Positions 1 through 64,000 of a DNA stretch of 64,000 bases are shown in pieces (position 1 is the stretch's first letter; the number at the start of each line of letters is the position of its first letter). The notes below the pieces were generated by a model. It made no database searches, was not told the DNA's origin, and saw only the letters and a program-made list of their open reading frames with translations. The DNA is taken from positions 1,392,865 to 1,456,864 of the forward strand of contig NZ_CP139303.1 of NCBI RefSeq assembly GCF_034092465.1, written 5' to 3'. The translations under genes were made by a program, and so were the position numbers. This DNA is from Prochlorococcus sp. MIT 1223 (GTDB lineage: Bacteria; Cyanobacteriota; Cyanobacteriia; PCC-6307; Cyanobiaceae).

Positions 1-111
1 GTTTCCTCCTACTATCGTTCTATATTTCGATCTATCGGAAGAGTTTATAGATGTCATGATGGAACTACTCTCCCTTAATTGAATTCTTTTCTTTTGTAGA
101 GGAATTATTAA

Positions 112-1077
112 ATGACTAAAAAGATAGATGTTTCTGTAGTTGTTCCAATATTTAATGAAGAGGAGAGCTTGCCTGGATTGGTAGAACAAATCGTTCAAGT
201 CATGCGTTCTAATGGCGAGACTTTTGAATTGGTATTAGTTAATGATGGGTCTACAGATAAAAGTGCTGATGTTTTATTCAATTTAAGTTTACAAGTCCCT
301 GAAGTTTTATGCGTTTTACTTAGAAAGAATTATGGACAAACTGCAGCTATGGCAGCAGGGTTTGATATTTCTAAAGGAGATGTGATTGTTACTCTTGATG
401 GGGATTTGCAGAATGATCCTGCTGATATCCCTTCGCTAGTGAAACGACTTAGAGAAGGTTTTGATTTGGTCAGTGGTTGGCGTTATCGACGAAAAGACGC
501 AGAAATTACTAGGAAACTTCCTTCTCGTATCGCTAATCGCTTGATTGGTGCAGTTACAGGAGTTCGATTAAATGATTATGGCTGTTCTTTGAAAGCATAT
601 CGCCGGGACGTCTTGGCTGATATAAGACCATATGGAGAATTGCATAGACTATTACCCGTTTTGGCAAATATTGAAGGTGCAAAGATTACTGAAATTAGGG
701 TAAATCATAGATCTAGGAAATATGGTAAAAGCAAATATGGCATTGATAGAACTTTTCGCGTATTGATGGATTTATTAACTGTTTGGTTTATGAATCGCTT
801 TCTAACAAGACCAATGTATGTATTTGGATTTGGTGGAATTGTTGCAATTTTTGCTAGTTTTTCAACAAGTATATATCTTTTGATTCTTAAAATAATGGGT
901 CAAGATATTGGCAACAGGCCTTTACTGACATTTTCATTAGTTCTTGGTATCGCTGGTGTGCAACTTTTTTGCTTTGGTTTATTAGGAGAGCTACAGATAC
1001 GTACTTATCATGAAAGTCAAGGAAGACCTATTTATCGCATTAGAAATATATTTAGGGGTAAAGATTCCTTGGATTGA
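112..1077 (+). CDS. GT2 family glycosyltransferase with two C-terminal membrane helices (GtrB/DPM1-like)
   Basis: Probable polyprenyl-phosphate sugar transferase of 321 aa at the inner face of a membrane. The N-terminal GT-A domain shows VVPIFNEEESLP (about 10-21), VNDGSTD (about 43-49) and the metal-binding LDGDLQNDP around residues 95-103 (DxD at 96-98). Two hydrophobic helices lie near residues 234-262 and 268-293, as in the bactoprenol glucosyltransferase/dolichol-phosphate mannosyltransferase class. The ATG follows a purine-rich AGAGGA about 9 bases upstream. The 3' end overlaps the convergent downstream gene by 46 bases. The family is clear; the sugar and acceptor are not. Confidence 0.85.
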   Translation: MTKKIDVSVVVPIFNEEESLPGLVEQIVQVMRSNGETFELVLVNDGSTDKSADVLFNLSLQVPEVLCVLLRKNYGQTAAMAAGFDISKGDVIVTLDGDLQNDPADIPSLVKRLREGFDLVSGWRYRRKDAEITRKLPSRIANRLIGAVTGVRLNDYGCSLKAYRRDVLADIRPYGELHRLLPVLANIEGAKITEIRVNHRSRKYGKSKYGIDRTFRVLMDLLTVWFMNRFLTRPMYVFGFGGIVAIFASFSTSIYLLILKIMGQDIGNRPLLTFSLVLGIAGVQLFCFGLLGELQIRTYHESQGRPIYRIRNIFRGKDSLD

Positions 1078-1499
1078 TTATCTTTTTTTATTGAACACTT
1101 TTTAAACTTATGAATACCCTTTGCCGCTAACACAACTATCTCACTCTCGGAATCTCGTAGTCCTTGTCTAAGGATTGATAGTACACAAGGATCACCCCAT
1201 TCATTTGCAACTGCAACGGCATAGATCCTATCTTCAGGGTTTGATTTAATTAATTTGAAGAGTCTTTTTCGAAGGCTTATCTTTTCAAAACTTGTTTCAG
1301 GACGATTCCATATAATTTTATGATTTTCATAATTAGTGGATGATCTTTTTTCTTGAATCAAACTTATTTCTGGTAAACCATTTGCTGCATAAGGCTTTTT
1401 CGAGTAAAGACCATGAATAGTTTTCTTTGATTTTTTACCAATCCCCCAAATTACTAAAGCTAGAATGAAAGCAATTCCACCTGCGAAAAGTTGATTCAT
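1032..1499 (-). CDS. Hypothetical membrane-anchored protein with a HEAT-like repeat
   Basis: A 155-aa protein. Residues about 4-20 form one hydrophobic N-terminal helix, followed by a basic stretch, so it is probably a single-pass anchor. Residues about 85-130 (YAVAVANEWGDPCVLSILRQ and onward) look like one HEAT/armadillo-type helical pair. No catalytic motif is visible. Its last 15 codons run antisense through the end of the convergent glycosyltransferase gene, so either the C-terminus is truly constrained by two genes or the stop lies later than in relatives. Function unknown. Confidence 0.6.
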   Translation of the reverse strand: MNQLFAGGIAFILALVIWGIGKKSKKTIHGLYSKKPYAANGLPEISLIQEKRSSTNYENHKIIWNRPETSFEKISLRKRLFKLIKSNPEDRIYAVAVANEWGDPCVLSILRQGLRDSESEIVVLAAKGIHKFKKCSIKKDNQSKESLPLNIFLMR

Positions 1500-1628
1500 G
1501 AATCAAATATAGGCTTTAAGGACATTTTAGACCCTTGAAAATCAATATTGGATTGAACTTTTATGTCACCAATGAGAATTAAAGATATTCAAACTTTAGA
1601 CTATTCAAGAACCTAGTGAGATATCTAA

Positions 1629-1748
1629 ATGACTAGTGACTTTGCAGTAAATTTCTTGCCGCAAATTTTTGTTCCACTTATTGGGATTATGGCACCTGCT
1701 GTGTTCATAGTTCTTATAGGTCGTTACATTACAGCGTCTGCTGAATAA
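1629..1748 (+). CDS. psaI: Photosystem I reaction centre subunit VIII (PsaI)
   Basis: A 39-residue single-helix thylakoid protein that binds next to PsaL and helps stabilise it in photosystem I trimers. The ATG at 1629 opens MTSDFAVNFLPQIFVP, followed by a hydrophobic helix (about 15-33) and the short tail RYITASAE. The length and the helix between an acidic start and a polar tail fit PsaI. It lies 39 bases upstream of psaL on the same strand, the usual cyanobacterial pairing. Too short for routine gene finding, but the context makes the call firm. Confidence 0.88.
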   Translation: MTSDFAVNFLPQIFVPLIGIMAPAVFIVLIGRYITASAE

Positions 1749-1787
1749 ATTCTTTTTTAAGTGAATTAAACCAGTCTTTCTATTCCC

Positions 1788-2315
1788 ATGCCTGAAAACA
1801 AAGAAACTATGTCTGAGCAGTGGGCTGTAAAAACAGTCTCTGACCCTTTTGCTGGAAACCTCGCTACTCCTGTCAATTCAGGTTGGTTTACCAAATGGTT
1901 TATTAATAATCTTCCTTTTTATAGGGAAGGCCTCTCTCCTAATTTCCGCGGTCTAGAAGTGGGCGCAGCTTTTGGATATTTGCTTTATGGTCCATTTTTT
2001 ATGACAGGACCTCTTCGTAATTCAGACTTCGCATTGACTGCTGGTTTGCTTGGATCTGTTGGAGCTGTTCATATACTTACTGCTTTATTTGTTTTATATA
2101 ACTCTCCTGGTAAAGCCCCTAATATTCAACCTGCAGATGCAACGGTAAACAATCCTCCAAAAGATTTATTTACGAAAGAAGGCTGGTCAGATTTCGCTAG
2201 TGGTTTTTGGTTAGGAGGATGCGGAGGCGCAGTTTTTGCTTGGCTATTAATGGGTACTTTGCACTTGGATACTTTATTACCTCTTGTTAGGGAATATCAT
2301 TTATTTGGAGCTTAG
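1788..2315 (+). CDS. psaL: Photosystem I reaction centre subunit XI (PsaL)
   Basis: PsaL (175 aa) forms the trimerisation interface of photosystem I and carries chlorophyll and carotenoid ligands. A soluble N-terminus is followed by three hydrophobic helices, about 60-80 ([20 protein letters not shown]), 82-105 and 138-160 ([20 protein letters not shown]). The ending [10 protein letters not shown] is typical of picocyanobacterial PsaL. psaI is directly upstream, and a terminator-like hairpin follows at about 2351. The final 46 or so codons are repeated almost exactly 247 bases downstream. Confidence 0.97.
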
Positions 2316-2350
2316 ATTTTTTTAGAAAATATCAAAATCTAATTAATTTT

Positions 2351-2381
2351 TTCCCCTAGTATTATTATTGGGGGAATTTTT
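2351..2381 (+). terminator. Rho-independent-type terminator after psaL
   Basis: TTCCCC (2351-2356) and GGGGAA (2371-2376) form a 6-bp stem around a 14-base A/T-rich loop, followed by a run of T at 2377-2380. It lies 35 bases after the psaL stop and just before the psaL fragment copy, so that copy is probably not well transcribed with psaI-psaL. Confidence 0.6.
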
Positions 2382-2396
2382 ATTGATTCAAATAAG

Positions 2397-2567
2397 CAAT
2401 CCCCCAACAGATTCACTGACGAAAGAAGGTTGGTCAGATTTCGCTAGTGGTTTTTGGTTAGGAGGATGCGGAGGCGCAGTTTTTGCTTGGCTATTAATGG
2501 GTACTTTGCACTTGGATACTTTATTACCTCTTGTTAGGGAATATCATTTATTTGGAGCTTAGATTTT
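2397..2567 (+). pseudogene. psaL: Duplicated 3' fragment of psaL
   Basis: This stretch repeats the last 46 or so codons of psaL, including the stop at 2560-2562, at a constant offset of 247 bases. By hand alignment about six substitutions fall in its first 36 bases. From about 2431 to the stop and a few bases beyond it is identical to the parent, synonymous sites included. Only the third helix and C-terminus are encoded. A TTG-initiated frame from 2368 could give 64 residues, but there is no good start and a terminator sits just upstream. Best read as a partial tandem duplication or gene-conversion product, not a working subunit. Confidence 0.85.
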
Positions 2568-2649
2568 TCATTCCTTCAATTAATTTTCAATTACCAAGAA
2601 GTTGACTTTTCATTTTAAGAACTTATTAAACCATGCTCAAATCATTATT

Positions 2650-2701
2650 AAAGAAATAAAAAAGCGCCTTTAAATAGATAAAGACGCTCTTTTATTTCTT
2701 T
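2650..2701. terminator. Bidirectional hairpin terminator between psaL and psaB
   Basis: A long imperfect inverted repeat: AAAGAAATAAAA plus AGCG on the left pairs with CGCT plus TTTTATTTCTTT on the right, with a CTTT/AAAG inner stem. The A-rich left arm and T-rich right arm give a U-tract on either strand. It therefore fits both the rightward psaI-psaL region and the leftward psaA-psaB mRNA, whose stop is 15 bases to the right. Confidence 0.75.
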
Positions 2702-2715
2702 ATTAGATATAGCTG

Positions 2716-4944
2716 CTAGCCAAACTTACCAGAGGTTGACGCAACTACAAATGCTCCAAAGGTTACAAAATTACCAACAGTAAAATGAGATAATCCAACT
2801 AATCTTGCCTGAACAATTGATAAAGCTACTGGCTTATCTCTCCAACCAACAAGATTGGCAATTGGAGTTCTTTGATGTGCCCAAACAAGGGTTTCAATCA
2901 GTTCTTGCCAGTAACCTCTCCATGAAATTAGGAACATAAAACCTGTCGCCCAAATTAGGTGACCAAACAAGAACATCCATGCCCAAGGAGATAAAGCATT
3001 GACTCCAAAAGGATTGTATCCATTTATAAGCTGAGCACTATTTAGCCACAGATAATCTCTAAACCAACCCATTAAGTAAGTTGCTGACTCGTTGAATTGA
3101 GCTACGTTACCTTGCCAAATGGCTAGATGTTTCCAATGCCAGTAGAAAGTTATCCAAGCAATTGTATTTAAAGCCCAGAACATAGCGAGATAAGTGGCAT
3201 CCCAAGCAGAACTATCACATGTACCTCCTCTTCCAGGGCCATCACATGGGAATGCATAACCAAAGTCCTTTTTATCAGGTATTAACTTGGAACCTCTTGC
3301 ATCAAGTGCGCCTTTTATGAGAATTAATGCAGTTGTATGAAGTCCAAGAGCAATTGCGTGATGTACTAGAAAGTCAGCAGGCCCTATAGGTAGGAAATTA
3401 GTTAAGGCATCAGGCCTATTGATCATATCCAACCAATAGTGATTTCCTGGCATTGAACTGGATGCAATTGTTGCTGAACTTGCTGAATTAGAAAGCAATG
3501 CATTAAATCCATACATTACTTTTCCACTTGCTGCTTGAGCAAACTGAGCAAAAACTGGTTCAACCAGAATTTGTTTTTCAGGATTGCCAAATGCAACTAC
3601 AACGTCGTTATGCACATAAATTCCAAGAGTGTGGAATCCTAGAAGCATTGTTACCCAGCTCAAATGACTTATCAGAGCTTCCTTTGTTCCTAATACTCTT
3701 GCTAATACGTTATCTCTATTTAGTTCAGGGTCATAATCTCGGACAAAAAATATTGCTCCATGTGAGAATGCTCCAACCATTAGGAACATCGCTATGTATT
3801 GATGATGTGTATATAACGCAGCCTGGGTTGAATAATCCCTAGATAGGAAAGCATATGCAGGAAGCGCATCCATATGTTGAGCAACTAAACTGCAAGCAAC
3901 ACCTAATGCCGCTAGAGCTAGTCCAAGTTGAAAGTGAAGTGAATTATTAACTGTTTCATAAATACCATTATGATTAATTCCAAAATATCCTCTATGAGGA
4001 TCTTTGGGGTGACTAGTGTTATGAGCTTCTGTGATCTCCTTTAGAGTGTGACCTATGCCAAACGTATTTCTATACATATGGCCAGCAATAATAAAAACAA
4101 CACCTATTGCTATGTGGTGATGAGCTATATCAGTTAGCCAAAGAGATTCACTTTGGGGATGTAGTCCACCTAAAAAAGTAAAAATCGCAGTTCCAGCACC
4201 TTGAGAGGTTCCGAAAACAGCATCTATAGAATCTGGGTTTTGCGCATATGCTCCCCAATTACCTGTAAAGAATGGCGCTAAACCTGCTGGGTGAGGAAGT
4301 ACTGTTAACCAATTGTCCCAACCAACATGCTGTCCTCGGGATTCGGGAATAGCCACATGAACTAGGTGGCCTGTCCAAGCAATACTACTAAATCCAAAAA
4401 GAACAGCTAGATGATGATTAAGCTGGGCTTCTGCATTCTTAAACCAAGCTAGAGAAGGCCTGAACTTTGGTTGTAAATGTAACCAACCAGCAAACAACAT
4501 CCAGCAAACCAAAGTGATCATAAAAATCGACCCTTGGAAAAGCTGCTCATTTGTACGCATTCCAATTGTGTACCACCAGTGGTACAAGCCTGAATAAGCA
4601 ACATTGACTGGTCCTGTTGCACCAGCTTGAGTTAAAGCATCAGTTAAACCTTGCCCAAAGTGAGGGTCCCATATTGCATGCGCTATGGGACGAATATGAG
4701 TTGGGTCAGTAACCCATTGCTGATAGTTACCCTGCCAAGCAATATGAAACAGATTACCTGCAACCCATAAACCAATAATTGCAAGATGACCGAAATGGGT
4801 TGCAAAAAGCTTTTGATAAAGCCTTTCTTCGGTCATTCCATCATGACTTTCGAAGTCATGTGCTGTCGCAATCCCGTACCAAATTCTACGGGTTGTAGGG
4901 TCTTGAGCTAGACCCTGACTGAACGAGGGAAATTTCGTTGCCAT
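2716..4944 (-). CDS. psaB: Photosystem I P700 apoprotein A2 (PsaB)
   Basis: Core thylakoid subunit of photosystem I, 742 aa. With PsaA it binds P700, A0, A1 and the shared FX [4Fe-4S] cluster. It begins [20 protein letters not shown] and has about eleven hydrophobic helices rich in His ligands. The FX loop [12 protein letters not shown] lies around residues 553-564 and supplies two of the four cluster cysteines. The C-terminus ends STSGKFG. It lies 25 bases downstream of psaA on the same strand, so the pair is almost certainly one mRNA. Full length, with no disruption seen. Confidence 0.99.
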
Positions 4945-4969
4945 TGAAGGAAAAAATCAGTAAGAGGGT

Positions 4970-7276
4970 TTAGCCCAGCCCTATTAGGCGAGCGTGGAAG
5001 AATGCCCAAGTCGTGGCTATGCCCCCAACTAGGAAGTGTGTAACTCCTACGGCACGTCCTTGAGTAATTGATAGTGCCCTGGGTTGAATAGTAGGAGCTA
5101 ATTTCAACTTATTATGAGCCCAAATAATAGACTCGAACAATTCTTGCCAGTAGCCTCTGCCGCTAAATAAGAACATTAGACTGAAGGCCCAAATAAAGTG
5201 AGCTCCTAAGAACATCAAGCCATACATGCTTATAGGTTGACCATAGCTGGTCAGAACTTGTGATGCTTGCGCCCAAAGGAAATCCCTTAGCCAACCATTA
5301 ATTGTTATTGAGCTTTGAGCAAAATTACCACCAGTTAGTCCCCAGACATCACTTTGCATTTTCCAAGAAAAATGGAAGATAACAACTGAAAGCCCGTTAT
5401 ACATCCAGAATAATCCAAGGAAAACATGATCCCAAGAGGAAACCTGACATGTTCCGCCTCTACCAGGGCCATCACATGGGAATCTGAATCCTAATAAAGC
5501 TTTATCTGGAATCAAGCGAGAGCTTCTTGAGAATAAAACACCTTTAAGAAGTATTAGCAAAGTTACGTGGATAGTGAATGCATGAATGTGATGAATCATG
5601 AAATCAGCTGTTCCTAAGGGAATAGGAGCAATAGCGATTTTCTCTCCTATTTGAATAACACTTCCATTGAAAACTTCGCTAACAGCGCCATTCTGTAATT
5701 GAACTTGTGTACCAGCGAGAGTGGTTGATCCTGATGCTGAAGCATGAATGTTTTGTATCCATTGAGCAAATACAGGTTGAAGTTGAATTGCCTTATCACT
5801 AAACATGTCTTGAGGACGTCCTAAAGCCCTCATTACGTCGTTGTGAATATATAGCCCGAAGCTGTGAAAGCCAAGGAACATACAAGCCCAATTTAAATGG
5901 CTAATTAATGCGTCACGAGCTTTGAGGATTCTGTCTAGAACGTTATCTATATGTTTTGCAGGGTCATAATCTCTAATCATTGCAATTGCTGAATGAGCAG
6001 CAGCGCCACATATAAATAATCCACCTATCCACATGTGATGAGTGAACAGTCCTAAAACAGTTGGATAATCAGTAGCAAGATAAGGATATGGAGGCATCGC
6101 ATACATATGATGCGAGATGATAATGCTTAAAGAGCCAATCATTGCAAGGTTTATTCCAAGCTGTGCATGCCAGCTATTTGCTAAAAAGTCATAAATTCCT
6201 TCATGACCTTTAGGTGCTGGGAAAAGGATTGGATCTCCATTGTGGCTATCAAGTATTTCTTTTAGAGAGCTTCCTATTCCGTAACTTGTTCTATATAAAT
6301 GTCCACCGATTACTGCGACTACTCCAAAAGCCAAATGGTGGTGAGAGATATCAGTCATCCATAAGCTTCCAGTCACAGGACTTAAACCACCTTTAAAAGT
6401 TAGGAAGTCAGTAAAAGCCCACCAATTAAGATTAAAGAAATTTTCTACTGTTCTCCCGGCTAATCCTGGAAAGATTTGACTGACTAATGCTGGGTTACAG
6501 AGCTCATGAGGTAAAGGTAAGTCTGAAACTGAGGCAATAGGAGTTCCATTTAAAATCAAAGGATTTCCAGCATCAATAGCATCTAATAGTGCAGCAGTAG
6601 GAGCGCCTATATGAATGCAATGACCAGCCCAAGCGATTGAGCCTAGTCCTACAAGTCCTGCAATATGGTGATTGAGCATTGATTCAAGATTCCTGAACCA
6701 ATCAAGCTTTGGAGCTGCTTTGTGATAGTGATAAATCCCACCATGCAGCATTATTGCTGCCATCAAAAGAGCTCCAATGGCTAAAGCCATCAATTCTGTT
6801 TCGTTGGTGACACCCCACCCTCTCCACATTTGGAAAATTCCTGAAGTGATTTGAATGCCGTGGTAATTACCACCTAAATCAGCATTCAACATCTCTTGAC
6901 CAACAATTGGCCAAACGACTTGTGCGCCAGGTTTTACATGGGTTGGGTCAGCCAGCCAGCCAGAATAATTTGAAAAGCGTGCGCCATGGAAAAACGCGGC
7001 ACTCATCCAAATAAAAATGACTGCAAGGTGCCCGAAATGGGCAGAGAAAATCTTTCTACTGGTTTCCTCTAAATCTCCGATATGGGTATCGAAGTCATGT
7101 GCATCGGCGTGGAGATTCCAAATCCAGGTTGTGGTTTTGGGGCCTTTAGAAAGCTTGCTAGACCAAAATCCAGGTTTGTCTAATTTTCCAAAGTCAATTG
7201 GCTTTGGATCAGACTCGACTGGTTGATCGAGCATGGGCTTACTTTTTTCGCCACGTTCAGGTGGGCTAATGGTCAT
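4970..7276 (-). CDS. psaA: Photosystem I P700 apoprotein A1 (PsaA)
   Basis: Partner of PsaB in the photosystem I heterodimer, 768 aa with the start chosen here. The frame stays open upstream to 7405, but the ATG at 7276 ([16 protein letters not shown]) matches the usual PsaA start; the extra 43 codons upstream look like leader. [12 protein letters not shown] around residues 586-597 gives the other two FX cysteines. A segment near residues 530-570 ([20 protein letters not shown]) is the kind of lumenal loop that varies among picocyanobacteria. Cotranscribed with psaB; the upstream gap of about 470 bases should hold its promoters. Confidence 0.98.
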
Positions 7277-7748
7277 CGAGTGATTCCTTGAGGAATGTGA
7301 TCGAGGTGGGTTCTCACCACTAATAGATCCGTAAGTGCAAGCATAGAGCCGAGAAGCAGTTACTACGGCAGCATGTAACAAATGTTCTATACCCTGATTC
7401 CTCATGGGAATCGTTATGATCGCTAGATTTTCTAAAATAACGAGAATTTAGCGATTAAATCCCAAAGGGATTTATAGGGAAGGGAAATAGATCAATATTT
7501 GTTTTTTTATCATAAACAACTTCGTATCTCTATTATGAAAATAAAAACAATCCTGTAAAGCTTGTTCTTATTGATAGCTTGCTCTTGTAAAGAATTCTTC
7601 TTCCTAATTGAAAAAAAGCTTTCAAGGCCTTTTGATCTTTTCAAACAGATGCTGATTAGAAGAAAAAGATGCTACTAATCATTGTTTGGTTTTAATCATT
7701 CTCTACAAGCATTTTTTTTATATAGAGCTAAATTTAATTAATTTTTGA
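7277..7748. promoter_or_regulatory. psaA upstream region with two inverted repeats
   Basis: A gene-free stretch of about 470 bases between divergent psaA and the cobalamin fusion gene. Two inverted repeats stand out: ATCGCTA (7419-7425) with TAGCGAT (7449-7455), and TAAATCCC/GGGATTTA around an AAA loop (7456-7474). The two nearly abut and lie about 143-198 bases upstream of the psaA ATG. They could be leader structure or a binding site for a dimeric regulator. I did not find a convincing HLR1 (RpaB) repeat. The rest is A/T-rich with no visible gene. Confidence 0.45.
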
Positions 7749-9603
7749 ATGTTTAGCTTCTCTGAAAAAAAATCACTCTTCTTCTTCTGAATTCAGTATT
7801 GCAATAGGTCTTGCTCCCGGAGCTTTATCAGCGCTTCGAAGACTTAAGGAACGCAATTATGCTGATAAATTGGCTCTGACCCCTTATGCAGCTTTACATG
7901 TTGATTCATCTTTAGATGGATTCCTCATAAAGCCGGCACGAGAAATAGTCGATTTATATTGGACTAATTGCAGATGTTTATTTTTTATTGGAGCACTTGG
8001 TGCAGCTGTTAGATTAATAGGACCTTTTTTAAAAAGTAAAGATACAGATCCTGCGGTATTGGTTCTTGATGGGAAACTAGAAACAATAGTTCCACTTGTA
8101 GGGGGTCACCTTGGTGGTGCCGATCAAATTGCTAATGAATTATCTGCGGAATTTAATGGGATAGCAGTTTTCACTTCAGATACAAAAACTCAAGAACGAA
8201 TTCCAATAGATAGTTTTGGATTTTATTGGGGCTGGGATCGTTCAGGTAATAGTAAAGATTGGAATCAATTAATGATTAATCAATCCTGTGGTCAGTCAAT
8301 TGCCTTGAATCAGTTCTCAGGTACAACTTTATGGAAAGATTCCGAGTTGTTTACGAAGAACTTTATTCAAAAGAACAATAAGACTTCAGAGAAAATATCA
8401 GATTTGAATGTTGGTTTTAAACTAGGAAAGGGATGTTGGTGGCATACACATAATCTTTGGATAGGGATTGGATGCGAACGTGAAACTAGTGAAAACTTGA
8501 TTAGTAGAGCAATAAATGAGTCTTTTGAGAAAACAGGCTTGGCTAAAAAATCTATAGCAGGAGTATCGTCTATTGATTTGAAAAGAAATGAGCCAGGCAT
8601 CATTTCTTTGATTGATAAAAACTCTTGGCATCCGAGATTTTATGACTCAGAAACTCTTTCCAGAATTTCTGTTCCAAATCCTTCTAAAGTCGTTGCTCAA
8701 GAAATTGGTTCTCCTTCAGTAGCAGAAGCTTCTGCGTTATTAGCGGCAGGTGAAGGAGCAGAGTTGTTACTTGAGAAAAATATTTTCCGGGCAAACTCAG
8801 ATGAACGTGGTGCTGTAACTATTGCAATTGCAAAGTCTGTTAATTCATTTGCTCCACAGAGAGGAGAATTACATCTGATTGGAAGTGGTCCTGGGGATAT
8901 TTCTTTCCTTACGAATGATGCTCGTATGGCTTTGTCAAGATGCGTCATTTGGATTGGATATGGGCTTTATTTAGACCTTTTGGAACCCTTGAGAAGGAAA
9001 GACCAAGTTCGCATAGATAGTTCAATTAATTTTGAGCATGATCGTTGTCAGAAAGCCTTGCAATTAGCTCAACAAGGCATTCATGTAGCTCTGATCTCGT
9101 CAGGGGAAAGCGGAATTTATGGGATGGCAGGCTTGGCGTTAGAACTTTGGTTAGAGCAAAAGAATAATGAGCGTCCATGCTTTGAAGTCCATCCTGGAAT
9201 CAGTGCCTTTCAAGTAGCAGCGGCAAAGAATGGTGCCCCACTTATGAGTGATTTCTGCTCTATAAGTTTAAGTGATCTTTTGACGCCTTGGTCGCAGATC
9301 GAGGCACGTCTGAAATCTGCCGCTGAAGGTGATTTTGTCTTGGCTATTTATAACCCGCGATCTAAAGAACGTAATTGGCAGTTAAAACGTGCAATAGAAA
9401 TTTTACTTGAACATCGTTTACCTAATACTCCTGTGTCTATTTCTCGCCAGCTCTGTAGAACAGGAGAAAAAAATGATCTTTATAGGCTCGATTGTGTACC
9501 GCTTGAAAAAGTCGATATGCTTAGTGTATTGATAGTAGGGAATAGCAAGAGTTTCTTGAAGGACGATCATTTCGTAACTCCTCGAGGTTATTCATTTTGT
9601 TGA
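7749..9603 (+). CDS. cobJ: Cobalamin biosynthesis fusion: CbiG domain plus precorrin-3B C17-methyltransferase (CobJ/CbiH)
   Basis: An N-terminal CbiG part (ring-opening of cobalt-precorrin-5A) is followed, from about codon 335 of the long frame, by a SAM-dependent tetrapyrrole methylase (GELHLIGSGPGD, then GYGLYLDLL and SSGESGIYGM). These act in corrin ring contraction. The open frame with a recognisable start begins at TTG 7870. However, the frame-1 residues before it (IAIGLAPGALSALRRL, from 7801) are clearly CbiG N-terminus. The only ATG nearby (7749) lies in another frame, separated by an A8 run at 7765-7772. Removing one A would give one continuous protein, so the true start or frame is uncertain. 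Confidence 0.85.
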
Positions 9604-9675
9604 AGTTAGATAAAACTGAAGAAATGTTTGCCTTTTCTACAACGTTCCTAAAATTGTTATACACGAGGTTTTGTC

Positions 9676-10545
9676 TTGCTTAAACCCGATTGGTTGCGTG
9701 TAAAAGCCCCTCAGTATCAAAGGATTGGTGCTGTCGCTGACTTGTTAGTTGACCTTAAGTTGAATACTGTTTGCCAAGAGGCTAGTTGCCCTAATATTGG
9801 TGAGTGCTTTGCAGGTGGTACGGCAACATTTTTAATTATGGGGCCTGCTTGCACGCGTGCTTGCCCTTATTGTGATATCGCTTTTGATAGAAGTAAAAGA
9901 GAGTTGGACCCTTCTGAGCCAGATCGCCTAGGTGAAGCAGTTGCGAGAATGAGACTTCGCCATGTGGTCATAACTTCAGTAAATAGAGATGATTTAGATG
10001 ATGGAGGTGCTAGCCAATTTTTAGCTTGTATTAAGGCAGTTCGTAAGTTTTCTCCTGGGACGACTATAGAGCTGTTGATTCCTGATCTATGTGGTAATTG
10101 GGAAGCATTGAAAGTTGTTTTGGACGCTTCTCCTGAAGTCCTAAATCATAATATTGAGACAGTTCCAAGGCTTTATCGAAGAGTTAGGCCCCAAGGAATC
10201 TATGAACGCTCATTAGAACTTCTAAATCGGGTTAGAAATGGTTGGCCAAAGGTTTATACCAAATCTGGATTAATGGTTGGTTTAGGAGAAAAAGATGAAG
10301 AGATTAAAAAGGTACTTATAGACCTACGTCGGAACCAAGTTGATATTGTGACCATCGGTCAATATCTATCTCCTGGACCGAACCATCTTCCTGTTGATCG
10401 TTTTGTTACACCCGATCAATTTGACTCTTATCGTAGGGAGGGAGAAGAGCATCTTGGATTCTTGCAAGTTGTAAGCTCACCTTTGACAAGAAGTAGTTAC
10501 CATGCAGGTGAAGTCCAGAAACTAATGTCTACTCATCCTAGATAA
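9676..10545 (+). CDS. lipA: Lipoyl synthase
   Basis: Radical SAM enzyme of 289 aa that inserts two sulfurs into octanoyl-protein to make lipoyl groups. The auxiliary cluster motif [12 protein letters not shown] is near residues 33-44, the radical SAM motif CTRACPYC near 59-66, and the C-terminal RSSY around 275-278. No in-frame ATG lies between the upstream stop (9649) and the conserved [11 protein letters not shown] start, so TTG at 9676, preceded by ACGAGG, is the likely start. It follows the cobalamin fusion gene by 72 bases. All expected cysteines are present. Confidence 0.95.
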
Positions 10546-10855
10546 TTGAATTATTAAACGCATTCTCTATAAGAACCCACTCTTGTAATGTCCATTTTAC
10601 GAGATTATTTTTAATCATTGGATCTTGTTCAATAATATGAATTGCATCTTGATATGATTCAGCTTCTATTACTAAGAGTCCTCCGCCGCCAGGTTCTTTT
10701 TTTTGATTCACTAAATAACCGCTGATAATTCTTTTTCCTTGAGTTTGCATATTTTTTATCCATGACTTATGTTCAGCTAAAAATTGGCTACGTTTCTTAG
10801 ACGATAAATTTAATGTTGCTTGTGTGAAACGTTCAGTCTTAATGAACCAAGGCAT
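10538..10855 (-). CDS. YciI family protein
   Basis: A small (105 aa) ferredoxin-like-fold protein of the YciI/YCII group. The pattern is an N-terminal [10 protein letters not shown] strand, a helix with [12 protein letters not shown] around 22-33 (the family's conserved His), [12 protein letters not shown] around 57-68, then an [10 protein letters not shown] helix. Members are often fused to or associated with enzymes, but the biochemical role is unsettled. It lies 2 bases downstream of glsF on the same strand and probably shares its mRNA. Its 3' end overlaps convergent lipA by 8 bases. Confidence 0.75.
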
Positions 10856-10857
10856 TT

Positions 10858-13800
10858 TTATACAAAAACTTCTTCAAGTAGTGATAAGCCAACTTTGCTT
10901 TTTTCACTTGGTGGAACAATTACTTTGAATCGTCTCTTCCAAGTTAACCAGTTAGCAAGAATTTGTTTCGCTTTAGAGCTTTCAGTTTGCTGCACATATT
11001 CTTCGAGCAATGGTTTGATTAATGATTCTTGCTGAGGGGTAGTTAAATCATGTATTTCTACAATCTCTTGATTTATCTTCTCAGTAACTATTTCATCTTC
11101 GTCAAGCAAGAAGGCAACTCCTCCAGTCATGCCAGCTCCAATATTTCTTCCAGTAGGGCCAAGAATGACAATTACTCCACCAGTCATATATTCGCAACAA
11201 TGATCTCCTACTCCTTCGACGACGGCTTGCGCTCCACTATTTCTAACAGCAAAACGTTCTCCGGCTCGTCCAAGGGCAAATAATCTACCTCCTGTTGCTC
11301 CATAAAGGCATGTATTACCGAGAATCACCTGATCACTCGCGTTACCTCGTTCCATGGGCGGAATAATAGTTATCTTCCCTCCATTAATACCTTTGCCCAC
11401 ATAGTCATTGGCTTCGCCAATTAAGAGCACATTCATCCCCTGTATTAAGAAGGCTCCAAAACTTTGTCCTGCCGCACCTTTGAAAGTTAAGTTTAACTTT
11501 CCTTGGAATCCTTTATTCCCATATCTTTTTGCTATTTCACCAGAGAGTCGAGCGCAAACACTTCTGTCAGTATTGACAATTGATACTATTTGAGTTGTTT
11601 CACCGTGGGAATCAAGAGCTCTATTTATTTCGTTGTTTTGTAGTAATTCATTTTCTAGAACATCTCCATTGCTATGAGCATTGACTTCATGATTTAGCCA
11701 TGATCTATCAATTGATTGTTGGCTAGGCTTTATTAAGCTAGAGAGATCAACTTTATTTGTTTTTTCAAGATTGATTGCTCTAGGTTCTAAAAGGTCGGTG
11801 CGACCAATCAGATCTTCAATTCTAGCTATACCAATAATACTCATTAATTGTCTTACTTCTTCTGCAACAAAAAGAAAAAAGTTAACGACATGTTCTGGAA
11901 GACCTGGGAAACGTTTCCTTAACCCTTCTTGTTGAGTAGCTACGCCTACTGGACATTTATTGGTATGACAAATTCGAGCCATAATGCAACCTTCTGCAAT
12001 CATTGCAATTGTTCCAAATCCATATTCTTCGGCACCTAGTAATGCTGCGATTAATACGTCCCACCCAGTCTTGAGACCACCATCAGTTCTAAGTAAGACA
12101 CGGTCACGTAACCCATTTGCTAATAACGCATTATGAACTTCAGTAAGACCTAATTCCCAAGGCAATCCAGCATGCTTTATAGAGCTTAAAGGGGAGGCTC
12201 CTGTCCCACCATCATGCCCAGAAATTTGAATAACATCAGCGTTTGCTTTGGCAACTCCAGCTGCAATAGTACCAATTCCAATTTCAGCGACTAGCTTGAC
12301 GCTGACTTTAGCTTCAGGATGAATTTGATGTAAATCATGAATTAATTGTGCTAGATCTTCAATTGAATAAATGTCGTGATGTGGTGGTGGAGATATGAGA
12401 GCAACGCCAGGTTTGCTATTGCGTAGTTTTGCAATATATGGATCTACTTTTGGTCCAGGTAATTGCCCTCCTTCCCCCGGCTTTGCTCCTTGAGCAACTT
12501 TAATTTCAAGTTGTTGACCACTTCTTAAGTATTCAGGTGTTACACCAAAACGTCCAGAGGCTATTTGTTTAATTGCAGAACAGGCTGTATCTCCATTGAT
12601 GAGTCCTTTAATTGATGGCAACGTTGAAGATCGGTTGTCTTTGTCGACATCTTTTAAAACTTTAAAACGAGCAGGGTCTTCTCCTCCCTCTCCACTATTA
12701 CTCTTCCCTCCAATCCTATTCATTGCTATTGCCAGGACTTCATGAGCTTCTCTTGAGAGGGCTCCTAGGCTCATCCCGCCTGTACAAAATCTTGTACAGA
12801 TACTTTCAGCACTTTCTACTTGCTCTAATGGTAATGGAGACTTGGCTAAACGAAATGTCAGCAAATCTCTTAATGCTGTTGCTGGTCTACTTTCTAAAAG
12901 TTTTTGGTAAGTTGAGAAATGGTCATATTCAGGTCCTTTTTTGACTGCCGCATGCAAAAGCTTAGACATTTCAGGATTATTTAAATGGAATTCTCCACTA
13001 TTTCTGTATTGCACAAATCCTAAAAATTCTAATTTCTTACGATCAATTGCTGGGAATGCTTTTGAATGAAAAATAAAGGTTTCGCGTGCTAATTCTTTCA
13101 AGCTCAAGCCTGCAATTCGACTCGTGGTTCCTTTGAAAGCAATATCTATTAAGTCTGCGCCAATGCCAATTGCCTCAAAGATTTGAGCGCCGTGATAACT
13201 AGCTAGAAGTGAGATCCCAATCTTTGAAAGAATTTTTCTTAATCCATCTTCTAAAGCTTTTCTTAAATTGGCTTGAGCTTGGTTAATACTCAGATTTGGC
13301 AGTTTGTTTGATTCAATAAGTTTTTGAGTTTTAGGAAGGTTCCACCAATGTCGTGTGGTCTCCCACGTTAGCCATGGACAAATTGCACTAGCTCCATAGC
13401 CAATTAGACAGGCAAAGTGATGCGTGCTCCAGCATTGAGCAGTGTCAACAACTAATGATGCATTCAGTCTGAGGCCTTTTTTTAGTAAGTGATGATGTAC
13501 GGCACCAACGGCTAGTAATGGTGGAATATAACTAGTCTTTGTATTTATACCTCTATCAGAAAGTATGAGAATCTGAACGCCACTCTGAACAAGGTTTTCA
13601 GATTTTGTGCAAAGAGAAGCTAATTCTTTTTCTAGACTATCTATCCCGTTAGATATATCAATTAATGTTGATAGAGTTTCTGTCTGAATTCCTTTTTGTG
13701 TGATTTCAATTAATTCAGCTTCATTCAGTATTGGCGTTTCCAGGTGTAAATGCGAAGCCGACTCTTTTTTAATTGAAAGAGGTGAGGTTCTTTTACCTAC

Positions 13801-15477
13801 ATGCATCTCTAAACTCATGACGAGTTTTTCTCTTAAGGGGTCTATAGGAGGATTTGTGACCTGAGCAAATCTTTGTTTGAAATAGTCGTAAAGAAGATGT
13901 GGTTTGTTTGAAAGTATTGCAAGCGGTATGTCATCCCCCATGCAGTAGGTAGGTTCTTTTGCTCCACCGGCCATAGATTCAATTATAAAATCAAAATCTT
14001 CAGAGGAGAAACCAAAAGCGGTCTGTTGTTGGAGTAATTCTAATTTTTCAAGTTTTGTTTGTTCTTCCCAAGGCTGAGCTTTGACCTTAATTTGCTTTTG
14101 TTGTAGCAGTGCTGAATAAGGATGTCTCATCGCAGCTTCTTTTTTGACATCCCAATTCCTTAAGAGCCTTCCTTCTTTAAGATCTACAGCAAGCATTTGC
14201 CCTGGTCCAAGTCTTCCTTTCTCAATGATTTGGTTCTCTTGGAGTTCAACAACACCAGTCTCAGATCCCATTATCACAAAGCCATCTTTGGTAATGCAAT
14301 ACCTGGCTGGGCGGAGTCCATTTCGATCTAAGGTGGCGCCAATACTTCTCCCATCTGTAAAGACGAGGAGTGCAGGCCCATCCCATGGCTCTTGTGTCGC
14401 TGCTGAATACTCGTAAAAAGCTGTTATTTCTGGTTTCTTATTCAGCTCAGGCTGATCTCTGAAGGCTTCTGGAACTAGTGTAAGAAGACTATCAGTGATT
14501 GGCCGGCCACTACGAACAAATAGTTCTAGAATTGAGTCAAGATTTGCAGAGTCGCTAAATTGATCATTTACAATTGGCTTGATATCCTCTGCCTGATCGC
14601 CCCAGATATCTTCTAACGCCACTTCGGAGGCTTTTGCCCAGTTTAGGTTGCCGAGAAGAGTATTTATTTCGCCATTATGACCAAGAAGTCTCATGGGCTG
14701 AGCTAATGGCCATCTAGGTAGAGTATTCGTGCTGAATCGTCTGTGATAAACAGCGTATGAAATTTCAAATCTTGTGTCTAGAAGATCTTTGTAAAATGGA
14801 GCTAAGATTTCAGATCTGACCATCCCTTTGTAAACGATGGTTTTACTACTTAAAGAAGTTACATATAAATCCATTGCTTTTTCCCCGAAAATATCTTTTG
14901 CACGTTTTCCAATACGTCTTCTTAACCGAAAAAATATAGACTCTAAATCTTTATCGTTGTGAGATCCCTTGACAAGCCATTGAGCTATAAAAGGCGCATT
15001 ATCTCTTGCAAGATGTCCTAATACAGAAGTATCTACTGGAACATCACGCCAACCGAGTGAGCATAGCCCTAGATGATTAGCTTCCTCTTCACAAAACCTT
15101 TTAGCTTGATTTCGAATTTCTTCATTTTGAGGCATGAATAACATGCCTATACCAGTTGAATCTTTAGGGGCTTTTGCTGCGTCACCCCAGACTTCTTTGA
15201 AAAAATTCCATGGGATTTCGCAAAGAATTCCGGCACCATCCCCCGAATCACTATCTCCTCCGCAACCACCCCGGTGTTCCATGCAACTCAATCCTCTCAA
15301 TGCTTGCTTGAGGACCCAATTGCTTTGAATTCCCTGGATTTGCGCTAGAAAACCTACTCCGCAAGCATCTCTTTCTCCAGACAGTGCTGAAGGAGACCTG
15401 CTATCGCAGTAAGGCCAATTAGTTCTAATAGGAGGATCTTTAGGCATGATCTTCAACCGTACTGCTTCTTCTGACAA
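10858..15477 (-). CDS. glsF: Glutamate synthase, large-subunit type, probably ferredoxin-dependent
   Basis: Makes two glutamates from glutamine and 2-oxoglutarate, the main ammonium-assimilation step with glutamine synthetase. 1539 aa. The catalytic Cys of the class II glutaminase is C39 (DACGVGF), implying removal of a 38-residue propeptide. The FMN domain has GGKSNSGEGGEDP, the 3Fe-4S cysteines are in CIMARICHTNKC (about 1160), and a GXGXG beta-helix domain follows. No gltD-like NADPH subunit is adjacent, which with the length supports the ferredoxin-dependent form usual in cyanobacteria; that assignment is inferred. A perfect hairpin lies 62-95 bases upstream. Confidence 0.93.
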   Translation of the reverse strand: MSEEAVRLKIMPKDPPIRTNWPYCDSRSPSALSGERDACGVGFLAQIQGIQSNWVLKQALRGLSCMEHRGGCGGDSDSGDGAGILCEIPWNFFKEVWGDAAKAPKDSTGIGMLFMPQNEEIRNQAKRFCEEEANHLGLCSLGWRDVPVDTSVLGHLARDNAPFIAQWLVKGSHNDKDLESIFFRLRRRIGKRAKDIFGEKAMDLYVTSLSSKTIVYKGMVRSEILAPFYKDLLDTRFEISYAVYHRRFSTNTLPRWPLAQPMRLLGHNGEINTLLGNLNWAKASEVALEDIWGDQAEDIKPIVNDQFSDSANLDSILELFVRSGRPITDSLLTLVPEAFRDQPELNKKPEITAFYEYSAATQEPWDGPALLVFTDGRSIGATLDRNGLRPARYCITKDGFVIMGSETGVVELQENQIIEKGRLGPGQMLAVDLKEGRLLRNWDVKKEAAMRHPYSALLQQKQIKVKAQPWEEQTKLEKLELLQQQTAFGFSSEDFDFIIESMAGGAKEPTYCMGDDIPLAILSNKPHLLYDYFKQRFAQVTNPPIDPLREKLVMSLEMHVGKRTSPLSIKKESASHLHLETPILNEAELIEITQKGIQTETLSTLIDISNGIDSLEKELASLCTKSENLVQSGVQILILSDRGINTKTSYIPPLLAVGAVHHHLLKKGLRLNASLVVDTAQCWSTHHFACLIGYGASAICPWLTWETTRHWWNLPKTQKLIESNKLPNLSINQAQANLRKALEDGLRKILSKIGISLLASYHGAQIFEAIGIGADLIDIAFKGTTSRIAGLSLKELARETFIFHSKAFPAIDRKKLEFLGFVQYRNSGEFHLNNPEMSKLLHAAVKKGPEYDHFSTYQKLLESRPATALRDLLTFRLAKSPLPLEQVESAESICTRFCTGGMSLGALSREAHEVLAIAMNRIGGKSNSGEGGEDPARFKVLKDVDKDNRSSTLPSIKGLINGDTACSAIKQIASGRFGVTPEYLRSGQQLEIKVAQGAKPGEGGQLPGPKVDPYIAKLRNSKPGVALISPPPHHDIYSIEDLAQLIHDLHQIHPEAKVSVKLVAEIGIGTIAAGVAKANADVIQISGHDGGTGASPLSSIKHAGLPWELGLTEVHNALLANGLRDRVLLRTDGGLKTGWDVLIAALLGAEEYGFGTIAMIAEGCIMARICHTNKCPVGVATQQEGLRKRFPGLPEHVVNFFLFVAEEVRQLMSIIGIARIEDLIGRTDLLEPRAINLEKTNKVDLSSLIKPSQQSIDRSWLNHEVNAHSNGDVLENELLQNNEINRALDSHGETTQIVSIVNTDRSVCARLSGEIAKRYGNKGFQGKLNLTFKGAAGQSFGAFLIQGMNVLLIGEANDYVGKGINGGKITIIPPMERGNASDQVILGNTCLYGATGGRLFALGRAGERFAVRNSGAQAVVEGVGDHCCEYMTGGVIVILGPTGRNIGAGMTGGVAFLLDEDEIVTEKINQEIVEIHDLTTPQQESLIKPLLEEYVQQTESSKAKQILANWLTWKRRFKVIVPPSEKSKVGLSLLEEVFV

Positions 15478-15827
15478 AGTGAGAAGAAATCAGAACGAAG
15501 GGCATTTTGAGGATCTAAGTAGAGGCCATCGCCTTGAAATTGATAAATAGCCAAAACTGGCTATTTATCAATCCTTAGTGGCCTCATTACCTCTATAGCT
15601 ATAGCTCTTTAGGGAGGCAAAAGTCATTAGTTATTGTTTTTGATTTATTTTAGATGCGTCGATAATGATGATTTCCTAGCAATTCTATTCCCAAGATTTT
15701 ATGCATCTATATCTGAGATTAATGATTATTAGTTCAAATATTTTTTTCGGTCAGATGACCAAGTAATCTATGTAATATTAAATTATTAACACAGACCTGA
15801 TCTCTGATCAAAGTTTAAACTTTTTAA
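15478..15827. promoter_or_regulatory. Intergenic region between divergent glsF and rpsL
   Basis: About 350 bases without a gene, which must hold the promoters of glsF (leftward) and the str operon (rightward). Its left third carries a nested inverted repeat, described separately. The right part is A/T-rich, and a TATAGC-like stretch at about 15595-15605 could be a -10 element. No glutamine riboswitch (glnA RNA) signature was recognised. Confidence 0.5.
15523..15584. repeat. Nested inverted repeat with a perfect 15-bp stem
   Basis: The arm at 15539-15553 (ATTGATAAATAGCCA) pairs perfectly with 15558-15572 around the 4-base loop AAAC. An outer 7-bp stem, GAGGCCA before it and TGGCCTC after it, encloses the first one, separated by short unpaired segments. 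There is no U-tract on either side, so it is not a standard terminator. It lies about 46-107 bases upstream of glsF and about 245 bases upstream of rpsL. Confidence 0.8.
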
Positions 15828-16202
15828 ATGCCAACCATTCAACAACTCATAAGAACCGGGAGATTTAGTCTTTCTAGAAAGACTAAATCTCCCGCATTGC
15901 AAGCATGTCCAGAAAGAAGAGGAGTATGTACAAGGGTTTATACCTCTACTCCTAAGAAACCTAATTCAGCATTGCGTAAGGTTGCCAGGGTTAGGCTTAC
16001 ATCAGGTTTTGAAGTTACTGCCTATATCCCTGGCATTGGACATAATCTCCAAGAACATTCAGTTGTACTTTTGCGTGGAGGTAGGGTAAAGGATCTGCCA
16101 GGTGTGCGATATCACATAATTAGAGGGACACTAGATACTGCTGGTGTTAAAGATCGTCGCCAGGCACGTTCTAAGTATGGAGCGAAGGCTCCAAAAGACT
16201 AA
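15828..16202 (+). CDS. rpsL: 30S ribosomal protein S12
   Basis: S12 (124 aa) sits at the decoding centre of the small subunit. The sequence carries the universal blocks [11 protein letters not shown], the KPNSALRK loop around residues 43-50 and the [14 protein letters not shown] block around 85-98, with a basic C-terminus ending KAPKD. First gene of the str operon; rpsG follows after 39 bases. No leader resembling the S7-binding site was identified. Confidence 0.99.
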
Positions 16203-16241
16203 TTTTTCTTTTTTAAATCTGTAAAACTTCATTAACTATTT

Positions 16242-16712
16242 ATGTCTCGTCGAAACGCTGCAGAAAAACGTCCAGTTTTACCGGATCCACAATTTAATAA
16301 TCGTTTGGCCACAATGATGGTTCATAGATTGATGAAACATGGTAAGAAATCAACTGCTCAAAGGATTTTGTCCGATGCATTTGGTTTGATTAACGAAAGG
16401 ACAGGAAATAATCCAGTTGAACTTTTTGAGACAGCAATAAAAAATGTCACTCCTCTTGTTGAAGTTAGAGCTCGCAGAGTAGGTGGTGCCACTTACCAAG
16501 TTCCAATGGAAGTAAGACAGGAAAGAGGTACTGCAATGGCTCTTAGATGGCTTGTGAATTTCTCTAGAGCAAGAAATGGACGAAGCATGGCTCATAAGCT
16601 TGCTGGAGAGCTTATGGATGCTGCGAATGAAGCAGGAAGCGCAGTTCGCAAGCGTGAGGAAACTCATAAGATGGCTGAGGCTAATAAAGCTTTTGCTCAT
16701 TATCGGTATTGA
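16242..16712 (+). CDS. rpsG: 30S ribosomal protein S7
   Basis: S7 (156 aa) nucleates assembly of the 30S head by binding the 3' domain of 16S rRNA. It begins [20 protein letters not shown] and has the conserved [16 protein letters not shown] stretch near residues 74-89 and a C-terminal [15 protein letters not shown]. The length is standard for bacteria. Second gene of the str operon, 93 bases before fusA. Confidence 0.99.
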
Positions 16713-16804
16713 TTGAATAAAAAAACTGTTTGAGATCTTTTCTTTTTGCCGGTAGGCCTGTAGAGTCTCATCCGCCTTTTAAGCCTTAATTCGGAGAGTT
16801 ATCT

Positions 16805-18877
16805 GTGTCTCGCGACTTTCCCCTGGAACGGGTAAGAAATATTGGTATTGCTGCTCATATTGATGCAGGTAAGACCACTACTACTGAACGCATTTTGTTT
16901 TATTCAGGTGTGGTTCACAAAATTGGTGAAGTTCATGATGGTGCAGCAGTTACTGACTGGATGGACCAAGAACGTGAACGCGGAATAACTATTACTGCTG
17001 CAGCAATCTCTACCAGTTGGCAGGATCACAGGATCAATATTATTGATACCCCTGGTCACGTGGATTTCACTATTGAAGTGGAAAGGTCCATGAGAGTCCT
17101 AGATGGAGTCATTGCTGTCTTCTGTGCTGTTGGAGGCGTTCAGCCTCAGTCCGAAACAGTTTGGCGGCAGGCTGATCGATATAGCGTCCCCAGGATGGTT
17201 TTTGTTAATAAAATGGATCGAACTGGGGCTGATTTCCTTAAGGTTTATGAACAAATCAAGGACAGACTGAAAGCAAATGCAGCGCCTATTCAGCTTCCCA
17301 TTGGAGCAGAGGGTGAGTTAAAAGGAATTATTGATCTTGTAGGTAATAAGGCATATATCTATAAAAACGACTTAGGAACTGATATTCAGGAAACTGAAAT
17401 TCCTGATGATATGGCAGATGAGGCAGCAGAGTGGCGATCAAAACTAATGGAGTCCGTTGCTGAAACAGATGAAGATCTAATAGAGCATTTTCTTGATAAA
17501 GGTGAATTAACTGAGGATCAACTTAAGAAGGGTATAAGAGAAGGAGTTTTAAAGCATGGATTAGTTCCATTGTTATGTGGTTCTGCATTTAAGAATAAAG
17601 GGGTTCAATTGGTATTGGATGCAGTTGTTGATTATTTACCTGCTCCAGTAGATGTACCTCCTATTCAGGGAGTTTTGCCAAGTGGGAAAGAGGCTGTAAG
17701 ACCTTCAGATGACAGTGCACCATTCAGTGCCCTTGCATTTAAAGTAATGGCTGACCCATACGGAAAACTGACTTTTGTCAGGATGTATTCCGGAGTGTTA
17801 GAGAAAGGAAGTTATGTTATGAATTCTACGAAGGATTCAAAAGAAAGAATTTCAAGATTAGTGATACTCAAAGCCGATGAAAGAGAAGAAGTTGATACTT
17901 TGAGGGCTGGAGATCTTGGTGCAGTACTAGGTCTGAAAAGTACAACAACAGGAGATACTTTATGCACTACCGATGACCCGATTGTTCTGGAAACTCTTTT
18001 TATTCCAGAACCAGTTATTTCTGTAGCCGTAGAACCTAAAACAAAAGGTGATATGGAAAAGCTTTCTAAAGCACTTCAGTCACTTGCTGAAGAGGACCCC
18101 ACTTTCAGAGTTAGTACTGACCAAGAAACAAATCAGACAGTAATCGCTGGAATGGGAGAACTTCATTTAGAAATATTGGTTGATAGAATGCTTCGAGAAT
18201 TTAAGGTTGAAGCAAATATCGGAGCACCCCAGGTTTCTTATAGAGAGACAATTAGATCAAGTTCTAAAGGTGAAGGGAAATATGCAAGACAAACTGGTGG
18301 TAAAGGTCAATATGGTCATGTTGTAATAGAGATGGAACCTGGAGAACCTGGATCAGGGTTCGAATTCGTAAATAAAATAGTTGGAGGAGTCGTTCCAAAG
18401 GAATATATTGGACCTGCTTCAAATGGGATGAAGGAAACATGTGATTCTGGAGTCCTAGCAGGATATCCATTGATTGATGTCAAAGTCACTATGGTTGATG
18501 GATCCTTCCATGACGTTGACTCTTCAGAAATGGCCTTTAAAATTGCAGGATCCATGGCTTTTAAAGATGGTGTCAAAAAGTGCAATCCTGTACTTCTTGA
18601 ACCAATGATGAAAGTTGAGGTAGAAGTTCCTGAGGATTTTCTAGGCTCTATTATTGGAGATCTGTCTTCTCGAAGAGGGCAGGTTGAAGGTCAGTCGATT
18701 GATGATGGACAATCTAAGGTTCAATCAAAAGTTCCTTTGGCCGAAATGTTCGGTTATGCTACTCAGCTAAGATCTATGACTCAAGGTCGAGGGATCTTTT
18801 CTATGGAATTCAGTAATTACGAGGAAGTACCTCGTAATGTTGCTGAAGCCATAATCTCTAAGAATCAGGGCAATTAA
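16805..18877 (+). CDS. fusA: Translation elongation factor G
   Basis: The GTPase that drives translocation and, with ribosome recycling factor, subunit splitting. 690 aa from a GTG start ([13 protein letters not shown]) preceded by GGAGAG. G-motifs are present: [12 protein letters not shown] (P-loop), RGITI (switch), DTPGH and NKMD. Domains II-V continue without a break, including [12 protein letters not shown] and the C-terminal [10 protein letters not shown]. Third gene of the str operon, followed by tuf after 61 bases. Confidence 0.98.
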
Positions 18878-18938
18878 TTCCTGATCTGTAAAATAAAACT
18901 TAAATCCCTTACAAACCCAAACCCGATTCTTTAAAAAA

Positions 18939-20132
18939 ATGGCCCGCGAGAAGTTCGAGAGAAACAAGCCCCACGTCAACATTGGAACTATTGGCCACGT
19001 TGACCATGGCAAAACTACCCTTACAGCTGCTATTACAAATGTGCTGGCTAAAAAGGGTCAAGCCACGGCACAAGATTATGGTGATATTGATGGGGCCCCT
19101 GAGGAACGTGAAAGAGGTATCACGATCAATACTGCTCACGTTGAGTATGAAACTGAAGGCCGACACTATGCGCATGTGGATTGCCCAGGACATGCTGATT
19201 ATGTGAAGAACATGATTACTGGTGCCGCTCAAATGGATGGAGCAATTCTTGTTTGTGCTGCAACCGATGGTCCAATGGCACAAACAAAAGAGCATATTCT
19301 TTTAGCTAAGCAGGTTGGAGTCCCCGCTCTAGTTGTTGCTCTCAACAAATGTGACATGGTAGATGATGATGAAATCATTGAGCTTGTTGAAATGGAGATC
19401 AGTGAACTCTTAGAAGGCTATGGCTTTACAGATGTCCCAATTGTTAAAGTTTCAGGATTAAAGGCTTTAGAAGGCAGTTCTGAATGGGAGACAAAGATTG
19501 AAGAATTAATGTCTGCAGTTGATGAATCTATTCCAGAACCAGAAAGAGAAGTTGATAAGCCTTTCTTGATGGCTGTTGAGGATGTTTTCTCAATTACTGG
19601 TAGAGGAACTGTTGCTACTGGAAGAATTGAGAGAGGGAAAGTAACAGTAGGAGAAGAAGTTGAGATAGTTGGAATTAAAGACACTCGTCTTACAACTGTT
19701 ACTGGGGTAGAGATGTTCCGCAAACTTCTTGATGAAGGTATGGCTGGGGATAATGTTGGTTTGCTTCTTAGAGGATTGCAGAAGGAAGACATTGAGAGAG
19801 GAATGGTCCTTGTTAAGAAAGGTTCTATAACTCCTCATACAAAATTTGAAGGTGAAGTTTATGTTCTTAAAAAAGAAGAAGGGGGAAGACACACTCCTTT
19901 CTTTGCTGGATATAGGCCACAGTTTTATATTCGTACAACTGATGTAACCGGTCAGATAACAGCCTTTACATCTGATGATGGAAGTAACGTTGAAATGGTA
20001 ATGCCAGGCGATCGAATCAAAATGACAGGAGAATTAATTTGCCCTGTTGCTATTGAGCAAGGTATGCGCTTTGCAATTAGAGAGGGAGGCCGAACCATTG
20101 GCGCAGGTGTTGTTTCAAAGATTATTGAATGA
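18939..20132 (+). CDS. tuf: Translation elongation factor Tu
   Basis: Delivers aminoacyl-tRNA to the ribosome as a GTP complex. 397 aa, starting [14 protein letters not shown], with [10 protein letters not shown], the RGITI switch, DCPGHADYV and NKCDMVDD (all expected G-motifs), followed by beta-barrel domains II and III. Slightly shorter than many EF-Tu proteins but with no missing motif. Two hairpins directly follow the gene, so the str transcript probably ends here or is attenuated before rpsJ. Confidence 0.98.
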
Positions 20133-20138
20133 TTAATA

Positions 20139-20171
20139 AATAGATGGCCAGGTAAGGCCTGGCCATCTATT
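20139..20171. terminator. Perfect 14-bp hairpin just after tuf
   Basis: The stem AATAGATGGCCAGG (20139-20152) pairs with 20158-20171 around TAAGG, beginning 7 bases after the tuf stop. It is strong but lacks a run of T, so it may protect the 3' end or pause polymerase ahead of the second hairpin. Confidence 0.7.
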
Positions 20172-20191
20172 AAGATCAAAAAATAGAGTCT

Positions 20192-20221
20192 AAATAATTA
20201 GCAACTGCTAATTATTTTTTT
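20192..20221 (+). terminator. Rho-independent terminator between tuf and rpsJ
   Basis: The perfect 11-bp stem AAATAATTAGC (20192-20202) pairs with 20207-20217 around AACT. The T-rich right arm runs into further T to 20221. This is the better classic terminator of the tandem pair after tuf. Confidence 0.8.
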
Positions 20222-20274
20222 GAATCTTGAAAACTGATTTTTTTTCCTCAAAAGGTAACTAGCTATCTTTTTCC

Positions 20275-20595
20275 ATGTCTACAGCCATTGCCCAGCAAAA
20301 GATACGCATACGTCTCAAAGCATTTGATAGACGCATGCTTGATTTGTCTTGCGAAAAAATTATTGAGACCGCTGATAATACCTCGGCTACAGCGATTGGC
20401 CCAATTCCACTCCCTACAAAAAGAAAGATCTATTGTGTCCTTAGATCTCCTCATGTAGATAAGGATTCAAGAGAGCATTTTGAAACTCGAACCCATAGGA
20501 GGATTATTGATATTTACAGCCCATCAGCAAAAACAATTGATGCGCTTATGAAATTAGATCTTCCCAGTGGTGTTGATATTGAAGTTAAACTTTGA
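20275..20595 (+). CDS. rpsJ: 30S ribosomal protein S10
   Basis: S10 (106 aa) is part of the 30S head and, as NusE, a partner of NusB in antitermination. It reads [20 protein letters not shown], then [15 protein letters not shown] and [12 protein letters not shown], all hallmark S10 blocks. It keeps the cyanobacterial position after tuf, but the two hairpins between them suggest its own promoter. The Lon-domain gene follows after 66 bases. Confidence 0.98.
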
Positions 20596-20661
20596 AACTT
20601 TTAATCCATCAATATCGAATTTAATTCTCTAATATTCTAAATAGTTTGTGATGGTTTTCCC

Positions 20662-21324
20662 GTGACCGAACTTTCTGTCAGGGAGTTGCCTCTCTTCCCA
20701 CTCCCTGAAGTAGTTCTTTTCCCTAAGGAGGTATTGCCTCTTCATATTTTTGAGTCTAGATATCGAATAATGCTTCAAAGTGTTTTGGAGTCGGATAGTC
20801 GTTTTGGGATAGTCAGGCTCGATACCAATTCAAAGAAAATGGCTGAGGTTGGATGTTGCGCTCAAATTATTAAGCATCAAACATCTGAAGATGGGAGAAG
20901 TAATATTGTGACAATTGGACAACAGCGCTTTCGGGTTTTAGATATTACAAGGGAAGCGCCATTCTGTACCGCTTTAATCAGTTGGATTGATGATGAACCG
21001 ATATTTGATCAAGATAGTCTTTTAAAGCTCTCTGACTCGGTTCTAGAAGCCCTCAGAGATGTTGTCTCGTTGAGTGGGAAATTAACTGATTCGGAGGTTT
21101 CCTTGCCTGATGAGTTGCCGGATATGCCCAGAGAATTATCTTTTTGGATTGCTGCTCATTTAGGAGGACCAGCTGCTGATGAACAGCAACGGCTTCTTGA
21201 AATGCAAAATACTTCTAAAAGGCTTGAGAGAGAATTCGAAATGCTTGATCATACAAGGAGGCAACTCGCTGCGAGAACTGCACTAAAAGATACTTTCTCT
21301 AATGCGGACCAGAGAAATAATTGA
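20662..21324 (+). CDS. LON peptidase substrate-binding-domain protein
   Basis: A 220-aa protein from GTG that resembles only the N-terminal (LAN/PUA-like) domain of Lon: LPLFPLPEVVLFPKEVLPLH around 9-28, then HIFESRYRIM. There is no AAA+ or Ser-Lys protease part. Such stand-alone proteins are common in cyanobacteria and may bind substrates or partners; the function is not established. It overlaps the next gene by 4 bases (ATGA), so the two are probably translationally coupled. Confidence 0.85.
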   Translation: MTELSVRELPLFPLPEVVLFPKEVLPLHIFESRYRIMLQSVLESDSRFGIVRLDTNSKKMAEVGCCAQIIKHQTSEDGRSNIVTIGQQRFRVLDITREAPFCTALISWIDDEPIFDQDSLLKLSDSVLEALRDVVSLSGKLTDSEVSLPDELPDMPRELSFWIAAHLGGPAADEQQRLLEMQNTSKRLEREFEMLDHTRRQLAARTALKDTFSNADQRNN

Positions 21325-22262
21325 TGACAAATCTGACCTTTGCTACTGTTTTATTTTGTTGCTTATTCATAGCATTTGTTTTCATTTTACTTCTCGATAA
21401 TCGCAGTTATAAATCTAGTAAAAGCGTTGCAAATGCTTATGATAAATGGACTAATGATTATCTTTTGGAGAGGCTTTGGGGAGAGCATATTCATTTAGGT
21501 TATTATAAACAATCCCCTAAAAAACCCGACTTTCGTCAAGCAAAAATAGACTTTGTTCATGAACTTGTACGTTGGAGTTCTTTAAACTCTCTGCCAACTG
21601 GATCTCGAATACTTGATGTTGGATGCGGAATTGGAGGTAGTTCTAGAATACTTGCTCGTGATTATGGATTTGATGTCTTAGGGATCACGATTAGTTCAGC
21701 CCAAGTTGAAAGAGCAAGAGAGCTAACTCCTGCTGGTATGAATTGCAGCTTTGAAGTGATGGATGCTCTTGATTTGGCATTTAAGGATGAAACTTTTGAT
21801 GGAATATGGAGTGTTGAGGCAGGACCTCATATGCCTAATAAGCAGCTTTATGCTGATGAAATGCTTCGTGTTTTAAGACCAGGTGGAGTGTTATCAGTGG
21901 CGGACTGGAATATAAGAGAAATAGAAAATAAACCTTTGACTCTATATGAAAAATTGATTCTAAAACAACTTCTAAATCAGTGGGCTCATCCTGAGTTCTC
22001 GAGCATAAATAGTTTTAAAAAAAATTTACTTGAAAGTCCTTATAATCTTTCTGAAGTTGAAACAGAAGATTGGACTAGATTTACACTTCCATCTTGGAAT
22101 GATTCTATTTTTGAAGGTATAAGAAGACCATTAGACATCTTGAGTCTTGGTGGCAATGCATTCCTAAAAGGGTTTAGAGAAATTCCAACAATACTTCTAA
22201 TGAGATGGGCTTTTAGTAATTACTTAATGCGGTTTGGTGTTTTTAAAATTAGTAGTAAATGA
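21321..22262 (+). CDS. Membrane-anchored SAM methyltransferase, probably MPBQ/MSBQ methyltransferase
   Basis: Likely methylates the benzoquinol ring in plastoquinone and tocopherol synthesis. One N-terminal hydrophobic helix (about 5-26) is followed by a class I methyltransferase with VLDVGCG-type motif I (RILDVGCGIGGSSRILA, about 94-110) and SVEAGPHMPNK further on. From memory the whole layout closely resembles Synechocystis Sll0418, the MPBQ/MSBQ enzyme, including VANAYDKWT and the C-terminal EVPTILLMR-like stretch. Gamma-tocopherol methyltransferase is the main alternative. Coupled to the upstream Lon-domain gene by overlap. 313 aa. Confidence 0.8.
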   Translation: MMTNLTFATVLFCCLFIAFVFILLLDNRSYKSSKSVANAYDKWTNDYLLERLWGEHIHLGYYKQSPKKPDFRQAKIDFVHELVRWSSLNSLPTGSRILDVGCGIGGSSRILARDYGFDVLGITISSAQVERARELTPAGMNCSFEVMDALDLAFKDETFDGIWSVEAGPHMPNKQLYADEMLRVLRPGGVLSVADWNIREIENKPLTLYEKLILKQLLNQWAHPEFSSINSFKKNLLESPYNLSEVETEDWTRFTLPSWNDSIFEGIRRPLDILSLGGNAFLKGFREIPTILLMRWAFSNYLMRFGVFKISSK

Positions 22263-22263
22263 G

Positions 22264-23109
22264 TTAATCATTGATTTGATGATTAGGGTATGATCCAAAG
22301 AAAACAATATTTTTACAAATAGGATTTAATAAATTCCTTAATTTCGAACTTATATCTTTGTCTTGATTTGTTAAGTCTATATCGATAAAAAAAATATACT
22401 CTCCTAACTCTCTTTTGGAAGGCCTTGATTCAATCCTGCTCATGTTTAAGCCTAATTGAGCTACACAATTTAATACTTTTAAGAGAGCTCCAGGTGAATT
22501 GGAATGTAGTGATAAAGCAAAACTTAAAATAGCACTATTTTGCTGTACTTCTTTTGTGTGAAGCAAAATAAATCTTGTACAATTTCCTTTTACATCATTT
22601 ATAGGGTAAGCAAGTTCATTTAAGCCATTAGACTCTTTTGTGTTTAGAGCTCCAATAGCAGCTCTAAACTTACTTCCTTTAACTAATCGTATTGCTTCTG
22701 AAGTTGAATTAGTAGGAAGTAAGACAGCATTTGGAAGATTCTTATTTAACCATTCACTACATTGGCCAAGAGCTTGAGGATGAGATAAAACCTCAGATAT
22801 ATTTTGAATATTGCCACTGCTAAATAAGGCATGACGAATTGGAAGTACTAGAGCTCTGCGAATATATAGTTCAGGAAAAGACCAAAGCGCATCTAGTGTT
22901 GTAGTTACTCCCCCTTCTACTGAATTTTCTATAGGTACTACAGCAGCTTCACAATCTTTATTAGCAGTTTTTTCAATGACTGCTCGAAGACCCTTGCAAG
23001 GAAGAAATACTGGCGTGTCTAGCTTTTCAAGGTTTGCAAGAAGAACAGCTGCCTTTTCTGCATATGTTCCTTTTGGTCCTAAATAAGCCACTCGTGTGGG
23101 CATTATCAA
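22264..23109 (-). CDS. pheA: Prephenate dehydratase
   Basis: Converts prephenate to phenylpyruvate in phenylalanine synthesis. 281 aa with no chorismate mutase domain. It begins with AYLGPKGTYAEKAA and has the catalytic NCTRF motif (about residue 177) and a C-terminal ACT domain with ESRPSK (about 225), the phenylalanine-sensing site, so feedback inhibition is expected. The gene converges with the methyltransferase gene (1 base apart). It is divergent from the DUF1997 gene with only 26-47 bases between, so the two promoters must overlap. Confidence 0.95.
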   Translation of the reverse strand: MIMPTRVAYLGPKGTYAEKAAVLLANLEKLDTPVFLPCKGLRAVIEKTANKDCEAAVVPIENSVEGGVTTTLDALWSFPELYIRRALVLPIRHALFSSGNIQNISEVLSHPQALGQCSEWLNKNLPNAVLLPTNSTSEAIRLVKGSKFRAAIGALNTKESNGLNELAYPINDVKGNCTRFILLHTKEVQQNSAILSFALSLHSNSPGALLKVLNCVAQLGLNMSRIESRPSKRELGEYIFFIDIDLTNQDKDISSKLRNLLNPICKNIVFFGSYPNHQIND

Positions 23110-23135
23110 AAAAAGAGTGAGGAGAAGATAAGATC

Positions 23136-23687
23136 ATGCCGAACAAGATACTGAACATGCCTCTGGCTTTCGATGCACGACAGAAACTTGATTTACCAGT
23201 AAGAAGCAATTCTGAGCGACTTCCTGATTATCTCTTGCATGAGGAAAGAGTTGTTGGAGCTATGTTAGATCCTAAAAAGCTTACTCCTCTTGGCCCCAGT
23301 AGTTTTCGATATGTAGTTACTAGCTTCAATGTTTTTCAATTGCAAGTTAATCCAGTTGTTTCTATTGGAGTTGTAAGTGAACCAGGTAAATTAAGCATGC
23401 ATGTAACAGATAGTCAGCTTGATGGTCTTGGATTTATAGATGATTTTGAATTAACCCTTCAAGCTACTTTGGAAGCTACAAGTGCTGGTTTAGAAGGTGA
23501 AGCTATTCTTGGCGTTACAGTTAGTCAGCCGCCTCTTTTAAAGCTGATTCCTCCAAAAATTCTGGAATCTACAGGGCATTCGATTCTTAACGGAATTTTG
23601 TTAGGGATTAAAGCTAGAGTTGGTAAACAGCTTGTTGAAGATTTTAATAATTGGTGTGAAGAGGGAACAGTTTCTTTAAAAAATTAA
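23136..23687 (+). CDS. DUF1997 family protein
   Basis: A 183-aa soluble protein of the cyanobacterial and plastid DUF1997 group. It contains AFDARQKLDLPVRSNSERLP, LDPKKLTPLGPSSFRY and the C-terminal LIPPKILESTGHSILNGILL. No enzyme motif is visible and no function is known to me. An internal ATG at 23157 (MPLAFDARQ) is an equally good or better start and would leave more room for the divergent pheA promoter. It overlaps convergent rnhB by 4 bases. Confidence 0.8.
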   Translation: MPNKILNMPLAFDARQKLDLPVRSNSERLPDYLLHEERVVGAMLDPKKLTPLGPSSFRYVVTSFNVFQLQVNPVVSIGVVSEPGKLSMHVTDSQLDGLGFIDDFELTLQATLEATSAGLEGEAILGVTVSQPPLLKLIPPKILESTGHSILNGILLGIKARVGKQLVEDFNNWCEEGTVSLKN

Positions 23688-24271
23688 CCAAGAAACTTTT
23701 TTATGAAAGATAATCTGTGAAGATCTGTTGGCCCATAGTTACTCAGGGCTTGACGATGGAAAGCAGTTCCATATCCAACGTTCTTTTGGAGACCATATTT
23801 TGGATATTTCTTAGATAATCTCTTAATTAATTCATCTCTTGAATTTTTTGCTATGACACTTGCTGCTGCTATTGCTGGGCAAGAGTCATCCCCTTTGATA
23901 ATTGTTTTTTGTTTTCCTTCCCATCCTCTCAGGTTCAGACAGCCATCAATTAGAACGAGATCAGGTGGCTTTGCTAATTTTTGCAGAGCTCTAATCATCG
24001 CTATTTCAGTTGCTTTACGTATTCCAGTTTTATCAATTTCTTTTGCTGAAGATTGCCCTACTCCCCATTCTTCCGCATAGGTTTTAATAATAGGAGCTAA
24101 TTTAGATATCTTTAATTTAGATAATTTTTTACTATCTTTTAAACCTAATTTAATCAGTCTAGTGCTATTCGCTTGACCTAAAACAACAGCACATGCAAAT
24201 ACAGGTCCAAATAAGGAACCTCTTCCAACTTCGTCAACTCCAGTAAGAACAATGGCATTTTTGTATACCAT
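23684..24271 (-). CDS. rnhB: Ribonuclease HII
   Basis: Removes RNA, including single ribonucleotides, from RNA-DNA hybrids. 195 aa. The type II signature GVDEVGRGSLFGP lies at residues 11-23, with acidic catalytic residues there and in VLIDGCLNL (about 105-113), and SVIAKNSRD follows around 138-146. It starts one base after the rne stop on the same strand, an rne-rnhB pairing that suggests one transcript and joint control of RNA turnover. Confidence 0.95.
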   Translation of the reverse strand: MVYKNAIVLTGVDEVGRGSLFGPVFACAVVLGQANSTRLIKLGLKDSKKLSKLKISKLAPIIKTYAEEWGVGQSSAKEIDKTGIRKATEIAMIRALQKLAKPPDLVLIDGCLNLRGWEGKQKTIIKGDDSCPAIAAASVIAKNSRDELIKRLSKKYPKYGLQKNVGYGTAFHRQALSNYGPTDLHRLSFIKKFLG

Positions 24272-24272
24272 C

Positions 24273-26168
24273 TCAATTTATTGAGGCTGAAGAACGTCTT
24301 CTTTTCCTTCTAGGGTCTTCAGTATCTTCTGTAGATATTGGATCTTTAACTTCAGGTTCATTTGTTGAATCTAAAGACTGATTGATTATTTCCTGATTGA
24401 TCTCACTCTTGTCAAACTCATTAACTTTGTCTTGCGAATCTTCAACTTCATTAGTGCTATTTTCTATAGACGCTTTAGTAATAAACTTTGCTGAGTATTT
24501 TCCTTTCCTTCTATTTTTCGTTGAATTATTAACTATTTGTTGCTTTGCGTTATTAATTACTTCTTCAGTCTTTTCTCCAGGCCTAACAATATTAATGAAA
24601 AGATTTTCATTTGCAGGTAGCTTATCTATCAAAAGAGCTGGGTTTAAACCAAGACTGCTGTAAACCTCTTCTTCTAAAGAATCTATATTTACAGCTAAAA
24701 CTTCTGGTTTTTGCTTATGATTTGTAGATTCTGAGGGTGAATCTACATTGCTTGTTGAAGTTTGAACCTGTTGATTATCACCTTCATATATTGGGTTAGT
24801 TGGATCGATATTTGTGGAAATTTGATCAGTTTTATTGATAATAGATTGATGAGCATTTTCGTTTGACCCTCCATTAATTGGCTTTAAATTATCCTCTGAT
24901 ATATGTGATTGAATATTTGATTTTATATCGATTTGTTGAGTTTGATTATTATCTGGAATTGATTGTGTAAGTCCTGTTCCGTAACAATTTGGACATGATT
25001 TACCAAATAATTCATATATGTTTTGCCCTTGTCTTTTACGGGTTAGTTCTACTAGCCCTAACTCAGTAAGTTGAGCAATTTGAGGACGTGCAGAATCATT
25101 CTTTATTGCGGATGTGAAATGCTCTAATAACTGAAGTTGATCTTTTCTTAAGTCCATATCTATAAAATCAATAATTATTACTCCACCGATGTTTCTAAGC
25201 TTTAATTGGCGTGCAATTTCACTTGCTGCTTCGATGTTTGTCCAAAGAACAGTCTCGCGTGCTTTTGCTGCTCCTATAAAAGAACCAGAATTAACATCAA
25301 TTACAGTTAATGCTTCTGTTGGCTCGATAATTATATAACCGCCAGATGGCAAGTCTACTCTTGGCTGTAAAGCATTATGTATAGCAAGATTAATTTTATA
25401 ATGTTGGAATAATTGAGTTGGTTCTTCATGTGACTCAACTAATACATTTGATCCATGATACTTAAGGAATTCTTGGACTTTTTCAATTGAACTTTTGTTA
25501 TCAACTACAACTTTAATCAAGTCAGAGCTTAGATGATCTCTAAGAACTTTATGAATAAAGTCTTCATCTCTTTTAATAAGACAAGGAGGAGAATAATCTT
25601 CTGATGATTTTTGTATTTTTTCATGTTGCTTTAGTAAGCTTTCTAAATCACTTATTAGTAGTTCTTCATTAATTGAATTAGCTTCTGTCCTTATGACAAG
25701 TCCTGTACCAGGAGGTTTTATTAGTACTCCAAGAGCTTTTAATCTATTAACCTCTTCTTCAGAACTTATGCTATTGGATACTTTGACACCTTTCCCATAT
25801 GTTTGCAGTACTAGATATCTTCCTGTAAGTTCAATCTCTCCAGTAAGCCTTGCTCCTTTATTCCCTGTTGGTTCTTTTATTACTTGAACAATTACTTCTT
25901 GTTTGTAATCAAGTAATTCCGTAATACTTGCTGCAGTACTTTTACGACGTAATGGCCCTAAGTCACTTACATGCATAAAGCCGTTTTTTTCACTTTCTCC
26001 AATATTTACAAAAGCTGCATCTATACCTGGTAAAACATTATCAACTGTGCCTAAATATACATCTCCAATTTGATAGCGGCCTTTGGCGACAATTAACTCT
26101 TCAACTTTTTCATCGTTAAGCAATGCTGCTATTCGCATTTGCTCAGCAATGATTATTTTTTGGGGCAT
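24273..26168 (-). CDS. rne: Ribonuclease E/G
   Basis: Endonuclease that starts mRNA decay and processes rRNA and tRNA. 631 aa: an S1 domain near residues 30-120, an RNase H-like/5'-sensor region, the DNase I-like core with VIDVNSGSFIGA and IIIDFIDMD (metal ligands), and the Zn-link CPNCYGTG near 394-401. The remaining 220 or so residues are polar and low in complexity. The tail ends in RRKRRRSSASIN, resembling the C-terminal Arg-rich peptide reported to bind polynucleotide phosphorylase in cyanobacteria. A bulged hairpin lies in the upstream leader. Confidence 0.95.
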   Translation of the reverse strand: MPQKIIIAEQMRIAALLNDEKVEELIVAKGRYQIGDVYLGTVDNVLPGIDAAFVNIGESEKNGFMHVSDLGPLRRKSTAASITELLDYKQEVIVQVIKEPTGNKGARLTGEIELTGRYLVLQTYGKGVKVSNSISSEEEVNRLKALGVLIKPPGTGLVIRTEANSINEELLISDLESLLKQHEKIQKSSEDYSPPCLIKRDEDFIHKVLRDHLSSDLIKVVVDNKSSIEKVQEFLKYHGSNVLVESHEEPTQLFQHYKINLAIHNALQPRVDLPSGGYIIIEPTEALTVIDVNSGSFIGAAKARETVLWTNIEAASEIARQLKLRNIGGVIIIDFIDMDLRKDQLQLLEHFTSAIKNDSARPQIAQLTELGLVELTRKRQGQNIYELFGKSCPNCYGTGLTQSIPDNNQTQQIDIKSNIQSHISEDNLKPINGGSNENAHQSIINKTDQISTNIDPTNPIYEGDNQQVQTSTSNVDSPSESTNHKQKPEVLAVNIDSLEEEVYSSLGLNPALLIDKLPANENLFINIVRPGEKTEEVINNAKQQIVNNSTKNRRKGKYSAKFITKASIENSTNEVEDSQDKVNEFDKSEINQEIINQSLDSTNEPEVKDPISTEDTEDPRRKRRRSSASIN

Positions 26169-26626
26169 ATGAAAAAAAGTGAATGTTCCAATAGATGGTT
26201 CGATTTAAATCAAAAAATGCTTTGAAGATCCAATTAGGTTTTACTGGTTAACTAGTAACCTGATTAAAGAGATCTTTCTACCAATTGCTCTTTTTTTGAG
26301 TGAGCCTGTTTAGGAGATAGCTGAACGGAATTTGTCTAGAAAAGTAAGACCTTTTTTCCCTTAAAACTTGGGTTAAGTAAGGTCCGATAGAACCCATCTT
26401 AAATTCCCAACAAACTTTAGCACTAATTAATTAAATTGTTTTGAAAATAGAAACCTAATTTTTATAATATTTTATCCTTGAAATAATCAAAATCGATTTT
26501 ATGACATGCCTTTAGATTCGGTGATTTTGCCATTATGTGTCTATTGTGAGTTTCTTTTGTGAACGAAGTTGTATACAGCGTGACACATTCCATAGGAATA
26601 TGTATTGAGTTAATTCGATTTTTATT
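26169..26626. promoter_or_regulatory. Divergent rne/dapL intergenic region
   Basis: About 460 bases without a gene. It must contain the rne promoter and leader (leftward) and the dapL promoter (rightward). The part near rne holds a nested inverted repeat (26225-26276). A second weaker one is GACCTT (26348-26353) with AAGGTC (26379-26384), enclosing CTTAA/TTAAG. The dapL-proximal half is A/T-rich with no recognised motif. Confidence 0.5.
26225..26276 (-). promoter_or_regulatory. Nested hairpin in the probable rne 5' leader
   Basis: Outer arms AAGATC (26225-26230) and GATCTT (26271-26276) enclose AGGTT..ACT (26236-26245, with a 2-base bulge) pairing with AGT-AACCT (26254-26261). It begins 57 bases upstream of the rne ATG on the coding strand. 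E. coli rne is autoregulated through leader hairpins; a similar role here is inference only. Confidence 0.4.
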
Positions 26627-27856
26627 GTGGTTAAGGTAAACGGAAATTATTTAAAACTGCAAGCAGGTTATCTTTTCCCTGAGATAGCTAAGCGGGTTGC
26701 GAAATTTTCTCAAGCCAATCCACACTCAAACTTAATTCGTCTTGGGATAGGAGATGTTACAGAACCTCTTCCTAAAGCATGTTCCTTTGCGATGAAAAAA
26801 GCTATTGATGAAATGAGCACCCCAGAGGGGTTCCATGGATATGGACCAGAACAGGGTTATTCATGGTTAAGGGAGAAGATTTCAGAATTTGATTTTAAAA
26901 AAAGAGGCTGTGACATTAGCGCAGAAGAGATTTTTGTTTCTGATGGATCCAAATGTGATAGCAGTAATATCCTTGATATCATTGGAGATGGTAATCGAAT
27001 TGCAGTCACTGACCCTGTTTATCCCGTATATGTAGATAGCAATGTAATGGCTGGGAGCACTGGTCTTGCAAATGCTCAAGGTCGTTATGATGGTCTGATT
27101 TATATACCTATCACAGCTGAAAATTTATTTATAGCAGAGATACCCAAAGAAAGTGTTGATTTGATCTATCTATGTTTTCCCAATAATCCAACTGGTGCTG
27201 TCGCTACTAAAAGACAACTGAGTGAATGGGTGAATTATGCGCTCGCAAATAAATCGTTGATTCTGTTTGATGCTGCTTATGAAGCTTTTATTCAGGATGA
27301 GACTTTGCCACATTCGATTTATGAAATAGATGGTGCAAGGGATTGTGCGGTTGAATTTCGTTCCTTTTCGAAAAATGCTGGATTTACTGGAACAAGATGT
27401 GCATACTCGGTAATTCCGAAATCTTTAAAAGGCAAGACACAAGATGGACGTGATGTTGACTTGTGGTCTTTATGGAATCGCAGGCAGAGTACAAAATTCA
27501 ATGGAGTAAATTATGTTGTACAAAGGGGTGCCGAAGCAGTTTATTCGCATGAAGGTTGTATGCAAGTCAAAGGTTTGGTGAATTTTTATATGGAAAATGC
27601 ATGCATTATTCGAAATAATTTAAAAGAAGTTGGTTATGAAGTGTTTGGTGGTGAGAATGCTCCTTATGTATGGATAAAGGTTCCTGATCGAATGGATTCG
27701 TGGGGATTTTTTGATTTTCTTTTAGAGAAGGCCAATGTTGTTGGAACTCCTGGAAGTGGTTTTGGTTCTGCTGGGGAAGGTTATTTCCGTCTTTCTGCTT
27801 TTAATACCAGAGATAATGTAGAAATGGCTATGGAAAGAATATCTTCGCTCAAATGA
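26627..27856 (+). CDS. dapL: LL-diaminopimelate aminotransferase
   Basis: PLP enzyme that converts tetrahydrodipicolinate directly to LL-diaminopimelate for lysine and peptidoglycan, the route used by cyanobacteria and plants. 409 aa from a GTG start reading [24 protein letters not shown]. It shows CFPNNPTGA (about 187-195), DAAYEAF and the PLP lysine in [13 protein letters not shown] near residue 248. This is the length of the DapL family. The clpS frame begins at or just after its stop. Confidence 0.95.
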
Positions 27857-27909
27857 AAAGAGAATCTTACCTTCAATTACATTGGTCTCAAATTGATGGA
27901 TTTCTGTTC

Positions 27910-28221
27910 ATGTCTGATAAGTTGACTTCTAGTCCAGGTGGAGCGGCTGTAATAGAAAGGCAAACTGAGAGAGTAAGGAAGAGATCTCCTAGATATAAGG
28001 TTTTACTGCATAATGACCCAATTAACTCTATGGACTATGTTGTCAATTCATTGAGAGAGGTTGTTCCTCAATTGAGTGAGCAAGACGCAATGGCTGTCAT
28101 GCTAGAAGCTCATAACACGGGTATTGGCTTAGTAATAGTTTGTGATTTAGAACCTGCTGAGTTTTATTCTGAGTCTTTAAAAGCAAAGGGTTTGACGAGT
28201 TCAATTGAGTCGGAGAGTTAA
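27910..28221 (+). CDS. clpS: Clp protease adaptor ClpS
   Basis: Delivers N-degron substrates to the ClpAP/ClpCP protease. With the start chosen here (ATG 27910, MSDKLTSSPGG) it has 103 aa. A longer frame from ATG 27853 overlaps the dapL stop, but its extra 19 residues are unlike ClpS. The core RYKVLLHNDPINSMDYVV includes the Asp/Asn substrate pocket region, followed by MLEAHNTGIGLVI. Cyanobacteria often have two ClpS paralogues; which one this is cannot be told here. Confidence 0.88.
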   Translation: MSDKLTSSPGGAAVIERQTERVRKRSPRYKVLLHNDPINSMDYVVNSLREVVPQLSEQDAMAVMLEAHNTGIGLVIVCDLEPAEFYSESLKAKGLTSSIESES

Positions 28222-28226
28222 TTTAA

Positions 28227-29066
28227 TTGCTTTATTCTCTCTGGAATAAATGGTTAACTCAACGTTACCGTTGGATACCCAGTATTTCTTTAGTTCCATC
28301 TTTATACTTTTTAGGCTGGTTATTAGTTAAGCCTTTTGATATATATATTTTAAATTTGACAAATGAAGATATTTCTTTAATAGGGACATTAATCACTTTT
28401 CTTGCATTTACATTAATTCTTCCAAGCTGGGTGAAAACTAGATGGTCTAGTTTAAGCCCATGGAATGCATTAGGTTTAAAGAATATAATAAACATTAGAG
28501 AATTATTTTTTTTATTTAGAGGATTATTTTTTGCTTTTCTAGGAATAGCTTTGCTTATATTGATAATGTACTTCAGTAAATGGTTTGACGGCTTTTCAAA
28601 AGTAAAAATAGAAATTATACTTGATGCTATTTTTATTGGCACCATTGTGGGAATTGCAGAAGAATTAATTTTTAGAGGGTGGTTATTAGGCGAGGTAAGT
28701 TATTTGCTGGGAGAAAAGTGGGCTAATGTATTGCAGGGAATAATATTTAGCTTGGCACATATAAGATCAAGCCTGAATACCAACGAACCTCTTCTGATTT
28801 ACATTGGTTTATTGCTCTTTGGAATTCTTCTTTCTTTTAGACGTTCTCTTGATAAAGGATCTTTATGGGGAGCAATTGGCCTTCATGGAGGCTTAGTTGG
28901 AGGGTGGTTCTTGATAGATAATGGTTTGATTAATTTTTCTCAGCACTCACCATTGTGGTTATTTGGGGTTGGTCAATCTAATTTAAATCCTATTGGAGGA
29001 GTCGGATCAATTGTTTTTATGCTAATAGTTCTAATATATCAACGCAAAGATTTAGAAAGATTTTGA
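28227..29066 (+). CDS. CPBP family intramembrane metalloprotease
   Basis: Polytopic membrane protein (279 aa) of the CAAX protease/bacteriocin-processing (Abi) group. At least six hydrophobic segments are visible. The catalytic signature AEELIFRGWLLGE (EExxxR) is near residues 142-154, with SLAHIRSS near 173-180 and GLHGGLVGG near 215-223 supplying the conserved His positions. It starts at TTG, 5 bases after clpS. Substrate unknown. The 3' end overlaps the convergent radical SAM gene by 28 bases. Confidence 0.85.
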   Translation: MLYSLWNKWLTQRYRWIPSISLVPSLYFLGWLLVKPFDIYILNLTNEDISLIGTLITFLAFTLILPSWVKTRWSSLSPWNALGLKNIINIRELFFLFRGLFFAFLGIALLILIMYFSKWFDGFSKVKIEIILDAIFIGTIVGIAEELIFRGWLLGEVSYLLGEKWANVLQGIIFSLAHIRSSLNTNEPLLIYIGLLLFGILLSFRRSLDKGSLWGAIGLHGGLVGGWFLIDNGLINFSQHSPLWLFGVGQSNLNPIGGVGSIVFMLIVLIYQRKDLERF

Positions 29067-30631
29067 CGATGTTCAGCCGAAACTGTCAAGGCTTCTTCTA
29101 GGGGTGCTGAACCATAATCTCTTTCCAGTAAATCTATTACTGTTCTGCCAAAGTTGTTTGGTTGTGTATCAAATGCTTCTAAACAAATTTTCCCAAAAGT
29201 TTTGCCCATAGGCTCAGGATTCCACAATAATTTTCTAGCTGTCCAAGGCATCATGCTCATAGGATTATACCCTTTATTAATTAAACCTTTTTCTAGACCA
29301 TATTTTTCTAGAAGAGTATGAGGTTGAAGCCCAATGAAAAATATTGCTGGCTCAACATTTTTAATTCCAAAAATTTTTTCTAATTCTCTATGGTATCTAA
29401 TTGTTTGTCGAATAGTCTCAGGTCTTTCATCTATGACGTTAAATGAGTAATTAACAGAAACTTGATCTTTAAAACCAGCATCTGCAAGTAATTGGCAGTT
29501 TCTTAGTACAGTTTTTAGGTTGTATCCCATTCTCATTTTTCTTACTAACTCTTGAGAGCCAGATGTTATGCCAATTTCAAAGTAACTCATTCCAGTCTCT
29601 ACCATTAATTCAGCAAGTTCTTTATCTAGATTGTCTGCACGAATATATGCAGCCCAATTAATATCATTTAGACCTGCCTTAATTATTGCTTTGAGAAGTT
29701 CTTTTGCATTATCTATATGACCACGAGCAGGAATAAATTGAGCATCAGTAAACCAAAAGCCACGTACTCCTAAATTATAAAGTTGTTGCATTTCTGCCAC
29801 TACTTCTTCTACAGGATTTATACGAACTTTTTTCCCTTCAATAACGGTATAAATACAATAGCAGCAGTTATGTGGACACCCTCTTTTTGTTTGAACACCT
29901 ATGTAGAAATCACCGCCTTCTAAATACCAGTTAATTTCTGGCCATATAGAGGTTATATATGAATAATTACATGCAGTCTTTAGTAAGCTATTTGGTTTCT
30001 CATGGATCAACTTTTCTCTTGGAGGATCGCCAACTATAAAACTCCTTTCGTCGTTAATTGCTTGACCTCTTAAAAGCTTTTCTAGGAGAAGTTCGCCTTC
30101 CCCAACTGAAATTATGGTTCCTTTCGGGAGTGTCTTGCCAAGTTGTTGATAGAAAACGCTTACCGCTCCTCCTCCTACAACTGCTCGTGCATTCTTGGAG
30201 AATCTTTTGGCATATTTAAGACCTTTCTTGATAAGCTTTTGGTTGCGCCATAATTCTCCATAATGACTAGTCATTAATCTTATACCCCCTAAAGCTCCAT
30301 GAATTCTTTTTATAGGATTTTCAGAATAGAAAGCCTCAAAGGAACTCTGTAGAGGATTGCCTTGTCTTCCATCTACAGGTGCATATATTTGTATATCCCT
30401 CCAAGAATATACTAGTAATGTAGGTTTAAAATCTTTAATAGTTTGTATTAAGTTTCTTGTTACATCTAGGCTTGGGATTGAGGCTAGATCAAGAATCTTT
30501 TGAGATAAATCAGGGAAACACTTATGTAAATGATCTGCTAAATAAATTGGTCCAATAGGAAATATTGGATTGCAAGGTAATCTTATAAAAAGAACCCTTT
30601 CGTTTTTAATTTTATTTAATGGCTTATCCAT
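29039..30631 (-). CDS. Cobalamin-binding-type radical SAM protein (BchE-like)
   Basis: A 530-aa protein. The N-terminal half resembles a B12-binding domain (LASIPSLDVTRN, then VVGGGAVSVF and VGEGE). The radical SAM core has GCPHNCCYC, a CxxxCxxC motif, near residues 252-259, then GFWFTDAQF and YFEIGITSGSQE. This architecture is shared by BchE and related enzymes. I recall a cyanobacterial subgroup annotated as a photosystem II high-light acclimation radical SAM protein, which this may be, but that is recollection, not proof. Reaction unknown. Confidence 0.75.
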   Translation of the reverse strand: MDKPLNKIKNERVLFIRLPCNPIFPIGPIYLADHLHKCFPDLSQKILDLASIPSLDVTRNLIQTIKDFKPTLLVYSWRDIQIYAPVDGRQGNPLQSSFEAFYSENPIKRIHGALGGIRLMTSHYGELWRNQKLIKKGLKYAKRFSKNARAVVGGGAVSVFYQQLGKTLPKGTIISVGEGELLLEKLLRGQAINDERSFIVGDPPREKLIHEKPNSLLKTACNYSYITSIWPEINWYLEGGDFYIGVQTKRGCPHNCCYCIYTVIEGKKVRINPVEEVVAEMQQLYNLGVRGFWFTDAQFIPARGHIDNAKELLKAIIKAGLNDINWAAYIRADNLDKELAELMVETGMSYFEIGITSGSQELVRKMRMGYNLKTVLRNCQLLADAGFKDQVSVNYSFNVIDERPETIRQTIRYHRELEKIFGIKNVEPAIFFIGLQPHTLLEKYGLEKGLINKGYNPMSMMPWTARKLLWNPEPMGKTFGKICLEAFDTQPNNFGRTVIDLLERDYGSAPLEEALTVSAEHRQNLSKSLR

Positions 30632-30734
30632 TCCTTTTGAAATGTTTTACCTAGTGCCTTATGACACTTTGCTATTAGTAATTTGAAACTTAATTAATCT
30701 AACAACTTTTAATTCTATCTGATGATACATAGCC

Positions 30735-30869
30735 TTATTGGTTTTCAGCTTTTCGTTCCCCAAGTTCTTGCTGTTCTTCATTGGTAATTACCTTGAGCTC
30801 AAACCTGACAATTAGACCAATCAATATGAAGAAAATTCCTAGGAGAGACAAGTGAGAATCAAATGACAC
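30735..30869 (-). CDS. Small single-helix membrane protein (44 aa)
   Basis: GTG at 30869 opens a 44-codon frame: MSFDSHLSLLG, a hydrophobic helix (about 8-24, IFFILIGLIV), then a charged tail ending GERKAENQ. The shape (short N-terminus, one helix, polar Glu-rich tail) is typical of small thylakoid or plasma-membrane subunits. It does not match a photosystem or cytochrome b6f subunit I can name. It lies between the radical SAM gene and tRNA-Thr on the same strand, 103 bases before the radical SAM start. Confidence 0.5.
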   Translation of the reverse strand: MSFDSHLSLLGIFFILIGLIVRFELKVITNEEQQELGERKAENQ

Positions 30870-31007
30870 TTAAATCCTCCAGTAATGGAATTACCTTGCT
30901 TAATCTTCATTAGGCTATCAGGTGAAGGCTTATGATCACAATATGCTTCTCATAATGAAGCAGAATATTGTGATTAATCTGCCTGTTTGGTCTTTACAGT
31001 TTGATCA

Positions 31008-31079
31008 TGCCGGTGATTGGAATTGAACCAACGACCTACTGGTTACGAATCAGTTGCTCTACCCCTGAGCTACACCGGC
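31008..31079 (-). tRNA. tRNA-Thr (anticodon CGU)
   Basis: On the minus strand a 72-base cloverleaf: acceptor GCCGGTG pairing with CACCGGC plus discriminator A, D stem GCTC/GAGC, anticodon loop TTCGTAA (anticodon CGT, reading ACG), T loop TTCAATT on a GTTGG/CCAAT stem. The anticodon stem has one A-C mismatch next to the loop. CCA is not encoded. Confidence 0.95.
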
Positions 31080-31115
31080 AACTAGAAGAATTTAACATTT
31101 GGATTTGTAATTGCC

Positions 31116-31385
31116 ATGTCCAGCCAGACTCCTAGCCCTGATCCCAAGATAGATCCTCAATTAAGAGAGAAACTACTTAAAGAGACAAGAAATCCTTTCT
31201 ATGGGCCTCGTAGAATCCTATGGTTTATTTTTTTTGCTGCTGCAACCTTAGGCTTATTCATTATGTTATCGAGAGTAATTGCTGGAGAAGTTGTTTCAAC
31301 GAATGATTTTGGTATACAGGCAGGTGCATTTTTATTATTTGGTTCTCTACTTTTGTTTGATCGTCGTACTGAAAAGAAAAAATAA
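31116..31385 (+). CDS. DUF3493 family membrane protein
   Basis: An 89-aa protein with a polar N-terminus (DPQLREKLLKETRNPFYGPRR) and two hydrophobic helices near residues 34-52 and 66-80, ending in a basic tail. This matches DUF3493, a cyanobacterial and plastid family in which plant members (LPA3-like) have been linked to photosystem II assembly. That role is not shown for this protein. Divergent from tRNA-Thr, convergent with infB (55 bases apart). Confidence 0.75.
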   Translation: MSSQTPSPDPKIDPQLREKLLKETRNPFYGPRRILWFIFFAAATLGLFIMLSRVIAGEVVSTNDFGIQAGAFLLFGSLLLFDRRTEKKK

Positions 31386-31440
31386 TGACAGTTTTAAATT
31401 AAATTAGCTTGAATAAGTTATTGCTTTTGATTCGAAATAG

Positions 31441-34400
31441 TTATGCATTTAACTTGCGTTTTTGAGTCACCATCTTAAAGGCTTCAATTAGATCTCCCTC
31501 TTTCCAATTCGAGAATCTGTCAGAGCCTAGGCCACATTCAAAGCCTGTTGCGACATCTTTGACATCATCTTTATTTCGTTTAAGCGAGTCTAGGTCTCCT
31601 GCGAAGACTATTTCATTCCCTCGTTTAACCCTTACTTTGCAATTGCGCTGTAGCTTACCGTTGATCACATAGCAGCCTGCAACTGCACTTCTGCCAATGG
31701 TGAATATTGCTCTTACCTCAGCTTCCCCAAGTGATTCTTCTACTAACTCAGGCTCTAATAAACCTTCCATTGCTAGTTGAATATCTTCTAAAAGCTTATA
31801 AATTACTTCATAGTCCCTAACGTCAACACCTGAGGAATCGGCTGCCCTTTTGGCCCCAGATGCCATTGATGTATTGAAACCTACAATTACAGCTCCCGAG
31901 GCAGCTGCTAAATCAACATCGGTTTCTGTTATTTCTCCAGGAGCTGATAATAAAACTCTGACTTGTACTTCATCTTTTGGTAATTGTTCTAGTGAGCCAA
32001 GAATTGCCTCAATACTTCCTTGAACGTCAGCTTTAAGTATTATGTTTAACTCTTTTAAGTCCCCTTCATTCGCTTGACTTGACATTCCAGAAAGTGATAC
32101 TCGTCGTGTAGCCATTTGTTGAGCCAATCTTGTTGCTCTGGCATCAGAAGCTCTATCGCCTACAACAGATCTTGCTGACTTTTCATCTGGATATACTTCA
32201 AACTCATCTCCTGCAGTTGGTACTTCGTTGAATCCAAGGGCTTCTACTGGGCAGGATGGCCCAGCTAGTTTAAGTCTAGATCCATTCTCATCGACCATTG
32301 CACGAACCTTCCCAAGTACTGGTCCAGCCGCGATCACATCCCCAGATTTTAGAGTTCCATTTTGAACTAATAATGTTGCTACTGGCCCTTTGGCTTTGTC
32401 TAAATGAGCTTCAATAACAGTTCCTTTAGCCAGTCTTTCTGGATTAGCTTGTAGATCTTCTACTTCACTAACAAGTAATATCATCTCAAGAAGCTTGTCT
32501 ATATTTTCTCCTTTAATTGCACTAACAGGAACCATTACCACATCTCCTCCCCATTCTTCCGCTATAAGATTTTGATCAGATAGTTCTTGCTTTACTCGAT
32601 CTGGTGAAGACCCTTCTTTATCAACTTTATTAATAGCAACAACTATTGGAACTTGTGCTGCTCGTGCATGACTAATCGCTTCCAAAGTTTGAGGCCTTAC
32701 TCCATCATCGGCAGCAACAACTAGAACGGCTACGTCAGTAACTTTTGTTCCTCTGGCGCGCATCGCTGTAAAAGCTTCATGACCAGGTGTGTCTAAGAAA
32801 GTTAGTTTTCTTGTTTTTTTGTCATGCTCTACTTCTATTTGATATGCGCCAATATGCTGTGTAATCCCTCCAGCTTCACCTGCTGCCACCCTTGCTTGGC
32901 GAATAGCATCTAAAAGACTAGTTTTACCATGATCAACATGACCCATAACAGTTACTACAGGTGGTCGCTTTATTAAGTGGGCAAGATCGGTGTCTTCAAT
33001 CATTTCAACAGTTTTCTTGGCTGCTTCTTCCACATCGTCTTGGAGTACTGGTACTCCAAACTCTTCTGCAACAGTTTCAATTGTGGATAAGTCTAGAGAT
33101 TGTGTAACGGTGGCTGTAATCCCTTTGAAGAAAAGAGATTTGATAATTTCTGAACTCTCTACACTAAGCATGTCAGCTAGTTCCTGAACAGTTAGGTTCT
33201 CGTCAGGAACAATGATCATTTCTGGCCTGACTTGCTTGGCTTCTCGTGAGGCGCGAAGTTCCATTGCCCGTCTTCGTTGTCGTTGGCGTGTTGTTTCTTT
33301 TTTACGTTTCCTAACTGCAGCAGTTGGTTTAGAGGAAGTTTTTTGAGTGCCTTTTGGTTTCGCAGGCCTAGCTAAACTTGCAGAAAGAAGAGTTGCCTGT
33401 TGTTCGCCAGCAAATCCGCTTGTTTGAGTTGTTAATGTGTCATCGTTTTCACCGATAATATGAACTTTTTGCCTTTGTTTTTGACTCGTTTTATTCTTTA
33501 AAGCATCTAGCTTGGCGCTATCATCCCAGTCAGGTCGAGCTCTTCTGGGGGCACTACTACTTCCTGGCCTATGGAAGGGTTTTTTAGGAGCAGTTGGTGG
33601 AGTGGGCCTATTTGCGGGTGGCTTAGATCCATCGGCTCTTCTAGGTTTGTTTTGTCCAGTACTATTGCTATCTGGTCGCCTAGGAGGTGCTGCACCTGGT
33701 CGCCCAGAAGGCTTTTGTAATTGCATTAATTCACCTGGAGCCACAGGCTTTCTCATGCCATTTGGAATGCCTTGTCTTCCTTGAGGACTTCCTTGTCTAC
33801 CCTGAGGGGCTCCTTGTCTACCCTGAGGACCTCCTTGCCTTCCTTGAGGAGCACCCTGTCTTCCTTGAGACCCAGCTTGCCTGTTTTGTCTTCCTTGACC
33901 AGGTCTGTTGGGAGCACCTGGTCTGGATGGAGACCCTTGTCTGTTGGGCGCACCAGGTCTGGATGGAGCGCCTGGTCGAGTTGGTGTTCCTGCCCTTCCT
34001 TGAGGCAAACCTTGCCTGAGGGGGCCATTTTGCCTCGTTTGAGACATTGGACGCATTGGACGATTATTCGAATTTCTAGGACCTTGATTTTTATTATCTA
34101 CCGGCCTTTCTCTTCGAATTGGAGCTCCAACAAGTTCTGGAGGATTATTCTTTTTAGTAGGCTGACCACTAGTCTTTTGTCCAGATGGTCGATTCTGTTC
34201 GTTTAAATTTTTATCTTGCCTAAATTGATTCTTCTGGGGATTGACTTTCCTTTGATCTGGCTCAATTTTTGTTCTGTAAGGATCTGCGCTGTTTTGCTTA
34301 ACTGGTTTATTCGCTTTGGGCTGGAGTGATGTTATTTGAGGACGTTTTGGCTTAGGAGGATTAATTAATTGAGGCTTTGTAAGAGGTTTATGGGCATTAG

Positions 34401-35028
34401 GAATTTGTGTTTGATTCTTTGAATCAACTTGCTTGCTTGATTTGATATTTGATATTTGATTTTGAGAGCTTTTGGCAATATTTCGATTTTTCTGCGGAAG
34501 ATTTGTTTTTTGTAATTCCGAGTTTGGTTTTAAGATTTCTCTGGGTTTTGGGGCAAGAGGCTTTATTTCGGAAGGATTTTTTTTGCCTATTTGCTTACTT
34601 GCTTTGACAGAACCTTTGGTTAATTCTTGCTTTCCTTGATCTTTACCTTTGCCAATACTTGGTTGGTTTAAAGATACCGTTTCTTTAGAGGTTGGTTTCG
34701 GTAAAGGACTTTTGGGTATTGAAGGCTTATTGGCTAATTCTTGAGTATTAACTTTCTTTTTGTCTTTTTGTAATTGTGAGGATTGCTTGACCTGAACTGG
34801 AGCTTTTTTAACAGAAAGAATTTCTTTGCTCCCTTGTGACTTCGCCTTGGTTTGTGTGCTGCTTGATTTTAAGAAGCTTTTGATCTTTTTAGCCTCATCA
34901 TCGCTAATGGAGCTGCTATGACTTTTTACAGAAATGGCAAGTTTATTGGCCGCATCAAGCACATCCTTATTATCTAGGTTTAAATCCCTAGATAATTCAT
35001 AGATTCTGATTTTGCCTCTGCTTGTCAT
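31441..35028 (-). CDS. infB: Translation initiation factor IF-2
   Basis: GTPase that brings initiator tRNA to the 30S subunit and promotes subunit joining. 1195 aa, much longer than minimal IF-2 because of a disordered N-terminal half. An IF2N domain starts the protein, followed by Lys/Pro/Gln-rich sequence, then a Gly-Arg-Gln-Pro repeat block around residues 345-425. The G domain has [11 protein letters not shown] near 694, DTPGHEAF and NKVDK, followed by domains II-IV. Last gene of the rimP-nusA-ylxR-infB operon. Confidence 0.97.
33770..33880 (-). repeat. 21-bp tandem repeats coding for QGRQGxP in infB
   Basis: About five in-frame 21-bp units encode QGRQG(A/G/S/I)P, next to PSRPGAP/PNRPGQG-like units. 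Units are nearly but not exactly identical, so they are old enough to have diverged. The unit length is a multiple of three, so copy-number change would keep the frame. Confidence 0.8.
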
Positions 35029-35090
35029 TAAGTTTTCCGTTCAGTCCAAGTAATTTTTGGGTTTTTAGCCTTTATAAAGAAGCTTATGTT

Positions 35091-35369
35091 TTATCTTGCC
35101 TCAGAGATTGAATCATTGCCGCGATTTAGTCGATCTTGAAGACTTTCTATAACGTTGCAATTCACCTTACATCTCAAGGCTTTCTCAATACGTTTGCGAC
35201 GCCAAGCTTCTTCGAGGCAAGTCTCGTTGGGACATATATAGGCAGATCTGCCCATACCGCCTTCGAGAACTACTCCATCCTTATGATCTTTGGTTACTTT
35301 GAATAGTTGATTGCGATCAATCACTTTTCTACAAGCAACACAACGACGTAGGACGGGCTTATAGGTCAC
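35091..35369 (-). CDS. YlxR (DUF448) family protein
   Basis: A 92-aa RNA-binding-like protein found between nusA and infB in many bacteria. It shows LRRCVACRKVIDRNQLF near residues 8-24 and GRSAYICPNETCLEEAWRRKRIEKAL further on. The start is GTG, with a 4-base GTGA overlap with the nusA stop, so translation is probably coupled. It is sometimes described as regulating transcription or RNase P; the role here is not known. Confidence 0.9.
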   Translation of the reverse strand: MTYKPVLRRCVACRKVIDRNQLFKVTKDHKDGVVLEGGMGRSAYICPNETCLEEAWRRKRIEKALRCKVNCNVIESLQDRLNRGNDSISEAR

Positions 35370-36793
35370 CGGGCTCCTTCCTCTGGTTCATGATTTTCTT
35401 CAGTTTCAATCTCTTCTTCATTTGAATCGTTTTTAATATCATCTTCAATTGTTAATTCAACTCCAGAAGCCTCATCAGAATCTTCATTGTAATCTTCTTC
35501 ATCTTCAGGTAAAGGATATAACTCTCGCAAGCGAGCATCTTCTTCAGCTCTAGCAGCTTGTTCTGCGGCTATACGATCTTCTGCTTCTTTTTGAAGAGCT
35601 TCTTCTTCTTCTCTTTGTGCTATTAGTTCAGCAACTACAGCATCTTCTGCTGTTTGATCATATTCTTGAGAATTCTTGATATCTATCTTCCATCCAGTTA
35701 ATCGGGCTGCAAGACGAACATTTTGTCCTTCTCTACCTATAGCAAGACTTAATTGATCAGGCGGTACAAGAACATGAGCGTGTTGGCCTTCTGGATCAAC
35801 CAATCTAACCATTTCCACTCTTGAAGGACTTAGTGAATTGCAAATGTATTCAATTGGATCTGAAGACCATCTAATTACATCGATTTTCTCTCCCCTTAAT
35901 TCATTTACTACCTGCTGAATTCTTGATCCACGAGCACCTATGCAAGCTCCAACAGGATCTACCTCTCTTTCATTACTATCTACAGCAACTTTTGTTCGAG
36001 GCCCAACAGATCTTGATGGAGGATTAGCTTCTCTAGCCACTGCAACAATTTTTACAGAACCCTCTTGAATTTCAGGAACCTCATTTTCAAAAAGATAAAC
36101 TACAAGACCAGCATTTGACCTGCTTACAAAAAGTTGTGGCCCTCTTCGAGGGATTTCGCTTACTTCTTTGAGGTAAACCTTGAATGTTGCATTCGCTCGA
36201 TAATTATCATTGGGCAGTTGATCTTTTCGTGGAAGTTCTGCTTCTACTTCGGGTCTTCCTAGTCCTGAACTAACTGCCATAATTACAGATTGACGCTCGA
36301 AACGTATAACCCTTGCTGTTAGGACAGGGTCTTCAAGATCTGCAAATTCTTCTTGAATCATTCTTCGTTGTTGATCCCGAAGCTTTTGAGCAAGAACTTG
36401 CTTGGTAGTTGTCGCAGCCATACGACCAAAATCTTCTTTTTCAGGGGTGACATCAAGTACAACTGTGTCGCCTATTTGGGCATCATCAGCAACTTGCATG
36501 ACCTCGGATAAAGCTATTTGATGGTCTTCGCTTTCAATCTCTTCAACTATTATTTTACTTGCTAAAACTCTATATCCTTCCGCTTCAAGATCTAGGCCCA
36601 CATCAAAATTACTAAAGTACTCTTCTTCAAATGGATCTTGACTTATTCCTAGATAAAGAGTCTTCCGATATCTTTCATAACCTTTTAATAAGGCTTCTCG
36701 AAGAGCAGCTTCTACGACTTGAGTGGGGAGTTTCTTTTCCTCACTTATGTCTTCGATTAAGTTATTCAGGCCAGGGAGAAGAACAAGAGCCAT
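35366..36793 (-). CDS. nusA: Transcription termination/antitermination factor NusA
   Basis: Binds RNA polymerase and nascent RNA to control pausing, termination and antitermination. 475 aa: N-terminal domain to about 130, S1 domain about 135-200, and two KH domains with IGARGSRIQQVVNELRGEKID near 285-305 and the GREGQNVRLAARLTGW motif near 350-366. A 100-residue acidic tail (EEEEALQKEAED, DEEDYNEDSDE) replaces the proteobacterial C-terminal repeats. It follows rimP by 56 bases. Confidence 0.96.
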   Translation of the reverse strand: MALVLLPGLNNLIEDISEEKKLPTQVVEAALREALLKGYERYRKTLYLGISQDPFEEEYFSNFDVGLDLEAEGYRVLASKIIVEEIESEDHQIALSEVMQVADDAQIGDTVVLDVTPEKEDFGRMAATTTKQVLAQKLRDQQRRMIQEEFADLEDPVLTARVIRFERQSVIMAVSSGLGRPEVEAELPRKDQLPNDNYRANATFKVYLKEVSEIPRRGPQLFVSRSNAGLVVYLFENEVPEIQEGSVKIVAVAREANPPSRSVGPRTKVAVDSNEREVDPVGACIGARGSRIQQVVNELRGEKIDVIRWSSDPIEYICNSLSPSRVEMVRLVDPEGQHAHVLVPPDQLSLAIGREGQNVRLAARLTGWKIDIKNSQEYDQTAEDAVVAELIAQREEEEALQKEAEDRIAAEQAARAEEDARLRELYPLPEDEEDYNEDSDEASGVELTIEDDIKNDSNEEEIETEENHEPEEGAR

Positions 36794-36849
36794 CGATGAT
36801 GGAGTAGTGAATGGGTGGTTTTAAATAAGTGGAATTGAGTTTGGAAAAA

Positions 36850-37314
36850 TTATTCTTTTGAAGTAGTAAGTTGAACTTTAATCACACTTGTAATTGGAAT
36901 AATAGTAACTCTTCCTTTGCTATTAATCTTTAATTCATCCTTTGATTTTTCATGAAGCAATCCATTCTTTTTTACCTCTGATTCTTGATCATCTATAAAG
37001 CTAACTTCTATTGGGAATCCTTTGAAGGTCTCAAAATCTCTATCTGTTGTTAATAAATCTGGTAAGCCTGGGCTACTTATTTCAAGAATATAAGGATTTT
37101 GGAGTAATTTTGATTGGTCTAATGCGTCACTAATTGGAGTGTTTAAAAGAGCACAATCATCTAGTGATACATCACCTCCGCCTTGGGGACGGATTTGTAC
37201 TTGAATTGTCATTGGATTTTGATGAGTATGTAGCTCAACAGCAATTACTTCAAAACCCTTATCTAAGGCAGTTCTGTTTACGAGATCCTTAAGGTCTATG
37301 ACTAGGGAATTCAA
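36850..37314 (-). CDS. rimP: Ribosome maturation factor RimP
   Basis: Assists 30S assembly. 154 aa with the two-domain RimP layout: an N-terminal part with GFEVIAVELHTHQNPMT, the DDCALLNTPISDALDQ helix and YILEISSPGLPDLLTTDRDF near residues 78-97, the family signature, then an SH3-like C-terminal domain. First gene of the rimP-nusA-ylxR-infB operon, with a hairpin-rich leader upstream. Confidence 0.93.
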   Translation of the reverse strand: MNSLVIDLKDLVNRTALDKGFEVIAVELHTHQNPMTIQVQIRPQGGGDVSLDDCALLNTPISDALDQSKLLQNPYILEISSPGLPDLLTTDRDFETFKGFPIEVSFIDDQESEVKKNGLLHEKSKDELKINSKGRVTIIPITSVIKVQLTTSKE

Positions 37315-37330
37315 CAGAAGGCAGGATTTT

Positions 37331-37396
37331 GATTGGACTGGTAGCCCAATCGGTTTCAGTTTTTACCTGCCTCCATTAAAGGAGGTAACCGTCAGG
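37331..37396 (-). promoter_or_regulatory. Structured leader upstream of rimP (two hairpins)
   Basis: Read leftward, two inverted repeats precede rimP within 82 bases of its start: GATTGG/CCAATC (37331-37351, 9-base loop), and CCTCC/GGAGG with a 6-base loop (37370-37385), bracketed by CCTG (37366-37369) and CAGG (37393-37396). No gene fits here. They may form an attenuator or autoregulatory leader for the operon, or a protein-binding DNA site shared with divergent htrA. Confidence 0.45.
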
Positions 37397-37506
37397 CGTA
37401 TTTTTATATTACTTGATGATCTACTTTTTTTTATAATAAAAGAATCTTCGTCTAATCAATTCAGCTGAGGTTAGTGTTTTGAGTTAGATTTTTCTTGATT
37501 CCTTAA

Positions 37507-38643
<1,137 letters not shown>

Positions 38644-38680
38644 AAATCTTGCTACTGTCTCCGCTGATGGTAAAAAAAAG

Positions 38681-39394
38681 ATGTCTGATCTTCAATTGAA
38701 AATGAAAGAAGCTGTTGCTAATGCAGCAGTTGACCAAATACAAAATGGAATGACGCTTGGATTGGGTTCAGGTTCTACTGCTGCTTTGATGATTAGAGCT
38801 TTAGGTAGAAAGCTTGCAGATGGCAGTTTGAAAAATATTGTTGGAGTAACCACTTCTTTTCAAGGCGAAGTACTGGCTTCCGAATTAGACATTCCCTTGA
38901 AAAGTCTTTCTGCTGTATCCAAAATTGATCTTGCAATTGACGGAGCAGATGAAGTTGACCCTAACTTTCAACTTATTAAAGGAGGGGGAGCCTGTCACGT
39001 TCAAGAAAAATTAGTTGCTTCTCTTGCAGACAGATTTGTAGTCGTGGTTGATTCAACAAAGATTGTAAATCGTCTTAATCTAGATTTTTTATTACCTGTC
39101 GAAGTTTTGCCTGATGCATGGAATCAAGTTAAAAATAGATTAGAAGAAATGGGTGCAAAAACCCAATTAAGAATGGCCCAAAAAAAGGCAGGTCCAGTTG
39201 TTACTGATCAAGGAAACCTTGTTCTTGATATTAAATTTAAAGATGGCATAACAGATTCAGAAAGTCTTGAGAAGTCAATTAATAATATTCCTGGAGTATT
39301 AGAAAATGGACTATTTGTTAATCTCACGGATGAGGTTTTATTAGGAAATGTGGAGAATGGAATTGTAGGAGTTAATTCTCTTGAGAAGTCTTGA
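38681..39394 (+). CDS. rpiA: Ribose-5-phosphate isomerase A
   Basis: Interconverts ribose-5-phosphate and ribulose-5-phosphate in the Calvin cycle and pentose phosphate pathway. Start taken at ATG 38681 ([16 protein letters not shown]), giving 237 aa. An in-frame TTG at 38636 overlapping the protease gene would add 15 unlike residues. Active-site blocks [18 protein letters not shown] and [11 protein letters not shown] (about residues 82-106) are intact. The 3' end overlaps convergent hisD by 23 bases. Confidence 0.94.
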
Positions 39395-40727
39395 TAGATC
39401 TTATTTTTATTGATTGAGCATGGCTGTGTAATCCTTCGCTTAGTGCTAATTCAATCACATCTTTCTTTGTTTTCTCAAGAGCATTAGAGGTGAATTGAAT
39501 TGTGGATGTATTTTTCATAAATGTTTCGACACTTAGAGCCCCACTAAATCTTGCAGTACCAGATGTAGGAAGTGTATGGTTTGGTCCAGCTAGATAATCT
39601 CCTATAGCTTCTGGACTCCAAGGACCAAGGAATATAGCTCCTGCGTTCTTTATGTTTTTTGCGAGATCATTAGGGTTTTGAATGAGTAGCTCTAAATGCT
39701 CTGGAGCGAATTCATCGCTTAGCTTTGCGCAAGATTTGATATCTTTGCAGTGAATTATTAGGCCCCAGTTCTCAAGAGAGCTCTTACATATTTCTGCTCT
39801 TGGGTGATTTTCGAGTTGATTCTCAATTTCTGTAGTGATTGTATTAACTAGGTTTGATTCTGTTGTTATTAATATGGCTGCAGCCAGAGGATCATGCTCT
39901 GCTTGAGCAAGGAGATCTGCTGCAACTTGAGTTTTATTGGCGCTCTTGTCGGCAATTATGAGTACTTCACTGGGGCCAGCAAGTGAATCAATTCCAACTT
40001 TGCCATATACAAATTTTTTAGCCAAAGTCACATATAAATTTCCAGGCCCACTAATAACATCAACTTTAGGAATACTTTCTGTTCCAAAAGCTAGTCCTGC
40101 AATTGCTTGCGCCCCTCCTATGCGAAACACTTTTGTTATGCCAACTAAGTGAGCAGCTGCAAGAACTGTTGTATTTATTTCTCCGTCTAAACCTGCAGGA
40201 GTAACCATTGCAATCTCTTCTACACCAGCCACAAGAGCTGGGATAGCATTCATAAGAACAGTGCTTGGATAGGCGGCTCTTCCTCCAGGAACATATATCC
40301 CAGCTTTTTGAACAGGTTTCCATCTCCTCCCGAGTTGTTCTCCATATTCTCCTTCGATCAAGATATCTTTAGGGACTTGAAGCGTGTGAAAATTTTTTAT
40401 ACGCTTATAAGCTGTTTTAAGCGCATTTTGCAGTGATAAAGGCGTTGAATCCCAAGCTTTTTTAAGCTTAATAGGATCGACTTCAATTGGATTTGGGATA
40501 AATCCGTCAAATTTCTCGGTGTATTTAGAGATTGCTTTGTCCCCTGTTTCTTCAACCTCGTTAAGAATTGACTCGACAATATTTATGGCTTTTCTTTGAG
40601 CCCTACCACTAGTCCTTTTCGTGATTTTATCTAGCGCCTCAGAGGCTTCTTTGAGGTTTTGGACAGACTTAATCTTTAGCCTGTTAAGGCTTGTTTTTTT
40701 ATTAGTGTTTGTCTTCAATGACTGCAC
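39372..40727 (-). CDS. hisD: Histidinol dehydrogenase
   Basis: Catalyses the last two oxidations of histidine synthesis with NAD+ and Zn2+. The frame is open up to 40853, but that start would reach into the promoter and first codons of rpsT. The start is therefore placed at GTG 40727 (451 aa), with TTG 40718 as alternative. Motifs include [21 protein letters not shown], the metal ligands in LAQAEHDP and APEHLEL, and [13 protein letters not shown] near the end. All catalytic blocks are present; only the N-terminus is uncertain. Confidence 0.92.
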
Positions 40728-40840
40728 AAGAAGCTTTAATAAAAGTCTTATCTCAAATATCTTAAATCGCTTTTGTTTCCCTGATGAATTATTAATGAAA
40801 GGGTTTTGAGCTAAAATATAAGCTTGTTTGAAAGACTTAA

Positions 40841-41149
<309 letters not shown>

Positions 41150-41229
41150 CATTTTAGAGCTTATCGTAAATATTTTGATCATTGTTCAATTGCAAGAATG
41201 CAAAATAGTTAGCAAGTGCTTTTTAAACA

Positions 41230-42006
41230 GTGAATTCTTATAGTCTCATTGATAGCCACTGTCATATTGTCTTTGAAAATTTCGAAGGTGATATTGATGA
41301 GGTCGCTTCGCGATGGAGGGCTGTAGGAGTCAAAAGTTTGTTGCATGCATGTGTTGAGCCTTCTGAGATTCCTGCTATTCGGGCTTTAGCAGATAGATTC
41401 CCTGAACTGAGATATGCAGTTGGATTGCATCCTCTGGATACTGAGCACTGGAAAGCAAATACTATTGATATCTTTCGCGAAGCGGCAATAAATGATCCTC
41501 GTATTGTCGCGATTGGTGAACTTGGATTGGATTTGTTTAAAGATTCAAATCTTGATCAACAATTAAGTGTATTAAGGCCTCAGATAGACCTTGCGAATGA
41601 TCTTGATTTGCCTGTAATTATTCATTGCAGAGATGCCGCTAATGAAATGCTTGATTTTTTTAGTGAATTGGATAAGTGTCCCAACGGAGTTATGCATTGT
41701 TGGGGTGGCACTCCTGAAGAGATGCAAAATTTCTTGGACTTAGGTTTTTATATTAGTTTTAGTGGAACAGTTACCTTTGCGAAAGCCACGCAAATCCATG
41801 ATTGTGCAAGAGAAGTCCCAGATGATCGATTTTTAGTAGAAACTGATTGCCCTTTTCTATCTCCCGTACCTCACAGAGGTAAAAGAAATGAGCCTGCAAA
41901 TGTTGAGTTTGTAGCAAAGAAGATTTCAGAAATTAAAAACCAATCATTTTGTTCAGTGGCTAATAACAGTTCAGCAAATGCAAGAAGATTGTTTGGGTTA
42001 CCTTGA
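41230..42006 (+). CDS. tatD: TatD family metal-dependent hydrolase
   Basis: Amidohydrolase-fold nuclease of 258 aa from GTG. The two-metal site is visible as DSHCHIVF (HxH, residues about 8-11), IGELGLDLF (Glu), VIIHCRDA and VMHCWGG (His), and VETDCPFLSP (Asp). TatD proteins have 3'-5' DNase activity and possible roles in repair; the natural substrate is not established. It lies 80 bases after rpsT and about 290 before rpoB. Confidence 0.9.
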   Translation: MNSYSLIDSHCHIVFENFEGDIDEVASRWRAVGVKSLLHACVEPSEIPAIRALADRFPELRYAVGLHPLDTEHWKANTIDIFREAAINDPRIVAIGELGLDLFKDSNLDQQLSVLRPQIDLANDLDLPVIIHCRDAANEMLDFFSELDKCPNGVMHCWGGTPEEMQNFLDLGFYISFSGTVTFAKATQIHDCAREVPDDRFLVETDCPFLSPVPHRGKRNEPANVEFVAKKISEIKNQSFCSVANNSSANARRLFGLP

Positions 42007-42297
42007 AAACAGGATTTTTCACTAGAAAAAATTTTCATCCCAGTGTAGTATTGATAATTGCCCTGGTTTGACTTGTTTCTTCGTAATAGCTTTCGAAGAG
42101 CATTTCTCTTAATGTGCATTGTTGACGTTATTGATCTTGAGCTGAGTTCATCAAGTCAGTGTTTGCATTATTTTTTCCTCTAAGGAAATTAATAATGCTT
42201 TTTATCACTTGTCTTACAAAACCAAGTTCTATTGATCAAGTCGCAAGGCGTCCAGGTCTCGATTTATTACATCCTCTTCACTACTTAAGGTTTTCGC

Positions 42298-45200
42298 ATG
42301 AGCAGAAGCGCGATTCAGGTAGCAAAGACTGTTACGTATCTGCCAGATTTGGTGGAGGTTCAGAGGTCTAGTTTTAAATGGTTTTTAGAAAAAGGACTGA
42401 TTGAAGAACTTGACAGTTTTTCTCCTATTGCTGATTACACAGGGAAATTAGAGTTGCATTTTGTAGGTAGCGAATATCGATTAAAGCGTCCACGGCATGA
42501 TGTTGAGGAAGCAAAAAGAAGAGATGCAACTTTTGCCTCTCAAATGTATGTAACTTGCCGATTAGTAAACAAAGAAACTGGAGAGATAAAAGAACAAGAA
42601 GTATTTATTGGCGAATTGCCTTTGATGACAGAAAGAGGCACTTTTATTATTAATGGTGCTGAGCGGGTAATTGTAAATCAGATAGTTAGAAGTCCAGGTG
42701 TTTACTTTAAAGATGAGCAGGATAAGAATGGTCGTAGAACTTATAATGCAAGTGTTATTCCTAATCGTGGAGCATGGTTGAAATTTGAAACCGATAAAAA
42801 TGATTTACTTCATGTTCGTGTAGATAAAACCAGGAAGATTAATGCGCATGTTTTGATGCGAGCGATGGGATTATCTGATAATGATGTGATTGATAAATTA
42901 AGACACCCTGAATATTATAAAAAATCTATTGATGCTGCGAACGAAGAAGGAATTAGTTCTGAAGATCAAGCTTTACTTGAGTTATATAAAAAGTTAAGAC
43001 CTGGAGAGCCTCCTTCAGTAAGTGGCGGACAGCAACTATTACAAAGTAGATTCTTTGATCCGAAGCGTTATGACTTAGGAAGAGTAGGCAGATATAAAAT
43101 AAATAAGAAATTACGTTTAACTATTCCAGATAATGTTCGAACACTTACTCATGAAGATGTCCTTTCAACTCTTGATTATTTAATTAATTTAGAGCTTGAT
43201 GTTGGTGGAGCATCTTTAGACGATATTGACCACTTAGGTAATCGTAGAGTTAGATCTGTTGGCGAGTTATTACAAAACCAAGTTCGTGTTGGATTGAATC
43301 GACTTGAAAGGATAATTAAAGAACGAATGACAGTTGGTGAAACTGATTCTTTAACCCCTGCTCAGTTAGTCAATCCAAAGCCCCTTGTAGCAGCGATTAA
43401 AGAGTTTTTTGGTTCTAGTCAGTTGAGTCAGTTTATGGATCAAACTAATCCACTGGCAGAGCTAACACATAAGAGACGTATATCTGCGCTAGGACCAGGT
43501 GGATTAACTAGAGAACGAGCAGGTTTTGCTGTTCGAGATATTCACCCTTCACATTATGGACGCTTGTGTCCAATTGAAACTCCTGAAGGACCGAATGCAG
43601 GATTAATCAACTCTCTTGCTACCCATGCAAGAGTAAATGATTATGGTTTTGTTGAAACACCATTCTGGAAAGTCGAAAAAGGAGTTGTATTAAAACAAGG
43701 TGATCCAATTTATCTATCAGCTGATTTAGAAGATGAGTGTAGGGTTGCTCCGGGTGATGTGGCAACTGATGATCAAGGCCAAATAATCGCAGATTTGATA
43801 CCAGTTAGATATAGGCAAGATTTTGAGAAAGTACCTCCAGAACAAGTTGATTATGTGCAGTTATCACCAGTTCAAGTCATATCGGTAGCAACTTCTTTGA
43901 TTCCATTTGTTGAGCATGATGATGCAAACCGGGCTCTTATGGGTTCAAATATGCAGAGGCAAGCTGTGCCTCTCTTGCGGCCAGAAAGACCATTGGTGGG
44001 AACTGGATTGGAGACACAAGTTGCTAGAGATTCTGGAATGGTTCCCATTTCCAAAGTTAATGGAACAGTGGTTTTTGTAGATGCAACTGCGATCGTAGTG
44101 AGAGATGAAGACGGTAATGATCACACACATTATTTGCAGAAGTATCAAAGGTCTAATCAAGACACTTGTCTGAACCAAAGACCCATAGTTTCTAATGGTG
44201 ACCCAGTAATTGTTGGGCAGGTTTTAGCAGATGGATCAGCTTGTGAAGGAGGTGAAATCGCTTTAGGTCAAAATGTTTTAATTGCCTACATGCCTTGGGA
44301 AGGATATAACTATGAAGATGCAATATTGGTAAGTGAAAGATTAGTAAAGGATGATCTATATACATCGGTACACATTGAAAAATATGAGATAGAAGCAAGA
44401 CAAACTAAATTGGGGCCCGAAGAAATTACCAGAGAAATCCCCAATGTCTCAGAAGAAAATCTAGGCAATCTTGATGAAATGGGAATAATACGTATTGGCG
44501 CTTTTGTTGAAAGTGGTGACATACTTGTTGGGAAAGTAACTCCTAAAGGAGAGTCAGATCAACCACCAGAAGAAAAGTTATTAAGAGCTATATTTGGGGA
44601 AAAAGCAAGAGATGTAAGAGATAACTCGCTCAGAGTTCCTAGTACTGAAAGAGGTCGTGTAGTTGATGTTCGAATTTACACTAGAGAACAAGGAGATGAG
44701 TTACCACCTGGTGCGAACATGGTTGTCAGATGTTATGTCGCACAACGTAGGAAAATCCAGGTTGGGGACAAAATGGCAGGTAGGCATGGCAATAAAGGAA
44801 TCATCAGTCGGATACTGCCTAGAGAAGATATGCCATATCTTCCAGATGGCACACCTGTAGATATTGTTCTAAACCCACTTGGTGTTCCTAGTCGTATGAA
44901 TGTTGGCCAGGTATTTGAGCTTTTGATGGGTTGGGCGGCAGCAAACTTGGATTGCAGAGTGAAAGTTATCCCATTTGATGAGATGTATGGTGCCGAAAAA
45001 TCACAGCAGACAGTTCAGGCATTTTTAAAGGAAGCAGCCAAGCAACCTGGAAAAGAATGGGTATATAACCCTGACAATCCAGGGAAATTACTACTGCATG
45101 ATGGAAGGACAGGTAAACCATTTGATCAGCCTGTTGCAGTTGGTTACTCGCACTTCCTGAAATTGGTTCATTTGGTAGACGATAAAATTCATGCACGCTC

Positions 45201-45591
45201 TACTGGTCCATATTCATTAGTTACACAGCAACCGTTAGGTGGTAAAGCTCAGCAAGGGGGACAACGTCTTGGGGAAATGGAAGTATGGGCTCTAGAGGCA
45301 TATGGTGCTGCTTATACTTTGCAGGAATTATTAACTGTTAAATCAGATGATATGCAAGGACGGAATGAAGCCTTGAACGCAATAGTAAAAGGTAAACCAA
45401 TTCCTAGACCTGGCACTCCAGAATCCTTCAAGGTTTTAATGCGCGAGCTTCAATCACTAGGTTTAGATATTGGGGTATATACGGATGATGGGAAAGAGGT
45501 TGATCTTATGCAAGATGTAAATCCCCGAAGGAGTACTCCAAGTAGACCTACTTATGAATCTCTAGGTGTATCTGATTATGACGATGATTAA
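42298..45591 (+). CDS. rpoB: DNA-directed RNA polymerase subunit beta
   Basis: Beta subunit, 1097 aa, half of the catalytic cleft. It starts at ATG ([20 protein letters not shown]) within a TCGC-ATG context. Landmarks: [20 protein letters not shown], the rifampicin region [50 protein letters not shown] and the C-terminal [14 protein letters not shown]. It leads rpoC1 and rpoC2, separated by only 46 and 42 bases, so the three are one operon. The 290-base upstream gap holds the likely promoter. Confidence 0.99.
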
Positions 45592-45598
45592 TTGCTAA

Positions 45599-51709
<6,111 letters not shown>

Positions 51710-51774
51710 AAATTTTCTTACGATAAAATCTTTATTGCTTTAACATTATCTCAGGTTGGCTTTATAACTATTAA

Positions 51775-52994
<1,220 letters not shown>

Positions 52995-53012
52995 ACATGA
53001 TTAATTGAATTT

Positions 53013-53138
53013 ATGAGTTTCTTAAGATCAACCTTATTGCCAATTTTGATTGTTGCCCTTTTTGGAGTAGCTTTCTTTGCTGTTAGTGCCAGGATTTGGC
53101 TCCCAGGGGACATGTTAGCTCCAGCTCCAATTAGTTGA
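53013..53138 (+). CDS. Small single-helix membrane protein (41 aa)
   Basis: ATG at 53013 opens a 41-codon frame: MSFLRSTLLP, then a hydrophobic helix (about 8-26, ILIVALFGVAFFAVS), then RIWLPGDMLAPAPIS. A short basic N-terminus, one helix and a Pro-rich end suggest a thylakoid or plasma-membrane subunit. I cannot match it to PsbX, PsbY, Psb30, PetL, PetM or PetN. It lies between rlmN and a HEAT-repeat gene on the same strand, 18 bases after the rlmN stop. Probably real by compactness and codon pattern. Confidence 0.6.
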   Translation: MSFLRSTLLPILIVALFGVAFFAVSARIWLPGDMLAPAPIS

Positions 53139-53168
53139 GGATTGCTTAATTCCTCTTAGTATTGGCTC

Positions 53169-53978
53169 ATGAGTGATGAAAAGGAAAAATCTTCTTTTGA
53201 TGCTTTGGCCGGATTAGCCATAGATCCAGATGTATTGGCAAAAGAGTTGGATGCTGAAATTGTTGGTGATCCTCTGGATGATATTGCTTTAGATGAACTT
53301 GATGCAGACGATTCAAAGAAGACTGAAGAATGTGAGGCGGGCTTAAAATGGCTTCAAGAGGGCCATGAAGAAAGACTGCAGGGTTTAAGGGTGTTTTGTG
53401 AGTACCGCGACCCAAGATCTCTTCCTTTTCTGGTCCCTCTTTTAGATGAGCCTTGTCCTGTTGAACGAATGAGTGCTGTATATGCTTTAGGAAGAAATCC
53501 ATGCCCTGCTGCAGTTGATATTTTATTAAAAATGCTGCATTACGACAGTAATGCTTATGTAAGACGGGCTACCGCCTGGAGTCTCGGTAATTATTCAAGC
53601 TCTCCAGTTATTGAACCTCTTGTACATTCATTACATAAAGATGTAGCTGCTGTGAGACTTTGGGCCTCCAGTTCTCTTGCGGAAATAGGTTCGAGTTCTT
53701 TGGAAAATGCAGATTATGCTGCTAAAGAGTTAATCCTTAGCTTGCAAATAGATGTTGAACCAGGGGTTAGAAGTAACTGTATTTGGTCTTTAGGGCGTTT
53801 ATACACTCATTTAAATCAGCCCAGAAAGGATCAAATGATTGAATGTATTATTACAGTTTTGTTGAATGACCTTGAACCATCTGTGAGATATGAAGCTCGA
53901 ATTGCTTTAGAGCAAATTGAGAATCCCCAGGTGCAAGAACGTTTTAGAAGCTTGATGATAGATGGACAGTTGATTTGA
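53169..53978 (+). CDS. HEAT-repeat protein
   Basis: A 269-aa soluble protein. After an acidic N-terminus (LDDIALDELDADDSKK) come four to five helical repeats from about residue 60, for example DPRSLPFLVPLLDEPCPVER, AVDILLKMLHYDSNAYVRRA and VIEPLVHSLHKDVAAVRLWA. This resembles the PBS-lyase HEAT-repeat fold, but Prochlorococcus has no phycobilisome, so bilin-lyase activity should not be assumed. A scaffold role is more likely. It precedes the DUF2997-Ycf35-ferredoxin group. Confidence 0.85.
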   Translation: MSDEKEKSSFDALAGLAIDPDVLAKELDAEIVGDPLDDIALDELDADDSKKTEECEAGLKWLQEGHEERLQGLRVFCEYRDPRSLPFLVPLLDEPCPVERMSAVYALGRNPCPAAVDILLKMLHYDSNAYVRRATAWSLGNYSSSPVIEPLVHSLHKDVAAVRLWASSSLAEIGSSSLENADYAAKELILSLQIDVEPGVRSNCIWSLGRLYTHLNQPRKDQMIECIITVLLNDLEPSVRYEARIALEQIENPQVQERFRSLMIDGQLI

Positions 53979-54066
53979 ATTTGATGTTTTAAACACATCC
54001 TTGTAACAACTGCACCTCAAAGATTACTTTCTTTTCTATAACATCAGGAACTCCTACTCAAGTTGC

Positions 54067-54270
54067 ATGCCCCAACGCACTCTGAGATTCAAGATCCGAC
54101 AAGATGGACTTGTTGAAGAGACTGTTGAAGGGATGATTGGAGATTCTTGTCTTGAACTGACCGAGAAACTCGAATCTGTATTAGGGTGCGTTGATCAAAG
54201 AAAGCTTACTGGTGATTCCTATAAGGAAGAACAGGTTCAATCTCAATCCATTTCCATGGAAATTCACTGA
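54067..54270 (+). CDS. DUF2997 family protein
   Basis: A 67-aa protein reading MPQRTLRFKIRQDGLVEETV, then GMIGDSCLELTEKLESVLG. It is short, soluble and without metal-binding cysteines beyond isolated ones. The layout (basic beta strand followed by a helix) matches DUF2997, which commonly sits next to DUF1257/Ycf35, as here. The stop overlaps the next start by one base, so the two are tightly coupled. Function unknown. Confidence 0.8.
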   Translation: MPQRTLRFKIRQDGLVEETVEGMIGDSCLELTEKLESVLGCVDQRKLTGDSYKEEQVQSQSISMEIH

Positions 54271-54662
54271 TGTCACATTTCAGCACGGTTAAAACTCAAT
54301 TACGTAAGCGTGAACCTCTTTTTCAAGCTCTGATTGATTTAGGTTATCAGCCTCAAGAAGGAGAAAGACTTGTCAGAGGTTATAGAGGTCAAACAGTTAA
54401 AGCTGACTTAGCTGTAAAGATGAACAAGGGTGCAGAAATTGGCTTTAGATGGAACAAATCCAGTAATTCTTATGAATTAGTTGCAGACTTAGATCTTTGG
54501 CAAGAAACTGTTCCTGTTGAAAGATTCATTTCGCAACTCACTCAAAGATACGCATTAAATACTGTGCTTACTGCCACAGCTCAAGAAGGATTCCAGATTG
54601 CGGAACAGAAGAAAAATATTGATGGATCTATAGAATTAGTTGTAACGCGATGGGATGCTTGA
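54270..54662 (+). CDS. ycf35: DUF1257 protein (Ycf35 family)
   Basis: A 130-aa protein of the Ycf35/DUF1257 family, conserved in cyanobacteria and red-lineage plastids. Features: MSHFSTVKTQLRKREPLFQA at the start, GYQPQEGERLVRGYRGQTVKA in the middle, then EIGFRWNKSSNSYELVADLD, and the C-terminal LVVTRWDA. No catalytic motif. Its neighbours on both sides suggest a role tied to the DUF2997 protein and the ferredoxin, but this is inference. Confidence 0.87.
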   Translation: MSHFSTVKTQLRKREPLFQALIDLGYQPQEGERLVRGYRGQTVKADLAVKMNKGAEIGFRWNKSSNSYELVADLDLWQETVPVERFISQLTQRYALNTVLTATAQEGFQIAEQKKNIDGSIELVVTRWDA

Positions 54663-54671
54663 TTTGGAAAA

Positions 54672-55031
54672 TTGATTTTTGATACCTCATCCGCATTTGA
54701 AGCAAAGTCATCTGAAGAGTCAAGTCTAAATGGAAAAGAGCCTGTATTAGGAGGAAAACTTAGATCAAAAGCTGTTTGGGTTGATGAATCAAAATGTATA
54801 GGCTGTACTTATTGTGGATGTGTAGCTACAAATACTTTTGCAATGGAATCTGAGTTAGGAAGAGCTAGAGCTGTTCGCCAAGACGGAGATACAACTGAAA
54901 CAATTCAAGAAGCTATAGATACTTGCCCAGTTGATTGTATTCAATGGGTGAATTTTGAAGATTTAGAAGATCTCAAATCGAGTTTGGAAAAAAGAGATAT
55001 TCGCCCACTTGGTTTACCTCCTTGGACTTGA
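54672..55031 (+). CDS. Ferredoxin with one [4Fe-4S]/[3Fe-4S]-type cluster
   Basis: A 119-aa electron carrier. The frame starts at TTG 54672, with a polar N-terminal extension of about 45 residues. The cluster loop WVDESKCIGCTYCGCVAT holds Cys residues near 49-56, and the distal CPVDCIQWV lies near 91-99. This is the single-cluster bacterial-type ferredoxin pattern, not the plant-type [2Fe-2S] kind. It overlaps the longest frame of the following reductase gene, suggesting coupled expression. Redox partner unknown. Confidence 0.85.
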   Translation: MIFDTSSAFEAKSSEESSLNGKEPVLGGKLRSKAVWVDESKCIGCTYCGCVATNTFAMESELGRARAVRQDGDTTETIQEAIDTCPVDCIQWVNFEDLEDLKSSLEKRDIRPLGLPPWT

Positions 55032-55056
55032 TTATGTTCAAAAGATAAATGTCAAA

Positions 55057-56277
55057 GTGAGTGATTCTTCTTATCTCAAGAATGTTCCTTGTCGTCGATT
55101 TGGCCGCACAGAAATATCTATGCCTGTATTGAGCTTAGGAGGAATGCGTTTCCAGCAAAGTTGGTGTGATTTACCTTTTGAAGAGATTGATTTAGGAAAC
55201 CAAAGACTCTTAGCAAAAATAATTAGTTTTTCTAAATCCATTGGAATGCATCATATTGAAACAGCCAGGCATTATGGAAGTTCTGAATTACAACTTGGAT
55301 TAGCTCTAAAAAAAGTATCTGATACGAACAGAATTTTACAAACAAAAATCCCACCTAAGGATAATCCTCATGACTTTGAGATTGAATTGGAATTGAGTTT
55401 TCAACGAATGCAATGTGAAAAGGTTGATTTGTTATCTATACATGGTATTAATCTTGATGAACATTTATTCCATGCGATTCGATCAGGAGGCTGTTTAGAA
55501 GTTGCCCGTCGGTGGCAAAAAAAAGGCAAAATTGGCTTTATAGGATTTTCTTCACATGGAACTACTGATTTAATTGTGCAAGCAATTAAATCTAATCAGT
55601 TTGATTATGTGAATTTACATTGGTATTTCATTAGACAAGAAAATGATATTGCATTGCAAGCTGCTAAAGAATTAGATCTAGGAGTTTTTATAATTAGCCC
55701 TACTGATAAAGGAGGTCATCTTCATACACCATCTAATAAATTGATTGACTTGTGTGCTCCACTCCATCCAATTGTATTTAATGATCTTTTTTGTTTAAGA
55801 GATCATAGAGTTCACACACTTAGTGTGGGAGTCTCACAAATAGAAGACTTTAATTTACATATACGGGCAATAAGTCTTTTAGACAAAGTAAATGAACTAG
55901 TCCCACCGATTGAAAATAACTTAAATCAAGCAGCTAAAAACTCTTTAGGTAGTTTATGGCTTTCGAGCTGCTTCGAGGGTCTTCCAACGTGGGAAAACAC
56001 TCCTGGAAAGATTAATCTTCCTATTTTAATTTGGCTACATAATCTTGTCGAAGCCTGGGGTATGAAAGGATATGCAAAGGCAAGATATGGATTACTGGGA
56101 AATGGTAGCCATTGGTTCCCTGGATCGAATGCAGATTCCTTGGATAATGGGATTAGTGAAGAGGATTTGTTGAGTGTGCTCATTAATAGTCCTTGGTCAA
56201 AACAGATACCTGAATTACTAAGAAATCTAAGAAATCAAGTTGGAGGACATACTCAAGATCGATTGACTGACGCTTAA
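55057..56277 (+). CDS. Aldo/keto reductase family protein
   Basis: A TIM-barrel oxidoreductase of 406 aa with GTG 55057 as start (VSDSSYLKNVPCRRFGRTEI). A longer frame from 55009 would overlap the ferredoxin gene. Catalytic landmarks: HIETARHYGSSELQLGLAL (Tyr in HYG; Glu stands where family members usually have Asp), ILQTKIPP (Lys) and LLSIHGIN (His). A 110-residue C-terminal extension lacks the CxxCxxxCP ferredoxin motif seen in many relatives, so it may rely on the upstream ferredoxin. Converges with rsmG with 4 bases overlap. Confidence 0.83.
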   Translation: MSDSSYLKNVPCRRFGRTEISMPVLSLGGMRFQQSWCDLPFEEIDLGNQRLLAKIISFSKSIGMHHIETARHYGSSELQLGLALKKVSDTNRILQTKIPPKDNPHDFEIELELSFQRMQCEKVDLLSIHGINLDEHLFHAIRSGGCLEVARRWQKKGKIGFIGFSSHGTTDLIVQAIKSNQFDYVNLHWYFIRQENDIALQAAKELDLGVFIISPTDKGGHLHTPSNKLIDLCAPLHPIVFNDLFCLRDHRVHTLSVGVSQIEDFNLHIRAISLLDKVNELVPPIENNLNQAAKNSLGSLWLSSCFEGLPTWENTPGKINLPILIWLHNLVEAWGMKGYAKARYGLLGNGSHWFPGSNADSLDNGISEEDLLSVLINSPWSKQIPELLRNLRNQVGGHTQDRLTDA

Positions 56278-57017
56278 CTTCCTAAAGGATTTTTAGCTGG
56301 TTTCCCAATATCTCTTGGATATTTGCTTGGACAAGTGCCTGTCGAGATAACTCTAATAACATTTCTTTCTCCCCTGTTATCAGGCAAATTAGTTTCTTGA
56401 ATAGTTTTTATTTTGGCTTTTAGAATAATCAGAGATTTATTCAGTTGTTTTTCATCTTTCTGACTCCACTTACCACAATAAATAAGAGCTTGTCCATCTC
56501 TATTTAATAGGGGCACCAAGTATTCCGAGACAACTGGAGGAATTGCTACTGCTCGTGCAAAAGCTAGATCGTAATTATTTCTAAAACCTGATTTTTTACC
56601 TATAAGCTCTGCTCTTTGATTACATATGGATACTCTTGAAGAAAGTTTAAGTTCGGTAACCATTTTTTCAAGTACATCCGCTTTCCTTTTAATAGATTCT
56701 ATGAGAGTGACCCTTGCTTCAGGCATTGCAATCGCAATGGCTAAACCCGGGAGTCCGCATCCACTCCCAACATCAATACAATTAATTAATTGACGGGGAT
56801 TATGTAATTCTTTGTTGATAGGCCAGAGACTATCCAAAACTTGTGAGATCCAGTAATCATTTCCATAAATAAGACGAGTTAAATTAATTTTCTTATTCCA
56901 TAAGATAAGAAGAGATTGAAGCTTAAGAAATTGGTTCATTTGCTCAGATGATGGGTGCCAATTCATCTGAGACCAGAAAGAAGAACTAGGTTTACTTGCT
57001 GGAGTATTAAAAGACAT
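56274..57017 (-). CDS. rsmG: 16S rRNA (guanine527-N7)-methyltransferase
   Basis: Methylates G527 of 16S rRNA; loss gives low-level streptomycin resistance in other bacteria. 247 aa with LLILWNKKINLTRL near 32-45, the SAM-binding motif IDVGSGCGLPGLAIA near residues 86-100, and AFARAVAIPPVV near 148-159. The length is typical for cyanobacteria, including an N-terminal extension of about 20 residues. Convergent with the reductase, divergent from the J-domain gene. Confidence 0.93.
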   Translation of the reverse strand: MSFNTPASKPSSSFWSQMNWHPSSEQMNQFLKLQSLLILWNKKINLTRLIYGNDYWISQVLDSLWPINKELHNPRQLINCIDVGSGCGLPGLAIAIAMPEARVTLIESIKRKADVLEKMVTELKLSSRVSICNQRAELIGKKSGFRNNYDLAFARAVAIPPVVSEYLVPLLNRDGQALIYCGKWSQKDEKQLNKSLIILKAKIKTIQETNLPDNRGERNVIRVISTGTCPSKYPRDIGKPAKNPLGS

Positions 57018-57106
57018 ATAAAAATCCTTGAATATTGCTATAGATCTATGAGATGTTTTGATTACTTGGTATCTCTTGCTTAATCCTATTACATTTTTCT
57101 TGTGAG

Positions 57107-57619
57107 TTGACTTCTTCTAAAAGCCATTATGAACTTCTTGGGATTTCTTCATCCGCTGATAGCGAGGCTCTCAGAAAGGCTTTCTGTAAGCTTAGTAAGG
57201 AGCTTCATCCTGATACCACTTCACTCCCACAAGATGAGGCTGCTAAAAGTTTCCAGCAAGTATGTGAAGCATATGAAGTACTTACCGACCCTATCTTGAG
57301 AAAGGCATATGACTCGGATATAACTCTTCAGGAAAACACTTTTGAAAGTAATAAATTTACATCTGACTTTAACGTCACTAATTCTTTGAAAAAGTATACT
57401 TTTGGGGCAGATAGAAGACCTTTTTCGGGAGGTGAGTTGTTTTCATTACTACTTTTAGGGATAGCTCTCTTAATAAGTTTGTTACTAGCAATAGGTTTTG
57501 GAATGATGCAAGGACGGGAGTTAATAGTTCGTCCAACATGGTTATCTCTTAATTATTTGCTAGCTCATGATCAGATCTTTTCAATAGGATGGGGGAATGG
57601 ATCAATTACCTTCAAGTAA
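57107..57619 (+). CDS. J-domain protein with a C-terminal membrane helix
   Basis: A 170-aa DnaJ-type cochaperone. The J domain is at residues about 6-66 (SHYELLGISSSADSEALRKA, the HPD tripeptide in KELHPDTT, and VLTDPILRKAYDSD). There is no Gly/Phe or Zn-finger region. A helix near 115-136 (LFSLLLLGIALLISLLLAIG) should anchor it in a membrane. It starts at TTG; no in-frame ATG precedes the J domain. It overlaps the following DUF3143 gene by 23 bases. The Hsp70 partner is unknown. Confidence 0.88.
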   Translation: MTSSKSHYELLGISSSADSEALRKAFCKLSKELHPDTTSLPQDEAAKSFQQVCEAYEVLTDPILRKAYDSDITLQENTFESNKFTSDFNVTNSLKKYTFGADRRPFSGGELFSLLLLGIALLISLLLAIGFGMMQGRELIVRPTWLSLNYLLAHDQIFSIGWGNGSITFK

Positions 57620-57863
57620 AACACCGTTAAATCAGCACTCCTTAGATGCACTGGAGCTATGGTTGAGAGAATTGGGAGCTGAAAAAAGTAGTTCAGATCC
57701 GACGGTGTGGAGTTTAGGAATGCCTACATGGTCGGCAGAAATTCAAATGGGTATTGAAAACTTAAGAATTACCTGGGAAAAAAATGGTTCAGAATCCTCT
57801 TGTAGTTTTCCATATGGACTGTCTAGAGAAGACGTCCAAGTTGGAATATGCCAGGGCCCTTAA
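57597..57863 (+). CDS. DUF3143 family protein
   Basis: An 88-aa soluble protein. It reads MDQLPSSKTPLNQHSLDALE, then LWLRELGAEKSSSDPTVW, and ends in FPYGLSREDVQVGICQGP. It is a member of DUF3143, a small family of cyanobacteria and plastids with no assigned function. It starts inside the J-domain gene (overlap 23 bases), which suggests coupling to that membrane cochaperone. Convergent with bioA, 19 bases apart. Confidence 0.82.
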   Translation: MDQLPSSKTPLNQHSLDALELWLRELGAEKSSSDPTVWSLGMPTWSAEIQMGIENLRITWEKNGSESSCSFPYGLSREDVQVGICQGP

Positions 57864-57882
57864 AGAGTGAAACTATAAAAAA

Positions 57883-59211
57883 TCATAGAGTTTCTAGTCC
57901 TTTATTGATAGTTGAATAACATTTTTCTAATTCATCATCTGTGATACATAGTGGAGGGAGTAGATATACAACATCTCCTAGGGGTCTGATAAAAACCCCA
58001 TTTTGTAAGGCGAATTGCTTTAGAGCTTTGCCGATAGAATTTAAGTAGCCCTGTGTTCCATTTACTTCAATATTGAATGCAGCAATCGATCCATGAAGTC
58101 GCGGATTTATCACCTTTGGATTTTTGATTAATTTTTTTAAATGAGGCAAATGACGAAATTCAAAATCCAAATATTTTTTGGGGTTCTTTTCAAGTAAATC
58201 TAAACTTGCATTTGCTGCAGCACAGCCGAGAGGGTTGGCGGTAAAACTATGCCCATGCCAAAAAGTAAGCCTAGGGTCATCACCAATGAAGGCTTTAAAG
58301 ATTTCCTCCGTAGACATTGTTATACCCATTGGTAAGAAGCCACCCGTCAGACCTTTAGATAGGGAGATTAGGTCAGGCTTTAAACCAGCTTTTTGAAAAG
58401 CAAAAAGAGAACCACATCTTCCAAAACCAGTTAAAACTTCGTCAACAATCAATAGAGCGTTTGCGGCCTTTACTTTCTTTTCGACTGCGTTAAGAAATTC
58501 AGGTCTAACCATTGCCATTCCACCAGCCCCTTGAACTAAAGGTTCTAAGATGACAGCACTTGTAGGTGTTTCTAGAAGCTTCTCAAGCTGATTAATTGCA
58601 GAGACTTCTTTTGCATTGACATCTTTATCTCCCCACCATGTAGCTGGCCATTGAACCCTGCTAACAGGGAACATCATTCTTTCAAAAGGAGCGTTAAAAA
58701 GATTGCGCTCACCAACTGCCATTGCTCCAAATGTATCCCCATGATATGCACCATCAAAAGCAATAATTTGGTCTCGATGATCTTCCCTATTTTCCCAAAA
58801 TTGACAAGCAATTTTCAAGGCAACTTCAACAGCAGTTGACCCGTTATCAGAAAAGAATGCGCGTTCTAGCCCTGTTTTATTGCATAAACGCTGAGAAAGC
58901 CTTTCTGCTTGTGGATGGATGAAATCTGCAAATATAACTTGTTCAAGTTGCTTGGCTTGCTCTGAAATCGCTTTCGCAATGTAAGGATCTGAATGCCCAT
59001 GTAAGGTCACCCACCAACTGCTTATTGCATCAATTAGAGGAGGTGCATTATCACGTTCTAGCAGAGCCCCTCTTGCCGCTATAACTCTTTCAGGCCTATT
59101 TGCGGATGCGATCTGCGTAAAAGGTGGCCAAAGACTTGGATACCAGGTTGAGGTGTCGAAATTCGATGGCGAATCCAAATAATTCATTCCCAGACTTGTG
59201 TTTTTTTTCAT
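57883..59211 (-). CDS. bioA: Adenosylmethionine-8-amino-7-oxononanoate aminotransferase
   Basis: PLP enzyme that transfers the amino group of SAM to KAPA, giving DAPA for biotin. 442 aa: WYPSLWPPFTQ at the start of the fold, WWVTLHGHSDP near 66-76, the AFDGAYHGDT block, the metal-free PLP Asp in LIVDEVLTGFGR, and the PLP lysine in SLSKGLTGGFLP near residue 285. The WWV stretch is typical of BioA rather than related omega-transaminases. It lies 400 bases from bioD on the same strand and may have its own promoter. Confidence 0.94.
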   Translation of the reverse strand: MKKNTSLGMNYLDSPSNFDTSTWYPSLWPPFTQIASANRPERVIAARGALLERDNAPPLIDAISSWWVTLHGHSDPYIAKAISEQAKQLEQVIFADFIHPQAERLSQRLCNKTGLERAFFSDNGSTAVEVALKIACQFWENREDHRDQIIAFDGAYHGDTFGAMAVGERNLFNAPFERMMFPVSRVQWPATWWGDKDVNAKEVSAINQLEKLLETPTSAVILEPLVQGAGGMAMVRPEFLNAVEKKVKAANALLIVDEVLTGFGRCGSLFAFQKAGLKPDLISLSKGLTGGFLPMGITMSTEEIFKAFIGDDPRLTFWHGHSFTANPLGCAAANASLDLLEKNPKKYLDFEFRHLPHLKKLIKNPKVINPRLHGSIAAFNIEVNGTQGYLNSIGKALKQFALQNGVFIRPLGDVVYLLPPLCITDDELEKCYSTINKGLETL

Positions 59212-59240
59212 ATTTGGATTAGTTGTTCAGACCTTAGACC

Positions 59241-59393
59241 ATGCTCAAGAAAAACAATCTTAAATGCCCTAGGTGTTTTCTCGTTCCCATGCATAGATTG
59301 AATCAGATTGATTTGGTTCAAAATAACCTTAGAGAAGCTTTTGCAGAAGGCTATTGGCATTCGATCAAAATTAATCTTGAAATACAGGGATGA
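59241..59393 (+). CDS. Candidate small CxxC protein (50 aa)
   Basis: ATG at 59241 opens a 50-codon frame: MLKKNNLKCPRCFLVPMHRL, then a helix-like LVQNNLREAFAEGYWH, ending KINLEIQG. The CPRC motif and amphipathic helix look protein-like, and it lies in an otherwise unexplained gap between bioA and bioD. It begins only 30 bases from the divergent bioA start, leaving almost no room for a promoter, and no family is recognised. A longer opposite-strand frame here (59208-59420) looks less protein-like. Treat as a hypothesis. Confidence 0.35.
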   Translation: MLKKNNLKCPRCFLVPMHRLNQIDLVQNNLREAFAEGYWHSIKINLEIQG

Positions 59394-59613
59394 TCCTTTG
59401 TGCAGATACAAATGATTCACGAGCTTTAAGAATTGGTTGACCTCTTATAAATGCAGTAACTCAAGCCTCAAATCGTTTTCGACGATGCCCGACTTATCCT
59501 AAAGAATAATACAAAAAAAAATTAATAATCAAATAAATGCTTTATCGTCAATACTAATTAGTTGACTGAGAATTTACATCTCTAGTGAAGAGTCTTCAAT
59601 ACTAATAGAGTTT
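59394..59613. other. Non-coding stretch downstream of bioD
   Basis: Together with the candidate small protein gene, this fills a 402-base gap between bioD and bioA. It is A/T-rich. I see no tRNA fold, strong hairpin or convincing frame here. It may hold the bioA promoter and the 3' end of the bioF-bioK-bioC-bioD transcript. Confidence 0.4.
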
Positions 59614-60261
59614 CTATTTGATAAATTCTTTAAAAACCTTTTTTAAACCTTGTTTATCCCATTGACTCTTAAGTTCATTTGCTGAGAGGTTAGTTAAATG
59701 AGGCAGTTGAGCAATAATTGAAACTCCAGAGATGTGCTCTATTGTCTTAGGGTTGTCTTTATGTAAAGGACCATTGAGAATTATCCCTAAAATAGGGATA
59801 GACCTTTTCTTCAGTGCTTCAATACTCAGTAGCGTATGATTGATTGTTCCCAATCCAGATCTTGCCACAAGGACAATAGGTAGCTTCCATTCTTTAAGAA
59901 GTTCTATTTGTAAAAAGTCTCGATTGATTGGAACCAGTAAACCTCCTGCAGTCTCAACAACGAGAGGACCTTTTACAACTGGCAGTTTCACTAATCTGGG
60001 ATCAATTTTTTGATTTTCTTTTTCAGCAGCCCAGTGAGGAGATACAGATGCTTGAAATTTATAGAGTTCTGGTATGAATTGTTTTTTTGAAAGATTTACA
60101 AGAGTTGATACTCTACATGTATCACTTCCATCTTCTAGACCACTTTGTATGGGCTTCCAATAAACTCCATTTAGACCTTGCACTATAAGAGCACTAACGA
60201 TAGTTTTCCCGACATCAGTATCAGTACCGCAAATAACAATACCTTTATTAGTCGCTATCAT
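59614..60261 (-). CDS. bioD: Dethiobiotin synthetase
   Basis: ATP-dependent enzyme that closes the ureido ring of DAPA to make dethiobiotin. 215 aa with ATG 60261 as start, which gives the same ATGA stop/start overlap as the upstream biotin genes; a longer frame from 60291 adds 10 Thr/Asn-rich residues. P-loop GTDTDVGKT near the N-terminus, KPIQSGLEDGSDT next, and VVETAGGLLVPINRD around 111-125. Last gene of the coupled cluster. Confidence 0.93.
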   Translation of the reverse strand: MIATNKGIVICGTDTDVGKTIVSALIVQGLNGVYWKPIQSGLEDGSDTCRVSTLVNLSKKQFIPELYKFQASVSPHWAAEKENQKIDPRLVKLPVVKGPLVVETAGGLLVPINRDFLQIELLKEWKLPIVLVARSGLGTINHTLLSIEALKKRSIPILGIILNGPLHKDNPKTIEHISGVSIIAQLPHLTNLSANELKSQWDKQGLKKVFKEFIK

Positions 60262-61010
60262 CGTTGTATTAGAAGTAGTTGTATTTTCCATGTAAGATTA
60301 ATTTCGTTCTTATTTGATAATGGCCAAGCCTTTCTTAATCGCCTCCACTCTCCAATACTAAGGCTAGTCTTTTTAGTTGCTTGTGCACCTACATTGATCA
60401 TTGTTTTAAATAGAGAAGTTAATCCAGATGCTTTTTGTGTATAGCTAAGTATTTGATTGTGCTTTACTTTGTTATTTTCAATGACTCCAAGAAGAGATTG
60501 TTCTGTAGGTAAATCTAATTCTGTACATGACACACCAGCATTTTTTGATGCTTCATGCCATTCATTAAAACTACCTTTTACAGGTAGTGATATTACAACC
60601 CATCCATCATTATCTACAGCATTAATCCATTCTTTGAGACGCTCAGTGGGATTAACTAACCAATGAAGAACAAAGCTAGAGGCAATTAATTTGGGTGATT
60701 CTAACCAGTGAGGTAAACCTTGATCTAAATCCCAAACTTGGGTTTCTTTATTAGGTGCATGTTGAGCAATCATTTCTTTTGAATTGTCAACTCTAATTAC
60801 ACTCTGACCTGGATTTAAGGACTCTAAGGATTCTGCTAAATGTCCTGTTCCGGAGCCAAGATCTACCCACACACCTTTTGCTATTTGCTTATTAGAGCAA
60901 ATGCTAGCTAATTCCCATGCAATATCTTTTTGAATACTTGCATTTTCGTTATAGACAGAAGCAGCTTTGCTAAAGTTTTTTAATATCGATTGTTGCCATT
61001 CGTTATTCAT
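60258..61010 (-). CDS. bioC: Malonyl-ACP O-methyltransferase BioC
   Basis: Caps malonyl-ACP with a methyl ester so fatty-acid enzymes can build the pimeloyl chain. 250 aa with ATG 61010 (MNNEWQQSILKNFSKAA), overlapping the bioK stop as ATGA; a frame from 61028 adds 6 residues. Class I methyltransferase fold: WVDLGSGTGHLAESL near 54-68 and LIASSFVLHWLVN near 109-121. In this operon position BioC is the natural reading. Confidence 0.88.
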   Translation of the reverse strand: MNNEWQQSILKNFSKAASVYNENASIQKDIAWELASICSNKQIAKGVWVDLGSGTGHLAESLESLNPGQSVIRVDNSKEMIAQHAPNKETQVWDLDQGLPHWLESPKLIASSFVLHWLVNPTERLKEWINAVDNDGWVVISLPVKGSFNEWHEASKNAGVSCTELDLPTEQSLLGVIENNKVKHNQILSYTQKASGLTSLFKTMINVGAQATKKTSLSIGEWRRLRKAWPLSNKNEINLTWKIQLLLIQR

Positions 61011-61723
61011 TTTGTCGCTTCTAACCATGTTTGTGTGCGTTGTATTAATTCAGGCATAACTATTGAATGTCCTTGAGAAGATAAATCCCAATGACTTGGT
61101 GGATTTAGAAGCTTTTTGTTTAGTTCAATCCTTAAACTAGTTTTTGACTGTGGATGAACTATTTGATCTTCGTCTCCATAAACTGTTAAAACTCTTGCAT
61201 GTATAGGAAAGTTTTCTGGCAACCCAGAAGTTTTAATTAGTAAATTAAGATCATCTTGAAGTTGTTTCCTACCATTATTTGAAAGACCATCTTTAATTGG
61301 TCCCTCTGGAAGGATATTCACTTGAGAGAGGTTACAGGCTTTTTTTAGAAAGTTGATTAACATTTCTTTTTCAGAAGAGCTTCCTAAGGCTTGTTGCATT
61401 CCTTTTAAGGCTATTTTAATAGATCTACTTTCATTTCCCTCAGGAAGGAAACGACCAAAGCTACTAATTAGAACAATGTGAGTTGCGTCTTCTAGTACTG
61501 ATCGGTTAATTAGGTGGAGCCCAAGTGAATGACAAATTAATACTCGTTTAGTCGTAGTTTCGTTAATCTTGGAGTTATGCCAATTAGAGGTTTGAGCTTG
61601 AATATCTCCATAGCCTCTATTAAGGCTAGTCCATAGCCATTGGTTTTCCATAAAAGACTTTCTCCAGGTATCCCAGGTTCTACAGTCACCACCCCAACCA
61701 TGCATGGCAATTATTTCTTTCAT
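61007..61723 (-). CDS. bioK: Pimeloyl-ACP methyl ester esterase, BioK type
   Basis: Alpha/beta hydrolase (238 aa) expected to remove the methyl ester added by BioC, releasing pimeloyl-ACP. It reads MKEIIAMHGWGGDCRTWDTW, with the nucleophile elbow VLICHSLGLH (Ser66), an Asp in VYGDEDQIVHP and a His in SSQGHSIVMP. The elbow has Cys at the first position instead of the usual Gly of GxSxG. BioK is the esterase reported for marine Synechococcus and Prochlorococcus in place of BioH. It is coupled to both neighbours by 4-base overlaps, which supports the role. Confidence 0.85.
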   Translation of the reverse strand: MKEIIAMHGWGGDCRTWDTWRKSFMENQWLWTSLNRGYGDIQAQTSNWHNSKINETTTKRVLICHSLGLHLINRSVLEDATHIVLISSFGRFLPEGNESRSIKIALKGMQQALGSSSEKEMLINFLKKACNLSQVNILPEGPIKDGLSNNGRKQLQDDLNLLIKTSGLPENFPIHARVLTVYGDEDQIVHPQSKTSLRIELNKKLLNPPSHWDLSSQGHSIVMPELIQRTQTWLEATK

Positions 61724-62862
61724 GGGCTCTGAAGGGCGAGTAGTAACTTTTGCAATGTCTCTTTTGGCAGATTCTCTCTAACCACTAATCTGAGACAGGC
61801 TTGTCCTTCGGGCACAGTGGGAGGACGAATTGCAACGCAAAGGATTCCCTTTCGCTCAAGTATCTGTTGGTATTTGAGCGCTTTTTGGTTTGTGCCCATT
61901 AATAAAGGAATAATAGGACCGATTCCTTCTGGAAATGTCCAACCATGCTTGTTCAAGGTTCTGCGCCAATGAATTGATTCTGTTTGAAGTTTTTTTACCA
62001 AATTGGGATTCTCTTGTATGAGATTTAGAGCAGCTAATGCGGCTGCACACATTGGAGGAGCAAGGGCAGTTGTATATCTAAATGCACCACTGGTTTGTAG
62101 AAGATGTTCTTGAATTTCTTTATTGCAAGCAATAAAGGAGCCTCCACATCCAAAAGATTTGCCAAAAGTTCCGGTGATAATAGTCACAGGAGATTGAATC
62201 CCATAGCATAAACCTTTTCCACTTTTACCTAATACCCCAAGTGCATGAGCTTCATCAACTAATAGTCTTGCTTTATATTTTTCACAAAGCTTTGCTAGTT
62301 CGCTAATATTTGGACTTGTTCCTGCCATGCTAAATAAACTCTCTGTAATAACTAGAGGAGACTTATTTACATATTTTTCCTGAAAAATCTTTAAATATTT
62401 TTCAAGGTCGAGAAGATTATTATGAGAGTAACGTTGAAGCTTGGCGCCACTAGCTTTTATTCCTACTAAAAGAGAATGGTGAATAAGTTTATCTGCAAGA
62501 ACAGGAGTATGCCTATCTGCTAAGGCTATAACGGCACCAATATTTGCTTGAAAACCACTTGGGAATAGTAAGACTTTTTCTCTCCCTAGCCATTCTCCCA
62601 AAGCTTCTTCAAGTTTCTTGTGAATAGGACGACTTCCTGTGACAAGCCTAGAGCCTCCAGCTCCTACACCTTCCACATGCATAATTTCATTGGCAGCGGC
62701 AATTAGTTGGGGATGCCGGCTCAGTCCTAAATAGTCATTGCTTGCAAGGTCAAGTATATCTTGGGAACTTTTGTCAGCATTAAATGCCTGAAACGATGCT
62801 GGCGTCTTACCAGGTATCCATGTCCTTACTCTTCGAATTTGGTCTTGAGCAAGCTGTTTCAT
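61720..62862 (-). CDS. bioF: 8-amino-7-oxononanoate synthase
   Basis: PLP enzyme condensing pimeloyl-ACP with alanine to KAPA. Start taken at ATG 62862 (MKQLAQDQIRRVRTWIP), 380 aa; an upstream frame from 62910 adds 16 unlike residues. Landmarks: DLASNDYLGLSRHPQL near 38-53, SGFQANIGAVIAL, VDEAHALGVLG near 200-210 and the PLP lysine in TGTFGKSFGCGG near 234. First gene of the bioF-bioK-bioC-bioD cluster; the 173 bases upstream hold the promoter shared with the divergent helicase gene. Confidence 0.93.
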   Translation of the reverse strand: MKQLAQDQIRRVRTWIPGKTPASFQAFNADKSSQDILDLASNDYLGLSRHPQLIAAANEIMHVEGVGAGGSRLVTGSRPIHKKLEEALGEWLGREKVLLFPSGFQANIGAVIALADRHTPVLADKLIHHSLLVGIKASGAKLQRYSHNNLLDLEKYLKIFQEKYVNKSPLVITESLFSMAGTSPNISELAKLCEKYKARLLVDEAHALGVLGKSGKGLCYGIQSPVTIITGTFGKSFGCGGSFIACNKEIQEHLLQTSGAFRYTTALAPPMCAAALAALNLIQENPNLVKKLQTESIHWRRTLNKHGWTFPEGIGPIIPLLMGTNQKALKYQQILERKGILCVAIRPPTVPEGQACLRLVVRENLPKETLQKLLLALQSP

Positions 62863-63035
62863 TCCTTGAATCCTATACTTAATACGAATTTTCTGTTCAA
62901 TACATACCAACTATAATCTTCCATATCTTTGTCACTCTGTACATATTTGATGAGATAAATTGCTTTGGTCGATAAAATTTGGATATGCACTCTGCGGCGT
63001 GAGTTACGACATCAATAGATCTCTTCAATTCTTCA

Positions 63036-64000
63036 TTGAATCCAAAGGACATTTTCCCTTTCCCACTTGATGATTTTCAGCTTCAGGCGATTGATTCTTT
63101 AAATCAAGGTCATTCTGTTGTGGTTAGCGCCCCAACTGGGTCTGGGAAAACATTAATTGGCGAGTATGCAATTTATAGAGCAATATCTCATGGCCAAAAG
63201 GTTTTTTATACAACGCCATTAAAGGCCCTCTCAAATCAGAAATTAAGAGATTTCAGAGATCATTTTGGTCCCGAAAATGTTGGTCTCTTGACTGGTGATA
63301 TGAGCTTGAATAGAGAAGCTTCAATAGTTGTTATGACTACTGAGATCTTTCGCAATATGTTGTATGCAGAAGCTGATGAATTAGATGACCCTCTTGCTGG
63401 TGTTGAAGCTGTTGTTCTTGATGAGTGCCATTACATGAATGATGTCCAGAGGGGGACAGTTTGGGAGGAATCGATAATTTATTGTCCGTCTTCAGTGCAG
63501 TTCGTTGCTTTATCTGCAACTGTAGCCAATGCTGGGCAGTTGACTGATTGGATAGAAAATGTTCATGGACCAACGGATTTGATATTTAGTAATTTTCGTC
63601 CAGTCCCATTGAGGTTCAGTTTTTGTAGTGCAAAAGGGTTGCACCCTTTACTTAATGATAAGGGTAATAAGTTACATCCAAATAATAAAATTTGGAGAGC
63701 TCCAAAAGGTCAGAAAAGAAAAGCGCGTTCTTCTCGGCCACTACAACCAGTCTCTCCATCAATTGGCTTTGTCATCTCACAGATGGCTGAGAGAGGTATG
63801 TTGCCAGGCATATACTTTATTTTTAGTCGTCGAGGCTGTGATCGAGCCGTTCGAGATCTAGGACATCAAACTTTAGTTACAAAAGAAGAGAAGAAGATAA
63901 TTCGTGCATGCCTTAGGGCATATACAGAGCGAAATCCTGAAGGGATCAGAGATGGATTGCATGCTGACGCTTTACTTAGAGGCATTGCTGCTCATCATGC
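63036..64000 (+). CDS. Ski2-like DEAD/DECH-box RNA helicase, 5' part
   Basis: The gene runs off the right edge. The open frame follows a TGA at 63000. No in-frame ATG precedes the conserved PFPLDDFQLQAI, so TTG 63036 (M/L-NPKDIFPFPL) is the likely start. Motif I is SAPTGSGKT, Ia TTPLKALSNQ, II DECHYM and III ALSATVAN. An insertion rich in Lys/Arg follows at about residues 225-245, and the second RecA domain starts with GIYFIFSRRGCD. It resembles the cyanobacterial and plastid Ski2/ISE2-like helicases. About 320 residues are visible; these proteins usually have about 900 or more. Confidence 0.9.
   Translation, partial: MNPKDIFPFPLDDFQLQAIDSLNQGHSVVVSAPTGSGKTLIGEYAIYRAISHGQKVFYTTPLKALSNQKLRDFRDHFGPENVGLLTGDMSLNREASIVVMTTEIFRNMLYAEADELDDPLAGVEAVVLDECHYMNDVQRGTVWEESIIYCPSSVQFVALSATVANAGQLTDWIENVHGPTDLIFSNFRPVPLRFSFCSAKGLHPLLNDKGNKLHPNNKIWRAPKGQKRKARSSRPLQPVSPSIGFVISQMAERGMLPGIYFIFSRRGCDRAVRDLGHQTLVTKEEKKIIRACLRAYTERNPEGIRDGLHADALLRGIAAHH

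Follow-up and report, generated by a model that had tools for sequence, protein, structure and literature searches.

The infC gene of E. coli, which encodes the initiation factor IF3 and is autoregulated, has an AUU start codon, and both AUU and CUG are discriminated against by IF3. The cbiG-cobJ gene analyzed here, in a window of 64 kb (the whole stretch of DNA that was studied), resembles infC as a core gene with a conserved, poor, non-AUG predicted start, and differs from it in the codon, CUG or UUG, and in having no known link to IF3. In E. coli, CUG yields 0.86% of AUG and is thus about a hundred-fold weaker, and it represents 0.024% of the annotated bacterial starts (PMC11497404). Like the CUG-initiated genes described in other bacteria (PMC11497404), cbiG-cobJ would have its CUG read by the initiator tRNA; however, those genes are scattered single annotations, whereas in cbiG-cobJ the codon is found at one site in many genera from which ATG is apparently excluded. 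Freshwater Synechococcus/Cyanobium-like genera and other, distant cyanobacterial families contain the same fusion, with the same domain order and a homologous N-terminus, but show ATG, GTG or TTG starts, as assigned by eye. No earlier report of a CTG start in this gene was found in the part of the literature covered.

On the basis of sequence comparisons, we consider it highly probable that cbiG-cobJ is an intact gene with a clade-wide non-AUG start at CUG 7762-7764, a weak codon which most likely holds its output low. The features of the region are the following:

7735-7737, + strand, in-frame TAA stop, eight codons upstream of the CTG and upstream limit of the coding sequence.
7749-7790, + strand, out-of-frame ATG open reading frame of 13 codons, a decoy which is not conserved (the aligned sister sequence is GAAAGT, with no ATG).
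7760-7761, + strand, CT di-pyrimidine at positions -2/-1 of the CTG, a context suggested for cyanobacterial starts in a published report (PMC5622118).
7762-7764, + strand, CTG, most likely start codon of cbiG-cobJ: in frame, at a conserved distance to the motif, with NTG-type variation and preceded by a di-pyrimidine.
7762-9603, + strand, cbiG-cobJ fusion coding sequence as corrected, 613 codons and stop, based on the open frame, Pfam domains and PDB matches.
7765-7772, + strand, A8 run, read directly, which supplies, in frame, codons 2-4 of the corrected gene (AAA AAA AAT) and is not conserved in the sister genome.
7870-7872, + strand, internal TTG, the start for a gene caller restricted to ATG, GTG and TTG, which drops 36 conserved N-terminal codons.

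No stop interrupts the CbiG-CobJ frame between 7738 and its terminal stop codon at 9601-9603, and it contains the Pfam domains CbiG_N, CbiG_C and TP_methylase in a single frame, as a CbiG-CobJ fusion does. Its product matches the PDB structures of CobJ (2ZVB) and CbiG (3EEQ), and the gene is real and intact, not broken. Relatives have conserved the IAIGLAPGALSALRRL residues encoded ahead of TTG 7870, which bears out the CbiG-like residues recognized there by the earlier note, and in structure 3EEQ the matched stretch is preceded by 47 residues; therefore, the N-terminus must be encoded upstream of this TTG. Between TAA 7735 and TTG 7870, the CbiG frame shows no ATG, GTG or TTG. Direct reading found this TAA, the ATG 7749 one frame off, the A8 run and the TTG where the earlier note had located them; nevertheless, in stating that there was no usable start further upstream, the note missed the in-frame CTG, which precedes all conserved coding sequence, and its frame break at A8 was an interpretation and not an observation, because the frame is already open and the run, read from CTG 7762, encodes Lys-Lys-Asn. 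The frame of ATG 7749-7751 reads MFSFSEKKSLFFF, passes through A8 and stops at TGA 7788-7790. By itself the A8 run is ordinary: the 64 kb window contains 15 A8/T8 runs, plus one A9.

Matches to the gene were obtained in 143 of 149 relatives and in 352 of 400 family genomes, and 5' ends were fetched from approximately 160 relatives and oriented. The main group contains 110 sequences with an anchor motif (such as RIALGLS) from 32 picocyanobacterial genus codes: CTG was assigned as start to 68, TTG to 33 and GTG to one, while the remaining eight show none of these and no ATG serves as start in any of the 110. The start picker gave preference to a CTG with a purine after it and a distance of seven codons or more to the motif, so that a purine at +4 is partly built in; this bias touches neither the -2/-1 bases nor the tests made in genus g34. 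A CTG is located exactly 11 codons before the (R)IALGLS-like motif in 15 of 32 genera, versus three at most for any of 29 other positions, and with one representative per genus it is found there in 14 of 32, being the most conserved codon column of the stretch. Furthermore, in 52 of the 110 genes the stretch from the last in-frame stop to the conserved motif holds no ATG, GTG or TTG, and 44 of these genes contain CTG, versus 20.7 expected from codon usage. By genus, the CTG is present in 15 of 20 versus 6.2 expected, a value reached in 2 of 200,000 simulations with genera treated as independent. The mere presence of CTG by frame is a poor test, as frame +1 is also CTG-rich in the GC-rich genera. 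The relative G167, taken to be NATL2A, contains only the CTG, and CobJ has been detected by proteomics in NATL2A (PMC3349580).

Codon choice in this column is that of a start. In genus g34, CTG is found in 23 of 23 sequences, while the commonest codon of other conserved leucine columns averages 0.47; genus g52 shows CTG in six of six, and genus g17 shows TTG in 16 and GTG in one. Since a leucine codon would drift among its synonyms and a start codon among NTG, and the genera tested show NTG variation and no leucine synonyms, the column behaves as a start. The distance from CTG to motif in g34 ranges between 33 and 63 nt, with six values that are all multiples of three, whereas the spacing to an upstream landmark is 31, 32 or 33 nt (eight, seven and eight sequences, respectively), which puts the landmark in all three frames, and CTGAAC is found in frame 0 only (23 of 23). 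Frame is thus kept downstream of the CTG but not upstream, which indicates that in g34 the frame constraint, and with it coding, begins at this codon. Eight g34 sequences show an in-frame ATG further upstream, which is part of the landmark found in all three frames. Initiation at the CTG is well supported by these data.

A di-pyrimidine at -2/-1 precedes 66 of the 68 CTG starts versus 72 of 272 (26%) CTG codons in gene bodies, and may compensate for the weak codon. Counterpoints to a CTG start are the eight of 110 sequences without CTG, TTG or GTG and the 33 with TTG, mostly without the di-pyrimidine (present in five). Among the ATG open reading frames of the window, 12 of 37 have two pyrimidines at -2/-1, which is not an enrichment, and the context is not a general mark of starts here. 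Shine-Dalgarno sequences were not enriched at -18 to -4 (12 of 102, versus 22 in a control stretch). The anticodon stem-loop of the initiator tRNA is normal, which speaks against an unusual initiator tRNA that tolerates CUG. No cobalamin riboswitch or other Rfam element was found in front of cbiG-cobJ, a promoter scan performed no better than chance and phage records gave no match. As the other tetrapyrrole methylase genes of the genome have ATG, GTG or TTG available, the CTG is a property of cbiG-cobJ.

To account for its frame break, the earlier note had offered transcriptional slippage, a sequencing indel, an inactivating mutation or initiation at a rare codon, and only the last, through the conserved CTG, agrees with the evidence. 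Deletion of one A does join ATG 7749 to the CbiG frame as a continuous open reading frame, as the note had said, and an ATG one frame off, 16 nt before A8 in a genome of 38.5% GC, would be compatible with RNA polymerase skipping one A in some of the transcripts, making a tunable slippery start. However, the sister genome L004, of the same genus, shows GAAAGT for GAATGT and CTGAATAAAGAA for CTGAAAAAAAAT; it has neither the ATG nor a homopolymer, and its frame is likewise open and contains the CTG (CTG AAT AAA GAA). The A8 is also missing in other relatives, no such ATG is conserved elsewhere, and in place of the two conserved overlapping frames of slippage genes there is a short unconserved one. 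Moreover, the window contains many A8/T8 runs, the frame without slippage already offers a conserved CTG at a conserved distance, and CTG or TTG without ATG is the rule across the 32 genera. Slippage is thus highly improbable, and any frame break is disfavoured because it requires an ATG which is absent from the family. Homopolymers are error-prone and a single assembly of the genome was available, so the true sequence could be A7 with ATG 7749 as start; this is very unlikely, since A7 puts the CTG out of frame, while A8 places it exactly 11 codons before the motif in the expected TCT-CTG-A context, and the lack of an ATG, with no homopolymer present, is seen in many complete genomes. A pseudogene or decaying start, which could be suspected from the lack of ATG, GTG and TTG upstream of the conserved N-terminus, is scarcely conceivable in a gene with 613 open codons, all domains and high identity to relatives, whose architecture is found in many genera under purifying selection.

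Two further explanations concern initiation itself. The CTG could be an ordinary leucine and the start could be ATT 7741, ATT 7798 or TTG 7870, in line with the finding that seven of the eight relatives without CTG, TTG or GTG carry ATT or ATC eight codons before the motif (versus 11 of the other 102), as AUU/AUC starts may exist in the family. An ordinary leucine would have drifted to CTA, CTC, CTT or TTA, which is not seen; in addition, ATT 7798 and TTG 7870 cut into or remove the conserved motif and the spacing upstream is not frame-preserving, so another start is unlikely. Alternatively, ribosomes could reinitiate after a small upstream open reading frame or gene whose stop overlaps the start (C-TGA). 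An A at +4, giving CTGA, is found in 16 of 20 CTG genera (the position partly favoured by the picker), an out-of-frame ATG open reading frame ends at that TGA in some relatives, and a same-strand gene ends shortly upstream in several genera. Against this, the ATG frame shifts within one genus, most genera show no such open reading frame and, in the window, the neighbouring psaA is divergent and the small open reading frame ends beyond the CTG; coupled reinitiation is therefore most improbable. A conserved overlapping open reading frame ending at the C-TGA was likewise rejected, as it is present in some relatives but with an ATG whose frame changes within a genus.

A quick maximum-likelihood tree of 63 proteins grouped the CTG/TTG sequences in one clade (53 rows, support 99), with ATG, GTG or TTG outside it. 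The early branches inside the clade (g4, g34, g3 and g29) all show CTG, and the simplest reading of the tree would be one CTG origin with about ten later departures. The CTG start would go back to a single event in the ancestor shared by marine Synechococcus, Prochlorococcus and one further genus, whose descendants would have either retained it or replaced it, in every case with another non-AUG codon. The ATT/ATC carriers are L054, L058 and L123 (g10), L016 and L116 (g39), L005 (g11) and L019 (g26), which suggests AUU/AUC starts in these relatives. The 5' end of cbiG-cobJ in L116 shows a TTG at the expected place, followed directly by TAA and then by ATC ATC, which would point to an AUC start or else to a start that is damaged in this draft genome.

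With initiation at CUG 7762-7764, ribosomes would start with the normal initiator tRNA (fMet) and then read the A8 as Lys-Lys-Asn, and this weak codon, preceded by a di-pyrimidine but by no Shine-Dalgarno sequence, would most likely give a low output of CbiG-CobJ. One study reported counter-evidence, a CUG reporter that was undetectable in chloroplasts and E. coli (PMC9845219). The clade-wide CUG start is probably under selection, and we infer that it serves, most likely, to limit the amount of an enzyme in low demand. The gene may also be regulated through initiation; a stronger version, in which the clade is under lasting selection against AUG and cobalamin output is determined by initiation at CUG, UUG, AUU or AUC as a regulated step (for example through growth rate or IF3), appears doubtful. 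A start codon so much weaker than AUG, yet kept in a core B12 gene of very abundant phototrophs, provides a clean test case for the question of why poor start codons persist in bacteria. In marine picocyanobacteria, gene calls of cbiG-cobJ limited to ATG, GTG and TTG lose the conserved N-terminus and mislead frameshift detectors.

The genomic setting upstream of cbiG-cobJ differs among relatives: seven (L007, L014, L017, L020, L027, L049 and L056) show a same-strand gene of approximately 370-470 codons, while g1, g10, g11 and g31 show a divergent psaA, and the CTG is kept in both settings. In the window, a sub-threshold Rfam match to the psaA RNA (29.4 bits versus a cut-off of 50) is located in front of psaA at 7273-7347 on the - strand. 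The longest open reading frame of psaA (4970-7405, - strand) starts at ATG 7405, which is probably too early, since the conserved N-terminus begins at a later ATG near 7277.
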